Below, piece by piece: positions 1 through 64,000 of a stretch of 64,000 nt of DNA; within the stretch, counting starts at the first letter, position 1; each line of letters begins with the position of its first letter. A program made the position numbers and the translations under genes. The notes under the pieces are model-generated. The model was not told the DNA's origin, searched no databases, and worked only from the letters and a program-made list of their open reading frames with translations. Source of the stretch: Methanomassiliicoccales archaeon (lineage in GTDB: Archaea > Thermoplasmatota > Thermoplasmata > Methanomassiliicoccales > UBA472). Where the stretch lies: positions 1-64,000 of the forward strand of contig DASXVU010000033.1 in assembly GCA_036504055.1 (NCBI GenBank), given 5' to 3'.

Positions 1-1246
1 CACCAAGTGTCTGTTTCATCAGCTTGCTCTCGGAGAATACCTGCATCGCATCCCCCAGGTTCATCGGCAGGCTGTCTATCCCGTTCTTTGCCCGTTCCGC
101 CTTGTTCATCCTGTATATGTCCTTCTCCACCGGCTCAGGAGGTTCCAAACGGCGGTCGATGCCGTCGAGGCCAGCGGCAAGCATGACCGCAAATTGGAGG
201 TAAGGATTTCCGGCCGGATCGGGATTCCTCAGCTCCACCCTCGTCCGCGCACCCCTTCCGGCGGGTACCCGTATCAGTGCGCTCCGGTTCCGATTCGCCC
301 AGCTGATGTAACAAGGAGCCTCATATCCCGGGACCAGTCGCTTATAGGAATTCACATGGGACGCCAATATGGCACAGTTGCTCTTGGAGTGTGCCAAGAG
401 CCCTGCCAAATAGTTCAGCGCCATCCCGCTCAGCCCGAACGTTCCCTCTGGATCGTCGAAGGCGTTATGGCCTTTGTTCGCCAGGGATTGGTGGACATGC
501 ATTCCCGAACCGGCCAGGCCGTGCACGGGTTTGGGCATGAAGGTGGCATGGAGGCCATATTCCGCGGCGATGGTCTTGATGCCGAACTTCAAGGTCAGCA
601 CCCTGTCCGCCATTGTTAGGGCGTCCTGGTATCTCAGATCGATCTCCACCTGGCCCGGAGCAACTTCATGATGGGAGGCCTCCATTTCATAGCCCATCTG
701 GTCGAACATGAGCATGATCTCTTTGCGGGCCATCTCGCCTCTGTCCATGGGCATCAGGTCAAAATAGCCTCCTGAATCGGAAGGCTTCCGGATCGGAAGC
801 CCCGCATCGTCCATCGGGAAAAGGAAGAACTCGAACTCTGGCCCGACATTGAAATCGTAACCTTTCTCTTTGACCTTGGCCACCAGCTTCTCCAAGACCC
901 AGCGAGGGTCCCCTTTGAAACGGTCTCCGCTATGGTCGTAGATGGTGCACATGAACCTTGCCGTTCTCAAAGGCCCATCCATCGTCCACGGATACACCTG
1001 GAAGGAGTCCAGGATAGGCATGGCCCGCATGTCTGATTCCTCGATCGTTGCATATCCGAGGATCGAGGACCCGTCGATATAGACTCCCTCCTCTATCACC
1101 CGGTCAATATGGGTCGTGGGAATGGAGACGCTTTTTACCGTACCTAGAATGTCAGAGAACTGCATCTCGATGAACTTCACGTCATCTTCTTTGATCTTCT
1201 TGATGATCTGTTCCTTCAATTCCGAATTCCGAGGAGCTTCGGTCAT
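1..1246 (-). CDS. glnA: glutamine synthetase type I (C-terminus cut by window edge)
   Basis: Makes glutamine from glutamate, ammonia and ATP in the cytoplasm. I translated the minus strand from the ATG at 1246; it reads about 415 residues without a stop to the window edge. Visible family features are the N-terminal beta-grasp segment with FSDILG, the substrate-binding stretches GPEFEFF and HHEVAPGQ, the GSGMHVHQS motif and the NRSALIRVPAGRG region. The end of the catalytic domain lies outside the window. Downstream of nothing visible, it shares its strand with the AlaX gene 64 bp upstream, and an Lrp regulator sits nearby, which fits nitrogen control but is only suggestive. Confidence 0.95.
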   Translation of the reverse strand, partial: MTEAPRNSELKEQIIKKIKEDDVKFIEMQFSDILGTVKSVSIPTTHIDRVIEEGVYIDGSSILGYATIEESDMRAMPILDSFQVYPWTMDGPLRTARFMCTIYDHSGDRFKGDPRWVLEKLVAKVKEKGYDFNVGPEFEFFLFPMDDAGLPIRKPSDSGGYFDLMPMDRGEMARKEIMLMFDQMGYEMEASHHEVAPGQVEIDLRYQDALTMADRVLTLKFGIKTIAAEYGLHATFMPKPVHGLAGSGMHVHQSLANKGHNAFDDPEGTFGLSGMALNYLAGLLAHSKSNCAILASHVNSYKRLVPGYEAPCYISWANRNRSALIRVPAGRGARTRVELRNPDPAGNPYLQFAVMLAAGLDGIDRRLEPPEPVEKDIYRMNKAERAKNGIDSLPMNLGDAMQVFSESKLMKQTLG

Positions 1247-1310
1247 GATAGATACTCTGGTCAGACGAATATGGTTCTTTCCCTATGAATGACCGGACCG
1301 AATATTTGCC

Positions 1311-2570
1311 TCAGACCTTCCGACATCTCCGAACCGTTTCCACCACGTCACCGACCAAAACCTCTGACTGGCCACACACCTGCGCCCCTCCGGTGGCAAA
1401 GGTCCGATTTCCCCCGCCCTTCCCTGAGACCCTTTTCAGAACGTCGTTCAGCACCACGGAACAGTCGATCCCCAGGTCTGGACTGGAGGCAACGACAAGG
1501 GTTAGCTTGTCCCCCTCGGTGGCGAATGCACAAAGGGACGTGCTTTCTCTGGTGATAGAATTGGCCGCATCCATCAACACCTTCTTGTCGACACCTTCGA
1601 AAACACCGCTGTAGACCCTCATCCCGTCGATCGTTTCAGGAACGATGCGAGCCAAAGCCTGCCTGGCGTATTTCTTGAGTGCATCCTTGCTCATTCTAAG
1701 CTCTTCACCCTGGTTGGAGATCGCACCAAGCAGGGTATCCGTGGTCGCGCCCATCGAAGAGGAAGCTTGAAGCGCGAGACTGGACAATTCCAACGCCTTA
1801 AGCGTTGCTTTGTTCCCGACCTCGAACTCGATCTCGTAGTCTCCCACCGGCTTCGCGGAGGTGAATTTCGTCACCAGCAGCATTCCGATCTCGGATGTGT
1901 TCTTTACGTGAATCCCGGAGCAGGCCGCTATGTCATAATCTCCGAAGCTGACCAGGCGGACCCGGTCGCCATGAATCCTTTCCAGCTTGACCCTGGCCTT
2001 TTCCAGTAGAGGGCTGTCCCTACCCACCCAAACCTCCTCTGACAGAATGCCCTTCGCGATGACCTCGTTCACGGCCCGCTGGCTCGCCATGATGATGCCC
2101 CAGTCTATATGCCCCCGGACCATGACCATCTTCTTTTCCGGCGTGATCGATATCTTCACCAGCTCGAGCTCGTCCAGCATCTTCTGGATGGAACCGTAGA
2201 GAAGGTGTTCGCCGGAATGTCCTTTCATGAGGTCGTACCTCCTCTCCCAATCGATCTCACAATGGACCGCTTGACCGTTCGTGAACGTGTGGCGAGGCAC
2301 CCGGTGTTTCACCGATTCCTTGTCTGCCTTCACCTCGGCTACGGCCATGCCCTCGATCGTTCCCAGGTCGGGTTCCTGCCCTCCTCCCCCGGGATAGAAG
2401 TATGTGCCATCCAAGGCGATCCAGTCCCCGTCGATGCCGACAACCTTGGCGTCGAAACATGAACAGTATGGATCATTCTCGTAAAGACGAACCGTCATAC
2501 GACTCTGAAAACCATGAGCGCGTTGATAAACGTTCTCAATTCGGATCGTCTTCCTTTTGGGTTCGGTCAT
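1311..2570 (-). CDS. alaX: AlaX-type alanyl-tRNA editing protein with DHHA1 domain
   Basis: Stand-alone homologue of the AlaRS editing domain, expected to hydrolyse Ser-tRNA(Ala) or Gly-tRNA(Ala). The 419-residue protein has the glycine-rich loop GGGGQ near residues 61-65 and the zinc-binding motifs HSGEH (His118, His122) and CSGIH (Cys217, His221). The C-terminal third ends in a DHHA1 domain with the GKGGGN and FATGGAQ patterns. This is the long (AlaX-L) architecture. I keep the ATG at 2570; an internal ATG at 2498 is a possible alternative because typical AlaX sequences begin near there. Specificity for Ser or Gly cannot be read from the sequence. Confidence 0.9.
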   Translation of the reverse strand: MTEPKRKTIRIENVYQRAHGFQSRMTVRLYENDPYCSCFDAKVVGIDGDWIALDGTYFYPGGGGQEPDLGTIEGMAVAEVKADKESVKHRVPRHTFTNGQAVHCEIDWERRYDLMKGHSGEHLLYGSIQKMLDELELVKISITPEKKMVMVRGHIDWGIIMASQRAVNEVIAKGILSEEVWVGRDSPLLEKARVKLERIHGDRVRLVSFGDYDIAACSGIHVKNTSEIGMLLVTKFTSAKPVGDYEIEFEVGNKATLKALELSSLALQASSSMGATTDTLLGAISNQGEELRMSKDALKKYARQALARIVPETIDGMRVYSGVFEGVDKKVLMDAANSITRESTSLCAFATEGDKLTLVVASSPDLGIDCSVVLNDVLKRVSGKGGGNRTFATGGAQVCGQSEVLVGDVVETVRRCRKV

Positions 2571-2634
2571 GCTCCCTAATCGACCAAGCTCAATTCTGCC
2601 AGGAATAAATGGCTAGATAAATGATTACTGTGTG

Positions 2635-2665
2635 GTCATGCAAACCGACATATATCTAGCATGAC
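2635..2665 (+). promoter_or_regulatory. lrp promoter: TATA box framed by a 7-bp inverted repeat
   Basis: The arms GTCATGC (2635-2641) and GCATGAC (2659-2665) are perfect complements with a 17-nt spacer that contains the TATA-like CATATATC (2649-2656). The lrp ATG is at 2717, so the leader would be about 35-40 nt. A dyad around the TATA box is a natural site for a dimeric Lrp repressor to block TBP/TFB; autoregulation is inference. Confidence 0.55.
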
Positions 2666-2716
2666 ATTTCTGAACACCGCAACGGCCGAACCAATAATTC
2701 GGGACTGGGAAGTAAC

Positions 2717-3208
2717 ATGTTGGACGATTTGGACAAACGTATCGTTGAGGAGATATGCACCTCCAGCCAGGGATCCTATAGACAGATAGCGAAGAGGCTG
2801 GGGATACATCCTACGACCCTTATCCAGAGGGTCAAGAACTTGGAAGAGCAGGGGATCGTGAAGGGTTATCGCGCCAACGTCGACTATATGCGTCTCGGGT
2901 ATGAGTTCATGGCCATCGTCCATATCTATGTAGAGGGGGATCTGGTCGAGGTCGAACGGCGAATCACCGACCTAAAGAACATAGTGGCGGTCTTCGATGT
3001 CACCGGCGAATGTGATGCGATCGCCTGGGTGGCCTGCCGCTCTAGGGAAGAGTTCAGCAACGTTGTGAAGGGCATGCTGACCATCCCCGGCGTAAAGAAG
3101 ACCAATACCTACGTCATCTTGAGCTTGATCAAGGACCCGTTCAAGTTCATCCCTAATTTCGATGACAATAGCGAGGGTGAGAAGCCGGTCCACCACCGTG
3201 GAAAGTAG
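2717..3208 (+). CDS. Lrp/AsnC family transcriptional regulator
   Basis: A 163-residue cytoplasmic DNA-binding regulator. Residues 1-60 form the winged helix-turn-helix (LDDLDKRIVEEI start and the SYRQIAKRLGIHPTTL recognition region), and residues about 70-150 form the RAM ligand-binding fold (VVAVFDVTGECDAIAWVACR). Length is typical. The start ATG is preceded by GGGAAG. It is divergent from alaX and glnA, so control of those or of its own gene is plausible. The effector, usually an amino acid, is unknown. The gene ends in TAG. Confidence 0.93.
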   Translation: MLDDLDKRIVEEICTSSQGSYRQIAKRLGIHPTTLIQRVKNLEEQGIVKGYRANVDYMRLGYEFMAIVHIYVEGDLVEVERRITDLKNIVAVFDVTGECDAIAWVACRSREEFSNVVKGMLTIPGVKKTNTYVILSLIKDPFKFIPNFDDNSEGEKPVHHRGK

Positions 3209-3328
3209 GCTGCCTCCCCGGGTGAAACCACAAACAATCGGCAGATTCTATTGTTAATTGAAAGCATAGTGTCAACTTTATTGGGCAATTGTTGCCATTA
3301 TTCGTCATTTTGATCGAAGCCAGCTAGA

Positions 3329-3397
3329 AAAACGTTTAATACCGTTTGCCCTTAACCAAAGCCATCACAACCACAGCGTGACCAGAGGTAGCAGCAA
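3329..3397 (+). promoter_or_regulatory. aspS promoter and ribosome binding site
   Basis: A TATA-like element (CGTTTAATACC) lies at about 3333-3343, and GAGGT sits about 8 nt before the ATG at 3398. The expected transcript leader is about 40 nt. The rest of the 3209-3397 gap is AT-rich and shows nothing else I recognise. Confidence 0.45.
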
Positions 3398-5221
3398 ATG
3401 ATCAGAACACATGATTGCGGCGAAATTCGAACAAAGGACCTCGGAAAGAATGTCAAGCTGGCTGGTTGGGTTCGCTTCTACAGGGACCATGGAGGAGTGC
3501 TGTTCTTCGACCTAGCGGACGCACATGGCACCACCCAAACCGTCTTTGATCCGGAGGCCTACACCAGCTCAGTCGACGTAAAGGGTCTGGGCTCCATCCT
3601 GAATAGCATCGGCAGGGAGTATGTCATCTCCATCACCGGTACCGTCAGGGAAAGGGTGCCAGGCACCGAGGATGCGCGCAATCCCACTGGAGAGGTGGAG
3701 GTCCTCATCGAGGAGGCGAAGGTGCTCAACACGTCGAAGGCGCTGCCCTTCGAGATCGCAGAGCAGAAGAACTCTACTCTGCCAAACGAGGACGTGAGGA
3801 TGAAATACCGCTATGTCGACCTGAGACGGAAGGAGATGGTGGCCAACCTGCGCTTCAGGCACAAGGTCATCTCCTCTGCCAGGAAATATCTGGACTCGGT
3901 CGGTTTCATCGAGGTCGAGACGCCCATGCTCACCAAGAGCTCGCAGGAGGGAGCAAGGGACTTCCTGGTGCCCTCCCGGACCATGCCGGGCGAGTTCTAC
4001 GCCCTGCCTCAGTCGCCGCAGCTCTACAAGCAGATGCTGATGGTCGGCAGCGTCGAACGCTACTACCAGCTGGCACGTTGCTTCAGGGACGAGGATTCCC
4101 GGGCCGACCGGCAGCCGGAGTTCACCCAGCTCGATGTGGAGATGTCGTTCGTGGAGCAGGAGGACATTTTCGCCACCATCGAGGAGATGTACTCTTTCGT
4201 CTGGAAGGAGGTCTTCGGCAGCGAACTGAAGACACCGTTCCCGCGCATTCCGGTCGAGGAGGCGTTCTCCAAATATGGCACCGATGCGCCGGACGTGCGT
4301 TTCGGGCTTGAGATCGTCAACGTCACCGAAGAGGTGAAGTGCGCCAACTACGAGATATTCCAGCATATCCTGAAGAAGAAGGGCATCATCGTCTGCATCA
4401 ACCTCAGATCGTCCCTGGTCAAAGAGAAGATCTTGGACGCGAACGTCGGCCGCAAACAGGTGGACCGTCTTATCGAATGGGCCAAGCAGCAGGGCATGGG
4501 CGGACTTACCTGGATGAGGATGACCGAAGAAGGTCTCAACTCCAACATCGTGAAGTATTTCCCTGAGGACGTCCGTAGATCGCTGGAGGAGAAAATGGAG
4601 GCGGAGAGCGGCGACCTTCTCCTGTTCATGGCCGGATCGAAGATGCCGACACTGAAGGCGGCGGGTCAGCTAAGGATCAAGCTGGCAAAGGAGAACGACC
4701 TGCTCGAGGGCAAGGGACACCAGTTCGTCTGGATCGTGGACTGCCCCATGTTCCAGGCCGATCCGGTGACCGGGAAGCTGACCTCGTTCCACCATCCGTT
4801 CGTCAGACCGGTCAACGGGGACATAAGCCAGAATGAGGACCCGATGAACATCATGGGGCTTTCCTACGACCTGGTACTGGACGGCAGCGAGATCGCCTCC
4901 GGCTCCATGAGGAACCATGATGCCTGTGTCCAGCGGAAGGTGTTCCATATGCTGGGCAAGGACGAGGAGCAGATGAAGAAGGAGTTCGACTTCTTCCTGG
5001 AGGCTTTATCCTTCGGCGCCCCGCCTCATGGAGGCATCGGGATGGGAATGGACCGTCTCTGCGCCATGCTGCTCGGCTGCGAGAGCATTCGCGACGTGAT
5101 CGCTTTCCCGAAGAACAAGAAGTTCCAATCGCTGGTGGACGGCTCCCCGACGCAGGTCGAGCAATCGAAGCTGGACGAACTCCAGCTGCTCTCCCTGGCC
5201 GAGGATGAGAAAGAGGCCTAA
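3398..5221 (+). CDS. aspS: bacterial-type aspartyl-tRNA synthetase, probably non-discriminating
   Basis: Charges tRNA(Asp), and probably tRNA(Asn), with aspartate. At 607 residues it has the bacterial layout: N-terminal OB-fold, class II core interrupted by a GAD-type insert (about residues 300-420), motif 2 FRDEDSRADRQPEFTQLD near 229-246, and motif 3 GIGMGMDRL near 548-556. Archaeal/eukaryotic AspRS is only about 430 residues and lacks the GAD insert. The anticodon-binding loop reads RDHGG with His at residue 31, the state associated in bacteria with relaxed tRNA(Asp)/tRNA(Asn) specificity; discriminating enzymes usually have Leu there. The neighbouring convergent gatCAB operon supports this. 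Probably acquired from bacteria. Confidence 0.95.
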   Translation: MIRTHDCGEIRTKDLGKNVKLAGWVRFYRDHGGVLFFDLADAHGTTQTVFDPEAYTSSVDVKGLGSILNSIGREYVISITGTVRERVPGTEDARNPTGEVEVLIEEAKVLNTSKALPFEIAEQKNSTLPNEDVRMKYRYVDLRRKEMVANLRFRHKVISSARKYLDSVGFIEVETPMLTKSSQEGARDFLVPSRTMPGEFYALPQSPQLYKQMLMVGSVERYYQLARCFRDEDSRADRQPEFTQLDVEMSFVEQEDIFATIEEMYSFVWKEVFGSELKTPFPRIPVEEAFSKYGTDAPDVRFGLEIVNVTEEVKCANYEIFQHILKKKGIIVCINLRSSLVKEKILDANVGRKQVDRLIEWAKQQGMGGLTWMRMTEEGLNSNIVKYFPEDVRRSLEEKMEAESGDLLLFMAGSKMPTLKAAGQLRIKLAKENDLLEGKGHQFVWIVDCPMFQADPVTGKLTSFHHPFVRPVNGDISQNEDPMNIMGLSYDLVLDGSEIASGSMRNHDACVQRKVFHMLGKDEEQMKKEFDFFLEALSFGAPPHGGIGMGMDRLCAMLLGCESIRDVIAFPKNKKFQSLVDGSPTQVEQSKLDELQLLSLAEDEKEA

Positions 5222-5232
5222 GGCCTCTTCTC
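5207..5232. terminator. palindrome at the aspS/gatB convergence point
   Basis: The arms AAGAGGCCT (5211-5219) and AGGCCTCTT (5221-5229) flank a single A. The aspS stop TAA and the gatB stop TAG overlap at its centre (5218-5221). With one bulged A the pairing extends to GAGA/TCTC. It could form a hairpin in either transcript and may help separate the two convergent messages; no poly-T tract follows, so a terminator role is inference. Confidence 0.4.
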
Positions 5233-6570
5233 CAACTCTCTTCTCACCGCTTCCACGATCTCTTTCGACTGGAACTTCCCTTTTGTGGCCTTCATCACAT
5301 GACCGATCACGCTGTTCGCCGCCTTCGGGTTGGTCTTGGCGTCCCTGACCGTCTCGGGATGGGCATCCAGGAACTCGTTCACGGACCGGACCAGTTCATC
5401 CTCGACCAGTACTCTGTCCTCCACCACGTGATTGCCGCCCCCGGCAATGGTGGCGATCGCCCTTCGTGCCTCGGAGTCGGTGATCTTACCGTTGATGTCG
5501 TCCTCGATGACCCGGCAGATCTGCGACCTCAAGTGATCGTCCAGCCTCTGCTCGATCGCTGTCCAGTTGGAGGTGATCGGACCGAGCAACTTAGGAACCA
5601 CCTTCTCCGGCTCCAGTCTTAAGCATAGGTGCTCGAACAGGTCGGCCATGCCCCACGACGTCATCACGATCTGTTTCGCCGTGACCGCGCTGATCCCGTA
5701 CTGGCTCTGCAGACGATAGGCACGCCGGACTGGTGTTTCGGGAAGCACTATCCCTCTGGCGAACTCCCCTACGTTGTACTCGCCCAGGTCCGGTTCGCCG
5801 ATGTAACCGTATTCCTCCTCCATCTCCTTCTTCCGGGCTGGCATCGTGACCTTACGTTCCTCGTCGAACGCCCTGGTCTCCCGGATTATCTCCTTTCCCG
5901 CGGAGAGCATCTTGGTCTGACGGGAGACCTCGTAGTTCAATGCCCTTTCCAGGTTCTTCAGGCCCAGTATGTTCTTGACCTCGACGCGTTCCTCGCCGAC
6001 CGAGATGTTGGCATCACAGCGGGCCACCTGCTCGTCGGATGCGCTCAGCCCGACCAGATGACGGAGTTCCACCAAAAGCTCGGCCACGAAGTCCCTGGCC
6101 TCGGCCGGTGACGACATATCCGGTGCACTGACTATCTCCACCAGCGGTACACCACTGCGGTTGTAGTCGATGAGCGAGACCTCCTCGCCTGACCGGCCCA
6201 CACGCTTGATCCGTCCCGGGTCCTCCTCGATGTGGACCCTCCATATTCCGATACGCTTGCCGTTCAGCATGTAATGACCGTGCTCGCCCAGCGGGCTCTC
6301 GTACATGGTGATCTGGAAGTTCTTGGGCAGATCTGGATAGAAATAGGTCTTCCTGGAGAACCAGATGCGGTCGTGGAGCTCGCAATTCAGGAACTTGGTG
6401 ATCATCAGGCCGTACTCGAGGGCCTGCCGGTTCAACGACGGGCGGGAGCCGGGGAAGCCTAGGCAAGTGGGGCAGATATGGCTGTTCGGTTCGGCGCCTT
6501 CGGTGCTGCAGGAGCAGAACAGCTTCGACTTAGTCGGAAGCTGGAAGTGCATCTCTAGTCCGATCTTCAT
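5218..6570 (-). CDS. gatB: aspartyl/glutamyl-tRNA amidotransferase subunit B
   Basis: The tRNA-binding kinase subunit of GatCAB. It activates the side chain of mischarged Asp-tRNA(Asn) or Glu-tRNA(Gln) with ATP before transamidation. The 450-residue product starts at the ATG at 6570 (KIGLEMHFQL), preceded by GGAGGTG at 5-nt spacing; the open frame extends 14 codons further upstream but without homology. Zinc-knuckle cysteines appear as CSCS and CPTC. A C-terminal YqeY-like tail domain is present. The start overlaps the gatA stop as ATGA, indicating translational coupling. Confidence 0.96.
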   Translation of the reverse strand: MKIGLEMHFQLPTKSKLFCSCSTEGAEPNSHICPTCLGFPGSRPSLNRQALEYGLMITKFLNCELHDRIWFSRKTYFYPDLPKNFQITMYESPLGEHGHYMLNGKRIGIWRVHIEEDPGRIKRVGRSGEEVSLIDYNRSGVPLVEIVSAPDMSSPAEARDFVAELLVELRHLVGLSASDEQVARCDANISVGEERVEVKNILGLKNLERALNYEVSRQTKMLSAGKEIIRETRAFDEERKVTMPARKKEMEEEYGYIGEPDLGEYNVGEFARGIVLPETPVRRAYRLQSQYGISAVTAKQIVMTSWGMADLFEHLCLRLEPEKVVPKLLGPITSNWTAIEQRLDDHLRSQICRVIEDDINGKITDSEARRAIATIAGGGNHVVEDRVLVEDELVRSVNEFLDAHPETVRDAKTNPKAANSVIGHVMKATKGKFQSKEIVEAVRRELEKRP

Positions 6571-7904
6571 TGCGCCACCTCCGGGTTCTTGCGCTGGAAC
6601 GCCGATTCCCATTCCTCGCCCATCGAGATCAGCCCGGATTCATCCCAGTGAGGGGCGACGAACTGCATTCCTACTGGCATAGATGAAGTGTAACCGCAGG
6701 GTGCCGATAGGTGTGGCAGCCCGGTCAGGTTGGGCGGGATGGTAAGGAAATCGGCCGAATACATCTCCAGCGGCTTCATCTTGGCGATCTCTTCGAACCG
6801 GGGTGCCACAAACGGCATCGTCGGGGTCACTATCAGGTCGTGCTCATCGAACACGGTCCGATATTCCTTGGTAATGAGCTGACGGACCGCGAGCGATTTC
6901 AAGTAATACTTGTCCCTGAAACCCACCATGCGGCAAAAGGTCCCCAGCAGGATCCGGCGTTTCGCCTCCGGGCCGAAGCATTCCGAGCGAACGCCGGAGA
7001 AGAAATCGTTGAAATGCTGCGAAACGTCCTTTTCTGGCACCCCGAACCGCATGCCGCAGTACCGGGCCAGATTGGTCGACGCCTCGGTCGTGGCCAGGAT
7101 GTAGTAGGCGGGCATAGCGAACCTAAGCGATGGCATGCTCACCTCGTGGACTGAGATCCCGAGCTCCTGCTTCATCATTTCCAATGCGTGACGGAAGATC
7201 AATTCCACCTCCGGCGAGATGTTCGCCATCGCTTCCTTCGGCAAGGCCAGACGCCTGATCTTCTTTGAGGATATCTCCAGCCTCGGCTGGGTACAGGAGG
7301 TTGGATCCTTCGGGTCAGAACCGGAAATCACCGGGAGAAGCCTCCTGATGTCCGCGATCGAACGGGACAAAAGACCCACCTTGTCCAGCGAGTTACCGTA
7401 GTCGATAAGGCCATAACGAGAGACGCGACCGTAGGTCGGGGTCAATCCATACACCCCGCAGAAAGAGGCCGGGGCCGATATCGAGCCGCCGGTAGACACA
7501 CCGAGGGCTACATGACCCTCGATGAGCGCCGCAGCCGCGGCCGCACCCCCGCTGGAACCTCCGCATGCCCGTCCAGTATCGAACGGGTTCAACGGTATGT
7601 CGAAACCAGAGTTGGTGCTGAACGTGCCAAAACCGAACTCGTCCATGTTCGTCTTTCCCAGCAGCAGGCCTCCGGCCTCCCTCAGCTTGCGCACAGGCGT
7701 TGCATCGAATGGCGGACGGTATCCTTCAAGGATCTTCGAACCGGCACGGGCCTGGAACTCCTTCGTGCAAAGGTTATCCTTGGCCGAGAAAGTGAACGAC
7801 GAACTGTCGTCCGCTTCCAGCATCTCCCGGTCGATCATCTGGTTGAATATTCGATACTTGTCGTTGATGGCCCTCAGAAGAGGCTCGTCAATGATGCCGC
7901 TCAC
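6567..7904 (-). CDS. gatA: aspartyl/glutamyl-tRNA amidotransferase subunit A
   Basis: The amidase subunit of GatCAB, which releases ammonia from glutamine or asparagine for transamidation. The amidase-signature triad is visible as Lys42 (AKDN), the cis-Ser in GGSSGG (115-120) and Ser141 in TGGSIS. At 445 residues it is slightly shorter than the usual 470-490. The start is a GTG at 7904 that overlaps the gatC stop as GTGA. Archaea normally make Gln-tRNA(Gln) with GatDE, so this complex most likely serves Asn-tRNA(Asn). Confidence 0.96.
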   Translation of the reverse strand: MSGIIDEPLLRAINDKYRIFNQMIDREMLEADDSSSFTFSAKDNLCTKEFQARAGSKILEGYRPPFDATPVRKLREAGGLLLGKTNMDEFGFGTFSTNSGFDIPLNPFDTGRACGGSSGGAAAAAALIEGHVALGVSTGGSISAPASFCGVYGLTPTYGRVSRYGLIDYGNSLDKVGLLSRSIADIRRLLPVISGSDPKDPTSCTQPRLEISSKKIRRLALPKEAMANISPEVELIFRHALEMMKQELGISVHEVSMPSLRFAMPAYYILATTEASTNLARYCGMRFGVPEKDVSQHFNDFFSGVRSECFGPEAKRRILLGTFCRMVGFRDKYYLKSLAVRQLITKEYRTVFDEHDLIVTPTMPFVAPRFEEIAKMKPLEMYSADFLTIPPNLTGLPHLSAPCGYTSSMPVGMQFVAPHWDESGLISMGEEWESAFQRKNPEVAQ

Positions 7905-8173
7905 GAGAGCTTAGGCCCCCTGACATAGTCTTCATAGGTGTCCATCATCGCACGGAGCAGTGCCGGATCGAACTCCTGGCCTACCTGGTCCTCACGTAGC
8001 ACATCGTTCACCGGGATAGGGTTGAAATCATACTCGGTGAGGCCGGGTGCTTCATCCAGCACAGAGAAATTGTTGAGAATGTCCTCGAGATCCTGGGCGA
8101 ACTTCTTCAGTTCCTCATCCGTCAGTTCCAATCTCGCGACCTTCGCGACTCTTTTCACCTTTTCGATGTCCAT
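7901..8173 (-). CDS. gatC: aspartyl/glutamyl-tRNA amidotransferase subunit C
   Basis: Small belt subunit that wraps GatA and GatB. From the ATG at 8173 it encodes 90 residues beginning MDIEKVKRVAKVARLEL, the conserved start of the family. An in-frame TTG at 8182 has a better-placed GGAGGTG (5-nt spacing, against 14 nt for the ATG) and may be the true start, giving three more residues. It is the first gene of gatC-gatA-gatB, with overlapping stop/start codons at both junctions. Confidence 0.92.
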   Translation of the reverse strand: MDIEKVKRVAKVARLELTDEELKKFAQDLEDILNNFSVLDEAPGLTEYDFNPIPVNDVLREDQVGQEFDPALLRAMMDTYEDYVRGPKLS

Positions 8174-8386
8174 TCCATTCAACCCTGCACCTCCCACTAG
8201 AGAGACGCCGTTGACCTGAAGCGACTGCATTCATGTCAAACTTTCGCACCGATGTACTTGCTGCGTCACCCGTCCAAGGACCTACCTTCCCAGCAATCGA
8301 CCACCATCCAGCATCGCTCTCGGACATCGTCTCTCAAAGGAAAACGTTTATCACCTATCACAACTTACTGCGGAATAAGTGATCCG

Positions 8387-8878
8387 ATGGCGGATGATTA
8401 CGAGAAATTGATGAAGCAGGGGTTCCAATCAATGGGCGAAGGCGAGTATGCTACTGCCCTATCCAAATTCGACAAGGCCATTAAGGCCAACCCGACGAGC
8501 GCGGAGGCATATCTGGCCAAGGCCGATGCCGGGGTCCTCGTCCCCAAAGTAACGCAGGAGGAGGTCATTGCCCTCTACAACAAGGCGATCGAGCTCGAGC
8601 CTGACAACCCTTTCATCTTCCAGTCGAAGGCCGCGTTCTGCATGGACGTCGGTCTGTTCAATGACGCCGAGGCCGCATACCAGAAGGCAGCCGAGAAGGA
8701 CCCGGAGAATGCATCGTATTACTATTCCGAGTTCGGAGTGGAGTACTTCCGCAAGGCACCGGTGGTCTTCGAGCAGCATATGGACGAAAAGACGATGGAG
8801 ATCATCACCAAGAAGTCGCTCAAGTACCTGCTCAAATCCATCAATCTGGATGAGGCAAGTGCGAAGAAGCTGCTCTAA
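8387..8878 (+). CDS. TPR-repeat protein
   Basis: A 163-residue soluble protein made largely of tetratricopeptide repeats. The repeats at residues about 6-37 (GFQSMGEGEYATALSKFDKA), 57-75 and 90-110 (MDVGLFNDAEAAYQKA) show the usual small and aromatic positions, followed by a helical C-terminus. TPR proteins are scaffolds, so no partner can be named. The start ATG at 8387 lies about 40 nt downstream of a TATA-like ACGTTTATCAC (8344-8354). It is divergent from gatC. Confidence 0.8.
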   Translation: MADDYEKLMKQGFQSMGEGEYATALSKFDKAIKANPTSAEAYLAKADAGVLVPKVTQEEVIALYNKAIELEPDNPFIFQSKAAFCMDVGLFNDAEAAYQKAAEKDPENASYYYSEFGVEYFRKAPVVFEQHMDEKTMEIITKKSLKYLLKSINLDEASAKKLL

Positions 8879-8899
8879 ACCTCATCTCTTCTTAGTCGA

Positions 8900-9082
8900 T
8901 CAGCGGAGGAGCTTGTCCTCTTCCCGATCATCCTTCTCCCGTTTCATGGTGGCAGAGGGACTGCAGTTCGAACACATCTTGCTTTTACGATCATAGTGCC
9001 GTTCACAGACCATCTGCCCACAGATGATGCATGTGAAGTAGGCAGGACTTCCGCAGATACTGCATTGGCCGATCAGATCCAT
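8900..9082 (-). CDS. small double zinc-finger protein
   Basis: A 60-residue protein with eight potential zinc ligands: Cys7, Cys10, Cys18, Cys21, Cys26, His29, Cys37 and Cys40. The spacing resembles the interleaved HIT-type/B-box zinc fold. The tail is charged (KREKDDREEDK). GGTGA precedes the start. It lies downstream of the phosphatase gene on the same strand with a 57-bp gap. Function is unknown; nucleic-acid or protein binding is likely. Confidence 0.7.
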   Translation of the reverse strand: MDLIGQCSICGSPAYFTCIICGQMVCERHYDRKSKMCSNCSPSATMKREKDDREEDKLLR

Positions 9083-9139
9083 GATGATTTATTTCACCGG
9101 GCGGGGGATAAAGATTTGCTAATGAAACCGGTCGAAGGA

Positions 9140-9874
9140 TCAGATACCGTGTTCCTCATCCTGCACCGTCGGCGTCGAACCCTCAGGAGAATGGTCCAGC
9201 ATGCCCAGATGTGCCAATCCTTCCGCGACCCCTTCAGAGTGGATCGATGCGCAAACATAATCAGCGGCATCCTTCGCCGGACCCGAAGCATTGCCCACTG
9301 CGATACCGTAGCCGCACTGCCTTAGCATTTTCACATCGTTGTCGGAATCTCCGATGGCGACCACTTCCGAGATGTCAACTCCCAATATCTGGCATGCCTT
9401 CCTGACGCCATCCACCTTGCTGTGTCCCGGTTCCATTAGGTGTATTGCAAAACCAGTGGCCTCGATCTCCACGTTCCAATCCTTGAGCACGGCCCTAACC
9501 GTCTCCAGATCGAAAGATCGCTTTATCGCGACTTCGGTCCTGCGCCAATTATCGGTGAACAGACGATCGACCTCGGGCATTCTGGTTTGAAGATATGCGA
9601 ATGCCTTGTTCGCGGTCTCGGCCGAATGTAGCTGGAAGATCTGTTCCTTGTAGGAGACCAGACCTCCGTTCTCCGCTATCACCGGACCCTTCAGCCCGAT
9701 GAACGTGGAGAGACCGAACGCCACGGGAAGCACGTTCCCTGAGCACAAAGATACGGTATACCCGTTATCCTGGACCTGGCGAAGCGTCTCGATCCCCAGC
9801 GTCTGGATGCGCTTCCTGTTGTCGGTGATCGTGCCGTCGACGTCGCACACCAACAGTTTGTACTTGGAGTTCAT
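9140..9874 (-). CDS. phosphoglycolate phosphatase, archaeal HAD type
   Basis: A 244-residue HAD-superfamily (Cof/type IIB cap) hydrolase that likely dephosphorylates 2-phosphoglycolate. HAD motif I is DVDGTITD near residues 10-17, motif II is the CSGN segment near 44-47, and motif IV is GDSDNDVKML near 187-196. The conserved Lys precedes it in HSKVDGVRKA. Length matches the archaeal family (TA0175-like). It is 15 bp downstream of mptA and probably cotranscribed. Sugar-phosphate relatives have similar sequences, so the substrate is moderately certain. Confidence 0.82.
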   Translation of the reverse strand: MNSKYKLLVCDVDGTITDNRKRIQTLGIETLRQVQDNGYTVSLCSGNVLPVAFGLSTFIGLKGPVIAENGGLVSYKEQIFQLHSAETANKAFAYLQTRMPEVDRLFTDNWRRTEVAIKRSFDLETVRAVLKDWNVEIEATGFAIHLMEPGHSKVDGVRKACQILGVDISEVVAIGDSDNDVKMLRQCGYGIAVGNASGPAKDAADYVCASIHSEGVAEGLAHLGMLDHSPEGSTPTVQDEEHGI

Positions 9875-9889
9875 CGGATCTTCCGAGTA

Positions 9890-10759
9890 TCAGTTGCGAA
9901 GCTCGCCCAGGGTGGTGACCCTTTCGGCGAAGGCGTTGTGCTTATGGATCGACTCCTCACTCTCGCTGCGGACCGTCACAATGGTCTCGTCCGGCAGGTC
10001 GGTGAATTTTGCCAGTATGCGCTGCAGGTTCTCCCTTACCACATCTTCCACGAACTTCGGGTGGTCATGCGCCTGGATCACGACCATTGCCTCCTCTGAC
10101 CGTTTCAGTATCTCATAGGTGGGCGAGCTGAACGACGCCTCGGCGATCTCGATGAGGTCGTTGGCCTCGATGTCCAGCTCCTCCGGGATCTCGATCATGA
10201 GGGTGGCCACGTTCCTCTGGTTGTGAGTTATGTTGGGTAGATCGTTATCCTTGAACCGGAGATTCCCTTTCTGCAGGTCCTTCACCGTCTCCATGGCGCA
10301 TGGGCAGGCAGTCATCCCGATGACCTGGACCCCGATCATCTTCTTCATTCCGTTGCCCTTCCGGCTGGTGGCCTTGGCCATCAGCTTGAAGGACTCCATG
10401 GTCTTTCTTCCTGACGGTACAGTCCTCTCCAGGAAATAGTCGGCCTCGATGTTGACCTCGGAATATGTGGCATACTCATGCCTGTCGAGCAGGTCCTTGG
10501 ACATGGTCGAGGCCAGCGCCTCGATGCCGCTGACCGGGGTGTTCAGGCTGCTTTCCACAACGTCGGTTATGACCTCGAGGTTGCGGGAAAGATGAGATCC
10601 TCTCTGTTCTGAAGGCAGGTCAACGAAAACATCGAATTTGCATGTAAGTGTGACCAGGTGACCGGCACGGTTCACAGCTACAGGTTTCTTGACGCCTGTA
10701 ACCCCGACCCTGGTCAGCATGAACCCGTTGGTAAGCCGCCTGTTTTGAACATCGCTCAA
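9890..10759 (-). CDS. mptA: GTP cyclohydrolase MptA (type IV)
   Basis: Fe(II)-dependent GTP cyclohydrolase that opens the pterin branch toward (methano)pterin cofactors in archaea. The 289-residue protein shows SHLSRN (55-60), the GMTACPCA cysteine motif and THNQR, all typical of the FolE2/MptA family. The start is a TTG at 10759: the N-terminal DVQNRR segment is conserved in the family and no ATG precedes it in frame. AGGTGG lies about 10 nt upstream, and a TATA-like TTTTTAATAC (minus strand, about 10796-10805) lies beyond it. Confidence 0.9.
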   Translation of the reverse strand: MSDVQNRRLTNGFMLTRVGVTGVKKPVAVNRAGHLVTLTCKFDVFVDLPSEQRGSHLSRNLEVITDVVESSLNTPVSGIEALASTMSKDLLDRHEYATYSEVNIEADYFLERTVPSGRKTMESFKLMAKATSRKGNGMKKMIGVQVIGMTACPCAMETVKDLQKGNLRFKDNDLPNITHNQRNVATLMIEIPEELDIEANDLIEIAEASFSSPTYEILKRSEEAMVVIQAHDHPKFVEDVVRENLQRILAKFTDLPDETIVTVRSESEESIHKHNAFAERVTTLGELRN

Positions 10760-10805
10760 CTGAATGGTACCACCTAGCGCTGTGATTCAGGCTATGTATT
10801 AAAAA

Positions 10806-11190
10806 CCTCTCGTTTGCGACCATTCTAACTGTTGAGGGAGATCATGGCAGGCATGATCAGTATCGATTCCCACGAACCTGTCCCGGATCTCTCCAATGAA
10901 AGGATCTAAGAGTCTTCTCGGAACATGCATAGCATGGATAGATCCCTCGCCCTTAGAGTGTCTTGATATTGATGCTGGAAAGGATCGCGGACGATCGCTG
11001 TAGGCAAATTTTGACTCGATCGACATGGTGCCCCTGAGAACGAAATACATATGCCGGGCATGGCCGCACGGTCGCCCTGTCCGGTATGACCACACGAACG
11101 GCATAAGTCGATCCACGGGGTCATGTTGTCCGATAAGACCCTTCATCGCCTAGAAGATCCATGGTCGCGACCAATAGGTTCACCGCCCCG
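10806..11190. other. 385-bp stretch without a recognisable gene
   Basis: The region between the mptA and rnhB promoters has an open frame on the minus strand (10799-11146, 115 codons), but its translation has no domain, odd composition and no ribosome binding site. I see no tRNA or known structured RNA. It may be a decayed gene or an unrecognised RNA. Confidence 0.4.
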
Positions 11191-11225
11191 ACACGGCTTA
11201 ATAGCGAGGAGGAAATCCTGGGTAG

Positions 11226-11870
11226 ATGATCTGCGGGGTGGACGAGGCGGGAAGAGGGCCGGTGCTCGGCCCTATGGTCGTGGCGGCGGTTGCCATAGAG
11301 GACGACGCACCACTTAGACGGATGGAGGTCCGCGACTCCAAGAAGCTGACCCCCACTCGCAGGGAAGAACTGGCAGTCAAGATCAATGAATCATGTCAGG
11401 TCGAGTTCCAGATAATCAGCCATGAGGAGATCGATGCGCGAGGCCCGAAGACCTCGCTGAATGAGCTTGAGGCTATGGTGTTCGCCACTCTGATCGATCG
11501 GTTGAAAGCGGACGTTGTGTACGTGGATGCCTGCGATGTCAACGAGGACCATTTCCGCCAAATGGTCGGCGGGCGCTTGACCTACAGACCGCGAATGGTG
11601 TGCGAGCACAAAGCGGACGACCATTATCCGGTCGTGGCAGCGGCATCGATCATAGCCAAGACCAATAGGGACCGGATTGTGTCGGAAATTCGGTCCGAGA
11701 TAGGCCAGGAGATAGGATCAGGATATGCCTCTGACCCAACTACCATTGCATTTCTGCAAAAGTGGATAAAGGAGAAAGGGGATTTGCCGCCCTATACGCG
11801 TAGGTCATGGGCTACTGCCAAAGAGGCTATGAGCTCGTCCAAGAACGCGAAACTGACCGACTGGGAATGA
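11226..11870 (+). CDS. rnhB: ribonuclease HII
   Basis: Removes ribonucleotides and RNA primers from DNA-RNA hybrids. The 214-residue protein opens with the active-site motif DEAGRGPVLGP (Asp6, Glu7), followed by the DSKKLT segment, the acidic VDACDVNEDHF region and the HKADDHYPVVAAASIIAK motif. A TATA-like GCTTAATAGC (11196-11205) lies about 25 nt before the ATG, suggesting a leaderless message. The tail ends in KLTDWE, which vaguely resembles a PCNA-interacting motif but lacks the Gln. Confidence 0.95.
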   Translation: MICGVDEAGRGPVLGPMVVAAVAIEDDAPLRRMEVRDSKKLTPTRREELAVKINESCQVEFQIISHEEIDARGPKTSLNELEAMVFATLIDRLKADVVYVDACDVNEDHFRQMVGGRLTYRPRMVCEHKADDHYPVVAAASIIAKTNRDRIVSEIRSEIGQEIGSGYASDPTTIAFLQKWIKEKGDLPPYTRRSWATAKEAMSSSKNAKLTDWE

Positions 11871-11874
11871 TTTA

Positions 11875-12207
11875 ATGCCGGTAAAAGATCTTCTGGAAGA
11901 AACCATCGCAAAATTCAACGCGAAGGTCGAAAAGGACGAAGCCCTACAAAAGGAGCTCGAGTGCGTCAAAAAGAAAGCGAACATGGACTTGGGCACCGAA
12001 AGCTACTCCTTCGAACTGTCGTGCAACAAGATTCATTCCCTGAAAGAGGGCATGGTCGACAACCCGGACGTCACGATCACATCGGACCCCAAGACGGTCG
12101 AGGAACTGATCACGGGCAAGATGAAACCAATGAAGGCCTGGGCGCTCAAGAAGATAAAGATTAAGGGCTCATTGGAGGACGTCATGCGCCTCCGCAAGTT
12201 CTTCTAA
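11875..12207 (+). CDS. SCP-2 sterol-carrier-fold protein
   Basis: A 110-residue protein of the SCP2 fold, a hydrophobic lipid-binding pocket. The characteristic C-terminal half is visible (ADNPDVTI-like segment NPDVTITSD, then the VEELITGKMKPMKAWALKKIKIKGSLEDVMRL stretch with the G-K-M and K-I-KG patterns, residues about 75-105). It starts 4 nt after the rnhB stop, so the two are probably cotranscribed. Lipid ligand and cellular role are unknown. Confidence 0.8.
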   Translation: MPVKDLLEETIAKFNAKVEKDEALQKELECVKKKANMDLGTESYSFELSCNKIHSLKEGMVDNPDVTITSDPKTVEELITGKMKPMKAWALKKIKIKGSLEDVMRLRKFF

Positions 12208-12209
12208 GC

Positions 12210-12377
12210 TCATTTCTTTCGAGAAAGGAGCAAACCTACCGTCGCCCCAGCGATTATGCCCGCCGCCAATCCAGCCTCGATGAACCACACTATGTTAGTG
12301 AAGACATACGCCATGAATCCGGCCATCAGGCCTAAGAGTGTGCCTATGGCAAGATACTTGGATAAGGTCTCGTTCAT
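12210..12377 (-). CDS. small two-helix membrane protein
   Basis: From the ATG at 12377 it encodes 55 residues with two hydrophobic helices (about residues 8-28 and 31-49) and a short basic tail ending SRKK. Glycine-rich packing is visible in the second helix (AGLAAGIIAGATVGLLL). It is convergent with the SCP2 gene. No family recognised. Confidence 0.5.
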   Translation of the reverse strand: MNETLSKYLAIGTLLGLMAGFMAYVFTNIVWFIEAGLAAGIIAGATVGLLLSRKK

Positions 12378-12463
12378 GCCCAAGCCATATGCTCGACATG
12401 ATATTAGTCTTGCCATGATGGGAGATCAGAACCGACGATCGCAGAATCCCCAAATGTTAGGAA

Positions 12464-12476
12464 ACCTTTATCTAAG
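12464..12476 (+). promoter_or_regulatory. tRNA promoter box A
   Basis: The AT-rich ACCTTTATCTAAG element lies about 30-35 nt upstream of the tRNA 5' end, the usual position of an archaeal TATA box. Confidence 0.5.
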
Positions 12477-12503
12477 GCTTCTCGTTTAGGAGTATTCCAC
12501 AAA

Positions 12504-12581
12504 AGCGGGGTAGGGTAGCCAGGACATCCCGTCGGGCTCATAACCCGGAGACCGATCGTTCAAATCGATCCCCCGCTACCA
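12504..12581 (+). tRNA. initiator tRNA-Met (CAT)
   Basis: A complete cloverleaf: acceptor AGCGGGG/CCCCGCT, D arm GGG...CCC, anticodon stem TCGGG/CCCGG around the loop CTCATAA (anticodon CAT), a 5-nt variable loop, T arm GATCG/CGATC with loop TTCAAAT, and an encoded CCA. The A1:U72 pair and the three G:C pairs at the base of the anticodon stem identify it as the initiator species. Confidence 0.95.
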
Positions 12582-12606
12582 TCTTCTATATATTCTGATT
12601 CCGAGG

Positions 12607-12635
12607 TCGTTCCGCCCCGAACGGCGGTGAACGGT
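12607..12635 (+). repeat. inverted repeat upstream of glpA
   Basis: The segment CGTTCCGCC pairs with GGCG and GAACG across a 2-nt bulge, with a loop of about six bases. It lies between the tRNA and the glpA promoter region and could be a processing hairpin or an operator. Confidence 0.3.
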
Positions 12636-12691
12636 CATAAACAAATAGGCACCGACACATAACCTCCCGAACCGATAGGAAAGGTTTTTCC

Positions 12692-14266
12692 ATGCCGAAA
12701 GTTGACGTTCTGATCATTGGCGCAGGAGTCACCGGTGCAGGTATCGCCCGGGACCTTTCCATGAGGGGGGCGTCGGTGATGCTCCTTGACCGGGGCGATT
12801 TCTGCTCTGGGGCATCTGGATCGAATCACGGGATGCTGCACAGCGGGGCGAGGTATGCTGTCAAGGACCCGGAATCGGCGAAGGAATGCGCCTCTGAGGC
12901 GAACATACTGAGAAAGATAGCGCCTGCGTTCATTGAGGACACGGGCGGCCTATTTGTATCATTGCCAGAAGATGATTTCGGTTTTGCGGAGAAGTTCAAG
13001 AGGGGCTGCAACAACGCCGGCGTCGACACCAGGGAGGTCGACGTGGCCGAGGCCAGAGAAATGGAACCATCCCTTAGCAGTGATATGGTCCGGGCGTTCT
13101 GGGTGGACGACGGTTCCATCGACCCCTTCGGCCTGACCCTGGGGAATATCGAGGACGCGCGCTCGATGGGGGCCAAGGTCCGCAACTACTGCGAGGTCGT
13201 GGGAATCGATGTGGACGATTACACCATCGATGCTGTCCGGTTCAAGGACCAACGGACCGGCACCGTAGAATCGGTGACTCCGGGAGTGGTGCTGAACGCG
13301 GCCGGTGCCTGGTCTCCTGGGATTGCCGCCATGGTCGGCCAGAAACTGCCCCTGAGGATCGACAAGGGGACACTGGTGGTGTTGAACGGTCGCCTGTGCA
13401 AGATGCTGGTGAACCGGCTCAGGCCCCCTGCCGACGGAGATATCGTGGTTCCCAGTCATTCATCGACTATCATAGGAACGACATCCAATGGAGTCTCTTC
13501 AGCGGACGGGAACATCCCGACCGAGTCGGAGGTCACGTTCCTTCTGCGGGAGACAGCGAAGGTTATTCCTGGAATTGCCAATGCCAGGGCTGTGCGCGCC
13601 TATTGCGGTGTCAGACCGCTCATCCCGGCGGGCGGTGGAGGGCGCTCGGCCAGCCGCAATTTCAGGATCATCGATCATGCCAGCACCGGTGTCTATAACC
13701 TGGTGAGCGTGATCGGCGGCAAGCTTACCACCTACCGGCTCATGGCGGAGAAGATATCGGACCTTGCCTGTGAGAAGATCAACAACCGCAACAGATGCCG
13801 CACCGCCAAGGAAACCATATCAGAGATGCCGACCATCGATCCCGTGCCTGGGATCCATGATCTGGCCCTCCTTCGCATGGCCAAGAAGAACGGATCAGAA
13901 TACCAGAACGTCCTGGAGCAATGCGTTTCCCTTCCCCGAGGCAAGGAAGAGGTCTGTACGTGTGAGAGGGTTTTGCGCGGGGAGATCCAATACCACCTGA
14001 GGAAGGGAGATGTGAGGAACGCTTCCGACCTCGTTAAGCGGACAAGGGTCGGCATGGGATATTGCCAGGGAGGATTCTGTACGCTCGGCATTATATCGGC
14101 GGCGATGGGGGTCTACAAGACCGCTCCGATCGAATACATCGAGAGTTTCCTGAACGAAAGGAACAAGGGCATCTCGTCGATCTTGGTGGGGGAACAACTT
14201 CGACAGGAGATGTTCAAAGCCCATCTGCTGCGCAGCGTCTACGGCATCAGGGAGGAGTCGCGATGA
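12692..14266 (+). CDS. glpA: anaerobic glycerol-3-phosphate dehydrogenase subunit A
   Basis: FAD-dependent subunit that oxidises sn-glycerol 3-phosphate to dihydroxyacetone phosphate. The 524-residue protein begins with the dinucleotide fold GAGVTGAGIARDL (residues 9-21), contains the DAO core with GRSASRNFRI and the GGKLTTYRLMAEK motif, and ends with a BFD-like [2Fe-2S] domain (CTCERVLRGE and CQGGFC cysteines). GGAAAGG lies upstream of the ATG. Its stop overlaps the glpB start as ATGA. Confidence 0.94.
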   Translation: MPKVDVLIIGAGVTGAGIARDLSMRGASVMLLDRGDFCSGASGSNHGMLHSGARYAVKDPESAKECASEANILRKIAPAFIEDTGGLFVSLPEDDFGFAEKFKRGCNNAGVDTREVDVAEAREMEPSLSSDMVRAFWVDDGSIDPFGLTLGNIEDARSMGAKVRNYCEVVGIDVDDYTIDAVRFKDQRTGTVESVTPGVVLNAAGAWSPGIAAMVGQKLPLRIDKGTLVVLNGRLCKMLVNRLRPPADGDIVVPSHSSTIIGTTSNGVSSADGNIPTESEVTFLLRETAKVIPGIANARAVRAYCGVRPLIPAGGGGRSASRNFRIIDHASTGVYNLVSVIGGKLTTYRLMAEKISDLACEKINNRNRCRTAKETISEMPTIDPVPGIHDLALLRMAKKNGSEYQNVLEQCVSLPRGKEEVCTCERVLRGEIQYHLRKGDVRNASDLVKRTRVGMGYCQGGFCTLGIISAAMGVYKTAPIEYIESFLNERNKGISSILVGEQLRQEMFKAHLLRSVYGIREESR

Positions 14267-15354
14267 GGCATCTCGATCCGGTGAGGACCGAATTCCTGGT
14301 AATCGGAGGAGGGGCGGCTGGCATGCTGGTCGCCACCTATCTTTCAGAGCGTCGTAAGAAAGTGGCGCTGGTCGATTCTGGCACATCGTGTACCGCCCTC
14401 TCCACCGGATGTTTCAACGGCACGGGATTGAACGAGGAAATGCTGGAGTTCCTTTTGCCCAGGCTCACGTCCAATGGACTCAGCATGAAACGCGATATGG
14501 AACAGAGCCCCCTGCTGGGCAACGCCGGCAACCGTTACCATTGCAGGCTTGCCCCCTATTACACTGCCCTTGGCACGATGGAATCGATGCAGCGGTCAAA
14601 GCTCGCGGTGGTCGGGATAGATGGAAATCCGGAGGTCGATCCGGAACTGGTGTGTTCCATATTGAGGCAGGATGCCGGCCTCAAGGCAGACCCTGTTCAT
14701 GTCATCAGCAAGGGAAAGGTCTCGCTGGATTCGCTATGCGACCAATTAAAAATGGTGAACGCGGACATGATCATGCTGCCACCTTTGTTCCCGCTCCGCG
14801 ACCACAAGACATCCATGCTCGAACTGACCGAACGTACTGGGCGGATAGTTTTCGAGCCGGTCACCCCGCTTTCGCTGCCAGGCCTCCGGCTGGCGGGGGC
14901 GATGCGTCAGATGCTGGTCGATAGCGGATGTCAGGTGATGGAGCTCCGCCGGGTGACCAAGCTGATACAGATCGGCGGCCGGTACGACACGGCCATGGTC
15001 CAAACGACCGGCACGACCCAGGAGATCAATTTCTCCACCCTGATCATCGCTGGAGGGAACGCCATCGGACCGGGACTGTCCGTATCTGGCAAAGAGGTGA
15101 CCGACCCGTTCGAGGCGTTCGCCATCACCAGGAAACAGGAGAGCCTGAGCGGCATGCCTGTCAACCGCGCATTATCGTCAGGATATGAGGTCGATGGGAG
15201 ATTCAGGGTCATAATGACAAACGGGAACTCGGCCGAGAACGTCTACGCCTGCGGGTCCGCCCTGGCCGGCATCTCCTATCCGCTGGGAAGAGGCCTATTG
15301 GATGTGCTGGACGGGGCTTGGGACGTCGCCCGCAATGCGGAGGCTTACCGATGA
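14263..15354 (+). CDS. glpB: anaerobic glycerol-3-phosphate dehydrogenase subunit B
   Basis: Flavoprotein subunit that passes electrons from GlpA to GlpC. From the ATG at 14263 it encodes 363 residues, beginning with EFLVIGGGAAGMLVATYLSE (FAD-binding fold). The family stretch GCFNGTG lies near residue 48, and the C-terminal FAD-contact segment is NVYACGSALAGISYPLGRG. The open frame extends upstream inside glpA, but the ATGA overlap and homology fix the start. Reverse ATGA overlap also joins it to glpC. Confidence 0.9.
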   Translation: MRHLDPVRTEFLVIGGGAAGMLVATYLSERRKKVALVDSGTSCTALSTGCFNGTGLNEEMLEFLLPRLTSNGLSMKRDMEQSPLLGNAGNRYHCRLAPYYTALGTMESMQRSKLAVVGIDGNPEVDPELVCSILRQDAGLKADPVHVISKGKVSLDSLCDQLKMVNADMIMLPPLFPLRDHKTSMLELTERTGRIVFEPVTPLSLPGLRLAGAMRQMLVDSGCQVMELRRVTKLIQIGGRYDTAMVQTTGTTQEINFSTLIIAGGNAIGPGLSVSGKEVTDPFEAFAITRKQESLSGMPVNRALSSGYEVDGRFRVIMTNGNSAENVYACGSALAGISYPLGRGLLDVLDGAWDVARNAEAYR

Positions 15355-16382
15355 CCCGACCTTTCAACGCGGACCGGTGCATCAAGTGCGGTGCCTGCAT
15401 GCGCGCCTGCCCGGTGGTCCAGGAGGAAACGACCAGCATGTTCGACGGGCCTCGCAGCCTGGCTGTTGATTCGTCCCGTTTCTCCCATGAGGTGAACTCC
15501 CTCCGGGACAATATCTTCGCCTGCTCCATGTGCTGGAAGTGCGCGGATGTCTGTCCTTCACGGGTCGAGATGCCCCGGGCCATCCTGCGGGCCAGGGCAG
15601 ATATGTTCGACCGGAACGCGGCATTGCCTGGCCACACCAAGATGATGCAGAACATCGATGTGGACGGTCTTTCGGTAAGGCGGGAACTGGACTCACTCTC
15701 CCTCGGGGTGGAGAAGGCTTCGGTGCTATACTTCCCGGGGTGCATCGCCGGACAGAAGTTCCGGAACATCGCCGATGGGGTGGTGCGGACCCTGCTGCAG
15801 AACGCGACGGTGCGCACCCCGTCGGGACTGGTGTGCTGCGGGTCCCCCCTGGAAAAGGTGGGTGACCGGGTGCGCATGGAGGCGCTGAGGAAAAGGAACC
15901 TGAAGCTCTTTGAGGGCCGTTCCCAGATAGTGACCTCCTGTCCCGGCTGCACCAGCCACATCAACGACCAATATGGTGTAGAGGCCCTTCATATCGTCGA
16001 GTACCTGGTGGAGTCGGTGGGGCTGGCCAAACTGAAGTTCAGGAACCATGGGGTGGTGCGGGTGGTACTGCATGAGCCCTGCCACCTGAAGAGGACCGTG
16101 GGGCCGCACGCGATCGATTACTGTTATGACATCCTCCAGTCCATGCCCGGGATAAGGGTCCTTGACATGGCCGAGCCGGACCGTTGCTGCGGTGGCGGGG
16201 GTGGATTGCTGTCCGGATACCCTGACGTCGCCATGGACCTGGCCAGGACCAAGATCGAGGATGCTGCGGCCAGCGGCGCGGACGTCGTTCTGGCTCCCTG
16301 CCCGTTCTGCGTGCTCAACCTAAAACAGGCGGGAGGGATGGACGTGATGGACCTCACCGAGTTCATTTCCTTCCGTTTCTAG
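15351..16382 (+). CDS. glpC: anaerobic glycerol-3-phosphate dehydrogenase subunit C
   Basis: Iron-sulfur subunit that hands electrons to the membrane carrier. From the ATG at 15351 it encodes 343 residues: two [4Fe-4S] motifs (CIKCGACMRACP at residues 11-22 and CSMCWKCADVCP near 58-69) and two CCG cysteine-rich domains (CIAG...CCGSP and CHLKRT...CCGGGGG). The same architecture occurs in HdrD-type subunits, but the glpA-glpB context decides. The gene ends in TAG. Confidence 0.92.
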   Translation: MTRPFNADRCIKCGACMRACPVVQEETTSMFDGPRSLAVDSSRFSHEVNSLRDNIFACSMCWKCADVCPSRVEMPRAILRARADMFDRNAALPGHTKMMQNIDVDGLSVRRELDSLSLGVEKASVLYFPGCIAGQKFRNIADGVVRTLLQNATVRTPSGLVCCGSPLEKVGDRVRMEALRKRNLKLFEGRSQIVTSCPGCTSHINDQYGVEALHIVEYLVESVGLAKLKFRNHGVVRVVLHEPCHLKRTVGPHAIDYCYDILQSMPGIRVLDMAEPDRCCGGGGGLLSGYPDVAMDLARTKIEDAAASGADVVLAPCPFCVLNLKQAGGMDVMDLTEFISFRF

Positions 16383-16439
16383 GGAACGAACATGCTGTGC
16401 CAATGCTAAAATACCCCATCTGCTTCTTTTCGGTCGTCC

Positions 16440-16649
16440 ATGACCAACGATCAGAAGTGTTTTACATGCCTCCACCGGGAGATACGGCCGGAACTAGGCG
16501 TCAACGGTCAATTGATCTACTGCAGGAGAAAGGAGATGGTGGTCAGAGCGAAGGCGGAATGCCCTATCTATTCCCGGGCCACCAAGCAGTCGGTGAAGGA
16601 ACTTCACAAATCCATCTATGGCGAGATCGAGGAAGAGCACGAGGAATGA
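16440..16649 (+). CDS. small four-cysteine protein
   Basis: A 69-residue protein with Cys7, Cys10, Cys28 and Cys41, a probable zinc or Fe-S site, followed by a helical acidic tail (GEIEEEHEE). A TATA-like GCTAAAATACC at 16403-16413 is about 30 nt before the ATG, consistent with a leaderless message. No family recognised. It is convergent with the KaiC-like gene. Confidence 0.6.
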   Translation: MTNDQKCFTCLHREIRPELGVNGQLIYCRRKEMVVRAKAECPIYSRATKQSVKELHKSIYGEIEEEHEE

Positions 16650-16651
16650 GC

Positions 16652-17335
16652 CTAGCGCCATTCCAGTAATGCCGGGCAGGTCTCCGCCGCCTCGCCCCTG
16701 ATCTCGAACGGGACCCACTGGCTGGAGGTCGGGTAACCTCTCATGTGGCGTATCCTCATGCGCCGGTTAAGGTCGTCATCGAACTTGAGCTCGATGACCC
16801 CGTCAGCAATGGCCATCAGGTGGTTGACGGTCTTGTCATCGTGCACACTGTCGTGGATCGAGAATATCATGGTGCCGTAAGTGCTCCTCACCTTGGAGCT
16901 CGATATCTGGAAGAACTTCAGGACCACGTTGGACTGGTTGTACAGGAACAGCGTCGAAAGGGTGTAGAGGAAGACCCTCACCGGTCGAGCGTGCTCGGAG
17001 CCTATGGAGTTCACGTTGAACATGATTCCTTCCAGATCCGAAACTGGCCGCACCTCGGACTTCGGATATGGCGACCTCTCCTCGTTGGAACCGAGCAGTG
17101 AGGAGTGATAGTCCACCACGAACAGCTTCTTGCCGAGCACCGCCTTGGTGTCTATGCCAAAATGGCCCATCATGGTGATTATGTCCGACGGCAGCACGTC
17201 GACGGTCACGAAGATCACTGAGACGTCCTGCGTGAGGTAGTCCTTTAGGAGGCTTATGTTGAACTCCAGCAATCCGATCCCTGGTGATCCGACCAACAGA
17301 ATGGAACTGTGGTCGGGAAGCGAGGCTTTGATCAT
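16652..17335 (-). CDS. KaiC-like RecA-superfamily protein with degenerate P-loop
   Basis: A 227-residue single RecA-fold protein. The Walker A position reads GSPGIGLLEF near residues 17-26, lacking the GK(T/S), so ATP hydrolysis is doubtful. KaiC-family landmarks remain: a GIDTKAVLGKKLFVVDYHS segment near 84-102 and the C-terminal RRMRIRHMRGYP strand near 197-208 that mirrors the KaiC RKMRGT motif. It starts 12 nt after the stop of the larger ATPase gene and is probably cotranscribed and part of the same complex. Confidence 0.7.
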   Translation of the reverse strand: MIKASLPDHSSILLVGSPGIGLLEFNISLLKDYLTQDVSVIFVTVDVLPSDIITMMGHFGIDTKAVLGKKLFVVDYHSSLLGSNEERSPYPKSEVRPVSDLEGIMFNVNSIGSEHARPVRVFLYTLSTLFLYNQSNVVLKFFQISSSKVRSTYGTMIFSIHDSVHDDKTVNHLMAIADGVIELKFDDDLNRRMRIRHMRGYPTSSQWVPFEIRGEAAETCPALLEWR

Positions 17336-17347
17336 TTCTTTTCCTCC

Positions 17348-18814
17348 TCACACTATGGGGGAGAGCGAGATGTTTCCTCCCCGTTCCCTTGCCTCCACCG
17401 CCAATGCGTTGCATTCCGTGAAGGGTTCCTCACCGAAGAGCACCACCGTGCCGCCTATCCTTTCCACCTTTATGTGCAGGTTTGCCAGATCGGCCAGCCG
17501 TTGCGTGGACTTTGTCGAGGGAGATGTTATTCCGACGAATATCCCGTTGTTACGCTTTATGGCAGCCAGGTGATCGGGGATCTGGTCCATCACCTTGTCC
17601 CCATATATCGACTCGAGCGAATCGAACCCCATCACGGACAGAATGGGTGACTCGGCGTTGCCGAGCGCATAGGATATGGATTTCCATTTGTAGTCTGAGG
17701 CGGGTGATGAGCCTTCCACCGGCATCACGTAGGGAGCACCGGCCAGTTCCATCTGTGCCGCCAGCTCGGGAATCCTGACATGCTTCTCGAACTGTTCCTT
17801 TGTCAGCGACCCGGTCATCTGGTTCTTTGCCGCCTCGGCCGATGTCTTGCGGGTGGGAAGCCAGAAGACCCCCCGGTTCAGCGAGACGAAGTTGGCCACC
17901 AATGACCTTTCCAATACCCCGCTTATCGCCGTTGGGATGCCGTGACCGAGCTCTATCAGCGTCATGGAACCCTTTTCCATGCCGCCCCTCATGAGCCGGT
18001 CCAGATCGGTGAGGCCGAAGGAGACCTTGCCGGTCGTGTCCTGGACCGGTTTCCATGGGTCCTGATGCCTGACCTCGTTCTCCCAAAGGTTGGCAAAGGT
18101 CTGTATACGAGAGGTTTTGAGAGTGAAAAGGTACTTTGGCTGGGCTATCTCGACCCCCCTCAATTTGAGGATGTCGATCTCCCTTATGCGACGCAACTGG
18201 TGATCTGCCAGTCCCAGGATGAGGACCCCGTCCCCCAGATAGTCTAGCTTGGTCTCATTGTTCTCAAGCACAAAGAGAACGTTGGAACCGTAACCCTCGA
18301 CCAGGTCCTTTTGTATGGCAGTGAGGAGGGAGGCGCAGCTCATGCTGTACCGTTCCGCCATGGCATCGATGGAATCGATTACGATGAGCGAACGGGCCGG
18401 GAACGTACCCTCGACCACGTCATAGACATGCTCCAGGTCGCCCAGGTCCTTACCGATCATGACCGACATCTCTTTCTTGGCGGTGCCGATGCTTTGCATC
18501 CCCAGGCCCTTCAGCTTGCTGAGGCCAGTCCGATGTTTGCCTACCACTTCCTCCTTCTTTTGTTCGGCCGCAACGGAGGCGGGCATCAGCTTTTCCGTGA
18601 GCCAGGGGAACTGAGTAATCAACGAGTGGTCCGACACCCGCATGGAAAAGTAGAAACTGTTCTCGATCTGGGCCAGATCCTCGATCGTCTGCAAGGCGAA
18701 GGTGGTCTTACCAGTACCTGCATTACCGCGTAGGATGAGGGAATGTCCGCCGGGATTCATGAAGAACTTGCATATCTCGGTCGGTATCCTGCGGCTTTCT
18801 TCTGAACGGATCAT
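17348..18814 (-). CDS. GvpD/KaiC-like ATPase with two RecA-type domains
   Basis: A 488-residue P-loop ATPase resembling archaeal GvpD and KaiC-like regulators. The N-terminal domain has an intact Walker A GNAGTGKT (30-37) and Walker B LIVIDSIDAM near residue 160. The second half repeats the layout (GLTDLDRLMRGGMEKGSMTLIE near 270-291), but its P-loop is degenerate (ELGHGIPTAI). No gas-vesicle genes are nearby, so a gas-vesicle role is not supported; a signalling or regulatory ATPase is more likely. Confidence 0.75.
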   Translation of the reverse strand: MIRSEESRRIPTEICKFFMNPGGHSLILRGNAGTGKTTFALQTIEDLAQIENSFYFSMRVSDHSLITQFPWLTEKLMPASVAAEQKKEEVVGKHRTGLSKLKGLGMQSIGTAKKEMSVMIGKDLGDLEHVYDVVEGTFPARSLIVIDSIDAMAERYSMSCASLLTAIQKDLVEGYGSNVLFVLENNETKLDYLGDGVLILGLADHQLRRIREIDILKLRGVEIAQPKYLFTLKTSRIQTFANLWENEVRHQDPWKPVQDTTGKVSFGLTDLDRLMRGGMEKGSMTLIELGHGIPTAISGVLERSLVANFVSLNRGVFWLPTRKTSAEAAKNQMTGSLTKEQFEKHVRIPELAAQMELAGAPYVMPVEGSSPASDYKWKSISYALGNAESPILSVMGFDSLESIYGDKVMDQIPDHLAAIKRNNGIFVGITSPSTKSTQRLADLANLHIKVERIGGTVVLFGEEPFTECNALAVEARERGGNISLSPIV

Positions 18815-18940
18815 CTATACACACCCGAAATGTCTGAATTTGACTGATTTAGAACAGTCTCTCGGAGTTAATCCCCGTTGTGGTCTGATTATCAAGGCAA
18901 CGAATATCGGTGTTACTACACGCTGGAAAAGGTTGGAAAG

Positions 18941-18952
18941 TTATTATAGCTC
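18941..18952 (+). promoter_or_regulatory. glmU-glmS promoter
   Basis: AGTTATTATAGC is a good TATA-like element about 35-40 nt before the glmU ATG at 18984, giving a leader of about 10-15 nt. Confidence 0.5.
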
Positions 18953-18983
18953 GATATGTTGATGCTCGCCCGAGGCACAAACC

Positions 18984-20174
18984 ATGCAGGCAATTATTCT
19001 AGCCGCGGGGGAAGGCACCAGACTGCGGCCTTTCACGATGTCGAAGCCTAAAGTCATGTTGCCAATAGGAAACAAACCCATCCTCGCCTACGTGGTCAGG
19101 GCCCTGGTCGAGAATGGCCTCAAGGACATCATAATGGTCGTCGGATACAAGAAGGAACGGATCATGTCCTTCTTCGGCGACGGTTCCAAGTTCGGCGCGA
19201 AGATTACCTATGTCGTTCAGGAGAAACAGCTCGGGACGGCCCACGCCCTCCTCCATGTCAAGAACATGGTTAAGGGGGACTTCATCCTGGTAGCGGGAGA
19301 CAACATAATCGATCGGGAGACGGTCTCCAGGATCATAAACTATGAAAAGAACCCGTCCGTCCTGGTGACCGAGAGCGAGTTGCCATCCAAGTACGGCGTC
19401 ATCACTTTGGACCACGATCGGGTGGCGAGCATCACCGAGAAGCCCGACCGCAGGATCGGGAACATCATAAACACGGGGGTCTACCATTTTAATAAAGACA
19501 TCTTCCAGTTGGTCGAGGAGGAGGTCAGGGCCGGTCGCTATGGGATAACCGAAGTGCTACAGTCCAAGATAGACGAGATCAGACTGGAAGCGGTCAGGAC
19601 CGGCGGACGCTGGCATGACGCCGTCTATCCCTGGGACCTGATCAAGCTCAACGAGAAGGCCCTCGATCTGCACGGACAACAGGTGTCCGGGATGATCGAG
19701 CCTGGTGTCACCATCAAAGGACCGGTGTCCATAGGCGCCGGTTCCCGCATCCGCGCCGGCACCTACATCGAGGGGCCAGTGGTCATCGGGGAGGGCTGCG
19801 ACATAGGCCCGAACGTGGCCATATTCCCTTCTACCAGCATAGGCAACAGCGTGGAGATCGGACCCTTCACCAGCATTCACAATTCCCTCATAATGAACAG
19901 TGTAAGGATAGGTTCGCATTCACACCTGGGGAACGCGGTCATCGGAGACGGCGTGTCCATCAAGGGAGCGTTGTCAGCGTTCGTTGGACCTGCCTACGTC
20001 AAGGTCGAGGGCGAGTTCTTCAGGGTGGACGAGATCGGGGCGATGATCGGTGAGGACACCACCATCTGCTCCCGGGTCGTTCTCACATCTGGAGTGATCG
20101 TCGGGGCGGGGTGCAGGATCGGGGACGGAGCTACCCTCAGGGGAAACATGGAAAACAAGAGCGTTGTGATCTGA
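18984..20174 (+). CDS. glmU: bifunctional sugar-1-phosphate nucleotidylyltransferase/acetyltransferase (GlmU type)
   Basis: Likely acetylates glucosamine-1-P and couples it to UTP to give UDP-GlcNAc. The 396-residue protein has the N-terminal pyrophosphorylase motif LAAGEGTRLRPFT (6-18) with SKPKVMLPIGNKP, the EKQLGTAHALLH segment and VAGDNII near 97-103. Residues about 235-390 form a left-handed beta-helix of hexapeptide repeats (IGAGSRIRAG, IGEGCDIGPN and so on). The immediate downstream glmS supports the glucosamine assignment over the glucose-1-P thymidylyltransferase alternative. Confidence 0.88.
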   Translation: MQAIILAAGEGTRLRPFTMSKPKVMLPIGNKPILAYVVRALVENGLKDIIMVVGYKKERIMSFFGDGSKFGAKITYVVQEKQLGTAHALLHVKNMVKGDFILVAGDNIIDRETVSRIINYEKNPSVLVTESELPSKYGVITLDHDRVASITEKPDRRIGNIINTGVYHFNKDIFQLVEEEVRAGRYGITEVLQSKIDEIRLEAVRTGGRWHDAVYPWDLIKLNEKALDLHGQQVSGMIEPGVTIKGPVSIGAGSRIRAGTYIEGPVVIGEGCDIGPNVAIFPSTSIGNSVEIGPFTSIHNSLIMNSVRIGSHSHLGNAVIGDGVSIKGALSAFVGPAYVKVEGEFFRVDEIGAMIGEDTTICSRVVLTSGVIVGAGCRIGDGATLRGNMENKSVVI

Positions 20175-20175
20175 G

Positions 20176-21966
20176 ATGTGCGGCATAATAGGTTATACTG
20201 GATACAGGCAGGCATCGTCAGTATTGCTGGACGCGTTGAAACGGCTGGAATACCGCGGGTATGACTCCGCCGGCATTGCAGTGATGACCCCCAATCTGGA
20301 GGTCCACAAGAAAAAGGGCAAGATCGAGGAACTGCGTAAGATCCTGCCGGAGGTCAAGGGCAACGTAGGGATCGGCCATACCCGGTGGGCGTCGTGCGGC
20401 AAACCGTCCGATGAGAACGCCCACCCGTTCCGGGACTGTTCGAAGGGAATCGCCGTGGTGCACAACGGCATCATCGAGAACTACATGTCATTGAAGAAGA
20501 CCCTCGAAGCCGAGGGGCACAAGTTCTCTTCCCAGACCGATACCGAGGTCATCGTCCACCTGCTCGAGAAGTACTATGTGGACGATATGCACGAGGCGTT
20601 GCAGAAGACCGTGGCGACCATCAAAGGAACATATGCCATTGCCGCGGTCAAGGAGGGCAGCAATGAGATCGTCGCCGCCCGCAAGGAGAATCCGATGGTC
20701 ATCGGATTGGGGGTAGGGGAGAATCTGATATCGTCGGACGTGACAGCGCTTCTGCCATACACCAGCAAGGTACTGTACATCATGGACGGGGAGACCGTCA
20801 GGATCACTCCGGAAAAGGTCCTGGTGTTCGACACGAACGGTACTCTGGTGGACAGGGAGGAAGAGATCGTCTCATGGAGCCCCGAGGACGCCCAGAAGGG
20901 CGGATTCGAGCATTTCATGCTGAAGGAGATCTTCGAGGAACCGCTGGCCATCCACAATTCCATCCTGGGGGCGCAGGAGCTCATCGAGGGCGAACTGCTT
21001 CCCAACGTCAGTTTCAACTCCATCAAGATCGTCGGATGCGGCACGTCGTTCAACGCCGCCATGGTGGGCAAATACATCATGGAGGAGTTCGCCAAGATCC
21101 CGACAACGCTGGAGCTGGCATCAGAATACCGTTACTCGCCCGGGGCGTTGGAGACCCCCCTGGTGATCCTGATATCGCAGAGCGGCGAGACGGCCGACAC
21201 CTTGGCCGCAGCACGTGAGGCCCGTCGCCGTGGATGCAGAACGCTCGGGGTCACCAACGTGGTGGGAAGCTCGTTGACGCGTGAGGTGGACGAGGTGTTC
21301 TATACCCATGCCGGACCGGAGATCGGGGTCGCCGCGACCAAGAGCTACATCACGCAGCTGATCGCGATGTACATCATCGGCATACGCATCGGATACGCCA
21401 AGCGGGCCCTCAGCTACGACGCCATGTGGAACGCCCTGTCCGGTCTGAGATCGGCCCCCTCGGTGGTCCAATCGGTCCTCGACAGAGCGTCGGAGATAGA
21501 GCAGACCGCAGAATTCATCAAGGACGCCCGAGACATGTTCTTCATCGGAAGGAACATCAACTACCCGACCATGCTGGAAGGGGCGCTGAAGATGAAAGAG
21601 ATATCCTACATCCATGCCGAGGGGTTCGCCGCCGGCGAACTGAAGCATGGACCTCTGGCGCTGATCGACTCGAAGACGCCGATCATCGCGGTGGCCCTCT
21701 CTAAGGACCACACCTACGACAAGATGATGGCGAACATATCGGAAGTGGCGGCCAGGGACTCGCCCGTGGTCTCGATCGGACTTGAGAACGACCACGAACT
21801 GGCTCAGATATCCGATCGGATGATCACGGTGCCGACCACGCCCTCGGTGTTCTCGCCGATCCCGGTGACCATCGTGCTGCAATTGCTCTCCTACTATGTG
21901 GCCAAGAAGAGGAACTGCGATATCGACAAACCGAAGAACCTGGCGAAGAGTGTCACGATCGAGTGA
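20176..21966 (+). CDS. glmS: glutamine-fructose-6-phosphate aminotransferase
   Basis: Makes glucosamine-6-P from fructose-6-P and glutamine. The 596-residue protein begins MCGIIGYTG, with Cys2 as the glutaminase nucleophile, and has HTRWASCG and the HNGIIENY motif. Two SIS domains follow (CGTSFNAAM and SQSGETADT near 294-340; then the second with RNINYPTMLEGALKMKEISYIHAEGF). The C-terminal LAKSVTIE is typical. It starts 1 nt after the glmU stop, so the pair forms a UDP-GlcNAc operon. Confidence 0.97.
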   Translation: MCGIIGYTGYRQASSVLLDALKRLEYRGYDSAGIAVMTPNLEVHKKKGKIEELRKILPEVKGNVGIGHTRWASCGKPSDENAHPFRDCSKGIAVVHNGIIENYMSLKKTLEAEGHKFSSQTDTEVIVHLLEKYYVDDMHEALQKTVATIKGTYAIAAVKEGSNEIVAARKENPMVIGLGVGENLISSDVTALLPYTSKVLYIMDGETVRITPEKVLVFDTNGTLVDREEEIVSWSPEDAQKGGFEHFMLKEIFEEPLAIHNSILGAQELIEGELLPNVSFNSIKIVGCGTSFNAAMVGKYIMEEFAKIPTTLELASEYRYSPGALETPLVILISQSGETADTLAAAREARRRGCRTLGVTNVVGSSLTREVDEVFYTHAGPEIGVAATKSYITQLIAMYIIGIRIGYAKRALSYDAMWNALSGLRSAPSVVQSVLDRASEIEQTAEFIKDARDMFFIGRNINYPTMLEGALKMKEISYIHAEGFAAGELKHGPLALIDSKTPIIAVALSKDHTYDKMMANISEVAARDSPVVSIGLENDHELAQISDRMITVPTTPSVFSPIPVTIVLQLLSYYVAKKRNCDIDKPKNLAKSVTIE

Positions 21967-22947
21967 TCAGCCCAGTCTTTCGGGGCAGTTCTCCCTGCGG
22001 GAACACCCAACGCACTTTCCGACCCGGTGGTGGTTGCGGTGCACCTCACCGCTCTTCATCAGCCCCCGCATCTCCGCCAATTTGCCCAGCAGAAGGCTTT
22101 CCAGTTCGTCGTCGAACTCGATCTCGTGCTCGACGTCCCCGTACTTCAGGATGCCGCGGGACACCCGCTTACCGTTCTCGTCGCTTAGCAGCAGGCAATA
22201 GGCCCCGATCTGAAGTATGTGCGAGAATAGCGGGCCTCGAGGCTGTCGGCCGGTCTTCAGGTCGACCGGGATCAGCTCGTTGTCCACCATCAGTATGTAG
22301 TCTGGACGGCCGGTGAGCTTGTACTTTTCCGAGATCAAGAGCCTCTGATCGTCCGTACCGACGTAAAGCACCTTGCCGTCCACGTTGACCTTGGCGCGCT
22401 TCTTCTTGGCCAGGCTCTCTGCCATCAGAGAATAGTACAGGGCTGAGCTGGCCCCCATGAGCCATATCAGGGCAAGCACCTCGAATACCGAGGCCATCTC
22501 CTGATTGAACTGAAGAAGGGTAACGGCGTTCAGGGCCACCACCATTGCGACTATGCCAGCGACCGCGATCTGCCTTTCCCTGCGGATAACCCCAGCGGCT
22601 TTGGCCGAAACACTGTGTATGAGTATCAGAACGGCAGCGACCCAGAAGACCGAAAGGAGGGTCAGCAGCCAATGCCAGCCGGTAAGGGTCCGGGACTGCG
22701 TCAGCAGAAACCCGACGATGGCCATTAGGGTTGATACCGCCGAGAACCACAGCACCGCCCGCTCCCAGGAACCGGCCTTTTTCTCGCTGACCATGATGGT
22801 CATCAGGTCATCTGAGATGTTTTCGTGGTTCCTTGTGCCCTGTTTCAGGCTTTCCGAGCTTGCCTGGCCTGACCTGCCCTGCCACCAGCTGAGGGGGCAA
22901 TAGCCGAAGCGCTCCAGGTCACTAGCAGAAATGAACTCGGGGTCCAC
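21967..22947 (-). CDS. Cas4-like PD-(D/E)XK nuclease with four inserted transmembrane helices
   Basis: A 326-residue protein whose ends form one Cas4/RecB-like nuclease domain. The N-terminus has SASDLERFGYCP (Cys17) and a G-x3-H motif (His41). The core has GRPDYI (Asp216), PVDLKTG (Asp229, Lys231) and QIGAY (Gln246, Tyr250). Three C-terminal cysteines (312, 315, 321) complete a probable [4Fe-4S] site with Cys17. Residues about 64-175 hold four hydrophobic helices, which would anchor the nuclease in the membrane. The start is GTG at 22947. No CRISPR array or other cas gene is present. Role unknown. Confidence 0.82.
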   Translation of the reverse strand: MDPEFISASDLERFGYCPLSWWQGRSGQASSESLKQGTRNHENISDDLMTIMVSEKKAGSWERAVLWFSAVSTLMAIVGFLLTQSRTLTGWHWLLTLLSVFWVAAVLILIHSVSAKAAGVIRRERQIAVAGIVAMVVALNAVTLLQFNQEMASVFEVLALIWLMGASSALYYSLMAESLAKKKRAKVNVDGKVLYVGTDDQRLLISEKYKLTGRPDYILMVDNELIPVDLKTGRQPRGPLFSHILQIGAYCLLLSDENGKRVSRGILKYGDVEHEIEFDDELESLLLGKLAEMRGLMKSGEVHRNHHRVGKCVGCSRRENCPERLG

Positions 22948-22957
22948 GGGTCAAATG

Positions 22958-22981
22958 AAGCGCTGTGTGTATTTGGCGCTT
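22958..22981 (-). promoter_or_regulatory. possible promoter of the Cas4-like gene inside an inverted repeat
   Basis: The arms AAGCGC (22958-22963) and GCGCTT (22976-22981) flank a 12-nt spacer whose minus strand reads CAAATACACACA, a weak TATA-like sequence about 25 nt from the GTG start. A private, regulated promoter for this gene is possible. Confidence 0.3.
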
Positions 22982-22990
22982 ACCATCTGG

Positions 22991-23749
22991 TTAAGGCATC
23001 TTGCAAATCAGGTTGGTGATGGAAGCGTCAGAGATGTAGATGCCCTCGGGCGGGGTTATCTCGTCCACGAACCCGAACCAATAGATGACCACTCCCTGTC
23101 CGAAAAGTTCCAGGTACGGTTCCAGTTGCTTCTTCATGTTCTTGTTGACTTCCACCCGGTCACCGAAGGTCGCCTTGGACTCGATCCATTTGACCTCCCA
23201 TCCGTTGACCCTGATGGGTTTGTCGAGAAGGCAGTCAGGGGTCTTCGGGTATTCCCCCCGCAGGTCCTTCTCGGTCCGGTAAGAGATATTCTGGCCGTCC
23301 AACCAGCACTGCAACTTCTCTTCGCCCCAGGTCCCCCGCTTGTATTGCTTCTCCGTGGCCCAAGGAGAATAGACGAGGTCTTCCTCGGTGATCTCTTTGA
23401 TCTGCTGTTTGAGGGACTCGTCAGAGATTGTGTCCACGCTGCGCACCATGTTCCAGAACTGTTTCTTGGACCGGCCGCTCACCTGATAGATCATCAGACC
23501 GGTCAAGATCGGAGGGAAGTTCCATTTCCTTGCAACCTCCAGCAAGGTCAATCCATGGTTCCAGTCGTTGACCAACTTTTGCGCGTTCCTCTGGACCTTG
23601 TAGAAGCTTTTAGTGGTCTCTCGGACCGTCCTTTGGGTAAAAATGACATCCAAGAGCTCGAGGTCAAGACCGAGTTCCTGGGAGAGCTTGGTGATGTCTG
23701 CCGGCTCATTCAGTCGGTCATAGATCACCTTGAAATCGTTGTGCTTCAT
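22991..23749 (-). CDS. CDIN1 (C15orf41)-family predicted nuclease, TPD domain
   Basis: A 252-residue protein matching the archaeal relatives of human CDIN1, the partner of codanin-1. Residues 1-110 look helical and HTH-like (LTLLEVARKWNFPPILTGLMIYQ). The C-terminal half is a PD-(D/E)XK-type fold with the family motif TPD (170-172) and WIESKA (Glu190, Lys192), plus an upstream GEEKL acid. Family function is unproven; a DNA or RNA nuclease role in chromatin or replication is proposed. It lies 43 nt upstream of the Cas4-like gene on the same strand. Confidence 0.82.
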   Translation of the reverse strand: MKHNDFKVIYDRLNEPADITKLSQELGLDLELLDVIFTQRTVRETTKSFYKVQRNAQKLVNDWNHGLTLLEVARKWNFPPILTGLMIYQVSGRSKKQFWNMVRSVDTISDESLKQQIKEITEEDLVYSPWATEKQYKRGTWGEEKLQCWLDGQNISYRTEKDLRGEYPKTPDCLLDKPIRVNGWEVKWIESKATFGDRVEVNKNMKKQLEPYLELFGQGVVIYWFGFVDEITPPEGIYISDASITNLICKMP

Positions 23750-23900
23750 TAGTTCACGCTTGTCATTGCTTCGTACAAGGGATTTAATATATAAATCTAT
23801 TGTAAATTAGATTAATAATGAGAACATCTGGATAGGGTAAGAAACGGCCATTTTAGGGCGGTCGTGCTGGTGCCTGATTTGCCCCACCATGTATTCGATA

Positions 23901-23919
23901 CATTCATTATAATTGAATG
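23901..23919 (+). promoter_or_regulatory. TATA box inside a 6-bp inverted repeat
   Basis: CATTCA (23901-23906) and TGAATG (23914-23919) flank TTATAAT. The downstream membrane-protein ATG is at 23980, so the leader would be about 40-45 nt. The remainder of the 23750-23979 gap also carries an AT-rich candidate minus-strand promoter for the CDIN1-family gene (about 23791-23805). Confidence 0.4.
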
Positions 23920-23979
23920 CCTTTCGTAATCCATAGTCCAGTTCAATATCTGGGCAATTAGAGATGGGAGACTTAGATT

Positions 23980-24648
23980 ATGGCAGTATTACCGTACATG
24001 GCGAACCCGGTCGGCCCTCCGTGGCTTCCCGCAAGCGTCGCCGAGGCAAGAAAGCTAGCTTACTGGGCCCAAATAATCGCTGGAGTCCTGGGCGTCCTGT
24101 TGATCATTGCAGGCATCGTCAACCTGGTGGTATGGGATAGAGGCTTAGGGATAATTTACCTCATCGACGCGATCATCGCCTTGGCGTTCGCCGTCCTGCT
24201 GAAGGGAATGCTGTTCGACATCATAGACCAGGGCAAGTTCAAGGAGGCGAGCGACCGCATGCTGATCTTGGGGATCATCGGACTGTTCGCCTCGGTGATC
24301 CCGGGCATACTGCTCATTCTAGGATATGTCCGGATGCAGGAGGTATTCCAGCCACAGTACCAGCAATACCAACCGCAGAATGCCACCGTCGCCCCGCCCC
24401 AACAGGTACCGCAGCAACAGGCACCAGGCCAATACCAACAGGCCTATCAGCAGCCTGCCCCGCAGCCGGCACCGCAGCAATATGACCAGATGCAGACCCT
24501 CAGGGAAGGGATAAAGCAGGACCAGGCAGCGGCAGAGCAGAAGAAGAAGGATCAAAAGACCGAGATGATCAAGTGCAGCAAGTGCGGCGTTCAATACCCG
24601 TCCTTCATGCACGCGTGCCCTAACTGCAACGAGCCGAAGTCGAAGTAA
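23980..24648 (+). CDS. membrane protein with Gln/Pro-rich linker and C-terminal zinc ribbon
   Basis: A 222-residue protein. Three hydrophobic helices are visible at about 28-50, 57-76 and 96-116. A low-complexity Gln/Pro/Tyr linker (about 122-170) follows, then a charged helix and a zinc ribbon (CSKCGVQYPSF...CPNCNE, near 203-220). GGGAG lies about 10 nt before the ATG. This layout is common among poorly characterised archaeal membrane proteins; the cytoplasmic ribbon may bind a partner. No specific function can be assigned. Confidence 0.72.
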   Translation: MAVLPYMANPVGPPWLPASVAEARKLAYWAQIIAGVLGVLLIIAGIVNLVVWDRGLGIIYLIDAIIALAFAVLLKGMLFDIIDQGKFKEASDRMLILGIIGLFASVIPGILLILGYVRMQEVFQPQYQQYQPQNATVAPPQQVPQQQAPGQYQQAYQQPAPQPAPQQYDQMQTLREGIKQDQAAAEQKKKDQKTEMIKCSKCGVQYPSFMHACPNCNEPKSK

Positions 24649-24669
24649 TGAGAACCCTTTCACCACCTC

Positions 24670-24933
24670 CTAGGTGGTGTCATCCCTTTTCTTTTCGAAC
24701 TCCTTGATATCGAAGAGGACCTCGCCCCGCTTCAATATCAAAACGATGCGATGATATGGGATCTCGCTGTCGGCGGTCATGAAGAACGAACGTCCGAGCG
24801 TTACGATCTCCTTTGCCGGTATGGTCAGAACGTCGCCCGGGGCCCCGCGGTGAACATAGGTTATCAAGACCCCGTCCAGACTGCCGTCCTTCCATTTCAA
24901 TCGGTTCAGGATCTCCCTTGGATAAGGCACCAT
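24670..24933 (-). CDS. DUF504/UPF0248 (MJ1316-type) protein
   Basis: An 87-residue soluble protein of the UPF0248 family, whose fold has been linked to recognition of RNA ends in repair. The conserved N-terminus PREILNRLKW, the central YVHRGAPGD and the IPYHRIVLI segment are recognisable. I use the ATG at 24933; a TTG two codons upstream is less likely. It is divergent from adenine deaminase, and the space between the starts has the symmetric AAAAGCTTTT (24956-24965) that might serve both genes. Confidence 0.78.
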   Translation of the reverse strand: MVPYPREILNRLKWKDGSLDGVLITYVHRGAPGDVLTIPAKEIVTLGRSFFMTADSEIPYHRIVLILKRGEVLFDIKEFEKKRDDTT

Positions 24934-24991
24934 GATCAATCAGATGCTCATGGCAAAAGCTTTTTCTGGAACACACTGCCTGCATTCCTCC

Positions 24992-26623
24992 ATGGACGTC
25001 AGGTCGATCACGGGCAACTTCGTCGATGTGGTCTCGGGCAAGATATTCCCGGCAAAGTTGTCCTATGCGGACGGTAAGGTACTGGCAATAGAAAAACTGG
25101 ACTCAGCCGAGTCCCGGTTCATACTGCCCGGATTCATCGATGCCCATATACACATCGAGTCCTCGCAGCTCGTCCCTTCGCGTTTCGCGGAGGCGGCTGT
25201 TCCACACGGTACCACCGCCACGGTCTCGGACCCGCATGAGATCGCCAACGTGATGGGCATGGAAGGCATCCAGTACATGGTCAGCGATTCCGGGTCGGTG
25301 CCCATGCGCATCTTCTTCACCGCACCTTCCTGCGTCCCGGCGACCCCCTTCGAGACGGCCGGCGCCAGGATAGACACGGAGCAGATAGAGAGACTGCTGG
25401 GAATGAAACAGTTCGTGGCACTGGGAGAGGTCATGAATTACATGGGTGCGATACGCGAGGAACCGGAGGTGATGGGCAAGATCAAGGCTGCCCACGCCCT
25501 CTGGAAGCCCATCGACGGGCACAGCCCGGGGCTCGTGGGGCCTGACCTGGTCAAGTACATCAACGCCGGTATCAGGACGGACCATGAATGCCTTACCGCG
25601 GACGAGGCGGAGGAGAAGTTCCACCTGGGAATGTGGGTGATGGTCCGGGAAGGCAGCACGGAAAAGAACATGCGGGACCTGATGCCCTTCGCAAAGGCCA
25701 ATGAGTGCTTCCTCGTCTCCGATGACCTCCGGGCGACCGATCTGATGAAAGGTCATGTGGACCTGCTGCTCCGCAAGGCCATTTCCATGGGCATGGACCC
25801 TATCCACGCCATCCGGGCGGTCACTGCCTGGCCGGCATGGCACTATTATCTGCCAGGCGGAGTCCTCAGCGTGGGAAAGCCTGCCGATTTCGTGATCGTG
25901 GACGACCTCAAGGACTTCAAGGTGAGGGAGGTGCACATCGCCGGGGAACTGGTGGCGAAGGACGGTAAAGCGCTGTTCGACGTGATCCCGTTGAAGGCCC
26001 CGCTGGCCATTCTCAAGCAGGACAGGAAACCGGTGGAGTTCGAGATCCCCACCTCTGGTCCGAGCGCAAGAGTAAGGGTCATACGGGTGATACCGGAGGA
26101 GATCGAGAGCCGGGCAGAGACCGCTTTCCTCAAGGTGATCGATGACATCGTAATTCCTGACGCCTCCAGAGGGATCAACCTGATCGCCGTGGTGAACCGG
26201 TATCGCGAGGCGCCGGTCTCGGTAGCGTTCGTTTCCGGATTTGACCTTAAACGGGGGGCCATGGCGTCGACGGTGGCCCACGATTCTCACAACATCATTG
26301 CGGTCGGGGCGGACCCGGTCTCTCTGGCGGAGGTGGTGAACCGGGTCTCCGAGCAGGGAGGTTACTACATCACCGACGGAGAGAGGAACGAGTCCATGCG
26401 CCTTCCGGTCGCCGGCCTGATGAGCACCGATCCATGCCATTCGGTGGCGGAGGAAGAGATCAGGGCGGTCAATATGGCCCGGTCCATGGGCTGCAACCTG
26501 GCGGCGCCGTTCATGACCTTGTCATTCCAGGCATTGCTAGTGGTGCCGGAGCTCAAGCTGTCCGACAAGGGGCTGTTCGACAGCCACCGCATGGAGTTCG
26601 TGGACGTTGTGCTCGATGGATGA
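24992..26623 (+). CDS. ade: adenine deaminase
   Basis: Converts adenine to hypoxanthine and ammonia in purine salvage. It is a metal-dependent amidohydrolase with the GFIDAHIHIESS metal motif (residues about 46-57), a central DGHSPGL motif and the C-terminal Ade domain. I choose the ATG at 24992 (543 residues, MDVRSITGNFVDVVSG) because family homology begins there; the open frame extends 20 codons upstream into the divergent promoter. Hypoxanthine produced here could feed the phosphoribosyltransferase at 29805. Confidence 0.9.
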   Translation: MDVRSITGNFVDVVSGKIFPAKLSYADGKVLAIEKLDSAESRFILPGFIDAHIHIESSQLVPSRFAEAAVPHGTTATVSDPHEIANVMGMEGIQYMVSDSGSVPMRIFFTAPSCVPATPFETAGARIDTEQIERLLGMKQFVALGEVMNYMGAIREEPEVMGKIKAAHALWKPIDGHSPGLVGPDLVKYINAGIRTDHECLTADEAEEKFHLGMWVMVREGSTEKNMRDLMPFAKANECFLVSDDLRATDLMKGHVDLLLRKAISMGMDPIHAIRAVTAWPAWHYYLPGGVLSVGKPADFVIVDDLKDFKVREVHIAGELVAKDGKALFDVIPLKAPLAILKQDRKPVEFEIPTSGPSARVRVIRVIPEEIESRAETAFLKVIDDIVIPDASRGINLIAVVNRYREAPVSVAFVSGFDLKRGAMASTVAHDSHNIIAVGADPVSLAEVVNRVSEQGGYYITDGERNESMRLPVAGLMSTDPCHSVAEEEIRAVNMARSMGCNLAAPFMTLSFQALLVVPELKLSDKGLFDSHRMEFVDVVLDG

Positions 26624-26707
26624 CCCCCGCCGGCGTGTGGTGCCGCCATGGAATTCGTTGAACCAGGACTGGATGGGACTGCCCGCCCCAAGAACGGCGG
26701 TCGCCCG

Positions 26708-28396
26708 TCATCCAATGGTCTGTTTCATCCGCCATTTTCCCTTGGGTACGATGATCTCGAACCTGGCGCCCCCGCCGGGGGTCCCGTTCTCCTTGATGCC
26801 CATGCCGGTGATGCCGAGGATCTGCATACCGAGATAGAGCCCGAGCCCGGAGTCCCTTCCGTATCCTTTGATGAATATCTTCTCCTTCTCTCCGGCGCCG
26901 ACCCCCATTCCGTCATCCTCGTAGACAATGGAACAGGCATCCCCCGCCAGGTCCACGGTCAGCCTGACCTTGGAGACCTTCGCCCCGTGACGGTTGGTGT
27001 TGTCGAGCAGAATGTAGAAGAGCCTTTCAAGCATGGGGTCGGCGTACACCTCCAGAGAACCCGTCGTCACCGCATACTCGACGCCCTGCTCGGCGCACAG
27101 GACCTTGGCCCTCTGGAATGTCCGTTCGACATTCTGCCATTCAGGCGAGAGGACCCCTATCTTCTCATAATCCCTGGTGAAGTTTATGAGATGCTCGATC
27201 GCGGCCGTTGCCTCCATCATCCTCTTGAGGTATTCGCTTGATTGCGATGGGTCCTGCGCCTTCTCCTTGAGCAGCTGCCCGTATCCCCTGATGACCGTGA
27301 TCCGATTCAGGATGTCATGCCTCGTGATCCCGTAGAGCACGTTGAGCTTGGAATTCGAGGAGGCAAGCGCTTCCTCCGTCCTTCTGACCGAGGTGATGTC
27401 CCGGAGGATGAGAAGGCGGCCGAGCCGCTTGTCCTCCACATTCACCGCCGAATTCATGACCTCTAGCCTGAGCGGAGAGCCGTCGGATGCCGCCGTCTCG
27501 ACGACCCATAACCCTTCGCGTTCAGGGCCCAACGATGCATGGACTTCGGGCATGACCTCCGCGATCATCCGGCCGAGAGGGAACCGTCCGTCGTTATGGA
27601 CAAACCTCTCCGCGGCGGAGTTCAGGTATGTCACGCGGCCCTCCTGATCGATCATGACCGCCCCGTCCTGCATGATATCGGCGATGGAGTTGAGGACCAG
27701 GGGGGTGGCGTAGAAAAGGCCGTACCGGTAGACCGCCAGATACAGGGTCACGCCGCTGAAGATGAACGCGGATATCATGGCATCGACGATCGGCACGGAG
27801 ATCAGGCGGCCGAGGCTCAGCATGATCACGGCCGTAGGGATCACGGCCGATATGAGGATCAAGCCCACCTGTGCCCTCTGCAACTTCGGGCATCGGATGA
27901 AGGCGATGACCGCCACGCTGATCGCGGCCATCTCGAGGATGAGCGAATAGATGATATGGATGTAGTACACCGGACCTTTGACCGTGAATATCTGGCCGCT
28001 GACGGGATCGAGGTGGACCTCCTGATAGAACAAATGAAGGTAACTGTTCGTCCATACCATCAGGACGACGAACGCCGGCACGGCGCAGGCGATGGCCAGG
28101 TTCCGTCTGGTCAAGAGGTCCTCCCTTCCGGCATATCTCACCACGATGACAAGGTAAAGGACCGGAATGCCCGCGATGCTGATGTACTCAACGTCGTTGC
28201 ACAGGAGCTTGGCCGATAGCCCGTCCACGAGCCTCTCGCACATGTAGGTGACAGCGAGGATAAGGACCAGAAGAGATAATGTAATGAAATTGGACCTGAA
28301 CTGCCTGGTACCCCGTTTCCAGAAAAGAAACGCCAGGCATGCCGCCATCACCGCCATGGCGGTATCGAGTAACATCGGGGCCAATAACTCGGTCAT
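26708..28396 (-). CDS. membrane-bound sensor histidine kinase (7TM-PAS-HisKA-HATPase)
   Basis: A 562-residue sensor. Residues 1-215 contain about seven hydrophobic helices of the histidine-kinase 7TM sensor type. A PAS domain follows (ADIMQDGAVMIDQEGRVTYLNSAAERF, near 228-330). The phosphoacceptor region contains RHDILNR, then an N-box LLDNTNRHG, the G1 box EDDGMGVG and the G2-like SGLGLYLGMQI. The signal is unknown and no response regulator gene is within the window. It is convergent with ade across an 84-bp gap with no recognised element. Confidence 0.88.
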   Translation of the reverse strand: MTELLAPMLLDTAMAVMAACLAFLFWKRGTRQFRSNFITLSLLVLILAVTYMCERLVDGLSAKLLCNDVEYISIAGIPVLYLVIVVRYAGREDLLTRRNLAIACAVPAFVVLMVWTNSYLHLFYQEVHLDPVSGQIFTVKGPVYYIHIIYSLILEMAAISVAVIAFIRCPKLQRAQVGLILISAVIPTAVIMLSLGRLISVPIVDAMISAFIFSGVTLYLAVYRYGLFYATPLVLNSIADIMQDGAVMIDQEGRVTYLNSAAERFVHNDGRFPLGRMIAEVMPEVHASLGPEREGLWVVETAASDGSPLRLEVMNSAVNVEDKRLGRLLILRDITSVRRTEEALASSNSKLNVLYGITRHDILNRITVIRGYGQLLKEKAQDPSQSSEYLKRMMEATAAIEHLINFTRDYEKIGVLSPEWQNVERTFQRAKVLCAEQGVEYAVTTGSLEVYADPMLERLFYILLDNTNRHGAKVSKVRLTVDLAGDACSIVYEDDGMGVGAGEKEKIFIKGYGRDSGLGLYLGMQILGITGMGIKENGTPGGGARFEIIVPKGKWRMKQTIG

Positions 28397-28399
28397 GCA

Positions 28400-28714
28400 A
28401 CGAAATTGATTTTTCTATTCGTATTTATGTGATGGGGCACCATTCCTTCGAACGATAACGTGTTCCCATGAGCCTATCATTTCATCTGGCTCAAGCGCTG
28501 CTCGTTCATCAGCGGTCGTACGGACTTGAACATGTCGAAGGATCGATTTGTTCGGACGCCCTATGTCATCGTCATCCGGTTACCGGAGGCGCGATGATGT
28601 TCCTTGCATGAACGCGCATCGCCCTGACCTCTCGTCGGCAAACCTTTTCACCGTGGACGGTCATCGGGGGTGGACGCTGGCCCATAGGCGGCGGTGGCGT
28701 CGGGGCGAAGTCGC
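28400..28714. other. intergenic region, divergent promoters
   Basis: About 315 bp between the histidine kinase and the phosphoribosyltransferase. It has an AT-rich stretch near the kinase start and a compact inverted repeat CCGGT-T-ACCGG near 28575-28588, itself flanked by CATCG/CGATG. No gene or known RNA is seen. Confidence 0.4.
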
Positions 28715-29377
28715 ATGGAAAAGGTGGAGAGCTTCCGGTGCAAATTGGTGACCTGGGACGAGATCGCGCAGTGGACCGAGTCAGTGGCCAGGAAGATCAC
28801 TGAGACCGGTTTCCATCCCACTGTGGTCATAGGACTGACCCGCGGAGGTTGGGTCCCGGCGAGACTGATCTGTGACCATCTCAAGGTGAAAAAGCTTTAC
28901 GCGGTCAAGACCGAGCACTGGGGTGTCACGGCCAATCAGGACGGCAAGGCGCTGCTCACCCAGGAACTGAGCATCGACATCGCCAATGACAACGTTCTGA
29001 TAGTGGACGACATCACCGACACCGGGGAGAGCCTGATCCTGGCATTGGGCCACCTGATGAAGATGAAGCCTCGGGAACTGAAGAGCTCCACCCTGCTGCA
29101 CATCGCCCATTCCAAGATCCAACCGGACTTCTTCTGCGTCCACGTCCCCAAGGAGGAATGGACCTGGTTCATCTTCCCCTGGAACCTGCATGAGGACCTC
29201 AGGACCATCCTGCCCAAGACGCTCACGGTCCCCCGGGATGAGAAGGGAGTGCAACTGGCCTTCAAGGAGCAGTTCTCCGTCGACGTCCCGATTGAACTGG
29301 TGCGGGAAACGCTGCAGGAACTGTGCGCAGAAGGTCTGGTCCGGCAGGAAGGGAGCTCCTGGATCAAGGCCAACTGA
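28715..29377 (+). CDS. purine-type phosphoribosyltransferase
   Basis: A 220-residue type I phosphoribosyltransferase, probably xanthine/guanine type (COG2236-like). The PRPP-binding motif is VLIVDDITDTGESL (residues about 92-105), with an N-terminal VIGLTRGGWVPARLICDHL segment. The extra C-terminal 60 residues include a helix pair resembling a winged helix (VELVRETLQELCAEGLVRQ-like), unusual for the catalytic family. The start at 28715 follows a GC-rich leader. Substrate is not determined by the sequence. Confidence 0.8.
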   Translation: MEKVESFRCKLVTWDEIAQWTESVARKITETGFHPTVVIGLTRGGWVPARLICDHLKVKKLYAVKTEHWGVTANQDGKALLTQELSIDIANDNVLIVDDITDTGESLILALGHLMKMKPRELKSSTLLHIAHSKIQPDFFCVHVPKEEWTWFIFPWNLHEDLRTILPKTLTVPRDEKGVQLAFKEQFSVDVPIELVRETLQELCAEGLVRQEGSSWIKAN

Positions 29378-29390
29378 GCGCGGACGAGGG

Positions 29391-29696
29391 TCAGAGCTCG
29401 ATGAATACCTCTTCCCCTTCGAGCGTGAGCGGATAGGTCTGGAGCTTCTTCGCCTGCGCATTTCGCACCACATCCCCTGTCCTGACATCGAATTCCGCAC
29501 CGTGCATCTTGCACCGGACCAGATTCCCTTCTTTCTTTCCTTTGGAGAGATCATAACCCATATGGGAGCAGCGTCCCTCCATGGCGAAGGGCTTTCCATC
29601 CATCAGACCGATGACGATCGACTTGCCTTCCACCTCGACCTTGGTCAGTGTCTCTTCCGAAAGATCCGTGAGGGTAGCTATCTTGAAGCGCGCCAT
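29391..29696 (-). CDS. Rieske-type [2Fe-2S] ferredoxin
   Basis: A 101-residue soluble Rieske protein, like the ferredoxin components of dioxygenase or nitrite-reductase systems. The cluster ligands are in CSHMG (Cys43, His45) and CKMHG (Cys62, His65). No signal peptide or transmembrane anchor is seen, so it acts in the cytoplasm. No oxygenase partner is encoded nearby; its electron acceptor is unknown. Confidence 0.9.
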   Translation of the reverse strand: MARFKIATLTDLSEETLTKVEVEGKSIVIGLMDGKPFAMEGRCSHMGYDLSKGKKEGNLVRCKMHGAEFDVRTGDVVRNAQAKKLQTYPLTLEGEEVFIEL

Positions 29697-29772
29697 GTTC
29701 GGAAATATCGATGGCGGGAGGGCATAATCCTTTCTATGGAAAAGGGACGGGCAACCCCCCGACCGATAGTGA

Positions 29773-29780
29773 CTATAAAT
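29773..29780 (+). promoter_or_regulatory. TATA box of hpt
   Basis: CTATAAAT lies 25 nt before the ATG at 29805, which places transcription start at or within a few bases of the start codon. The message is therefore probably leaderless; no ribosome binding site is visible. Confidence 0.65.
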
Positions 29781-29804
29781 CGTCGGAATGTTGTTACTTC
29801 AAAC

Positions 29805-30362
29805 ATGTTGGAGAACCTCAGGAGGAGCCTGGAGGCGGCACCCATCGTGAAGATGGGAGACTACAATTACTTCGTTCACCCGGTCACCGACGGCATACCG
29901 TTCATGGAGGCGGCAGTGATGAAGGAGATCATCGACCGGATCCAGAACGTGGGGGATTTCGATTGCGATTACATCGTCGCACCAGAGGCCATGGGCATAC
30001 CGCTGGCCGTACCGTTGACGCTGAGGACCGGCATCCCTTACAACGTGGTTAGGAAAAGACGGTACGGGCTTCCAGGAGAGGTGAGCGTCCACCAGGTCAC
30101 CGGATATTCGGAGAAGGAGCTCTATATTAACGGCCTCCGGTCGGGGGACCGGGTGGTCATCGTGGATGACGTCATCTCCACCGGAGGAACGATGCGCGCC
30201 CTGGTCCAGGCCCTTCAGAACATGGGCGTGAGGATCGTCGACATCATCGTGGTGGTCGAGAAAGGCGACCGTAAGGAAGCGCTCGAGGCAGAGCTGCACA
30301 TAAAGATAAAGACCTTGGTCAAGGTCGAGGTCAGGGACGGAAAGCTGGCCGTCCTGAACTGA
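29805..30362 (+). CDS. hpt: hypoxanthine phosphoribosyltransferase, archaeal type
   Basis: Salvages hypoxanthine (and perhaps guanine or adenine) with PRPP. The 185-residue protein has the archaeal Apt-like layout: VAPEAMGIPLA near 62-72, the RKRRYGLPGE segment near 86-95, and the PRPP motif VVIVDDVISTGGT near 117-129. The frame stays open back to 29190 inside the previous gene, but homology and the TATA position fix the start at 29805. Works downstream of adenine deaminase in purine salvage. Confidence 0.9.
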   Translation: MLENLRRSLEAAPIVKMGDYNYFVHPVTDGIPFMEAAVMKEIIDRIQNVGDFDCDYIVAPEAMGIPLAVPLTLRTGIPYNVVRKRRYGLPGEVSVHQVTGYSEKELYINGLRSGDRVVIVDDVISTGGTMRALVQALQNMGVRIVDIIVVVEKGDRKEALEAELHIKIKTLVKVEVRDGKLAVLN

Positions 30363-30376
30363 CCTTCGTTTCTGCC

Positions 30377-31162
30377 TTACTTGATCAGTCTTCTCTTCAT
30401 CATGAACACTGCCGCCAAGGTCAATATCAGTGCCAGCACGGCGATGTACGCCATGCTTATCACGCTGTTGATGGTGAACATGTTCAGGCAAAGGTCCCTG
30501 GTCAGCGTGGTCACGTGCGTCAACGGCAGCGCGTAGGCGCCGGCGGCGGCCCACGACGGCAGCAGCGATAAGGGGAAGAATGTCCCGCTGAGCAGGAACA
30601 TGGGCGTGATGAACAGGAAGAACGGATAGTTGTAGGAGTCGATGTTAGGGACGATGGCCGTGAATATCAATGCCATTGATGAGAACATGAGCCCGCCGAA
30701 GAAGGCGATGAACGGGATGAGCAGCAGCCCGGGGAAGCTCGCCGCTCCCACGACCACGATCACCAGGAGCACGATGCTCGCGTTTATCATGGCCTTGGTG
30801 GCGCCCCACAGCACCTCCCCTACCATGACGTCCTCGATCGAAAGGGGGGTCGCGATCATGGCGTCGAAGGTCTTCTGATAGTGCATACGGACGAACGAGC
30901 CGTAGGTACATTCGTAGAACGAGTTGTTCATGATCGAAATGGCGACCAGTCCGGGCGCCAGGAATGCCACGTAGCTTATCTGCCGACCCTCGTAAGGAGG
31001 CAGCGTCACCGCCGCACCGAAGCTGAAGCCCATTGCCAGCAGGTACAGCACCGGTTCGATGAAGGGAGGCAGGAAGTTCGTCTTCCAGGTCTTGAGGAAG
31101 ACGTCCTTGTTCCTCCTCCAGGCTTCCCAGGAACGCCAGCTGATGTTCCTGACGAGGCTCAC
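30377..31162 (-). CDS. ABC-2 type transporter permease
   Basis: A 261-residue permease of the ABC-2 export family with about six hydrophobic segments, the first near residue 35 and the last near 230-250. The SGTFFPLSLLPSWAAAGAYALPLTHVT stretch near 188-214 is the typical ABC-2 signature. It starts with GTG overlapping the ATPase stop as GTGA. It forms an exporter with the upstream ATPase; substrates of this class include drugs, lipids and polysaccharides. Confidence 0.9.
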   Translation of the reverse strand: MSLVRNISWRSWEAWRRNKDVFLKTWKTNFLPPFIEPVLYLLAMGFSFGAAVTLPPYEGRQISYVAFLAPGLVAISIMNNSFYECTYGSFVRMHYQKTFDAMIATPLSIEDVMVGEVLWGATKAMINASIVLLVIVVVGAASFPGLLLIPFIAFFGGLMFSSMALIFTAIVPNIDSYNYPFFLFITPMFLLSGTFFPLSLLPSWAAAGAYALPLTHVTTLTRDLCLNMFTINSVISMAYIAVLALILTLAAVFMMKRRLIK

Positions 31163-32073
31163 TCTATCAGCCCCCTGCCGGTCAGTTTGAGGAATACGTC
31201 CTCCAGTGTGGCGTTCCGGATGATGCTCCGGTCGAGCGACACTTTCCCCTTGATCTGGGCGAGCACGGCGGCGCTGTCATTGGTGTAGACGAATATCCGG
31301 TCCGCGTACCGTTCATAGTTCCAGCCATTGTCCTTGACCAACTGGATAAGCTCGTCCGAGGGCGGGATCATCTCCAGCACCTGGGAGCTGACGTGCTTGT
31401 CGATCAGATCGCGCGGGTTTCCCTCGGCCACGATCTTCCCCTTGTCCATTATGATGAGGCGGTCGCAGAGCTGTTCCGCCTCGTCCATGTAATGCGTGGT
31501 CAGCAGGACCGTCACCTTCCGCTTCCTGAGCTCCCTCACGCGCTCCCAGATGAGATGCCTTGCCTGTGGGTCCAGACCGGTGGTGGGTTCGTCGAGTATC
31601 AGTATCCGGGGGTCGTTGATCAAGGCACGGGCTATGATCAGCCGCCGCTTCAGCCCGCCCGAGAGCTCGTCGATCTTGGAATCGCGCTTGTCCTTGAGCT
31701 GCATGAACTCGATCAGCTCGTCGGCCCGTTTAGAGGCCACCTCCGGATCGACCTGGAAATACCTGGCATAGACGGTAAGGTTCTTGTGCACGGTGAAATC
31801 CACGTCCAGGTTGTTCTCCTGCGGCACCACTCCGATCAATGCCTTTATCTCCCGCTGGTGGTCCTCCTCCACGTCCATCCCCAGGACGTTGAGCGTACCG
31901 GACGTCAGAGGTGAGACGCAGTAGATCATGCGCATGGTGGTGCTCTTCCCCGCACCGTTGGGGCCGAGGAAGCCGAAGCATTCGCCTTCCTCGATGGAGA
32001 AATTGATGCCCTTTACCGCGGTCAGTTCCTCGAAGTCCTTGCGCAGGTTGATGGCATTTATCACCGTGGTCAT
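31159..32073 (-). CDS. ABC transporter ATP-binding protein
   Basis: The 304-residue ATPase of an ABC-2 exporter. Walker A is GPNGAGKST, the signature is LSGGLKRR, Walker B is LILDEPTTGLD, and the His-switch is TTHYMDEAE. The C-terminal 70 residues form the DrrA-like regulatory tail. I choose the ATG at 32073: the earlier in-frame ATG (32103) lies inside the TATA box TTTATATG, so it cannot be in the transcript. Confidence 0.92.
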   Translation of the reverse strand: MTTVINAINLRKDFEELTAVKGINFSIEEGECFGFLGPNGAGKSTTMRMIYCVSPLTSGTLNVLGMDVEEDHQREIKALIGVVPQENNLDVDFTVHKNLTVYARYFQVDPEVASKRADELIEFMQLKDKRDSKIDELSGGLKRRLIIARALINDPRILILDEPTTGLDPQARHLIWERVRELRKRKVTVLLTTHYMDEAEQLCDRLIIMDKGKIVAEGNPRDLIDKHVSSQVLEMIPPSDELIQLVKDNGWNYERYADRIFVYTNDSAAVLAQIKGKVSLDRSIIRNATLEDVFLKLTGRGLIE

Positions 32074-32099
32074 GGCAACACCGATGAATGCAGCCGAAC

Positions 32100-32110
32100 T
32101 CATATAAACC
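32100..32110. promoter_or_regulatory. shared divergent TATA box
   Basis: CATATAAACC reads as a TATA element on both strands. It lies about 30 nt from the ABC ATPase ATG (32073, minus) and about 30 nt from the permease ATG (32136, plus), so both messages could be near-leaderless and start from one element. Confidence 0.5.
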
Positions 32111-32135
32111 GTTCTCTAGGTGAACGCTGACTGTA

Positions 32136-33785
32136 ATGGGCTGGATAACGGGAAAGGGAATCCGTACCCATGTCGTGGACCCCGGGCTCCTGCTGATGGT
32201 CTTGTACTGCACCTGTGCCGGAGCGGCGCTGGGCACCCTCACCGGCATCGCCCCGGGAATACACGTGAACACTCTGGCCCTGATCATGCTGGTCTCCTAT
32301 CCGGGGATCGCCGGTTTCACGGGCCTGATCTGCGGCATATTTGGGATTGGCGTCGACCACGTTCCGTTGTTGGTCTGCTGCATGATCGTTTCGGCCTCTG
32401 TCGTCCATTCTTTCGTTGACTTCATACCCTCGGTCTTCCTGGGAGCGCCTGACCAGGAGACCGTTCTATCGATCCTGCCCGGGCACCGGCTCCTCCTTTC
32501 GGGAAAGGGTCTTGAGGCGATCGCCTGCGCCGCAAAGGGAAGCCTTGCCGGCGCTTCGGTCGCGGTGATCCTCGTCTACCCGTTGTTCATCCTGATGTCC
32601 GGTCCGATCGACCTCTACGGCCGTTTCGAACCGCTCATCCCTGGTGTCCTTGTCGTCGTAATGGTGATGCTGGTGATGGCGGAGCAGGATGACCGGCGGA
32701 TCACCACGTCTATCGACGCCCGCCATGGTTCGGTGAGAAGGCTGGAACGGATCAGCGTCCCGCACCTGGTCCCCAGGGATGGTGAACCGGTCACGGCCTG
32801 GGGAAGGCTGGAACGGACCTCTCGCAAACGGTTCATGCTCCACTCATCGCAAGGGAAATGGACGGTGCTCGCCAGAGCGGGCACCGTGGCCGGCACCGCG
32901 GAGGTGAGCGGCGTCTGGAGGGTCAGGCGGAACCGATGCCGCAAGAAGATATCTGCTCTCCTGCTCCTTCTCTCGTCAGGGCTCCTGGGATTCCTGGCAC
33001 TCAACGCGAGACTGCCAATGACCGGTCTCTGGGACGGCATCGACGGCAATATGCTGTTTCCTCTGCTCACCGGACTCTTCGGTCTGCCCACGCTGCTGTC
33101 TTCGATCTCGTCCGGACGGATCCCGGAACAGGAAGCATCGGTCAGCCACGATCTCGAGACCAGGGCTGCCATCGGCGGAGCTCTGGCCGGCGGTTTCGTG
33201 GGATGGGTTCCGGGAGTGACGTCGACCACCGGCACGATGATCGGCTCCATGGCCGACCCGGACCGGGACGGGGACGATGAACGGCCTGCCCGCCGGTTCA
33301 TCACCATGGTATCCTCGGTCGGCACCGCCGCGGCGGTGTTCGGGATCGTCGCACTGGCGGTGACTGGAAAGGGAAGGACCGGTGCCTTGCTGGTGGTGAA
33401 GCAGATGCTCGGTGCCGAAGGCGTGACCGCGCTGTCATCGGCCACTTCAGCCGAGACGATCATGCTGCTGGTGTCTGTGCTCGCCTCCGCCTTGGTCGGC
33501 TACCTGATCACCATACGCCTGGGCAACATATTTGCCGCTAGGATCGGCAGCATCGACCTCCACCGGTTGACGCAGGCCATCATCATCTCCCTGATCATTC
33601 TGGTCTTTCTGATGAGCGGGATACCGGGTCTGTTCCTGCTTCTTGCCTCTACGCTGCTGGGCCTGATCCCGCCCCGCATCGGCACCAACCGGGTGCATCT
33701 GACCGGCTGCCTGCTGTTCCCGATCACCCTTTTCTTCTTCGGCATGGAATCTCCCTTTGCCGCGTTCCTTGGAGGTCTGCTGTGA
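32136..33785 (+). CDS. TctA-family (COG1784-like) membrane protein
   Basis: A 549-residue polytopic membrane protein resembling the large permease of tripartite tricarboxylate transporters, in its archaeal stand-alone form. Conserved patterns include the N-terminal GIAPGIHVNTLAL (near 42-54), FLGAPDQETVLSILPGH and the repeated half VPGVTSTTGTMIG. A soluble, basic insert near residues 195-265 separates the two halves. No periplasmic binding protein (TctC) is nearby. Its stop overlaps the next gene's GTG. Confidence 0.78.
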   Translation: MGWITGKGIRTHVVDPGLLLMVLYCTCAGAALGTLTGIAPGIHVNTLALIMLVSYPGIAGFTGLICGIFGIGVDHVPLLVCCMIVSASVVHSFVDFIPSVFLGAPDQETVLSILPGHRLLLSGKGLEAIACAAKGSLAGASVAVILVYPLFILMSGPIDLYGRFEPLIPGVLVVVMVMLVMAEQDDRRITTSIDARHGSVRRLERISVPHLVPRDGEPVTAWGRLERTSRKRFMLHSSQGKWTVLARAGTVAGTAEVSGVWRVRRNRCRKKISALLLLLSSGLLGFLALNARLPMTGLWDGIDGNMLFPLLTGLFGLPTLLSSISSGRIPEQEASVSHDLETRAAIGGALAGGFVGWVPGVTSTTGTMIGSMADPDRDGDDERPARRFITMVSSVGTAAAVFGIVALAVTGKGRTGALLVVKQMLGAEGVTALSSATSAETIMLLVSVLASALVGYLITIRLGNIFAARIGSIDLHRLTQAIIISLIILVFLMSGIPGLFLLLASTLLGLIPPRIGTNRVHLTGCLLFPITLFFFGMESPFAAFLGGLL

Positions 33786-34204
33786 CCGAGGCGATCTACC
33801 ATGCCGGGATGGCGTTCTCGGTATCCGGATCCGTGCTGAAGCTGACCGGGATGCCTCTCTCCTGGGCGTTCGTGGCGGTGCTGGCCTCCCTGATGGTCGA
33901 TCTGGACCGGACGGTCTCGCCGGCGAAAGGGTACGACCGGTTCCTTCACTCCCCCTGCATCGCCCTGGCCCTTCCGATATCAGCCGTCATCGCCGGACTC
34001 GCCGGCGAATGGGAGATACTGTTCCTCCCCTCCCTCGGCGCCCTCTGCCACATATTCCTGGACGGTCTGTCCGGTGAAGAGATCTGCATGGTCGACGGCC
34101 GGCTCCGTCTCGTATCGTTCCAGTTCCGCTGGCGCGATCCCCACAGGGCGCGGTGGGTCTGTCGCGCCGGTATCGCGTGCTGCCCCCTGCTCCTCTTCGT
34201 TTGA
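33782..34204 (+). CDS. small membrane protein (metal-dependent-hydrolase-like)
   Basis: A 140-residue protein with three or four hydrophobic stretches. Short motifs in the loops (DLDR near 41-44, HSP near 56-58, CHIFLDGLS near 88-96 and FRWRDP near 114-119) recall YdjM-like membrane-bound metal-dependent hydrolases, but the match is weak. Starts with GTG overlapping the TctA-like stop (GTGA), so the two are coupled. Its last 225 bp lie antisense to the tail of the polB2 gene. Confidence 0.65.
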   Translation: MTEAIYHAGMAFSVSGSVLKLTGMPLSWAFVAVLASLMVDLDRTVSPAKGYDRFLHSPCIALALPISAVIAGLAGEWEILFLPSLGALCHIFLDGLSGEEICMVDGRLRLVSFQFRWRDPHRARWVCRAGIACCPLLLFV

Positions 34205-36349
34205 GAACAGCATTCGCATCGTCGCGATGTCATACCCGAACGGCACCAGCAGCTCCGATGCTGCCCGCAGCGAGAGTTCCACATACTTCTCCGGGTCGTA
34301 TGTCTCATCGCCGTCCAGGAACTTCGCCACCTTGACCCGCTCCTCGCCGGCCAGCACGACATACTCGATCGCCTCCCCGGGCGGCACCGAGAAGCCGTTG
34401 CGCTTCATCTGCTGCAATGCCTCGAACGACTCATTGTGCTGCGTGTACTCCTCCAGCTCCTTGGAGACGCTCTTCCTTATCACCAGCTTGTCCAGGGGCA
34501 CGGAGCCGGAGCGCAGCGTCTCGACGTACCCGCCGACGATGTCCAGCACTTCCGGTATCGCTTCCCGGAACTCCCTTGAGTCCTTGCACTTGGCCAACCG
34601 GTCGAGCATCGCCTGCTGCAGCTCCCGCACGATGGTGGTGGTGTCATGCTTCCTCAGCGCGATGCCGCGGATCTTGACCTCGCCGCTCTCGAACACCCCG
34701 TAATAACGGTTCAGCGCTCCCACGCCGGTGGTGATGTTCGGCAGGAAGACGATCCAGTTGTAGATGCCGTCCAGCACCAGCGGTATCTTCTCGATCTTCT
34801 TCACGTCGGTGGCGAACGCCTCGGTGTCCCCGTCCCCCTGGAGCCAGAGCGAGTCCACGATGCCATGCAGAACGCGGAAGCCGCGCTGCTCCGCCAGTGC
34901 CGACGTCCGCAGCAGTATCTCCCTGCCAAAGGCGTTGATGGCCTCGTGGCACTCGATCCGCCCGAAGCGGGCGTTACGGTAGCCGGTGTATCCGAAGCAG
35001 GTCACCAGCAGCCATTTCAGCGCCTTGGCCAGGGAATCGTACTTCTTGGCATTCCGGGACCCGCTCTTGGCCAGTTTCTTCAGCGCCAGCCGGCGGTGGA
35101 CGATCGGGCCGAGCACCCGCGGAAGCAGCCCCGGCCCCCTCTCGCATATGCGGTAGCCTATCTCCGGGACGATCAGCCTGGAATCGGGGCAGCAGTCGCA
35201 CTGCAGCGTCTCCGGGGAGATGTTGTGGACCACCATGATGCTGGGATAGAGCGATGCGAAATCGAACTCCGCCACCCGGTCGTGGATGCCCACCTTCGGC
35301 TCGTAGATGAAACCGCCCCGGTCCGATACGATCAGCTCGCCGGCGGTCTTGAAGTTCTCCGGCAGGTTCTTCTTCCAGAGCACCAGCGTCCCGCATCGCA
35401 CCGCCTCGTTCACCTGCATCGAGCTGATCGCCGTGCCGGGTGAGAGCCGGGACATCTCCTGCAGGGATATCCGGGACATCCTGGTCATGTCGATCAGCCC
35501 GTAAAGTCCGCCCTCCTCGAAGGTGAACGAGCTGTCGGCGTCGATGTGTATCCGTCCGCGCAGCTTCTGCGCCGGCGGCTTGTAGACGATGCGGCCGTAG
35601 GTGAAGTAGCTCTTGCCCTTGGCGTTCCGCACTCCCTTCTCACGGCCGAGGTCGAACTCCATTCCCAGCTTCTCCGCCCGGTGCGAGAGGTAGGGCAGGT
35701 AGAAGCTGTCGCCGTTCTGCGTCAGGATGATGTCCGGGTCCTTACGGCGGACCAGCTCCAGGACGCCTTGGAGCACGTCCTCCTCAGTGCCGTCGACCTC
35801 ATCCCCGCCCAGTGAGGCGGAGCGCAGAGGGTCCTCATAGGTCGGGATGTGGTTCCGGGCGTTGACCTTGATGTCCAGGCGCATGACCTTCAGGTTCGGT
35901 ATGGGATAGTCCAGCCGGTAGGGCTGGTCCAGGTGATGGTACCGCTCGCCGGTGTCCAGCAGGCCCATGGGGAATATTCCGTGCGCCAGATAGTATCGGT
36001 GGTCCATGCGGAAGTCGACGTTGAAAAGTCTGTAGTCCCGGTACAGGCCCCAGCGGTCTATCATCTTGGCCGTAGGCATAAGCGAAAGGTAGCAGTCCGG
36101 CACGATCTTCACCACGTCCCGTTTCTTCTCCCCGAGCCAGGTCCGGTGCTTCTCCACCGTCTGCTCGCCGATGCCGGCGATGCTCAGGCCGGAGCGCAGC
36201 TCGGCCAGCTTCCCCTCCGGGGCCCATACGTAGAACGCCGGGCGGAACTTCCTGTCCACGATCTTCCGGACGCCCTTGGCCGTCCACAGCCACAGGACCA
36301 TCGAATCGTCCTTGGTGTCGGCATAGCAGTCGATGATCCAGCCCCTCAT
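33980..36349 (-). CDS. polB2: PolB2-type family B DNA polymerase, exonuclease-dead
   Basis: A 789-residue family B polymerase homologue of the PolB2 group. Motif A is intact (DFASLYPSI, Asp363) and motif B is recognisable (Lys445, CFGYTGY). Motif C reads GIVDS (496-500) instead of GDTDS: the first Asp is lost, the second (Asp499) kept. The exonuclease site is destroyed: DIK (159-161) replaces DIE, and the exo II Asp is Tyr217. The HIDADSSFTFEEGGLYGLID segment is typical of PolB2. The last 75 residues are acidic, apparently disordered, and antisense to another gene. Related crenarchaeal enzymes retain weak, lesion-bypass synthesis. ATGA overlap with the gene before it. Confidence 0.88.
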   Translation of the reverse strand: MRGWIIDCYADTKDDSMVLWLWTAKGVRKIVDRKFRPAFYVWAPEGKLAELRSGLSIAGIGEQTVEKHRTWLGEKKRDVVKIVPDCYLSLMPTAKMIDRWGLYRDYRLFNVDFRMDHRYYLAHGIFPMGLLDTGERYHHLDQPYRLDYPIPNLKVMRLDIKVNARNHIPTYEDPLRSASLGGDEVDGTEEDVLQGVLELVRRKDPDIILTQNGDSFYLPYLSHRAEKLGMEFDLGREKGVRNAKGKSYFTYGRIVYKPPAQKLRGRIHIDADSSFTFEEGGLYGLIDMTRMSRISLQEMSRLSPGTAISSMQVNEAVRCGTLVLWKKNLPENFKTAGELIVSDRGGFIYEPKVGIHDRVAEFDFASLYPSIMVVHNISPETLQCDCCPDSRLIVPEIGYRICERGPGLLPRVLGPIVHRRLALKKLAKSGSRNAKKYDSLAKALKWLLVTCFGYTGYRNARFGRIECHEAINAFGREILLRTSALAEQRGFRVLHGIVDSLWLQGDGDTEAFATDVKKIEKIPLVLDGIYNWIVFLPNITTGVGALNRYYGVFESGEVKIRGIALRKHDTTTIVRELQQAMLDRLAKCKDSREFREAIPEVLDIVGGYVETLRSGSVPLDKLVIRKSVSKELEEYTQHNESFEALQQMKRNGFSVPPGEAIEYVVLAGEERVKVAKFLDGDETYDPEKYVELSLRAASELLVPFGYDIATMRMLFSNEEEQGAARDTGATDPPRPVGIAPAELERYETEPAVDHADLFTGQTVQEYVAEGAEGGEEQYLPFAGESGDDG

Positions 36350-36597
36350 CGGACATCGCCCTTGCGCAGCGCCAGGATCTCCTTCTCCTGCTCCAGCAGT
36401 ATCGACAGGATGGCGCTCTCGAAGGGGTCGGTGAACGCGGCGTACGTCGCGGCGGAGGCGTGCATCCGCACCCGGTTGCAGATCGAGTCGAAGGCCACCT
36501 TATCGTCCTGCGGCAACGCCCGCCGGTAATCGGACCAGCTGTTGATCATGCCCTCCGCGTTCATGCGGTAGGTCGGCACCGTCCGCCCCGTGGTCAC
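36346..36597 (-). CDS. small helical protein of the polB2 operon
   Basis: An 83-residue product if the GTG at 36597 is used (GTGA overlap with the preceding stop); the neighbouring GTG at 36600 or the ATG at 36564 (72 residues) are alternatives. GGGAGG lies just upstream. The sequence is largely helical, with a conserved-looking core (DSICNRVRMHASAATYAAF) and an acidic C-terminal helix ending EKEILALRKGDVR. Its stop overlaps the polB2 start, so its synthesis is coupled to the polymerase. No family recognised; a polymerase accessory subunit is inferred from position. Confidence 0.65.
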   Translation of the reverse strand: MTTGRTVPTYRMNAEGMINSWSDYRRALPQDDKVAFDSICNRVRMHASAATYAAFTDPFESAILSILLEQEKEILALRKGDVR

Positions 36598-37340
36598 CAC
36601 CTCCCGAACTCGTCCAACGTCGTCTGGTTGCGAGGCACCGGACGGTACAGGGTGCCAGTGTTCTCCTTCGGCAGCATGATGCGCAGCGCCTTCCCGTAGG
36701 TCTCGATGCGCACCACCCGGTCCACGCCGTCGTACAGCAACGGTCTTAGGCCCTTGCGGTAGAACATCTTGGCCAGGCCGAAGTTGGTGATGACCGTGAT
36801 AAGGTCGTGCCTTTCCGTGAGCTCCCGCAACTTTTCCATCGATCTGCGCATCAGCTGGAACGACTCGGACCATTCCATGTCCTTGTCCTGGAACAGGTCC
36901 GGGAAGCACGATATGACCACCATGCCGGTGCGGATGCGCTGCACCTCCTTCTCCAGCATGTCCTCGATCAGGGTGGACAGCTGGTAGGCGGTGAAAGCGC
37001 GTGATATCGTCACCGAGGAGAGCACATCGTCCGATGACAGACGGAAACGCTTGCACACCGCGGTCAGCTCGAACGGGTTGGCGGAGTTCCCCCCATCCAC
37101 CCATATCACCTCATCGTGGTTCTCGCTGACGGCGTTGACCGACATCATATTGACCATGCCGAAGACGATCCGGTCGGCGCTGTCGATCAGCGTCATGGTC
37201 CTCGGCCGAAGCCCGCCTATCAGCGCGTCGATCGGCGGTACATAGGTGCGCACCGACCGTTCGGTGCGGTCGGCATAGGGCGTGTCATGCGAAATGCCGA
37301 TGTTGGCATATTCCCTCGGATCTGTCGTGCTTAGTTCCAT
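36594..37340 (-). CDS. RadA/RecA-fold protein with degenerate P-loop and C-terminal PIP box
   Basis: A 248-residue RecA-superfamily protein. The RadA-like layout is preserved (IDALIGGL near 37-44, VIWVDGGNSANPFEL, then SRAFTAYQLSTLIEDM), but the Walker A loop reads DSADRIVFGM with no GKT, so it should not hydrolyse ATP normally. The C-terminus has QTTLDEF (239-245), matching the PCNA-interacting QxxLxxF pattern. It is the first gene of a coupled operon with the small helical protein and PolB2, suggesting that it recruits the polymerase to the sliding clamp. Confidence 0.8.
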   Translation of the reverse strand: MELSTTDPREYANIGISHDTPYADRTERSVRTYVPPIDALIGGLRPRTMTLIDSADRIVFGMVNMMSVNAVSENHDEVIWVDGGNSANPFELTAVCKRFRLSSDDVLSSVTISRAFTAYQLSTLIEDMLEKEVQRIRTGMVVISCFPDLFQDKDMEWSESFQLMRRSMEKLRELTERHDLITVITNFGLAKMFYRKGLRPLLYDGVDRVVRIETYGKALRIMLPKENTGTLYRPVPRNQTTLDEFGRW

Positions 37341-37479
37341 CGGCTCTCACTGTGTACCGTTTCCGTCTTCTGAATATAAAGGCGTGAAGGGGAGAGGTGA
37401 CCGAAAGTGTGGCCAGATGTCCGTCCAGCATTTGTCCTGCGGTATGGCTAGCTTATACCGTTGATTCGGAGCCCAAACC

Positions 37480-37487
37480 CTTATTAT
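37480..37487 (+). promoter_or_regulatory. TATA box of the catalase gene
   Basis: CTTATTAT lies about 25-30 nt before the ATG at 37511, so that start would be leaderless. The other in-frame ATG at 37502 is too close to the box. Confidence 0.5.
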
Positions 37488-37510
37488 CCGCATGGTGCAG
37501 AATGCAGGGC

Positions 37511-39610
37511 ATGACCCGCGCTTCAGGAAAACGCAAAAAGGAGAAAGTCCCGACGGCGGACTGGGACCCGCGACCGGCCGTAGGCGGCGAGCTGCATCAG
37601 ACCGCTGGCGGAGAGCACCCCGCGCTCACCACGAACCTGGGCGTCCCGATCTCAGATAACCAGAACTCGCTTCGGGCCAACCCCCGAGGCCCCACGCTGC
37701 TGGAGGACTTCGTCCTTCGCGACAAGATCATGCATTTCGACCATGAGCGCATCCCCGAGCGCATCGTTCATGCACGGGGGACCGGCGTGCATGGATTCTT
37801 CGAACTGACCTCCTCCCTGAGGAAATACACCACCGCCAAGGTGCTCACCGAGGTGGGCGAGAAGATCCCCGTGTTCGCCCGCTTCTCCACCGTCGCCGGC
37901 GGTGCGGGATCGGTGGACACGCCCCGCGACGTGCGCGGATTCGCGGTCAAGTTCTACACGAAGGAGGGCAACTGGGACCTGGTCGGCAACAATATTCCGG
38001 TATTCTTCATCCAGGACGCCATCAAGTTCCCTGACCTCATCCATTCGGTGAAAATGGAGCCGGACCGCGGCTTTCCCCAATCGGCGACCGCGCATGACAC
38101 GTTCTGGGACTTCATCTCGCTCACGCCCGAGTCGATGCACATGGTGATGTGGATCATGTCCGACCGCACGATACCGCGTTCCCTGCGGATGATGGAGGGC
38201 TTCGGCGTCCACAGCTTCCGTTTGATCGACGAGGGCGGGGAATCCACCTTCGTCAAGTTCCACTGGCGGCCCAAGCTGGGCCTGCAGTCCACGATCTGGG
38301 ACGAGACGGTCAAGATCAGCGGCGCCGACCAGGACTTCCACCGCCGAGATCTGTTCGAGGCCGTCACGACGGGCGCTTTCCCCGAGTGGGAGTTTGCGGT
38401 CCAGCTCTTCACGCAGGAGGACGCGGATAAGTTCCCGTTCGATCACCTGGACGCGACCAAGCTGATCCCCGAGGAACTGGTCCCCCTGAAGGTGATCGGC
38501 CGCATGGTGCTGGACCGCTGGCCGGACAACTTCTTCGCCGAGACAGAACAGGTCGCCTACTGCGCCGCCAACGTTGTGCCGGGCATCGATTTCTCGAACG
38601 ACCCGCTGCTGCAGGGCCGCCTCTTCTCCTATCTTGACACGCAGCTCTCGCGTCTAGGTTCGCCCAACTTCCACCAGATCCCGATCAACGCTCCCAAGTG
38701 TCCGCCCTCGAACCAACAGCGCGACGGGCACATGCAGATGGAACAGGCCAAGGGCCGGGTCGCCTACGAGCCCAACTCCCTGTCGGAGAGCTCGCCGCGC
38801 GAAACGTCGGCCAGGGGATTCCGCAGCGCTCGGGCTGCTGAGACCGGGGAGAAGGGCCGCATCCGGGCGGAGAGCTTCGCCGACCATTACAGCCAGGCAA
38901 GGCTGTTCTACCTGAGCCAGACCACCTACGAACAGGCGCACATCGCCTCCGCCCTGGTGTTCGAACTCTCCAAGGTCGAGCATGTCCATGTGCGGGGGGC
39001 GATGGTCGGCCACCTGCGGCATATCGACGAGAGCCTGGCCGAACGGGTCGCGGCCGGTCTCGGGCTCGAGAGGTTACCTGAAGCACCGAGGACCGCGGCC
39101 CCCGTGCAGGAGATGGAGCCTTCGCCGGCGCTGCGGACCATCGGCAACATGAAGGACACCCTCTCCGGGCGCAAGATCGGCATACTGGTCACCGATGGCT
39201 CGGACGGTGCGGTGATCAAGTCCATCGGGAAGGCGGCCGTTGATGCCGGCGCGAGCGTGAAGATCGTCGCCCCCAAGGCGGGCGGCGTGAGGCTGGCCAA
39301 CGGCCCGATGCTGGCGGTCGACGGACTACTGGCCGGTACGTCTTCCGTGCTGTTCGACGCCGTCGCGGTGATCCTCTCCGAAGAGGGAGCGAAGGACCTG
39401 TCGGGGGAGGGCGCCGCCATCGATTTCGTGCGGGATGCCTATGGCCACCTCAAGGCGATCGCCGTGGACCAGGGCGGACAGGCGCTCCTGAAGAGGGCGA
39501 ACGTGGGAAGGGATAAGGGCATCGTGGATGCCAAGGACGTGGATGCGTTCATCGCCCAGGCGAAGATCCGCCAATGGGACCGGGAGAGGACGGTTAGAAA
39601 GTTGGCCTGA
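37511..39610 (+). CDS. katE: large-subunit (HPII-type) catalase
   Basis: Breaks down hydrogen peroxide with haem. The 699-residue protein has the catalase core with the distal His motif [13 protein letters not shown] and the proximal haem-Tyr region [14 protein letters not shown] with FHQIPINAP. The final 110 residues form a DJ-1/PfpI-like domain ([21 protein letters not shown]), which marks the large clade. Codon use is strikingly rich in C-ending codons, and the family is chiefly bacterial, suggesting transfer. The open frame begins upstream at 37397, but homology does not. Confidence 0.94.
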
Positions 39611-39624
39611 CCGACGACGGGATC

Positions 39625-39644
39625 ATAGGCCTGTTCCGGCCTAT
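39625..39644 (+). terminator. hairpin after katE
   Basis: ATAGGCC (39625-39631) and GGCCTAT (39638-39644) form a 7-bp stem with a 6-nt loop, 14 nt after the katE stop. An AT-rich tract follows. It could stabilise or end the transcript. Confidence 0.4.
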
Positions 39645-39669
39645 CAAATAATCAAAGTCGATTCTTACG

Positions 39670-39710
39670 TCGTCGGCTATTTTATGTAAAATAGTCCTTA
39701 TGACCGACGA
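39670..39710 (+). promoter_or_regulatory. nested inverted repeats at the ACT-protein promoter
   Basis: An inner palindrome CTATTTT/AAAATAG (39677-39683, 39688-39694) covers the TATA box TTTTATGTA, and outer arms TCGTCGG (39670-39676) and CCGACGA (39704-39710) end at the ATG. The message would be leaderless. The arrangement looks like an operator. Confidence 0.45.
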
Positions 39711-40087
39711 TGAGGCTGACGCTCAAGGTTCTGGACGTGACGCTGGCGATATGTCAGCTGGAGCCCGGTTCCGAGGTCGAGGAGTGGAGCGACGGTACCG
39801 GCATCTTCTCGGTGATGCGCACCGATGACGAGGTGACGGTCGTGTGCAGCGAAGACCTGGTGCCGGATGGCGCTACGTGCAGCAAGGGCTGGAAGTGCAT
39901 ACGGCTGATCGGCCATTTTGATTTCACCGAGGTCGGCATACTATCACAGCTGGCGCTGCCATTGGCCGGAGCCAACATTCCGATCTTTGCCATGTCCACG
40001 TACGCCACCGATTACGTTCTGGTCAAGAAGCAGGACCTGCAAAGGGCGTCCGATGCGCTCCGCATGGCCGGGCACGACATACAGTGA
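39710..40087 (+). CDS. ACT-domain protein (COG3603-like)
   Basis: A 125-residue protein with two ACT-like halves, similar to the CASTOR/COG3603 group of amino-acid-binding proteins. The C-terminal half has the typical ALPLAGANIPIFAMSTYATDYVLVKKQDL pattern (residues about 82-110). The N-terminal half covers the WSDGTGIFSVMRTDDEVTVVCSE strand region. It probably senses an amino acid; its target is unknown. Start at 39710 fits the TATA spacing. Confidence 0.8.
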   Translation: MRLTLKVLDVTLAICQLEPGSEVEEWSDGTGIFSVMRTDDEVTVVCSEDLVPDGATCSKGWKCIRLIGHFDFTEVGILSQLALPLAGANIPIFAMSTYATDYVLVKKQDLQRASDALRMAGHDIQ

Positions 40088-40167
40088 TCGGACGAAAGTT
40101 CGTCGTCCAGCAGTTTCGGCACACCCGATGCAACCGGTAAATACTAGCGCGGCATTAGACGCGGCCA

Positions 40168-41181
40168 ATGGAAGGGGATGCACTAGAGGTCAGGCTTTGC
40201 CCGGGAGGTCAGGGTGTGGAGCTCCATATGGGCGGGACCAAGTTCTTCTTTGATCCCCGTAGCACCCCCGACGACGGCGTCCATTGCATCTCCCACGCCC
40301 ATTCGGACCACCTGCCCAGCGCCACCAAGAAGCTGGAAGGGCGGTCCATCGTCTGCTCGCCCATCACCGCGACGCTCGCCTCAAAAAGACTGAAGCGGCC
40401 GCTTGCCAAACCCATCGTCCCGTCCACCCATCCAGAGGTGGAAATGCTCAATGCCGGGCACATCGCCGGCTCCAACATGTTCCTGGTCCATGGGGAGAAG
40501 ACCGTACTCTACACGGGGGACATGAGCACCAGGGACCGTTTCGGAATGGAGGGGGCGAGACCGGTCAAGACTGACATATTGATCATCGAGTCCACCTACG
40601 GGGACCCGTCATACAGCTTCCCGGCCACCGACAGGATCGCCCGGGTCATCAAGGACTGGGTGGAGGACTCGATGTCCAGCGGTTATTCTACCGCCCTTTT
40701 CGCCTATCCGCTAGGGAAATCACAGGAGCTGATCAGGATGCTGAGCGATTTCGAACCGTTCATCGAGGGCAGCGTTCTGGACTGCACCCGCCACATCGAA
40801 TCGCACGGCGTGGAGTACTGTTATCGTCCTCTCGAACCTAACAGCGGATTCGACTCCCCCTGCGTGATGGTATGTTCCACCAACGCCAAGTACGGAATTA
40901 CCAGCAGGATGAAGCGCAGTCAGTTGAGGACCGCCGCCGTATCGGGATGGGCGACCAGCTCGTCCTTCAAGTACCAGATGGGAGTGGATGAGGCGTTCCC
41001 CTTCTCAGACCACGCCGATTTCGAGGAGCTGATCGAGTTCGTCAAGGGCTGCGACCCGGAGGTCGTCTACACTCATCACGGTTCCGCCGATACCCTTGCG
41101 GAGGAGATCAAACGGCGCCTTGGCATCGAGGCGAAATCGCTTTTGCCGCCCCCGAAACAGCGCCGCCTGGGGGACTTCTAA
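40168..41181 (+). CDS. metallo-beta-lactamase-fold RNA/DNA exonuclease
   Basis: A 337-residue MBL-fold nuclease of the mRNA 3'-end-processing/SNM1-like group (COG1236). The metal motif HAHSDHL is at residues 43-49. Further family points are AGHIAGSN (near 97-104), YTGDMSTRD (near 114-122), a middle beta-CASP-like segment, and FSDHADFEELIEF near 276-288. The C-terminus ends PKQRRLGDF, which matches a PCNA-interacting QxxLxxF motif (331-337). That suggests a role at DNA rather than only RNA. Confidence 0.82.
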   Translation: MEGDALEVRLCPGGQGVELHMGGTKFFFDPRSTPDDGVHCISHAHSDHLPSATKKLEGRSIVCSPITATLASKRLKRPLAKPIVPSTHPEVEMLNAGHIAGSNMFLVHGEKTVLYTGDMSTRDRFGMEGARPVKTDILIIESTYGDPSYSFPATDRIARVIKDWVEDSMSSGYSTALFAYPLGKSQELIRMLSDFEPFIEGSVLDCTRHIESHGVEYCYRPLEPNSGFDSPCVMVCSTNAKYGITSRMKRSQLRTAAVSGWATSSSFKYQMGVDEAFPFSDHADFEELIEFVKGCDPEVVYTHHGSADTLAEEIKRRLGIEAKSLLPPPKQRRLGDF

Positions 41182-41316
41182 CCCCCAGTCATCCGGCCGA
41201 CCGTTATTGATAGCGACAAGATGGGGAGCTGGTCTCAATATCGGTATTGACAACTGTCTAGCAACGCTGATAAACACTGACCCTCCTAGAGATAAATAAT
41301 AAAGAGGATATTGAAA

Positions 41317-41538
41317 ATGAGCGAGACCAGCTATAGGTCCAGCAGGGACAGGTCGTTCGATGATCTGGAATCAGTCGTACAGAGCATCGATATCATTCCT
41401 TCGATGAGCCCCAAGTTGAGCCGCATCGGTTCTTCAAGGCCGCGGAGGGACCGTAACGACATATCGGTGGTGGAGATCGGTTTCCGTAACTTCCGCAAGG
41501 GACAGCTGAACTTCCGCGAGTACGACCTCTACGAGTGA
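41317..41538 (+). CDS. small Arg/Ser-rich protein of unknown function
   Basis: A 73-residue charged protein (MSETSYRSSRDRSF start, C-terminal FRNFRKGQLNFREYDLYE). A strong TATA-like GATAAATAA (41291-41299) lies about 22-26 nt before the ATG, suggesting a leaderless message, which supports it being expressed. No domain recognised. It is convergent with cbf5, with adjacent stop codons. Confidence 0.55.
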   Translation: MSETSYRSSRDRSFDDLESVVQSIDIIPSMSPKLSRIGSSRPRRDRNDISVVEIGFRNFRKGQLNFREYDLYE

Positions 41539-42516
41539 TCAGCACTGTTGCTTGACCCACATCTTCGGGTACGTCCCCGCCGACATGAACACCCGGTCTG
41601 ACCGGACCACATTCCCTTCCGCAGCCTTGAAGATGGATTCTGAATCCATCAGGGTGATCCCGAGCGCCACACCTTCTCCCTTTTGGGTGAACAACGCCAC
41701 CGTGGCCCCTTTTGACACTCCCGGGTCCAACCGGATTATGCCGGCGGCCGCCAGGTCCGCTCCGTGACAGATCGCGTCCACCGCGCTGTCCTTGATGATT
41801 ATCTTCGGCAATGGCTCCAGCAAGAGCTCGAACGGCATGACCATGGATTTCAGCTGGGAATCGTCCCGGTCCTCCTTCCAGGCCACGCAGGCATCCTTCA
41901 GTTCCTGCAGGGTGACGGAACCGTTCTCGGTCAGCGTGCCGGAACGGGTTCGTCTCAACGCTTCCATGTTGGCCCCGACACCCAGCGCTTCACCGATGTC
42001 GACCGCCAGCGTCCGGATGTAGGTGCCGGCATCGCATCCGACCCGGAACAGCACGTTCCGGCCTTCGATCTCGATCACGTTGATGTAATGGACCCGTCTA
42101 ATCCGCAGCTGCCTCTTGACGGCGGCGCGGACCGGCGGCGTCTGGTAGATGTTCCCGACGAAGGTGGCTATGACCGCCAGGGCCTTCTCCCTGGGGACGT
42201 CCTTGTGGAGCTTGACGTGGCACACGTACTCCTTGTCGGAACGCAGCACCAGATCGGTGGCGCGGGTGGCCTTGCCGAGGGCGATGGGCAGCACCCCGCT
42301 CACGTGGGGGTCCAGCGTCCCGCCGTGGCCGATCCGTTTTATGCCCAGTATGTCCCGTACCCAGGCGGTGACCTGGTGGGAGGTCGGGCCCTGGACCTTG
42401 TCCAGGTCGATGACGCCGGCGGACAGCAGCTCCTCTATGGTGCGCTCGGAAGGCGCCTTCCCGGCCTTGAGCGAGCGCGGCGCCGCGTCCTTGATCAGCA
42501 TTTTTGAGGCTTCCAT
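41539..42516 (-). CDS. cbf5: Cbf5 tRNA/rRNA pseudouridine synthase
   Basis: Catalytic subunit of archaeal H/ACA RNPs; isomerises uridine in rRNA and tRNA. The 325-residue protein has the TruB fold with the catalytic-Asp motif GHGGTLDPHVSGVLPIALG (Asp near residue 84) and a C-terminal PUA domain (about 240-320). Last gene of the ribosomal superoperon; its 5' end overlaps the cmk gene by 22 bp. Confidence 0.95.
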   Translation of the reverse strand: MEASKMLIKDAAPRSLKAGKAPSERTIEELLSAGVIDLDKVQGPTSHQVTAWVRDILGIKRIGHGGTLDPHVSGVLPIALGKATRATDLVLRSDKEYVCHVKLHKDVPREKALAVIATFVGNIYQTPPVRAAVKRQLRIRRVHYINVIEIEGRNVLFRVGCDAGTYIRTLAVDIGEALGVGANMEALRRTRSGTLTENGSVTLQELKDACVAWKEDRDDSQLKSMVMPFELLLEPLPKIIIKDSAVDAICHGADLAAAGIIRLDPGVSKGATVALFTQKGEGVALGITLMDSESIFKAAEGNVVRSDRVFMSAGTYPKMWVKQQC

Positions 42517-43040
42517 TCCTCGACCTTCCCTATCATGATGTCCACGATCTGTTCCGGGGTCTTGTCCGCGGTGTCTATGACGACATCGTAGACATCCTCG
42601 CTCCTTATATCGATGCCATAGTAAGAAAGATACCGCACCGCTTCCGATTCCTCGCGCTCCTTCATCTCAAGCAGCGCCGTCTGCAGCTGTTGCCCCTCGC
42701 GCTCCACGACACGTCTCGCCCGGGTCTCCAGGTCGGCGGTCAGGAAGAACTTCAGGGCCGGGATGCCGTTCTTCTCCAGCATGTGTGCGACCAGACGGCC
42801 TTCGAGTATTATGTCCGGGTTGTCCCGGGAGATCTCCACCATGCGCTCGTCCAGCATCCGGTCGTAGCGCATGTCGCGTTCACACAGGGCCCCGAACTCC
42901 GCCAGGGACAGTTTGTGCTCTTTGGCCATCTCCCGGAAGATGTTCCCGGAGACCACGCTTCGGTATCCCAACCGCTTCGACAGCAGGTTGCAGACGGTGG
43001 TCTTGCCGGAGCCGATCGGACCGCTGATGGTTATCCTCAT
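42495..43040 (-). CDS. cmk: cytidylate kinase
   Basis: Phosphorylates CMP/dCMP with ATP. From the ATG at 43040 it encodes 181 residues starting RITISGPIGSGKTTV, with Walker A GPIGSGKT (residues 7-14) and the substrate region LEGRLVAHML. Short archaeal form. The ATG overlaps the stop of the membrane insertase gene (ATGA). Confidence 0.93.
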   Translation of the reverse strand: MRITISGPIGSGKTTVCNLLSKRLGYRSVVSGNIFREMAKEHKLSLAEFGALCERDMRYDRMLDERMVEISRDNPDIILEGRLVAHMLEKNGIPALKFFLTADLETRARRVVEREGQQLQTALLEMKEREESEAVRYLSYYGIDIRSEDVYDVVIDTADKTPEQIVDIMIGKVEEWKPQKC

Positions 43041-43753
43041 ACCTTTGCTGCCCTTAGTTCCTTCAGGCGCCTCGCGAACGAGAAGTACCTGAGCGCTCTC
43101 GATAGCACCTGTCCGAAAGGAATGCTCACCAATGTGTAGACCAGCACCCACTGGGGGAACAGGTATGCCTCGTTGAAGTTGGCTACGTTCGACCAGGGTA
43201 CGCTGTAGTAGAGCATTGAGACCGTGGTGCCAGGATGATACACGCCAGACAGACCGGTGACGAAGACCGAGAGCCATGCGAATATCGGGATGACGATGAT
43301 CATCGATACCGGCAACAGCTTGAACTGGGTCGTGGTCTGGGCCATCGACTTCTGCATGATCTTCGGCTGCTCGGCCAGGAGCTTCTTCATCTTGAAGGAG
43401 TTGTTCTCCTTGCGCGCGTCGCGCAGTTCCTTATTGAACGCCGAGACGATCTTCTGGCTCCTTGCCTGCTCCACGTAGTCGGTGAAGAAGTGGCGTACCA
43501 CGATGGTGAGCGCCGCCATCAGAAGACCGGTGATCACGAAGGTAAGGACCGGGTATGCATGATTGAAGGAGACCAGCGGGTCCAGTCCGTAGCCGACCGC
43601 GGTACCCAGAGCACTTCTCAGGGAATTATCGAACAGGATGAATATCGCCAGGACGAATATGAAGATGGTGACCATCCTCGACATCCCGCCCTTGGGCGCA
43701 GCTGCCGGTGCCGTAGAGGCGGCCGGCGTCGATGAAGCGATCTTTTCAGCCAT
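43037..43753 (-). CDS. DUF106/EMC3-like membrane insertase
   Basis: A 238-residue archaeal relative of YidC/EMC3/TMCO1, which helps insert membrane proteins. It has a hydrophobic helix at about 28-46 and another near 66-86, a cytoplasmic coiled coil (about 95-130, KELRDARKENNSFKMKK), and further helices near 150-170 and 198-222. An Ala/Pro-rich N-terminus precedes. It sits directly after secY, consistent with joint function in membrane-protein biogenesis. Confidence 0.88.
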   Translation of the reverse strand: MAEKIASSTPAASTAPAAAPKGGMSRMVTIFIFVLAIFILFDNSLRSALGTAVGYGLDPLVSFNHAYPVLTFVITGLLMAALTIVVRHFFTDYVEQARSQKIVSAFNKELRDARKENNSFKMKKLLAEQPKIMQKSMAQTTTQFKLLPVSMIIVIPIFAWLSVFVTGLSGVYHPGTTVSMLYYSVPWSNVANFNEAYLFPQWVLVYTLVSIPFGQVLSRALRYFSFARRLKELRAAKV

Positions 43754-43754
43754 C

Positions 43755-45338
43755 TTACTCCTCGCCTCCGAAGAATCCTCTCAGCACTGGATGCATCTCC
43801 ATCATCTGTTCCCGGCTTATCGCCTCATAGAACTGGATCATGATACCGACCGACAGCAGCACACCGGTACCGCTGGCATTACCGACCGTACCGATCAGGT
43901 CCGCCCCTGCGGCCAGAGCTCCCACGGTCGCACCGGATATGACGGTCACTATCGGGATATAACGCTCCAGCACCCTCTTGAGCACTCTGGGATCGCGCCT
44001 GAACCCGGGTATCTGCAGTCCCGAGGACTCGATCTGCCTGGCCACGGCCTCCGGGCCCATGTTGGTGGTCTGAATCCAGAACTTGGCGAACAGTATCGAA
44101 CCGAGCACCATTATGCTGAAGAACACGATCACGTGCGCTCCGATCTGCCAAGTGTTGTGCAAACCGGCCAGGCTGCCATACCTATCGGGGCTCAGCATCG
44201 GCAGAAGCCAATCACCCGCCCCCCGAGGAGTCGACAGATACCAGGCGATGCCTCCGGACGGGGTCGTGGACCCGGCATTGAAGAAGCCTAGCCACCACTG
44301 TCCGCCGATGAGCGGGATCTGTCGTAGCGTCTCGCTGTTCCAAAGAAGTAAACTGAACATGCTGACGTTCGCCAGCACGGCGGCCATCAGGATGACCGGG
44401 ATGTTGGACGCATAGATCAGCTTGATCGGATAGCGGCCGCGAGCTCCCCTGGACGTGCCGTGCGCCAACGGCAGCTCGATCCTGGTGGACTCGATGTAGG
44501 CGACGAACATGAAGATCACTATCGTTCCCACTAACGCGATCATCGGATTGGGATTCTGAAGTAATATTCGTTCATATCCCCCACTTGCCAGCGACGATGC
44601 TGTACTTTCGTGAAGGATGTAAAGCGTTTTCGGTATCGTACCTACTGGCGGATTTTCCAGGCTGAGCGGGCTGGTCGATACGTACTGCTCCCAATTGAGC
44701 GTACCTGTGAATATGGCCTGCGCCACGCCTGCAGCTATGAAGAGCGAGATCCCACTTCCTATCCCCCACTTGGAGACGACCTCGTCCATGAGGAACACCA
44801 GATAGGATCCGACGAACAGCTGGATGATGATGATTATCTGAGCCATGCCATGGCCGTCGATGAACCCACCCGGGGCGAACACCGTGTTCAGCCCGCTGGT
44901 GAAATTGGTGGAAGGAACGAGGTACCCGAACACCTGCGGCACCGCTTCGACCAGGATCATGATTATGACGAGGAACTTCTGTGTGCTCTGGTATACTGCC
45001 TTGTCCTCTTTGTTCGTCAGGTCAAGCTTGATGATCTTGGCGCCGACGAACAGTTGCATGATGATCGAAGCCGTGACGATGGGTCCTATGCCCAGATGCA
45101 TCAAGGAGCCTTGTGCGCCTGCCAGGATGGCCCGGTATTGGGCGAAGATGTCCAAAGTCTGTGTCTGGTCAAGACCGTAGATGAACACGTTGGTCATCAC
45201 GAAATAGAAGACGAGGATCACGATGACCCATACCATCTTGGTCCTGAAGTGGACGTGGCCCTCCGGCTTTTTGACGGCCGGTAGCCTGTCCGTTATTGGC
45301 TTTAGCCCGTAAAGCCTGCTCTTCTTTTCTTCCGCCAT
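43755..45338 (-). CDS. secY: protein translocase subunit SecY
   Basis: Central channel of the Sec translocon. From the ATG at 45338 it encodes 527 residues with about ten transmembrane helices; the plug-proximal GIGPIVTASIIMQL stretch and the GIGSGISLFIAAGVAQ segment are conserved. It lies 16 nt after rpl15 as in other archaea. The frame extends 18 codons upstream, into the rpl15 stop region, without homology. Confidence 0.96.
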   Translation of the reverse strand: MAEEKKSRLYGLKPITDRLPAVKKPEGHVHFRTKMVWVIVILVFYFVMTNVFIYGLDQTQTLDIFAQYRAILAGAQGSLMHLGIGPIVTASIIMQLFVGAKIIKLDLTNKEDKAVYQSTQKFLVIIMILVEAVPQVFGYLVPSTNFTSGLNTVFAPGGFIDGHGMAQIIIIIQLFVGSYLVFLMDEVVSKWGIGSGISLFIAAGVAQAIFTGTLNWEQYVSTSPLSLENPPVGTIPKTLYILHESTASSLASGGYERILLQNPNPMIALVGTIVIFMFVAYIESTRIELPLAHGTSRGARGRYPIKLIYASNIPVILMAAVLANVSMFSLLLWNSETLRQIPLIGGQWWLGFFNAGSTTPSGGIAWYLSTPRGAGDWLLPMLSPDRYGSLAGLHNTWQIGAHVIVFFSIMVLGSILFAKFWIQTTNMGPEAVARQIESSGLQIPGFRRDPRVLKRVLERYIPIVTVISGATVGALAAGADLIGTVGNASGTGVLLSVGIMIQFYEAISREQMMEMHPVLRGFFGGEE

Positions 45339-45354
45339 GTGGATCACGGGAGAC

Positions 45355-45783
45355 TTACTGCGGTAGGAGGATATGGCCGCCAGCCATTTCAACCTTCTGC
45401 TTTGCGGTCTCCGTGGCTTCCGCCACCGTGATCTCGACTGCGACCCCGATCTTGCCGGAACCGAGCAGCTTTTCGATGCCCAGCTCCGTCAGGTTAAGGG
45501 TGTACGTCTCGCCCTGCTTCTGGGCCGAGCCGTCCTTTACCAGTGTCTCGACGCCCTGGTCGATGTCGCAGACGTTCATGGTGATCTTAGCGCCCACCAT
45601 GCTCTGTGGCCTCTTGAAGCCGTGGCGGCCGAAGTGGTCCGGCATATACTTCAGCATGTGCTGCGCCTTGTGCTTGTGCAATCCGGCGTTGCCCGTACCT
45701 CCGTGCTTGCCCGCTCCCCTTCCGCTCTTCTTGCCGCGGCCGTGGGTCCTGCTGCCCCTGAACTTATCGGTTCTGCTAACCAT
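45355..45783 (-). CDS. rpl15: 50S ribosomal protein uL15
   Basis: A 142-residue large-subunit protein with the basic, glycine-rich N-terminus (SRTHGRGKKSGRGAGKHGG) and a C-terminal L15e/L18e fold. I use the ATG at 45783; a GTG three codons upstream is possible. It precedes secY. Confidence 0.95.
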   Translation of the reverse strand: MVSRTDKFRGSRTHGRGKKSGRGAGKHGGTGNAGLHKHKAQHMLKYMPDHFGRHGFKRPQSMVGAKITMNVCDIDQGVETLVKDGSAQKQGETYTLNLTELGIEKLLGSGKIGVAVEITVAEATETAKQKVEMAGGHILLPQ

Positions 45784-45802
45784 TGGAATCACCCGGTTAT
45801 CC

Positions 45803-46267
45803 TTACATCATCCTCTCGATGATCTCGTTTATTTCCTTGCCACGATAGCCGAGGGCACCGCCGGCTTGGTATGCCCGCTTGCTTCCGCCGTATCCTTTCT
45901 TCGGAGGTGCCAGACGGAACAGTGGCTTGATGTTCTTCATGTCCGAGTACCGAACCTCGCCCTTGGTGACCGCCCGGGCGAACGAAAGGATCGAGGAGAA
46001 CTCGATGTTCTCCTTGACCACCGCGTCGTCGATGGGCTTGTCGCCGTTGATGCGGCCCCTGAACTTGATCATTCTGGCCAAGGTCTCTTCCGTGACCTCG
46101 CCCCAGGTGACATAGTCCTTCACCTTGAAGAGCATGCCCTGTATGTCCGCCGTCTGCGGCAGCACCACACAGTGGTTGATCCGAGTTAGGCGGAGCATCT
46201 TCATGGTGTCCTCTATGTCCCCATTGACGCGGGAGTGCCCGCGCACCCTGATGACTGCGAATGCCAT
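45803..46267 (-). CDS. rpl30: 50S ribosomal protein uL30
   Basis: A 154-residue archaeal-length L30 (bacterial homologues are about 60). The core FAVIRVRGHSRVNGDIEDTMKMLRL opens the protein and the archaeal extension follows. It lies 5 nt after rps5. Confidence 0.95.
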   Translation of the reverse strand: MAFAVIRVRGHSRVNGDIEDTMKMLRLTRINHCVVLPQTADIQGMLFKVKDYVTWGEVTEETLARMIKFRGRINGDKPIDDAVVKENIEFSSILSFARAVTKGEVRYSDMKNIKPLFRLAPPKKGYGGSKRAYQAGGALGYRGKEINEIIERMM

Positions 46268-46272
46268 TTAAT

Positions 46273-46971
46273 TCACGCTCCCTTCGCTTCCGCCGGGCCC
46301 GCCATCGTGTCGACGGCCGTCTGGGCGACGTGCATCTGTACCGGTCCAGAGACGATCTTGAGCCTCTTTTCCTGGTCTTCGGTGACACGCATCTCGGTGG
46401 TCTTCTTCAGCGCGTTGTAGGTTGCCTGCGCATAGTTGACGGTGGTCTTGGTGTGGCCCTTGGCATATCCCCAGGAATCCTTCACGCCGGCCAGGGTCAG
46501 GATGCTCTTGGCGACATCGCCGACGGCCAATGAGATGCCCCTCGGTGCCGGCTTGAGTATGACCTCGACGGAGCCGGACTTGCCCATGACCTCGAACGGC
46601 AGCGAGTGCGGCGTACCGCAGCCGCATTCCCACGAACCGCAGCCGCGCTTGATCTCGATGATGTTCAGCTTGGCGTTGTCGATGGCCTTCCGGATCGACG
46701 GTCCGACCTCCTTGCCCTTGCAGCGGCCGATGCCGATGAACCCGTCGCCGTTTCCGACCACGCAGGTTATCCTGAACTTGACCCTTCTTCCAGAGTCGGT
46801 CATCCTTTGCACGATGTTGACATCGATGACCTCGTCCTTGAGGTCCGGCAATAGTATGTCCACGATCTCCGCCTCACGCAGCGGTAGCTTCGTGGCTAGC
46901 GCCTGGCTCATGCTGGTGACCTCTCCTGAGAGGACCATGTGTCCGAGCCTGGTCTTTGGAACCCATTCCAT
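46273..46971 (-). CDS. rps5: 30S ribosomal protein uS5
   Basis: A 232-residue protein of the decoding-site region, with the double-stranded RNA-binding [22 protein letters not shown] segment (residues about 66-87) and the C-terminal S5 domain. Archaeal length. Confidence 0.96.
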
Positions 46972-46972
46972 C

Positions 46973-47473
46973 TTAAGCAGCCTCCATGCGGTTCTTGACT
47001 TCCTGTACTAGTTTCGCGACATCCTCTCCGATGTGCGCGCCGTTCAGCCGGTCCTGGGACGGAAGGATCTCCTTTCCGTGCGGGATGGCAACGCCAGCGT
47101 CCACCATGCCCTTGAGGGCTGCGAAGACCGCCGCTCCCTTTGCCGGCACCTTGAGCCCGATATCGAGCACGCACTCGGTGATGCCGTTCTTCTTGGCCCG
47201 CTTTCCGGCCATGTAGCCGGTCAGGTAGGCTGCCGGCAGGTTACCGGTGGCCTTGTTCCAGCCCAGGTCCACCAGCTCGCGCGAGTGTGCCGTGGCCAAG
47301 ACCCTGTCTCCGGCCGCATCGTAGGCGATGATCTGTATGCTGGTGTGGCGCAGAGAGTTCCTTACCACTGCCCTCGGGATCCTTGCCCGCAGCAGCCTGG
47401 CCCTCTGCCTGTAATCTGTCCTGCCCTCACGCCTGCGGCGGAAGGCCACCTTATATCTCGGTCCCGTTGCCAT
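46973..47473 (-). CDS. rpl18: 50S ribosomal protein uL18
   Basis: A 166-residue 5S rRNA-binding protein with [15 protein letters not shown] at the N-terminus and a typical archaeal C-terminus. Its ATG overlaps the rpl19e stop by one base (TAATG), so the two are coupled. Confidence 0.96.
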
Positions 47474-47928
47474 CAGTTAGCCTCCTTGAGGTATCCCGCG
47501 GTCTTCAGGTGCATCAGGAGATTGTTCCTGCTCTTGAACATGCCGCCCTTGGCCTTCATGTAGAACTCCCTGTAGACCGCTTTGGTTATTGTCCCCTCGT
47601 CGCGGAGCTTAGCCAGCTCGACGCGGATCGGGCGGATAGTCTGTATCCACCTTCTCTTCCTTGGGGTACGGGCACCTCCGGTACCCTTCCTGCTGCCCTG
47701 TCCACGCCTGCGTCCCTTGGCCTTTTGGGCCGCCATGTATCTGGCCCTGCCACGGGAGATTCCCTTCTGAGGGAGCGCGCGGATGGTCCCGGATTCGATG
47801 GCCGTCCTTATGTCCGCCCGGGTAATGGCGTCTGCGATATCCTCGATCCTGTTCGGGTCGAGCCAGACACGCGAGTGTCCGCATTTGAGGATCTCGGCCG
47901 CCATGCGCTTTTGATTCTTCAGATCCAT
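47473..47928 (-). CDS. rpl19e: 50S ribosomal protein eL19
   Basis: A 151-residue archaeal/eukaryotic protein with no bacterial homologue. Family marks include KCGHSRVWLDPNRI near 14-27 and the basic KAKGRRRGQGSRKGT stretch near 69-83. Confidence 0.96.
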   Translation of the reverse strand: MDLKNQKRMAAEILKCGHSRVWLDPNRIEDIADAITRADIRTAIESGTIRALPQKGISRGRARYMAAQKAKGRRRGQGSRKGTGGARTPRKRRWIQTIRPIRVELAKLRDEGTITKAVYREFYMKAKGGMFKSRNNLLMHLKTAGYLKEAN

Positions 47929-47943
47929 ATCTTCACTTCCAAA

Positions 47944-48639
47944 TTACCTGTTCAATACGCGGATCTTCAGCTGGTCCGCCTTCTCTATGATTGCCGCCCT
48001 CTTCTTCCCGCCGACGGTGCCGCCGATCTTGGCCGCCTGGGTCTTCGGGTCGATAACGTCGAGGTTCGACGGGTTGTACACCAATACCTCTATGAACCCG
48101 GAGGATGCCAGTCCACGTACCAATGCCGGTCCGCGGAATCCGATCGAGACGATGGTGGGCCTGTACTTGTAGTGCCTTCTCATCTTCGAGTGCATTCCCC
48201 TCGGTTTTCTCCACTTCTTGCCGAGCTTTGCGTACCGGAACCACTCCTGACGGAGGAACTCCGGCCTGCGCCCAGAGATCTCCGCGCGCTTCTCGAGCAT
48301 GGACTTGACCTCGGCGGAGAGAACGGGCTTGATCTTGGCGATGTAAGCTCCTTTCTCCACGACCTCGGCGTCTGCCTCCTCGATGATCTCGGTCTTGGAC
48401 TCCTTGGTCGCCAGAGCGGTGGACTCTTCCGGTTCCATGACCTCGATCCAGTGGTCGGCTATCTTGTCGCCGACACCCTCGAGGTCATCGACTATCTTCT
48501 GTTTCTTCTTGCTGTCCTTGAGCGCCGCCAGCAGCTCAGGCAGGTCATTGATGCCCATCTTCTCGAGCTGGGCGGTGTACTCCTCGCGGTAGTACGGTAG
48601 GTCCGCCAGCTCCTTTATTTCCTTCTTGTTCTTGGCCAT
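47944..48639 (-). CDS. rpl32e: 50S ribosomal protein eL32 with N-terminal HhH extension
   Basis: A 231-residue protein. The eL32 domain (PEFLRQEWFRYAKLGKKWRKPRG onward) occupies the last 130 residues. The first 100 form an extra helical, acidic extension with a helix-hairpin-helix-like DDLEGVGDKIADHW (about 51-64), as in some other Euryarchaeota. ATG overlaps the rpl6 stop (TAATG). Confidence 0.95.
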   Translation of the reverse strand: MAKNKKEIKELADLPYYREEYTAQLEKMGINDLPELLAALKDSKKKQKIVDDLEGVGDKIADHWIEVMEPEESTALATKESKTEIIEEADAEVVEKGAYIAKIKPVLSAEVKSMLEKRAEISGRRPEFLRQEWFRYAKLGKKWRKPRGMHSKMRRHYKYRPTIVSIGFRGPALVRGLASSGFIEVLVYNPSNLDVIDPKTQAAKIGGTVGGKKRAAIIEKADQLKIRVLNR

Positions 48640-49187
48640 TAGATAGCCCTCCCTGCCTTCTCGGTGATGTATATGCCATCCTGGAAGACCCTGGGATCGA
48701 ATCCCCTGATCCTGGTGGCCCTTTCTATGTTCGCCGCGGTCTGGGAGACCTGTTCCAGGTCAGCTCCGGTCAGCAGTACTTCTGCACCTGCGACCTTGAC
48801 CTTGGTCTCTCCTATGATGTTCGCGCTGCGGGGAGCCTTCTCCCCGAGGAAGTTCTCGATGGAGAACTTGTTGCCCTTCACTGCCGCCTTGATGGGGAAG
48901 TGGGAGTAGACGATCTTCATCTTGTACTCGTAGCCGATCGTGACTCCGACGATCATGTTCCTGACATGGGCGGCAAAGGTACCGACGATGGCCTTCTCGC
49001 GCACCTTCGGCATCTCGCTGCTGACGATCACATGGTTGTCGGCGATGGTTAGCTTTACCTTGGGGTGGGAAAAGTTCCTTGACAGCTGACCGTTCTTTCC
49101 CTTGAGCGCGATTATCCCGTTCTCAACGGTGACCTTCACGTCCTTAGGGATCTCGATCTTTTCCTCGATGTATCCGCTTACCGTCAT
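48639..49187 (-). CDS. rpl6: 50S ribosomal protein uL6
   Basis: A 182-residue protein made of two tandem L6 domains; the conserved C-terminal strand is near FDPRVFQDGIYITEK. Archaeal type. Confidence 0.96.
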   Translation of the reverse strand: MTVSGYIEEKIEIPKDVKVTVENGIIALKGKNGQLSRNFSHPKVKLTIADNHVIVSSEMPKVREKAIVGTFAAHVRNMIVGVTIGYEYKMKIVYSHFPIKAAVKGNKFSIENFLGEKAPRSANIIGETKVKVAGAEVLLTGADLEQVSQTAANIERATRIRGFDPRVFQDGIYITEKAGRAI

Positions 49188-49197
49188 CTCTTTTCCC

Positions 49198-49587
49198 TCA
49201 GTACACGAACGCCAGCAGCTTGCCGCCGACGCCCAATTCCTTTGCTTTCACGTGGCTGATTACGCCCTCGGTGGTCGAGACGATCAAAACGCCGAAATCC
49301 TGGGCAGGGAGGTACCTGGCCTCGAACGTCTCGAGGTCTACCTTCTTGACCGAGTAGCGCGGCTTGATGACTCCGCAGTTGTTGATCTTTCCCTGCATCT
49401 TGACCTTGAAGACACCGGCCTTACCATCTTCGACGAACTCGAACTGGTTAATGTAGCCGTTTTCTTGCATGACCTTGAGCACGCGGCCGATGAGCTTAGA
49501 GGATGGCTTTATCTGGCACTCGCTCTTTCCCACTGTCGCCGCATTCTTGATTGTTGACATTGCATCATTTAATGGGTCGTTCTGCAT
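49198..49587 (-). CDS. rps8: 30S ribosomal protein uS8
   Basis: A 129-residue 16S rRNA-binding assembly protein; the C-terminal [19 protein letters not shown] motif is typical (near 99-117). It starts with [15 protein letters not shown]. Confidence 0.96.
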
Positions 49588-49596
49588 CTTCTCACC

Positions 49597-49746
49597 TCAC
49601 GAGTACTTCTTAAACCCGATCTGCGGCGCGACTTCACGGAAACACTGCCTGCACAGGTGCATGCCGTACCTCCTAACTATTCCGCGCTTCCTTCCGCAGC
49701 GCGTGCAGCCTATGGTCCTGCCGAACACTTTCTTTGGCTTCGTCAC
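49597..49746 (-). CDS. rps14: 30S ribosomal protein uS14, zinc form
   Basis: A 49-residue zinc-binding protein I translated directly. Two CxxC pairs (CTRC near 14-17 and CRQC near 32-35) bind zinc. The start is GTG at 49746, overlapping the rpl5 stop as GTGA; the product ends GFKKYS. It lies in the expected place between L5 and S8. Confidence 0.95.
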
Positions 49747-50264
49747 TCGACCACCTCCGCTTTGTACTTCTCTTTCATGAAATTTACTGCCTCGTCCCGG
49801 GTCATCCGGTGCTCCTTCGGCAGCTTCTTCTTCATTATGCGGCGCCGGGTGATCCGCCTTCCGGGCCTCTGGATCGACACGCAGACGTCCATACCAAAGA
49901 TGCCTATCTCTGGGTCATATCTCATTCCCGCGAAGTCGGTGTAGTCACTGACCCCGAAGGACAGGTTGCCTTCCTGGTCGAAGGAGTAGCGAGCGAGCCG
50001 CCCCTCCCGGATGGTGAGCGCCCGGTTCAGGAAATCATCCGCCAGCTCTCCGCGCAGCGTTACCTTGACACCGATCGGCATGCCCTCACGAACGCCCAGG
50101 TCCCTGTTGGTCACCTTGGCGAAGGTGGTCTTCGGCTTCTGCTTGGTGACCATCTCCAGGACCTTCTCGGCCTTCTGGAGACGCTCGCCGGCCTCGCCGA
50201 CGCCGATGTTGACGACGATCTTCTCGATGCGCGGCTCGCGCATCACGTTCTTTTCGTCGCTCAT
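49743..50264 (-). CDS. rpl5: 50S ribosomal protein uL5
   Basis: A 173-residue 5S rRNA-binding protein with [19 protein letters not shown] at its start and [16 protein letters not shown] near 128-143. Start overlaps the rps4e stop. Confidence 0.96.
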
Positions 50265-50971
50265 AGTGCGCTAGCCTCCGGTAGGTTGATCTCCGGCACC
50301 TTGGCGCCGACGACGAATACGTTGTTCTTCACCGTGGTCGTCCCGTCCTTGAACTTGACCAGGTTCGGGGCCGACGAACGGGTGACGATGTACTCCTCGA
50401 CCGCTTCCAGCCGGCCAGCGTGGGCACCGGCGATAACCAGGACCATGTTGCCCTTGGTCAGCTTGTAGGTCTCCAGTATCTTCTGGGACGGAATCTCCAG
50501 CTTAACGACGTCTCCGGACTTCCAGCCGTCCTTGGCCACGATGACGTTGCGTCCGTCGTGGAGGTTCAGCTGGGTCTTTCCGCCCGGCAGGGTGGTCTTC
50601 TTCTCGACGCGGCACAGCTTCCAGGCCTCTTTCCCGTTCGGGATCGAGACCAGACGCATCTTGTCGTTCTCATCGAGGACCATCCGGTAGTTCTGTCCGA
50701 GCTTCTGGATGGACACTACGTCCATCAGTCCGACCGGGAAACGGTGGTTGGTGACTACGCGCCCATCGACCTTTATCTCGCGGGCATGCAACAGCTTGAC
50801 GCCTTCCGCCGCGGTGTCGGCCAGATGGAGCATGTCACGGATGATGATCATGATCGGCATGCTGACATCGATCGAGTGCGGTCCCGGGCTCGGGCTTGTG
50901 ATCCACACATGGGACTTCCTTGGTACTGGCCAGCTGCGGGGAGCGGTCAGTCTCTTCATATCGTTGCTCAT
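50261..50971 (-). CDS. rps4e: 30S ribosomal protein eS4
   Basis: A 236-residue archaeal/eukaryotic protein with an S4-type RNA-binding domain (HAREIKVDGRVVTNHRFPVG) and a C-terminal KOW segment. The ATG at 50971 overlaps the rpl24 stop (ATGA); homology starts there (SNDMKRLTAPRSWPV). Confidence 0.95.
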   Translation of the reverse strand: MSNDMKRLTAPRSWPVPRKSHVWITSPSPGPHSIDVSMPIMIIIRDMLHLADTAAEGVKLLHAREIKVDGRVVTNHRFPVGLMDVVSIQKLGQNYRMVLDENDKMRLVSIPNGKEAWKLCRVEKKTTLPGGKTQLNLHDGRNVIVAKDGWKSGDVVKLEIPSQKILETYKLTKGNMVLVIAGAHAGRLEAVEEYIVTRSSAPNLVKFKDGTTTVKNNVFVVGAKVPEINLPEASAL

Positions 50972-51342
50972 GAGGATGCCTCCTTCTTCTGGAGCTTGTC
51001 CTTTCTCCACTGATCTTTGAGTTCCAGCTTGGTGACCACGCAGTTAGATGCGTGTACCGAGCGGCTCTCCATCTTGGCGTCCGCCTTCTTGACGGTGACG
51101 CCTTCGATTATGATCCGGCCGCTGTCAGTCTTCACTTCAGTGACCTTTCCTTCCAGCCCCAGGATCGCCGCGTCGCCGCGTACGATCTTGACGGTGTCGC
51201 CCTTGACGACCCTGACCGAACGCCTGCCTACGTCCGCGGCCAGTTCCGTGCTGAGGTGTGAAGAGACCGTCTTCCCCTTCACATGCGTCGGGGCGTTGTA
51301 CAGTGCCTTCCTCTGCTTCCTTGCTTGTTTGCTCTTTTCCAT
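50968..51342 (-). CDS. rpl24: 50S ribosomal protein uL24
   Basis: A 124-residue assembly-initiating protein with the KOW motif VVKGDTVKIVRGDAAILGLEGKV (near 41-63). The N-terminus (SKQARKQRKALYNAPTHV) is archaeal in type. Confidence 0.95.
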   Translation of the reverse strand: MEKSKQARKQRKALYNAPTHVKGKTVSSHLSTELAADVGRRSVRVVKGDTVKIVRGDAAILGLEGKVTEVKTDSGRIIIEGVTVKKADAKMESRSVHASNCVVTKLELKDQWRKDKLQKKEASS

Positions 51343-51351
51343 TCTACCACC

Positions 51352-51750
51352 TCAGATAATCGTCGAGGCCGTGGCTGCGATACGGGGCCACCTCTCGGCG
51401 GCCTCCCTGGCGACTGCACCCTTGATGTCGCTGCCCTTGGTCTCTCCTTCCTCTGTAGTAATGACGGCCGCGTTGTCCTCGAACTGAACCCATGTGCCGT
51501 CAGCGCGCCTGAACGGGCGCCTCTGCCGGACGATGACCGCGTATATGACCTGGCGCCTCATCTCTGGTGTTCCCTTCTTGACCGACGCGACGACGATGTC
51601 GCCGACGCCTGCGGACGGGTAGCGCCTTACTACGCCGTGATATCCCGGGACCGCTATGACCGAGATGGTCTTCGCGCCGGTGTTGTCGATGACAGTGAGG
51701 ATCGTGCCGGTGCATACGCCTCTGGTCTGGTTGCCCGCAATTCCCTTCAT
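51352..51750 (-). CDS. rpl14: 50S ribosomal protein uL14
   Basis: A 132-residue protein starting at the ATG at 51750 ([14 protein letters not shown]); the open frame runs 19 codons further into rps17. The conserved [13 protein letters not shown] and [18 protein letters not shown] segments are clear. Confidence 0.95.
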
Positions 51751-51755
51751 GTCAT

Positions 51756-52085
51756 TCACCTCTTCTCGATGATCACGAACGATACCGTCTTGCTGAGGGG
51801 CCTGCACTCCGCAATGCGCACCTGGTCGCCTGGCTTGACGCCTAGGCAGGCCGGGTTGTGGACTGTGTAGTGGCTGGTCCTCTTCGAGTACCTTTCGTAC
51901 TTCTGGTCATACTTCAAATATTTCCTCTCGACCACTGCCGACTTGTTCATCTTGACGGAGATTACTGTCCCGTCGATGATCTGTCCCCTCACTGGCAACA
52001 CGCCGTGGAAGGGGCAGTTCTTGTCGTCGCAGGTGGCCGTCGGGGCCTTAACATCAATGCCGATATCTTTAACCTCACCATTCAT
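51756..52085 (-). CDS. rps17: 30S ribosomal protein uS17
   Basis: A 109-residue protein of the archaeal type, with an N-terminal [10 protein letters not shown] zinc-like segment, then the OB-fold ([15 protein letters not shown] and [12 protein letters not shown]). The ATG at 52085 is favoured by GAGGTG six nt upstream; a GTG at 52094 overlapping the previous stop is the alternative. Confidence 0.94.
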
Positions 52086-52090
52086 AAGAT

Positions 52091-52351
52091 TCACCTCGTC
52101 TTCTTGATCCGATCTTCCGGTCGGTGCTGAATCTCTGATCCCATTACTGTGATCTTTTCGCTTCCGTATGTGAACTGGAATCCGTTGCCTTTCTTGGGGA
52201 CCGTCCTCGCCTTTCCGTCGTGTTCGATCGAGAGGGTGTTCTTGCTCTCGTCCACCACGACGCCGCTCATCCTGTAACCAGGATGTGCCGACGACACGAC
52301 CTCAACTTCCAGACCGATGAATTCCTGTTTCATGAAATCCCTTTTATCCAT
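52091..52351 (-). CDS. rnp1: RNase P protein component 1 (Rpp29)
   Basis: An 86-residue protein subunit of archaeal RNase P, which removes tRNA 5' leaders. It starts at the ATG at 52351 (DKRDFMKQEFIGLEVEVV); the Sm-like barrel carries GYRMSGVVVDESKNTL. Its place between aIF1 and S17 is typical for archaea. Confidence 0.92.
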   Translation of the reverse strand: MDKRDFMKQEFIGLEVEVVSSAHPGYRMSGVVVDESKNTLSIEHDGKARTVPKKGNGFQFTYGSEKITVMGSEIQHRPEDRIKKTR

Positions 52352-52358
52352 GGGACGC

Positions 52359-52658
52359 TCATCTGACCTCGGTCTTGAAGCCCATACTTTCCAGGGCCTC
52401 CTTGACCTTCTTCTTGTGGTCCCCCTGCAGTTCGATCTTGCCATCCTTTGCGGTGCCGCCGGCAGCGCATTTGTTTTTCAACTTCTTGGCCAGGTCGTTG
52501 ATGTCGATGTCGTTGGCATCGATACCATCGATGACCGTGACCATCTTACCATATCGTCTGCTGTCGGTGTATATCTTCACCGTTTGCTGTTCACGTGCTA
52601 TTTCCTCGCACATGCACAGCTCTTTGGGGAGCCCACATACGGAGCAAATTTCAGCCAT
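52359..52658 (-). CDS. translation initiation factor aIF1 (SUI1)
   Basis: A 99-residue start-codon-fidelity factor. An N-terminal zinc-like knuckle ([13 protein letters not shown]) precedes the SUI1 fold with the conserved [22 protein letters not shown] stretch (near 68-89). Confidence 0.93.
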
Positions 52659-52858
52659 TACTTCTCTTCCTCCTGCTGGACGGTGAGTATCCTGGCTATG
52701 TTGGTCCTTATCGCCCTTATCCTGCCAGGGTTGGCAGGAGCACCGCCCATCGCTGCCGTGCCCCTCTCGTGCATGAGCTCATCCTGCAACTCGCGGAGCT
52801 TAGCGCCCCGGTCGTTCTGGCTCATGGTCTTGATCTCCTTGACTCTGATCAGTGCCAT
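52658..52858 (-). CDS. rpl29: 50S ribosomal protein uL29
   Basis: A 66-residue helical-hairpin protein near the exit tunnel, with [14 protein letters not shown] and [16 protein letters not shown] motifs. One-base overlap with the next gene (TAATG). Confidence 0.94.
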
Positions 52859-52863
52859 CTCGA

Positions 52864-53601
52864 TTACTCCTCCTTGGCGTCGCCCTCGGCGGGCTCCTTG
52901 GACTCTTCCATTGCGGCCCTATCAGAGGCGGAAGCTATTGCGTCCGGGATGTCGTCCTGATGGACCAGCAGTCCGGCCATCTCGGGGATCGCCGCCATTG
53001 CCTCTTCCATCGACTTGACGCTTATCTCGGCCGGCAGCCTGGCGTTCGGGTCCATGATCTCGACCTTGACCCCGATGACCCCGGGCTTCAGCTTGGCCAC
53101 GGCGAATCCCTCCATGATGAACAGGTTACGGGTCTCGCCGCAATATTTGATGTAGCCTTCTTTGAACTTCTCGGTCCTGTGCCTCTCTCCAGTCAGCTTG
53201 CCGGATATGATGATGAGGCATCCCCGGGCGCCCGAGTCCATTATCCTGCGGACGGTGGAGTGACCAGCGCGTCTGAAGTGCCATCCCCTCTCAAGCGCAA
53301 AGGCCAGTTTCTCGGCCATGATCTGCGCGTTGAGGTTCGGCTCCTCGACCTCCTGGACCTCGATCTGGGGGTTGTCGTACTTGAAATTGTCCTCGATGGC
53401 CTTGGTCAGCGTCTTGATCGCTGCGCCGCGGCGTCCGATAACGATTCCTGGCCTCTCGGTTATCAGCGTCACCCTGGTACCCATCGGGGTCCTCTGGACG
53501 TCGACGCCACCGAAGCCTGCCCGGTCGACGGTCTTCATCAGGTATTCCCTCAGCAGGGTCCTCCTGATGTTCTCCGCGACGAACTTCCTCTCGCTTGCCA
53601 T
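52864..53601 (-). CDS. rps3: 30S ribosomal protein uS3
   Basis: A 245-residue protein with an N-terminal KH domain (PGIVIGRRGAAIKTLTKAI, near 53-71) and the C-terminal S3 domain. It ends in a charged tail (EESKEPAEGDAKEE) typical of archaea. Confidence 0.96.
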   Translation of the reverse strand: MASERKFVAENIRRTLLREYLMKTVDRAGFGGVDVQRTPMGTRVTLITERPGIVIGRRGAAIKTLTKAIEDNFKYDNPQIEVQEVEEPNLNAQIMAEKLAFALERGWHFRRAGHSTVRRIMDSGARGCLIIISGKLTGERHRTEKFKEGYIKYCGETRNLFIMEGFAVAKLKPGVIGVKVEIMDPNARLPAEISVKSMEEAMAAIPEMAGLLVHQDDIPDAIASASDRAAMEESKEPAEGDAKEE

Positions 53602-54048
53602 TTACTCCATCTCCTCAAGGATGACTTCGATGTTCACGGTCTGTTGGTTCCACTGGGTGGCTCGGCCGTACGCCCTCTGCATCTGTCCCTTCTGGGTGCG
53701 CCCCAGGTGGGCGGCTATGACCTTCAGCCTCATGTTCTCGGCGTCGAGGCCCTTGTACTCGGCGTTGTGCTTCGCGCTCTCGATGGCCTCGATGAAGGCC
53801 TTCGCGGCCTTTTGCGGGAATCGGCCGGGCCCTACCCCGGCCTTGTGCGCTACGCCTGTGTTGTAGCGGCGGATCGGGACCGGCCTCTTCAGCTCGGCGA
53901 CCTCCTCCAGCATCTGCAACGCGACGGATACCTTCTTTCCCCTTATCATCCTGGCGATCTCACGTGAGAACTTAGGTGAAATGGGATTCTCCTTCCCGAT
54001 CGCTCGGGCGGTAGTGTCCGGGTCTGTACTTTGTGTGTATCCAGCCAT
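53602..54048 (-). CDS. rpl22: 50S ribosomal protein uL22
   Basis: A 148-residue tunnel protein; AHLGRTQKGQMQRAYGRA near 113-130 is the signature. Archaeal length with an N-terminal extension. Confidence 0.95.
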   Translation of the reverse strand: MAGYTQSTDPDTTARAIGKENPISPKFSREIARMIRGKKVSVALQMLEEVAELKRPVPIRRYNTGVAHKAGVGPGRFPQKAAKAFIEAIESAKHNAEYKGLDAENMRLKVIAAHLGRTQKGQMQRAYGRATQWNQQTVNIEVILEEME

Positions 54049-54057
54049 GTTCTCACC

Positions 54058-54519
54058 TTACTTCAGCGGCATGAACTTCGACGACCTGGTCGCACCGACA
54101 CCTGGTCCAGAGTGCTTGACGATCTTGCGGGTCAGAGCAAACTCTCCCAGGAAGTGCCCTATCATCTCGGCCCTGAGCTCCACTTCCTTGAACTCCTTTC
54201 CGTTGTGAATTGCCACTTTCTTTCCGACCATCTGGGGAACGATCGGTATGTCCCTCCGGTGGGTCCGGACAGGTTCTCCATCGCTCGCCTTGATCTTCTC
54301 GAAGGCGGTCTTCTGCTCGTCGTTGAATCCCCTGACGAAGCTCCTCCTTATCCGGGAGGGCATCAGGTCGAGGACCTCTTCGAACGGCATCTCCAGAAGT
54401 TGCTCCAGAGTAAATCCGCGGTAGGTGAACTCCTTCTTCCGCTTTGCCTGGAGGACTCCCTTCTTCTTTCTAAGCTTCCTTCTCGAGGACTTGGTACCTG
54501 ACATCTTTTCATCAGCCAT
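54058..54519 (-). CDS. rps19: 30S ribosomal protein uS19
   Basis: A 153-residue protein, longer than the bacterial form. The signature is IGHFLGEFALTRKIVKHSGPGVGATRSSKF at the C-terminus (near 120-150). Confidence 0.95.
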   Translation of the reverse strand: MADEKMSGTKSSRRKLRKKKGVLQAKRKKEFTYRGFTLEQLLEMPFEEVLDLMPSRIRRSFVRGFNDEQKTAFEKIKASDGEPVRTHRRDIPIVPQMVGKKVAIHNGKEFKEVELRAEMIGHFLGEFALTRKIVKHSGPGVGATRSSKFMPLK

Positions 54520-54524
54520 TCAGA

Positions 54525-55229
54525 TCACCTCTTCTCCTTTTTCTTCTTCTGGGGCGAGAGGCGTCCGACCTTCCTTCCTGGAGGTGCGTTCCTCGACACA
54601 GTGCTTGGCTTACCGACATGCGGGTGACCCCCACCGCCGTGCGGGTGGTCTACCGGGTTCATTGCGATGCCCTTGACCTTGAAGTAAGCCTTGGACTTGC
54701 TGCGCCACGCATGGAACTTCCTTCCGGCCGTTGCGAACGGCTTCTCCTTCGCGCCACCGCCGGCCACGATACCGATCGAGGCCCGGCATAGCGGGTCGAA
54801 GCTGCGGAACGCTCCGGACGGCATCAACAGCGAGACCCTCTCGCCCTTGGTGATTACCGTTCCCGAGGTTCCGGCCGTCTTGATGTACTTCCCACCGTCG
54901 CCTGGCCGGCCTTCGACGTTGAAGACCAGTGTCCCTTCCGGGACGTTTGCGAGCGGCATGATGTTACCGGAGACGATCTCCGGGGTTCCGTCCACCATGA
55001 CCTTCTGCCCGACCATCATGCCCTCGGCGGCGATCATCATCTCGATGTTGCCACCGAAGTCTACCTTTGCCACCGGGCAGGTCTTGCCCGGTGCATGAAT
55101 GAGATCCACTACCTTTCCCGACTTCTTATCCGCCAGGGGGTGCTTCATGACGCCCAGGTGCCTGTGGCTCGGTGAGCGGTATACTGATCCCCCGCGGCCT
55201 CTCCTTTGCTGTCTTAAATTCTTACCCAT
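54525..55229 (-). CDS. rpl2: 50S ribosomal protein uL2
   Basis: A 234-residue peptidyl-transferase-centre protein; the RNA-binding end GIAMNPVDHPHGGGGHPHVGKP (near 193-214) is unmistakable. Archaeal length. Confidence 0.97.
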   Translation of the reverse strand: MGKNLRQQRRGRGGSVYRSPSHRHLGVMKHPLADKKSGKVVDLIHAPGKTCPVAKVDFGGNIEMMIAAEGMMVGQKVMVDGTPEIVSGNIMPLANVPEGTLVFNVEGRPGDGGKYIKTAGTSGTVITKGERVSLLMPSGAFRSFDPLCRASIGIVAGGGAKEKPFATAGRKFHAWRSKSKAYFKVKGIAMNPVDHPHGGGGHPHVGKPSTVSRNAPPGRKVGRLSPQKKKKEKR

Positions 55230-55240
55230 GATAACCCCCC

Positions 55241-55525
55241 TTAGAACACGCCGATCCTCATTCCGATGTCTTCGGCGGAATATCCCTCGGCCAGCTTGAA
55301 GATGGCGTGCTTGCCATCGCGGGCTACCCGGGTCCAGACCTTCGATACCTTGACATCGAAGCGCTCCTCGAACGCTGATTTCAGTTGCTCCTTCGTGGCA
55401 TTCCTCAACACAATGAACTCAAGCTTGTTTCCGTCCTTGAAGTCCTGGGTCGGGGTGCCCGTCATGTGGTTCATCGTCTTTTCTGTGACGAACGGATGCA
55501 ATAGAACGTCCCTCTTTGAGACCAT
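55241..55525 (-). CDS. rpl23: 50S ribosomal protein uL23
   Basis: A 94-residue exit-site protein that docks SRP. I use the ATG at 55525; two GTG codons at 55534 and 55531 (the latter overlapping the rpl4 stop as GTGA) are alternatives. Family marks are LHPFVTEKTMNHM and the C-terminal RIGVF. Confidence 0.93.
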   Translation of the reverse strand: MVSKRDVLLHPFVTEKTMNHMTGTPTQDFKDGNKLEFIVLRNATKEQLKSAFEERFDVKVSKVWTRVARDGKHAIFKLAEGYSAEDIGMRIGVF

Positions 55526-55527
55526 TC

Positions 55528-56304
55528 TCACCACGCTCCTACCTTCTTGATGGCCGATTCGGTGAACACCGTCAGCCTTCCTGCGTCGCCGCCTGGGGCC
55601 AGTAGGCCCGGGTTAAGCTTCTCCGCAGTTGCGATCTCGACTCCGGCCAGGTTCTTGGCGCCGATGAACAGCGCCGACTGCGGGTCCGCGACCACGATGA
55701 GTATTCCGCGAGGCGCCTTGAACCGCCTGCCCCTCATCTTGCCCTTGCCCGGCCTGACCTTCTTGCCTTCCTTGGCCCTGATGATGTCCCCCTCGAGCCC
55801 CATGCTCCTTAGGGCAAGCAGCACTTCCGAAGTGGTGTGCAACGCCTCGATGTCGTCCTCGACGACGACCGGCAGGGTGACATTCTCGTCGAACTGGTGA
55901 CCGCGCTTCTTGACCTGTACCGCATCAGCGGTGCAAGCGAGTGCGGAGAACCTTGCGAGCGTCCTCTCCTTGCGGTTGCATTTCAGGGACCAGTCCTTAT
56001 CTGCTATCGGCGGGAAAGCTCTCCTGCCGCCCACGTTGTTGGGCGATTCGGCGGCCTTCGCACCGGATGTGAGCCTCTGGACCCTGGCGACTCCACGGCC
56101 TTTGCCCCAGGTAGAGACGGCGTGCCTGGCACCGGCGCCGATCTTGGAGCCGTACGGGTGCCGGACGTTCGCCTCTTCAGCGACGACCGCCTTCCTGATC
56201 ACGTCAGGGCGGTACAGGGTGTTGAACACCTGTGGCAATGCGACTGTCTTGACGACCTCGCCCTTGATTGAATAAACATTGACTTCGCTCTTCTTTTCGG
56301 CCAT
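55528..56304 (-). CDS. rpl4: 50S ribosomal protein uL4
   Basis: A 258-residue protein of the eukaryotic/archaeal L4 type, with the GRGVARVQRL and PNNVGGRRAFPP loop (residues about 69-97). Confidence 0.95.
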   Translation of the reverse strand: MAEKKSEVNVYSIKGEVVKTVALPQVFNTLYRPDVIRKAVVAEEANVRHPYGSKIGAGARHAVSTWGKGRGVARVQRLTSGAKAAESPNNVGGRRAFPPIADKDWSLKCNRKERTLARFSALACTADAVQVKKRGHQFDENVTLPVVVEDDIEALHTTSEVLLALRSMGLEGDIIRAKEGKKVRPGKGKMRGRRFKAPRGILIVVADPQSALFIGAKNLAGVEIATAEKLNPGLLAPGGDAGRLTVFTESAIKKVGAW

Positions 56305-56307
56305 TGA

Positions 56308-57309
56308 TTACGCCCCCTGCTTGGATTCAGTGGATACATACACTATGCTGGGCGCTTCCTTCATGTTGCCACCGTGGTTCCTTACCGGGTCCCTCAGGCG
56401 TACCAGCCTCTTGGTCGGGCCGGGCACGGAGCCGTGGATCAGAACATACTGGTTGACGATGGTTCCATAATGAACGAACCCGCCTTTCGGGTTGATCTCC
56501 TCGCCAGTAGCTCCGATCTTCAGGACCAGCTTGTTGACCTCGGTCCTCTGGTGGTATCCCATCTGACCGGATTGCGGAGCGGTGTTCCTGACATACCCAG
56601 GCCTCTTCGGACCGAGGGTACCGACCATCCTCCGGTGCTTGCTGTTCTTGTGGGAAAGCAGCTTGATGCCCCATCTCTTGGTGGCTCCCTGGAACCCCTT
56701 TCCCTTGGTGATCGCTGCGACATCGATGAAGTTGCCTTCCTTGGCGAAATCGGTGACGCTGATGTCCTTGCCGAGAATGGTCTTGGCGTACTCCATCCTC
56801 TTGTCCATCGTCGCACCGCCGATCCTAAGCTCCATGAGCTCAGGGACCTTCTTCGGCACTCCCTTCACCATCTTCGGCTGGGTGTAAGCAAGTACGCGGA
56901 TATCCTCGATATCCACCGTCTTCAGCTTCTCCCATGCCTTGTCAGCATCATACTTCTTAGGTATCGGCACGCGCCTGGAAAGTACCTCGTCCACTCCGCT
57001 GGCCCAGACCTCTCCTGCGGTCTTGAGTCCATACCGGGTGTTCTCGTAGACCCTTATGGCCGCGATCTTCATCGGCGGCACCTCCAGCACGGTGACCGGG
57101 ATCCTGATCTCCTGACCCGCGGTCGTGCTGGTCTTGTTGTAGTCCACTATGAACATGTGGGTCATCCCGGCCTTATAGCCAGCGAATCCCTGTATCTTAG
57201 GGCCTTCGCTGATCTCGGGCCAGGCATCCAGCTTGGGCGTCTGTCTCGAAGCCCTTTTCCTTGGCGAATACGCCATCGAACCTTGTCTCGGACGTCTTCT
57301 GTTTGGCAT
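56308..57309 (-). CDS. rpl3: 50S ribosomal protein uL3
   Basis: A 333-residue archaeal L3; first ribosomal gene of the superoperon. KGKGFQGATKRWG (near 201-213) and the RNTAPQSGQMGYHQRTE stretch are signatures. GGGAGAGG lies 5 nt upstream of the ATG. Confidence 0.96.
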   Translation of the reverse strand: MPNRRRPRQGSMAYSPRKRASRQTPKLDAWPEISEGPKIQGFAGYKAGMTHMFIVDYNKTSTTAGQEIRIPVTVLEVPPMKIAAIRVYENTRYGLKTAGEVWASGVDEVLSRRVPIPKKYDADKAWEKLKTVDIEDIRVLAYTQPKMVKGVPKKVPELMELRIGGATMDKRMEYAKTILGKDISVTDFAKEGNFIDVAAITKGKGFQGATKRWGIKLLSHKNSKHRRMVGTLGPKRPGYVRNTAPQSGQMGYHQRTEVNKLVLKIGATGEEINPKGGFVHYGTIVNQYVLIHGSVPGPTKRLVRLRDPVRNHGGNMKEAPSIVYVSTESKQGA

Positions 57310-57333
57310 GATTCCCTCTCCCTACGTTGATTG

Positions 57334-57379
57334 GAGAGCACACTCTCAGTTGCTAACGCCTGTTCTCAAGAGTGTTGAG
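57334..57379 (-). promoter_or_regulatory. alternative hairpins in the L3 operon leader
   Basis: Three mutually exclusive pairings are possible just upstream of rpl3: GAGAG/CTCTC (57334-57338 with 57343-57347), ACACTCT/AGAGTGT (57340-57346 with 57369-57375) and CTCAA/TTGAG (57365-57369 with 57375-57379). The layout resembles an attenuator or ribosomal-protein binding site. No family match is known to me. Confidence 0.4.
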
Positions 57380-57507
57380 GTCAGCACCTTCGACCGTGAC
57401 ACCGTTTTGCTTCCCCAGAACTTAGCCTTGGGAAGGGTATAGGGTTGCGTGTGCATTGCCCATGGGGTCTGGTCGAACGTCCTCAGTGCGTTGAGCACCT
57501 CTCGCAT
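57346..57507 (-). CDS. possible leader micro-ORF of the ribosomal operon
   Basis: A 53-codon frame beginning MREVLNALRTFDQTPWAM, ending TLLRTGVSN, in the leader between the TATA box and rpl3. A GTG at 57498 sits about 25 nt from the TATA box, so a leaderless 50-residue product is also possible. No domain recognised. Its stop overlaps the leader hairpins, which would make sense for a translated regulatory leader, but it may equally be non-coding. Confidence 0.3.
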   Translation of the reverse strand: MREVLNALRTFDQTPWAMHTQPYTLPKAKFWGSKTVSRSKVLTSTLLRTGVSN

Positions 57508-57516
57508 ACCGATATT

Positions 57517-57526
57517 GGTATATAAG
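57517..57526 (-). promoter_or_regulatory. TATA box of the ribosomal superoperon
   Basis: On the minus strand CTTATATACC is a near-consensus archaeal TATA box. Transcription would start near 57496-57499, giving an unusually long leader of about 190 nt before rpl3. The remaining 57527-57618 segment shows no gene. Confidence 0.6.
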
Positions 57527-57618
57527 CTCTACGGTCCGCCGGAGGCAGGAAAAAACACCCCCGGCCAGACATCATTTATTCCCATCCCTTTTTGTGCGGA
57601 ACGGGTTAATAAAGGAAA

Positions 57619-57939
57619 TCAGAGCTTTCCTTCCTTCGCCTTCTTCTGCAGCCGGGTCCGCCTCTCCTTGGATGTGAAACCGGTTACCTTCTCCAGGAAC
57701 ACGTTGTATTGCTTTATCGTGTCCGCGGCAAGCTCTACGCTGGCCTTTGTGTCGGTGGTGGTGTTGACGGTGACATTGGACTTGTCCTTCACTTTTGCCT
57801 CGAGGTGTGTCATAGCCCCATACGTGGCAACGACCATGTCGCCTTCGACCTTTGCGCTTCCGAACACCTCTTCGGCGATCTTCCTCAGACCGTCTCCCTC
57901 GAGTTCCTTCCCATGTCCTTTCTTTACGTCATAATCCAT
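57619..57939 (-). CDS. DUF5611 family protein
   Basis: A 106-residue protein starting at the ATG at 57939 (DYDVKKGHGKELEG). It resembles the DUF5611 family known from Thermoplasmata-type archaea, with a small alpha/beta core (GDMVVATYGAMTHLEAKVKDKSNVTVNT, near 34-62) and a basic C-terminus (SKERRTRLQKKAKEGKL). It lies 17 nt after the RaSEA stop and is probably cotranscribed. Function unknown. Confidence 0.7.
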   Translation of the reverse strand: MDYDVKKGHGKELEGDGLRKIAEEVFGSAKVEGDMVVATYGAMTHLEAKVKDKSNVTVNTTTDTKASVELAADTIKQYNVFLEKVTGFTSKERRTRLQKKAKEGKL

Positions 57940-57956
57940 CGAATCACCTTGAAATC

Positions 57957-58949
57957 TTAGAGCGGGATCTCGTCCTCTAGGTGCCGGGAGAGGTCCACCG
58001 TCGTCGCCATAACGTCCTGCACCTGGAGCAACATCTTCCATTCGTCCTTGCAGCCGCATTCCAGGCTGTCAAGGCACTTCGGGTCCTGCTCGAACGAGAA
58101 ACGCTGGACCGCATCAAGTACCTTTCTGTCACATTTCTCGCAATTGTGCACACCCCGCAGGGTCCCTGCCCCGCTCGGGGAGCTGAAAAGCCGGGGTCCG
58201 CCCTGCCTCCATCCCGCCTTCAATACTTCCACCAGCGACCATATCCAAGGTGAACGGTAATCGCCCCTCCGCCACATCTCCTCAATGACCGTCCCGGACT
58301 GGACGTTTACCGGGTTTATGGAGATGCTTTCCGAATATGGCCGAGCGAACTCGATGGAGGCAGCAGTGTCCCGGATGGCTCGGGCTTCGGTCAGGAACGG
58401 CGGTTTCAGCAACAGATAGGTCCTCACCGGGATCGCGTGACGCTTCAACGTTTCGGCGGCCTTGACATAATCGGCCACGGTGAACCCTTTCCTTATGGAA
58501 TGACGCAGCACATCGTCATCGGCAGACTCCAGTCCGAGCGCTACCAGCACTTTCCCCTTGGGCAGGGGCCCAAGCGTCTCATCGGTAACGAACTCGGGCC
58601 TGGTCTCGAATATGATCTTCTGTGCCTGCGGGAACGAATCTAATATCTCCAGCCTCAGCTCGGACGGGACCTCCCTGTCATCAAGGAAGCTGCCCGAGGT
58701 GTATATCTTCACCATCGGCTCACCGGCGTACTTGTGCTTTACGCTAGCCAACTGGGCCCTCAGGTCCTCTGTGGTTATTCCCTGATCGCTCTCGATGTTA
58801 TAACCGCACATGGTGCATCCTTTCTGGAATGCCCACCAGCAGCCCTTGGTGCGCAATATCGCCACCATCGCCTTGACCTTGTCCGTTCCGATCATGTCGT
58901 CCTCCTTCCAGACGGCCGTCGGCATGCACCGCAGAGCTACATCGTTCAT
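57957..58949 (-). CDS. raSEA: archaeosine synthase radical SAM subunit RaSEA
   Basis: Partner of ArcS in making archaeosine (G+) at position 15 of archaeal tRNAs. The 330-residue radical SAM protein binds its cluster with Cys37, Cys45 and Cys48 (CWWAFQKGCTMCGYN), a spacing typical of this family. The Elp3-like core includes KIYTSGSFLDDREVP and FETRPEFVTDE, with cysteines near the C-terminus (CEKCD, CGC). Confidence 0.88.
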   Translation of the reverse strand: MNDVALRCMPTAVWKEDDMIGTDKVKAMVAILRTKGCWWAFQKGCTMCGYNIESDQGITTEDLRAQLASVKHKYAGEPMVKIYTSGSFLDDREVPSELRLEILDSFPQAQKIIFETRPEFVTDETLGPLPKGKVLVALGLESADDDVLRHSIRKGFTVADYVKAAETLKRHAIPVRTYLLLKPPFLTEARAIRDTAASIEFARPYSESISINPVNVQSGTVIEEMWRRGDYRSPWIWSLVEVLKAGWRQGGPRLFSSPSGAGTLRGVHNCEKCDRKVLDAVQRFSFEQDPKCLDSLECGCKDEWKMLLQVQDVMATTVDLSRHLEDEIPL

Positions 58950-58974
58950 TTCGGATCAGTCTCGCATCGACGCC

Positions 58975-59247
58975 TAGCGTCAGGATTGTGTCATCCTGCC
59001 GTCGGATATAAAGTTGTCCCGATGACCGTTGTCAGGTCACGATTGCATCGGGAATCGACAGGCCAGGGCATAAGTTCGATGTTATCATTGATGATTTCCG
59101 GGGGATGTCTTTTTTAATATCCTCTCAGCGCTCCACATTTCCAAATATGATTCAGAAAGGATTACCGGACGTCACCGCCCAGAACGACGGAGAACGGTCC
59201 CTGACCTAGCCACAATGATCAGTATGAGGCGATAGGGTGAGAGCTTA
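58975..59247. other. intergenic region with usp promoter
   Basis: About 270 bp. A TATA-like TTTTTTAATATCC at about 59108-59120 would give a leader of about 105 nt, long for this genome. GGTGAG precedes the ATG by about six nt. No gene or known RNA is recognised. Confidence 0.4.
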
Positions 59248-59637
59248 ATGAACGTGTTAGTGGCAAACGACGGAAAACCGCATTCAGAGAAGGCAGCACA
59301 TTATGCCATCGTGCTAGCCAAGGTTCTCAGATGCAATCTATATGCCATTTATGTGGTGAGCCCGAAGGCCGAATTGGAAAAGGACAAGAACATAAGGAAT
59401 GGAATGAGGGTTCTTGGCCGGACCAAGATCAAGGCCGCGGAGATCGGGGTCGAGCTGAACACGCTCCTCGAGGCCGGAGATCCGTGCGATACGATCATGG
59501 AGGCGGCGGAGAGGATCGAGGCCGACATGATCATAATGGGAAGCTCTGGGAAGACCGGGATGAAGGCCAAGTTCTCCGGCAGCACCGCAGAATCGATCTA
59601 TAAGGCGGCCGATTGCACGGTCACTGTGGTAAGATGA
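59248..59637 (+). CDS. universal stress protein (UspA family)
   Basis: A 129-residue ATP-binding-type Usp with the N-terminal NVLVANDGKPHSEKAAHYAI and the C-terminal nucleotide motif GSSGKTGMKAKFSGSTAESI (G-2x-G-9x-G(S/T), near 98-117). Alpha/beta Rossmann-like fold, cytoplasmic. Role in stress not defined. Confidence 0.9.
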   Translation: MNVLVANDGKPHSEKAAHYAIVLAKVLRCNLYAIYVVSPKAELEKDKNIRNGMRVLGRTKIKAAEIGVELNTLLEAGDPCDTIMEAAERIEADMIIMGSSGKTGMKAKFSGSTAESIYKAADCTVTVVR

Positions 59638-59713
59638 TATGGGTGATCTCTGCCATATCGGATCTCGCTGAAACGACCGTTGATCGCGACAATCTTAGGA
59701 AGGGTCCTTCCGT

Positions 59714-60520
59714 TCAATAACGGTCCATGGTACCTCGTCTCCTAGACAGGTTCTCGAAAAGGGCGAACATGAGATATCCCAAGAATATCGCCACCAGACC
59801 TACCGCCAATTCCAATCCCACCGTTCCTGAGATGCCGAGCAGCGAAGTCCCGTCCACCGCTGCCCTGGCCGCATCCGTGCCGAAAGTCATCGGTATCGCA
59901 TATGAGATCGGCTGCAGGTATCCGGGCAGGTAAGAGACCGGAAAATTGACGCCGCAGAGGAGCAGCCCGATGAACAGGAATATGTTAGCGATGATCATCG
60001 AGGTCCTCAGGTAAAGGCCGACCGAGCTGAGCATGAGGCCGAACCCGGTCATGGAGAATGCGGTGACGATCACCACCACTCCCAGGGCCATCATGTCGGT
60101 GTGCGAGAAATCCACTCCGAACAGGAAGGCTGCATAGAACAGTGCGATCACCGCGGTCGCGATGCCGTTGACGATCTGGAACATGGCCCTCCCGACGAAC
60201 ATGGCCATACGGTTCGCCGGGGTCGAAAGGATCGGCACCAGCGTACCCTGTTGCTTCTCCTCGCCGGTGATGTTGCAGACCGCAAAAACGGTAACGTAGG
60301 AGATCGACTGCAACGCGTTACCGATCGCCACGTAGGTCACGCTTATGTCCGGGTTCTGCACGTATTTCGTGACGTAGACGAAGAAAGCGATCTGGAAAAG
60401 GGAGATGGTGAAAAGCTGCATTATCCACATCGGCGGGGACAGCCAATTGAAGAGGGCGTTCTTGGCCAGAACTGCCGATGACCAGAAAACCCGGACGAAC
60501 TCGGTGAGACGGCGGAGCAT
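59714..60520 (-). CDS. ABC-2 type permease
   Basis: A 268-residue permease with about six hydrophobic helices; the signature region FPVSYLPGYLQPISYAIPMTFG lies near 191-212. It is the third gene of an exporter operon, right after the other permease (1-nt gap), so the transporter is probably a heterodimer of two permeases. Confidence 0.85.
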   Translation of the reverse strand: MLRRLTEFVRVFWSSAVLAKNALFNWLSPPMWIMQLFTISLFQIAFFVYVTKYVQNPDISVTYVAIGNALQSISYVTVFAVCNITGEEKQQGTLVPILSTPANRMAMFVGRAMFQIVNGIATAVIALFYAAFLFGVDFSHTDMMALGVVVIVTAFSMTGFGLMLSSVGLYLRTSMIIANIFLFIGLLLCGVNFPVSYLPGYLQPISYAIPMTFGTDAARAAVDGTSLLGISGTVGLELAVGLVAIFLGYLMFALFENLSRRRGTMDRY

Positions 60521-60521
60521 T

Positions 60522-61307
60522 CTAGATCCTCCCGATGTCGCCCTTTACCCGGACCCTTTCCTCGACCGCCCGGAACAGGAAGAACGCTACGAAGACGTAG
60601 GCGAGCGCCAGGACCATCATCATCCCCATGTCGCCCCAATAGCCGGGATCGAGCCCCGCGTACCCACTGATGGCGGAATAACGCATGGCGTCGATCCCCC
60701 AGGAAGGGGCCAAGGAAAGCGACAGCGGACCGGTCAGCGCCGGCAACATGGCTATCGGGAACATGGTCCCGGTGCCGACATATATCGGGAACTCCAGTCC
60801 GTTGGTCAGAACGCTCGCGTTCCTGGTCAGGACGAAGGCCGAGCTGAAGACCAGCCCCAGTGCCGCCAGCGACATGAGCGTCACGAACAGCGAAAGGAAG
60901 AACAACAGCGGGTCTGCGAGGGCCAGCGGCACCTGGAACCAGAACACCGCTATGATGAATATGAAAACTGCGTTGAGTATTCCGACGAGCGCGTTCCATA
61001 ACGACCGTCCAGCGATGATCCAGACCAACGGCGCGGGTGTGGCCAGTACCGCTTCCAGCGTACCGTTCCAACGGTCGAACTGGATCGAGTATCCGGATGA
61101 GTAGAGGGTGTTCCCCCACATCCCCATCATGCCGCCGCCCAGGATGGCGTAGAGGATGAAATTGCCGCTTGCGTTGCGGAAAAGCATCAATGCCACCAGT
61201 GTCATCACGAACGGGGCGATGATGTTCGGGATCAGCCACTGGGGCTCGGCAAAGAAATGGAGCATCTGGTGCCGGAACGATGAGGTGAGCGCTCGGAGCC
61301 TAGTCAT
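60522..61307 (-). CDS. ABC-2 type permease
   Basis: A 261-residue permease of the same class, with six predicted helices, including FVTLMSLAALGLVFSSAFVL near 138-157. Overlaps the ATPase gene by 8 bp and directly precedes the second permease. Substrate unknown. Confidence 0.85.
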   Translation of the reverse strand: MTRLRALTSSFRHQMLHFFAEPQWLIPNIIAPFVMTLVALMLFRNASGNFILYAILGGGMMGMWGNTLYSSGYSIQFDRWNGTLEAVLATPAPLVWIIAGRSLWNALVGILNAVFIFIIAVFWFQVPLALADPLLFFLSLFVTLMSLAALGLVFSSAFVLTRNASVLTNGLEFPIYVGTGTMFPIAMLPALTGPLSLSLAPSWGIDAMRYSAISGYAGLDPGYWGDMGMMMVLALAYVFVAFFLFRAVEERVRVKGDIGRI

Positions 61308-62298
61308 TATTCTCGACCAGCCATAGGTACGCGTCCTCGAGCGTGGGTTCCTTGATCTTCATGTCTATGATGTTATTGCTGCTCAACCTGCCCGCTATGG
61401 GGGCCAGCATCTCTCCGGCGTCGGCCACCTGGACCCGGAGCACCTGCTTCTCCTCGTTCATGGTGGCACTGACAGCCCGTACACCCGGAATCGATCTGAG
61501 CGACTCGACGTCCTTGTCGGTCAGGCCGAAACCCTCCACTTCAACGACGCAGGTGTCCTTCATCAGCGACTTGAGGCCGCGGGGCGTGTCCATGGCCACT
61601 ATCTTCCCTTTGTTGATGACCGCCAGACGGTCGCACAGCTCGTCCGCCTCGAACATATAATGAGTGGTCATGAGGATGGTCTTCTCCTTTGCCAGGAGTC
61701 CCTTTATCAGATTCCTGGTGTCGCGGGATGCCTGCGGATCAAGACCGATCGTCGGTTCGTCCATGAAGATCACCTCCGGATCGTTGATCAGTCCCTTGGC
61801 GATGTGCAGTCTCTGCTTCATGCCGCGGGAATAGTCCTCCACACGATCGTCGCATCGGTCCAGCAGATCGACCATGCGAAGCACGTCCTCGATGCGCCTC
61901 TCCCTCTCATGGCGAGGTACGCCGTACAGATCGGCGAAGTACCTCAGGTTCTGCCTGCCGCTGATCCGGAAATACAGGCCCCTTTCCCCGCCGATGATCA
62001 AACCGATGCGCTTCCTGACCTCGTAGGGGTGGGCACTGACATCATAGCCCAGCACCCTGGCGCTGCCTGATGTCGGGACCAGAAGGGTGGTCAGCATCTT
62101 GATCGTGGTGGTCTTTCCGGCGCCGTTCGGACCAAGTATGCCGAACAACTCCCCCTTCTTCACCGAGAAGGATATATGGTCCACGGCCAGGGTCTCTTTC
62201 CTCTTCTTATGGATGAAACCTTGGCTAGACCTGTAGACACGGACCAGATCGTCGACCTCGATGACGTTCCCGGTATCAGATTGATGATTCTCCGACAT
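61300..62298 (-). CDS. ABC transporter ATP-binding protein (DrrA/NatA type)
   Basis: A 332-residue ATPase with Walker A GPNGAGKTT, signature YSRGMKQRLHIAKGL, Walker B VIFMDEPTIGLDPQ and the TTHYMFEADEL His-loop. The last 80 residues are the regulatory DUF4162-like tail. First gene of the exporter operon with two permeases. Confidence 0.92.
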   Translation of the reverse strand: MSENHQSDTGNVIEVDDLVRVYRSSQGFIHKKRKETLAVDHISFSVKKGELFGILGPNGAGKTTTIKMLTTLLVPTSGSARVLGYDVSAHPYEVRKRIGLIIGGERGLYFRISGRQNLRYFADLYGVPRHERERRIEDVLRMVDLLDRCDDRVEDYSRGMKQRLHIAKGLINDPEVIFMDEPTIGLDPQASRDTRNLIKGLLAKEKTILMTTHYMFEADELCDRLAVINKGKIVAMDTPRGLKSLMKDTCVVEVEGFGLTDKDVESLRSIPGVRAVSATMNEEKQVLRVQVADAGEMLAPIAGRLSSNNIIDMKIKEPTLEDAYLWLVENND

Positions 62299-62387
62299 GA
62301 ACGATGTGGTGACTTTTTCGGAGCTAATATACGTTTCGGAGACCTATCCGAAATCCGCTGGCCATGATCAAATTATGCTAGACAGTA

Positions 62388-63224
62388 TCAGGCAGGGATG
62401 GGCTTTTGGTATATTCTCTCCCTGCTCTTGAAGGTCGTCAGAAGACGTGACGCGTCCCCTACCAGGGTCTCGGTGTTGCCCATGACGAAATAGCCGCCAT
62501 AGTTCAACGAGTCGTGGAATTTCATGTAAAGATGCTCCTGCATATCACGGGTGAAGTAGATGACCACATTGCGGCAGAATATGCAATCGAATCTCGCGGG
62601 AGGCTTGGAAGCGATCAGGTCGATCTTGCGCAGGTCGACCATATCCATGATGTCCTGGGATATCTGGAGCATCTCTCCCTCCGTGGTGAAGTACCTTTCC
62701 AGGTACTCCTTCTTGACATTGGTCACCTGGCGTTGAAGATACCTTCCCGCTGCCGCGGCATCAAGACTGAAATCGTCGATGTCCGAACCGATGATCTTGA
62801 CGTCGAACTTGTCCAGCTCCTCGCCGAGCAGCTCGCGCAACATTATGGCGATCGAGTACGGCTCTTCACCGCTGGAACAGCCCGCGCTCCAGACCGTGAT
62901 GTCATTTTTTCCGTGTTTGATCTTATCATAGATGAGCAGAGGCAATACCTCTTCCTCCATCGCCTTGAACACGATCGGGTCCCGGAAGAACTGGGTCACG
63001 TTTATGGTCAGGTCGTCCATGAGCTGGTCGTACTCTTTAGGATTTGAATCGAGAAAATTGCTGTAGTCGGCGTAGGCCTTAGATCCGCAGCATCTCATCC
63101 GCACACCGATCCTTCTCTGCAGATAACTGTCCTTGTATTGGCCCAGATCAAGCGAAGTACTTCGGAATATCTTCTTCTTCAGCGTTATGAAATCCTTATC
63201 GGTGCATACCCGCTCCGGCGCCAT
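62388..63224 (-). CDS. cheR: CheR-type chemotaxis methyltransferase
   Basis: Methylates receptor glutamates with SAM. From the ATG at 63224 (278 residues, APERVCTDKDFITLKKKI) it has the N-terminal helical CheR domain and the methyltransferase core (VWSAGCSSGEEPYSIAIMLRE, near 134-154; FDCIFCRNVVIYFTRDMQE near 230-248). The frame extends 25 codons upstream without homology. It is divergent from a PAS sensor gene, which may be its receptor substrate. Confidence 0.92.
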   Translation of the reverse strand: MAPERVCTDKDFITLKKKIFRSTSLDLGQYKDSYLQRRIGVRMRCCGSKAYADYSNFLDSNPKEYDQLMDDLTINVTQFFRDPIVFKAMEEEVLPLLIYDKIKHGKNDITVWSAGCSSGEEPYSIAIMLRELLGEELDKFDVKIIGSDIDDFSLDAAAAGRYLQRQVTNVKKEYLERYFTTEGEMLQISQDIMDMVDLRKIDLIASKPPARFDCIFCRNVVIYFTRDMQEHLYMKFHDSLNYGGYFVMGNTETLVGDASRLLTTFKSRERIYQKPIPA

Positions 63225-63500
63225 CCCTTCGAAGAGCACCGTGCTAGTATAGAAGCACGAAGGCGAAAATCTCATTTTTCGAAGCGAGGGAGCGGACATC
63301 TGGTCTGTATTTTTCTAAAGCAGCTGATGGGACTGAAGAGAGGCTGTTTTGATTATCACGGCTGATTGCCGATTCTTCGGTCTTTATAATCAACGAAAAT
63401 CCTGCATTGGGCCAATTGTATAGCATTTTCACATGAAATGCTAGAACCGTAACAACCGACGATCGGAGATTGTTACAAAGATGATGAAACTAGGGGAGTG

Positions 63501-64000
63501 ATGGAAATGGAAAATGACCAAGGAAATACAATATTGGCTGAGATCGTATCATCGGTGCCGGTCGCCACCTTTGCGATCGACGCGAATGCAAAGATCACAC
63601 ATTTCAACAAAGCCGCTGAGGACATATCAGGGTATCCGTTGACAGAAGCGCTGGGCATGCGGCTCAGGGACGTCTTCGGCAACACCTTGGGTAAAAAGGG
63701 CTGTCCGGTCATCGACGCCTTGAACAACGGTAAGGGAATCGAGATCGAATCGATGCAGGTTATGAACTCGGATGACGAACCGGTGAGCATCCACATGAGG
63801 GCTACGCCGCTGTTCGATCAATCCGGGAAGGTAATGGGTGGAGTGGGCTATCTGGAACCGCTTAAGGGGTCCTCGGACGGACTGACCCGTTCGATCGTCA
63901 ACCATGCACCGAACATGGTCATATCCATCGAGTCGGACCTGAGCATAAGTTTTGTGAACGAGACTGCGCTCAAGGTCATGGGAAAGAAGGAGGAGGAAGT
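63501..64000 (+). CDS. PAS-domain sensor protein (C-terminus beyond the window)
   Basis: I translated the plus strand from the ATG at 63501 (a second ATG at 63507 is better spaced from GGGGAG). The 166 visible residues hold a complete PAS domain (SSVPVATFAIDANAKITHFNKAAEDISGYP, near 13-42) and the start of a second (NHAPNMVISIESDLSISFVNETALKVMG). The rest is off the edge, so it could be a chemoreceptor or a histidine kinase; the neighbouring cheR favours a chemoreceptor. Confidence 0.75.
   Translation, partial: MEMENDQGNTILAEIVSSVPVATFAIDANAKITHFNKAAEDISGYPLTEALGMRLRDVFGNTLGKKGCPVIDALNNGKGIEIESMQVMNSDDEPVSIHMRATPLFDQSGKVMGGVGYLEPLKGSSDGLTRSIVNHAPNMVISIESDLSISFVNETALKVMGKKEEE

Follow-up and report, generated by a model that had tools for sequence, protein, structure and literature searches.

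To our knowledge, Cas4 proteins have been described as soluble enzymes. A gene at 21967..22947 in the window, the whole 64,000-nucleotide stretch of Methanomassiliicoccales DNA analyzed here, raises the question of what a nuclease of this family does with a bundle of hydrophobic helices in its core. The initial annotation had read the product as a membrane-tethered Fe-S nuclease on the Cas4/RecB plan, one that could act on incoming DNA in uptake or defense, or else at the septum.

Cas4 identity of the window protein

The open reading frame lies on the minus strand, from a GTG start at 22947 to a stop codon ending at 21967, and encodes 326 amino acids; across 21967-22947, the plus strand is blocked by stops. 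Three nuclease models match within residues 176 to 322: PDDEXK_1 (Pfam; E 1.2e-11), Cas_Cas4 (Pfam; E 1.4e-6, 29 bits against a cut-off of 22.7), and TIGR00372 cas4 (NCBIfam; E 8e-20, 71.4 bits against a cut-off of 65). Together with relatives in 41 of 61 related genomes, these matches identify a membrane Cas4-family nuclease gene. The TIGR00372 alignment begins at profile position 47, which places the insert at about positions 45 to 57 of an ordinary Cas4. Where the gene is split in two, the pieces cover profile positions 3 to 44 (N-terminal piece) and 57 to 179 (C-terminal piece).

Residue conservation and the match of the split-gene N-piece to TIGR00372 positions 3 to 44 define an N-terminal nuclease segment (residues 1 to 62; 22762..22947, minus strand) that carries the cluster ligand Cys17 and His41 of motif I. 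The catalytic core (residues 190 to 260; 22168..22380, minus strand), delimited by conservation and pLDDT, contains GRPD216, D229-x-K231, and Q246-x3-Y250. Conserved cysteines mark a C-terminal Fe-S segment (residues 303 to 321; 21985..22041, minus strand) with H303, H306, C312, C315, and C321. Among 87 diverse relatives, C17, D216, D/E229, K231, and Y250 are kept in 87/87, H41, Q246, C312, and C315 in 86/87, and C321 in 85/87, the missing residues being alignment gaps. The set of motif-I His, D, (D/E)xK, and QxxxY is therefore near-invariant (86 to 87 of the 87 sequences), as are the one N-terminal and three C-terminal cysteines for a 4Fe-4S cluster, which argues that the gene is under selection as a nuclease. 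The Fe-S nuclease plan proposed in the initial annotation is thus borne out by profiles and conservation, and every residue it named (Cys17, His41, Asp216, Asp229, Lys231, Gln246/Tyr250, and the C-terminal cysteines) lies where it had been placed.

Structure prediction with AlphaFold2 (alignment of 71 sequences) pointed in the same direction, with a mean pLDDT of 82 and a pTM of 0.80; the nuclease core is mostly above 90 and the membrane helices reach only about 55 to 78. When the model was compared with the PDB using Foldseek, the nearest structures were 8d3q (Cas4 in a type I-C complex; E 2.8e-5), SSO0001, the Cas4/Cas1 fusion 7mi5, and MGME1 (E about 5e-4), and the Argonaute-associated Cas4 family protein ACE1 (9iac, 9iab) was found at E of about 2.5e-3. 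The window gene very likely encodes a Cas4 nuclease that crosses the membrane several times, RecB-like with a PD-(D/E)XK core and a predicted 4Fe-4S cluster. We infer that it folds as an active, cluster-bearing enzyme. Nuclease activity is established for SSO0001, SSO1391, Pcal_0546, and TON_0321, which are 5'-3' exonucleases and in some cases structure-specific endonucleases (PMC12538437). By analogy with the studied Cas4 proteins, the membrane form would act on 5' ends of single-stranded DNA and on branched DNA.

The nuclease fold is common to MGME1, Dna2, and AddB-type RecB nucleases, which are without such a membrane insert. Helicase or helicase-like domains are present in Dna2 and AddB but not in the membrane Cas4. 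ACE1 is likewise a non-CRISPR Cas4-family protein, but it is Argonaute-associated, whereas no Argonaute neighbor was seen at the membrane Cas4.

The membrane insert and the two-gene form

Hydrophobic segments lie at residues 64-82, 95-113, 127-145, and 152-170, all between H41 and D216, in agreement with the four helices initially described between motif I and the catalytic acids. Four segments were scored in 102 of 104 scorable four-helix sequences, the other two being odd. The helices were assigned by hydropathy, and their topology by hydropathy and charge. The mean number of K+R residues per sequence is 4.06 in the inner loop 2-3 and 3.8 to 4.9 in the flanks, against 0.79 in loop 1-2 and 0.32 in loop 3-4, the outer loops. 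This distribution indicates that both nuclease halves are cytosolic, a layout that requires an even number of helices. As predicted from sequence, an integral membrane protein with an even helix number and a positive-inside orientation is well supported.

A Foldseek search of the PDB gave no convincing membrane-protein match for the insert, and a match to MFS_1 was weak (E 3.4e-4, below cut-off). The insert is accounted for by an internal repeat. Hairpin A (residues 56 to 120, with TM1 at 64-82 and TM2 at 95-113; 22588..22782, minus strand) is homologous to hairpin B (residues 121 to 185, with TM3 at 127-145 and TM4 at 152-170; 22393..22587, minus strand), with an hhalign probability of 98.9 and a score of 76 over 58 columns; by comparison, scores against four other membrane families did not exceed 31.6, and the reversed and window-shuffled controls reached 13 and 30.4, respectively. 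Hairpin A is delimited by hydropathy and this homology, and hairpin B by hydropathy, the repeat test, and AlphaFold2, which places its helices at 121-142 and 149-187.

The insert is modular, as tandem copies of one hairpin of about 60 residues give two, four, or eight helices. Most families, including that of the window, have two hairpins (four helices). A single hairpin (two helices) occupies the insert site in families f35, f41, f42, f44, f49, f53, f58, and f63, and eight helices are found in f7, f20, f40, f55, f56, and f60; the repeat profile matches all four hairpins in f7, f20, f55, and f60, and partly or not at all in f40 and f56. The helix number is even in all but two fused loci, L188 and L224, which score three by hydropathy, the odd scores consisting of one weak extra segment and one missed segment.

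Families f45, f22 (possibly the Thermoplasmatales), and f14 encode the nuclease in two adjacent same-strand genes with one helix each, cut exactly at the insert; one f30 genome has a second copy of this kind. The N-piece (about 80 to 120 amino acids) comprises the Cys, the His, and one helix, and the C-piece (about 130 to 200 amino acids) comprises one helix, the D, ExK, and QxxxY motifs, and three Cys; in 27 split loci, the N-piece stop lies within about 30 nucleotides of the helix start in the C-piece. Each half retains its own, complementary ligands, but the active site and the cluster site are both incomplete in either half alone; judging from their sequences, the halves therefore most likely assemble together in the membrane. 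The Cas4 fold thus tolerates a cut at a single site, with the membrane, and probably also a shared Fe-S cluster, keeping the halves together. The initial reading as a membrane Fe-S nuclease outside CRISPR, and not an assembly fusion, holds, but it had missed both the variable, repeat-built insert and this natural splitting. Genome G145 carries a fused four-helix copy as well as a split copy (L218, L237), and the two forms can therefore coexist as paralogues.

A tblastn search of plasmids gave matches to the C-terminal half only. On plasmids of Singulisphaera, Paludisphaera, and Bacillus subtilis, a gene of 81 to 91 amino acids that encodes the Cys/His segment and a single helix lies upstream of this half, itself a piece of 162 to 169 amino acids with one helix and the catalytic core. 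Searched against the archaeal split profiles, the bacterial N-pieces gave E values of 4.9e-18, 6e-11, and 1.6e-8, and the C-pieces 6.7e-35, 6e-30, and 3.3e-28, all scaled to 1000 sequences. The f22 C-piece, used as the query, gave no matches other than these genes and a third plasmid from a planctomycete. The pairs resemble the archaeal split form in having a Cys/His piece and a catalytic piece with one helix each. Unlike the window gene, they are plasmid-borne, unfused, and annotated as unrelated single genes, the C-pieces as 'Dna2/Cas4 domain-containing' or 'PD-(D/E)XK nuclease family'. The two-gene form explains such misleading annotations, in which N-pieces appear as 'hypothetical' and C-pieces as 'Cas4'. 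The plasmid pairs are located at L321:2229-3001, L322:2100-2881, and L323:1676-2414 (Planctomycetota and Bacillus subtilis), with their N-pieces annotated as hypothetical; in the B. subtilis pair, L323:1676-1921 is the N-piece and L323:1926-2414 the C-piece. In two cases, a MobF relaxase and a DNA methylase lie near the pair. Phages and viral contigs yielded no match to the membrane Cas4, and a virus or phage origin was rejected on this ground.

Distribution, descent, and relation to CRISPR

With the full protein as the query, the gene was recovered from 41 of 61 related genomes, full length in nearly every case, the best matches having 41 to 58% identity. A scan of named genomes gave 80 loci, nearly all from Methanomassiliicoccales, Thermoplasmata/Thermoplasmatota, or Euryarchaeota. 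In profile searches, 155 of 200 genomes from the class and 189 of 293 drawn from the phylum Thermoplasmatota gave a match, usually at one locus per genome; these counts take in incomplete assemblies. The unusual layout, and nothing beyond it, might hint at an artefact, whether an assembly fusion, a chance hydrophobic stretch, or a dead nuclease turned membrane scaffold. However, the recurrence of the gene in the related genomes rules out a chance layout and, with the 80 named contigs, also the assembly error that had been named as what would refute the initial reading. As the catalytic residues are nearly invariant, too, we assign the artefact a negligible probability.

In a tree of the nuclease columns with CAS-Cas4 as the outgroup, the membrane family forms one clade (support 100/99), with all 7 CAS-Cas4 rows on one side of that branch. 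The split forms of f45 and f22 branch first, and all others form a 99/99 clade with the two-helix families at its base. With the reservations that the outgroup branch is long and the bootstrap is not fully settled, this topology suggests an order from a split form to a fused form with one hairpin and then to duplicated hairpins. Counter to a simple split-first order, the split form of f14 is nested among the fused sequences, where its branch is long. The archaeal copies group largely by taxon, and their inheritance is mainly vertical.

Since the CRISPR Cas4 equivalog model TIGR00372 is matched above its cut-off, the protein could be regarded as a membrane-bound Cas4 of CRISPR adaptation. Yet no cas1 match was found beside the membrane form in 48 genomes, and 29 of these 48 have no Cas1 match. 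In several Cas1-bearing genomes, a different Cas4 adjoins or is fused to Cas1. Together with the separate 100/99 clade, these observations led us to reject a role in adaptation, whose probability we consider very small. The initial statement that no CRISPR lies nearby holds for the window, whose genome also has no second Cas4, and hydropathy, positive-inside charges, and the separate clade all agree with a membrane-tethered protein outside CRISPR adaptation. CAS-Cas4 proteins (8d3q, 7mi5) share the PD-(D/E)XK core, motif-I His, 1+3 Cys arrangement, and QxxxY motif with the membrane Cas4. In contrast, they have no membrane helices and are linked to cas1/cas2, whereas the membrane form has the helix insert and no cas neighbors.

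On another contig, the genome of the window contains a weak Cas1-like gene (G000:C31:35971-36588, 317-aa frame, E 8e-11). Similar weak genes occur in G006, G131, and G158; these are possibly solo or casposon-type Cas1.

By its position outside CRISPR-cas loci and its mainly vertical descent, the membrane Cas4 qualifies as a solo-Cas4, like SSO0001, SSO1391, and Pcal_0546, which share both traits (PMC5704561). It differs from the studied solo-Cas4 proteins in that these were handled as soluble. The main text of the 2017 survey (Hudaiberdiev et al., PMC5704561) contains no mention of a membrane insert, a hairpin repeat, or a split gene, and no report of a membrane or split Cas4 was found in the open-access literature. 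Solo-Cas4 function becomes testable through the split form, which occurs in an SMC-ScpA operon and on genetically tractable Bacillus plasmids.

Gene neighborhoods and candidate roles

The gene directly upstream of the nuclease, in 81 loci, encodes a TPD protein in 27 and an LTD-PLD-PKD protein in 20. In the window, the upstream, co-directional gene is a TPD nuclease-like gene (PF14811, E 6.6e-44; 22991..23749, minus strand), separated from the membrane Cas4 gene by 43 nt, and the two probably form one transcription unit. The TPD genes upstream in the 27 loci lie on the same strand as the nuclease, at a median distance of about 49 nt, and TPD genes adjoin it in at least seven families (f1, f2 in one genome, f5, f6, f8, f13, and f24). 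TPD is the domain of human C15ORF41/CDIN1 and resembles archaeal Holliday junction resolvases, without shown activity (PMC7261414).

A second kind of neighborhood is found in f22, where the gene order SMC - ScpA - cas4N - cas4C - Trp/TyrRS is present in 12/12 examined genomes with the split pair, the genes mostly overlapping or lying only a few nucleotides apart (L241, L242, L258-L267). In L241, for example, the N-piece is at 6760-7101 and the C-piece at 7102-7617. The SMC matches TIGR02169 (E 1.5e-276), and ScpA was identified by a profile comparison with 6ivh (E 1.8e-5) and by Pfam. Most single-sequence Pfam searches miss the f22 ScpA, which has diverged too far.

The SMC-ScpA operon, the TPD partner, and vertical descent favor chromosome maintenance at the membrane as the role, a reading to which we give a little less than an even chance. 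Several points count against it. The SMC-ScpA operon with the nuclease occurs in f22 only, not in the lineage of the window, and three f22 genera include genomes that have SMC-ScpA but lack the nuclease pair beside it. In f2, the nuclease is absent from 15/15 searched genomes, with no hidden divergent copy found by the split profile, which shows that it is dispensable; a joint loss of nuclease and TPD was rejected, as f2 keeps TPD. Elsewhere, a secreted LTD-PLD nuclease lies upstream, and the bacterial copies are on plasmids. Taken as a whole, a membrane-tethered Cas4 nuclease at the inner membrane face that serves chromosome maintenance is nevertheless the best explanation, and we see it as evenly poised between right and wrong.

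Under this explanation, segment 1 would supply the cluster Cys and the motif-I His, and segment 2 the acids, the Lys, and three Cys. Both nuclease segments would face the cytosol, with an even number of hairpin-derived helices linking them, or, in some lineages, would be provided as two separate one-helix subunits. The most likely task of the enzyme would then be to trim or cut the chromosomal DNA of its own cell, at ends, flaps, or branched intermediates, where the chromosome meets the membrane, in the service of segregation, recombination, or repair, with SMC-ScpA as the partner in one lineage and the Holliday-resolvase-like TPD nuclease in others. We propose only tentatively that these proteins make up a hitherto unrecognized nuclease family of archaea and bacteria, in which the Cas4 site and cluster are built from two membrane-anchored halves, separate or linked by 2, 4, or 8 helices, that work with SMC-kleisin or TPD on chromosomal DNA at the membrane. 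The data suggest membrane-sited cutting or trimming of DNA in some cells. If the chromosomal role is true, archaea have a membrane-sited DNA-processing enzyme, of which we know no described counterpart.

The same location at the inner membrane face would also suit a nuclease that degrades or trims entering DNA, be it a virus genome, a conjugating plasmid, or taken-up DNA. PADLOC Cas4 models match the protein, as they do any Cas4, and a DNA-entry role is kept alive by the plasmid-borne split copies, two of which have a MobF relaxase and a DNA methylase nearby, and by a Cas4-like nuclease that lowers RSF1010 plasmid transfer or maintenance in Synechococcus elongatus (PMC10653904). However, the archaeal copies are widely conserved, mostly single-locus, and grouped largely by taxon, unlike defense genes. 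Their neighbors are housekeeping genes, SMC-ScpA, or TPD, and no defense genes were seen adjoining the archaeal loci. In addition, a search of 200 genomes of the class turned up no ComEC homologue, which leaves no ComEC-dependent partner there and makes the uptake role raised initially, in its classical ComEC-type form, unlikely. We consider action on entering DNA doubtful overall.

The LTD-PLD-PKD neighbor raises a further alternative, in which the membrane nuclease and a secreted LTD-PLD nuclease convert external DNA to nucleotides. This gene lies directly upstream in 20 of the 81 loci, and an LTD gene adjoins the nuclease in eight families (f18, f19, f20, f23, f25, f27, f28, and f31). The association is also seen where LTD matches in the genome number just one or two (G100, G113, and G114). 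LTD proteins reportedly include extracellular nucleases such as Shewanella ExeM. Nevertheless, the LTD neighbor is missing in the lineage of the window and in the SMC-linked lineage, some of the genomes hold many LTD genes (up to 53 matches), the positive charges place the nuclease on the cytosolic side, and ComEC is missing from the same 200 genomes. DNA scavenging is accordingly judged improbable, and chromosome maintenance remains the preferred role.

One example of the LTD neighbor (L133:5231-7978, plus strand) is a large, secreted-looking protein with two lamin-tail, two PLD-like, and one PKD domain. The 5.2-Mb archaeal genome G084 (locus L245) has 53 lamin-tail-domain matches, many in frames of more than 1500 amino acids.

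Other conserved neighbors were also recorded. A 122-aa membrane protein with hydrophobic segments followed by a likely coiled coil (L114:5795-6163, minus strand) and a secreted-looking protein (L114:6130-6648, minus strand), both lacking a Pfam match, are encoded convergently to the nuclease gene, with a spacing of about 0 nt, in more than 30 loci. As conserved convergent neighbors in the opposite orientation, glmS and the 122-aa protein were given no weight. In the window, 23980-24648 (plus strand) encodes a neighbor conserved in 18 loci, a membrane protein with a glutamine-rich linker and C-terminal zinc-ribbon-like cysteines that matched no confident family. At 16652-18814 (minus strand), the window encodes adjacent proteins of 488 and 227 amino acids, the larger of which has a Walker A-like motif and is apparently RecA/KaiC-like; the pair is conserved beside glmU/glmS in related genomes, and PADLOC gave one weak match. 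Finally, upstream of the nuclease gene, L105:1982-2737 (plus strand) encodes an aconitase X swivel domain fused to a NUDIX domain and belongs to an operon-like series that also includes AcnX and an IF-2B family protein.
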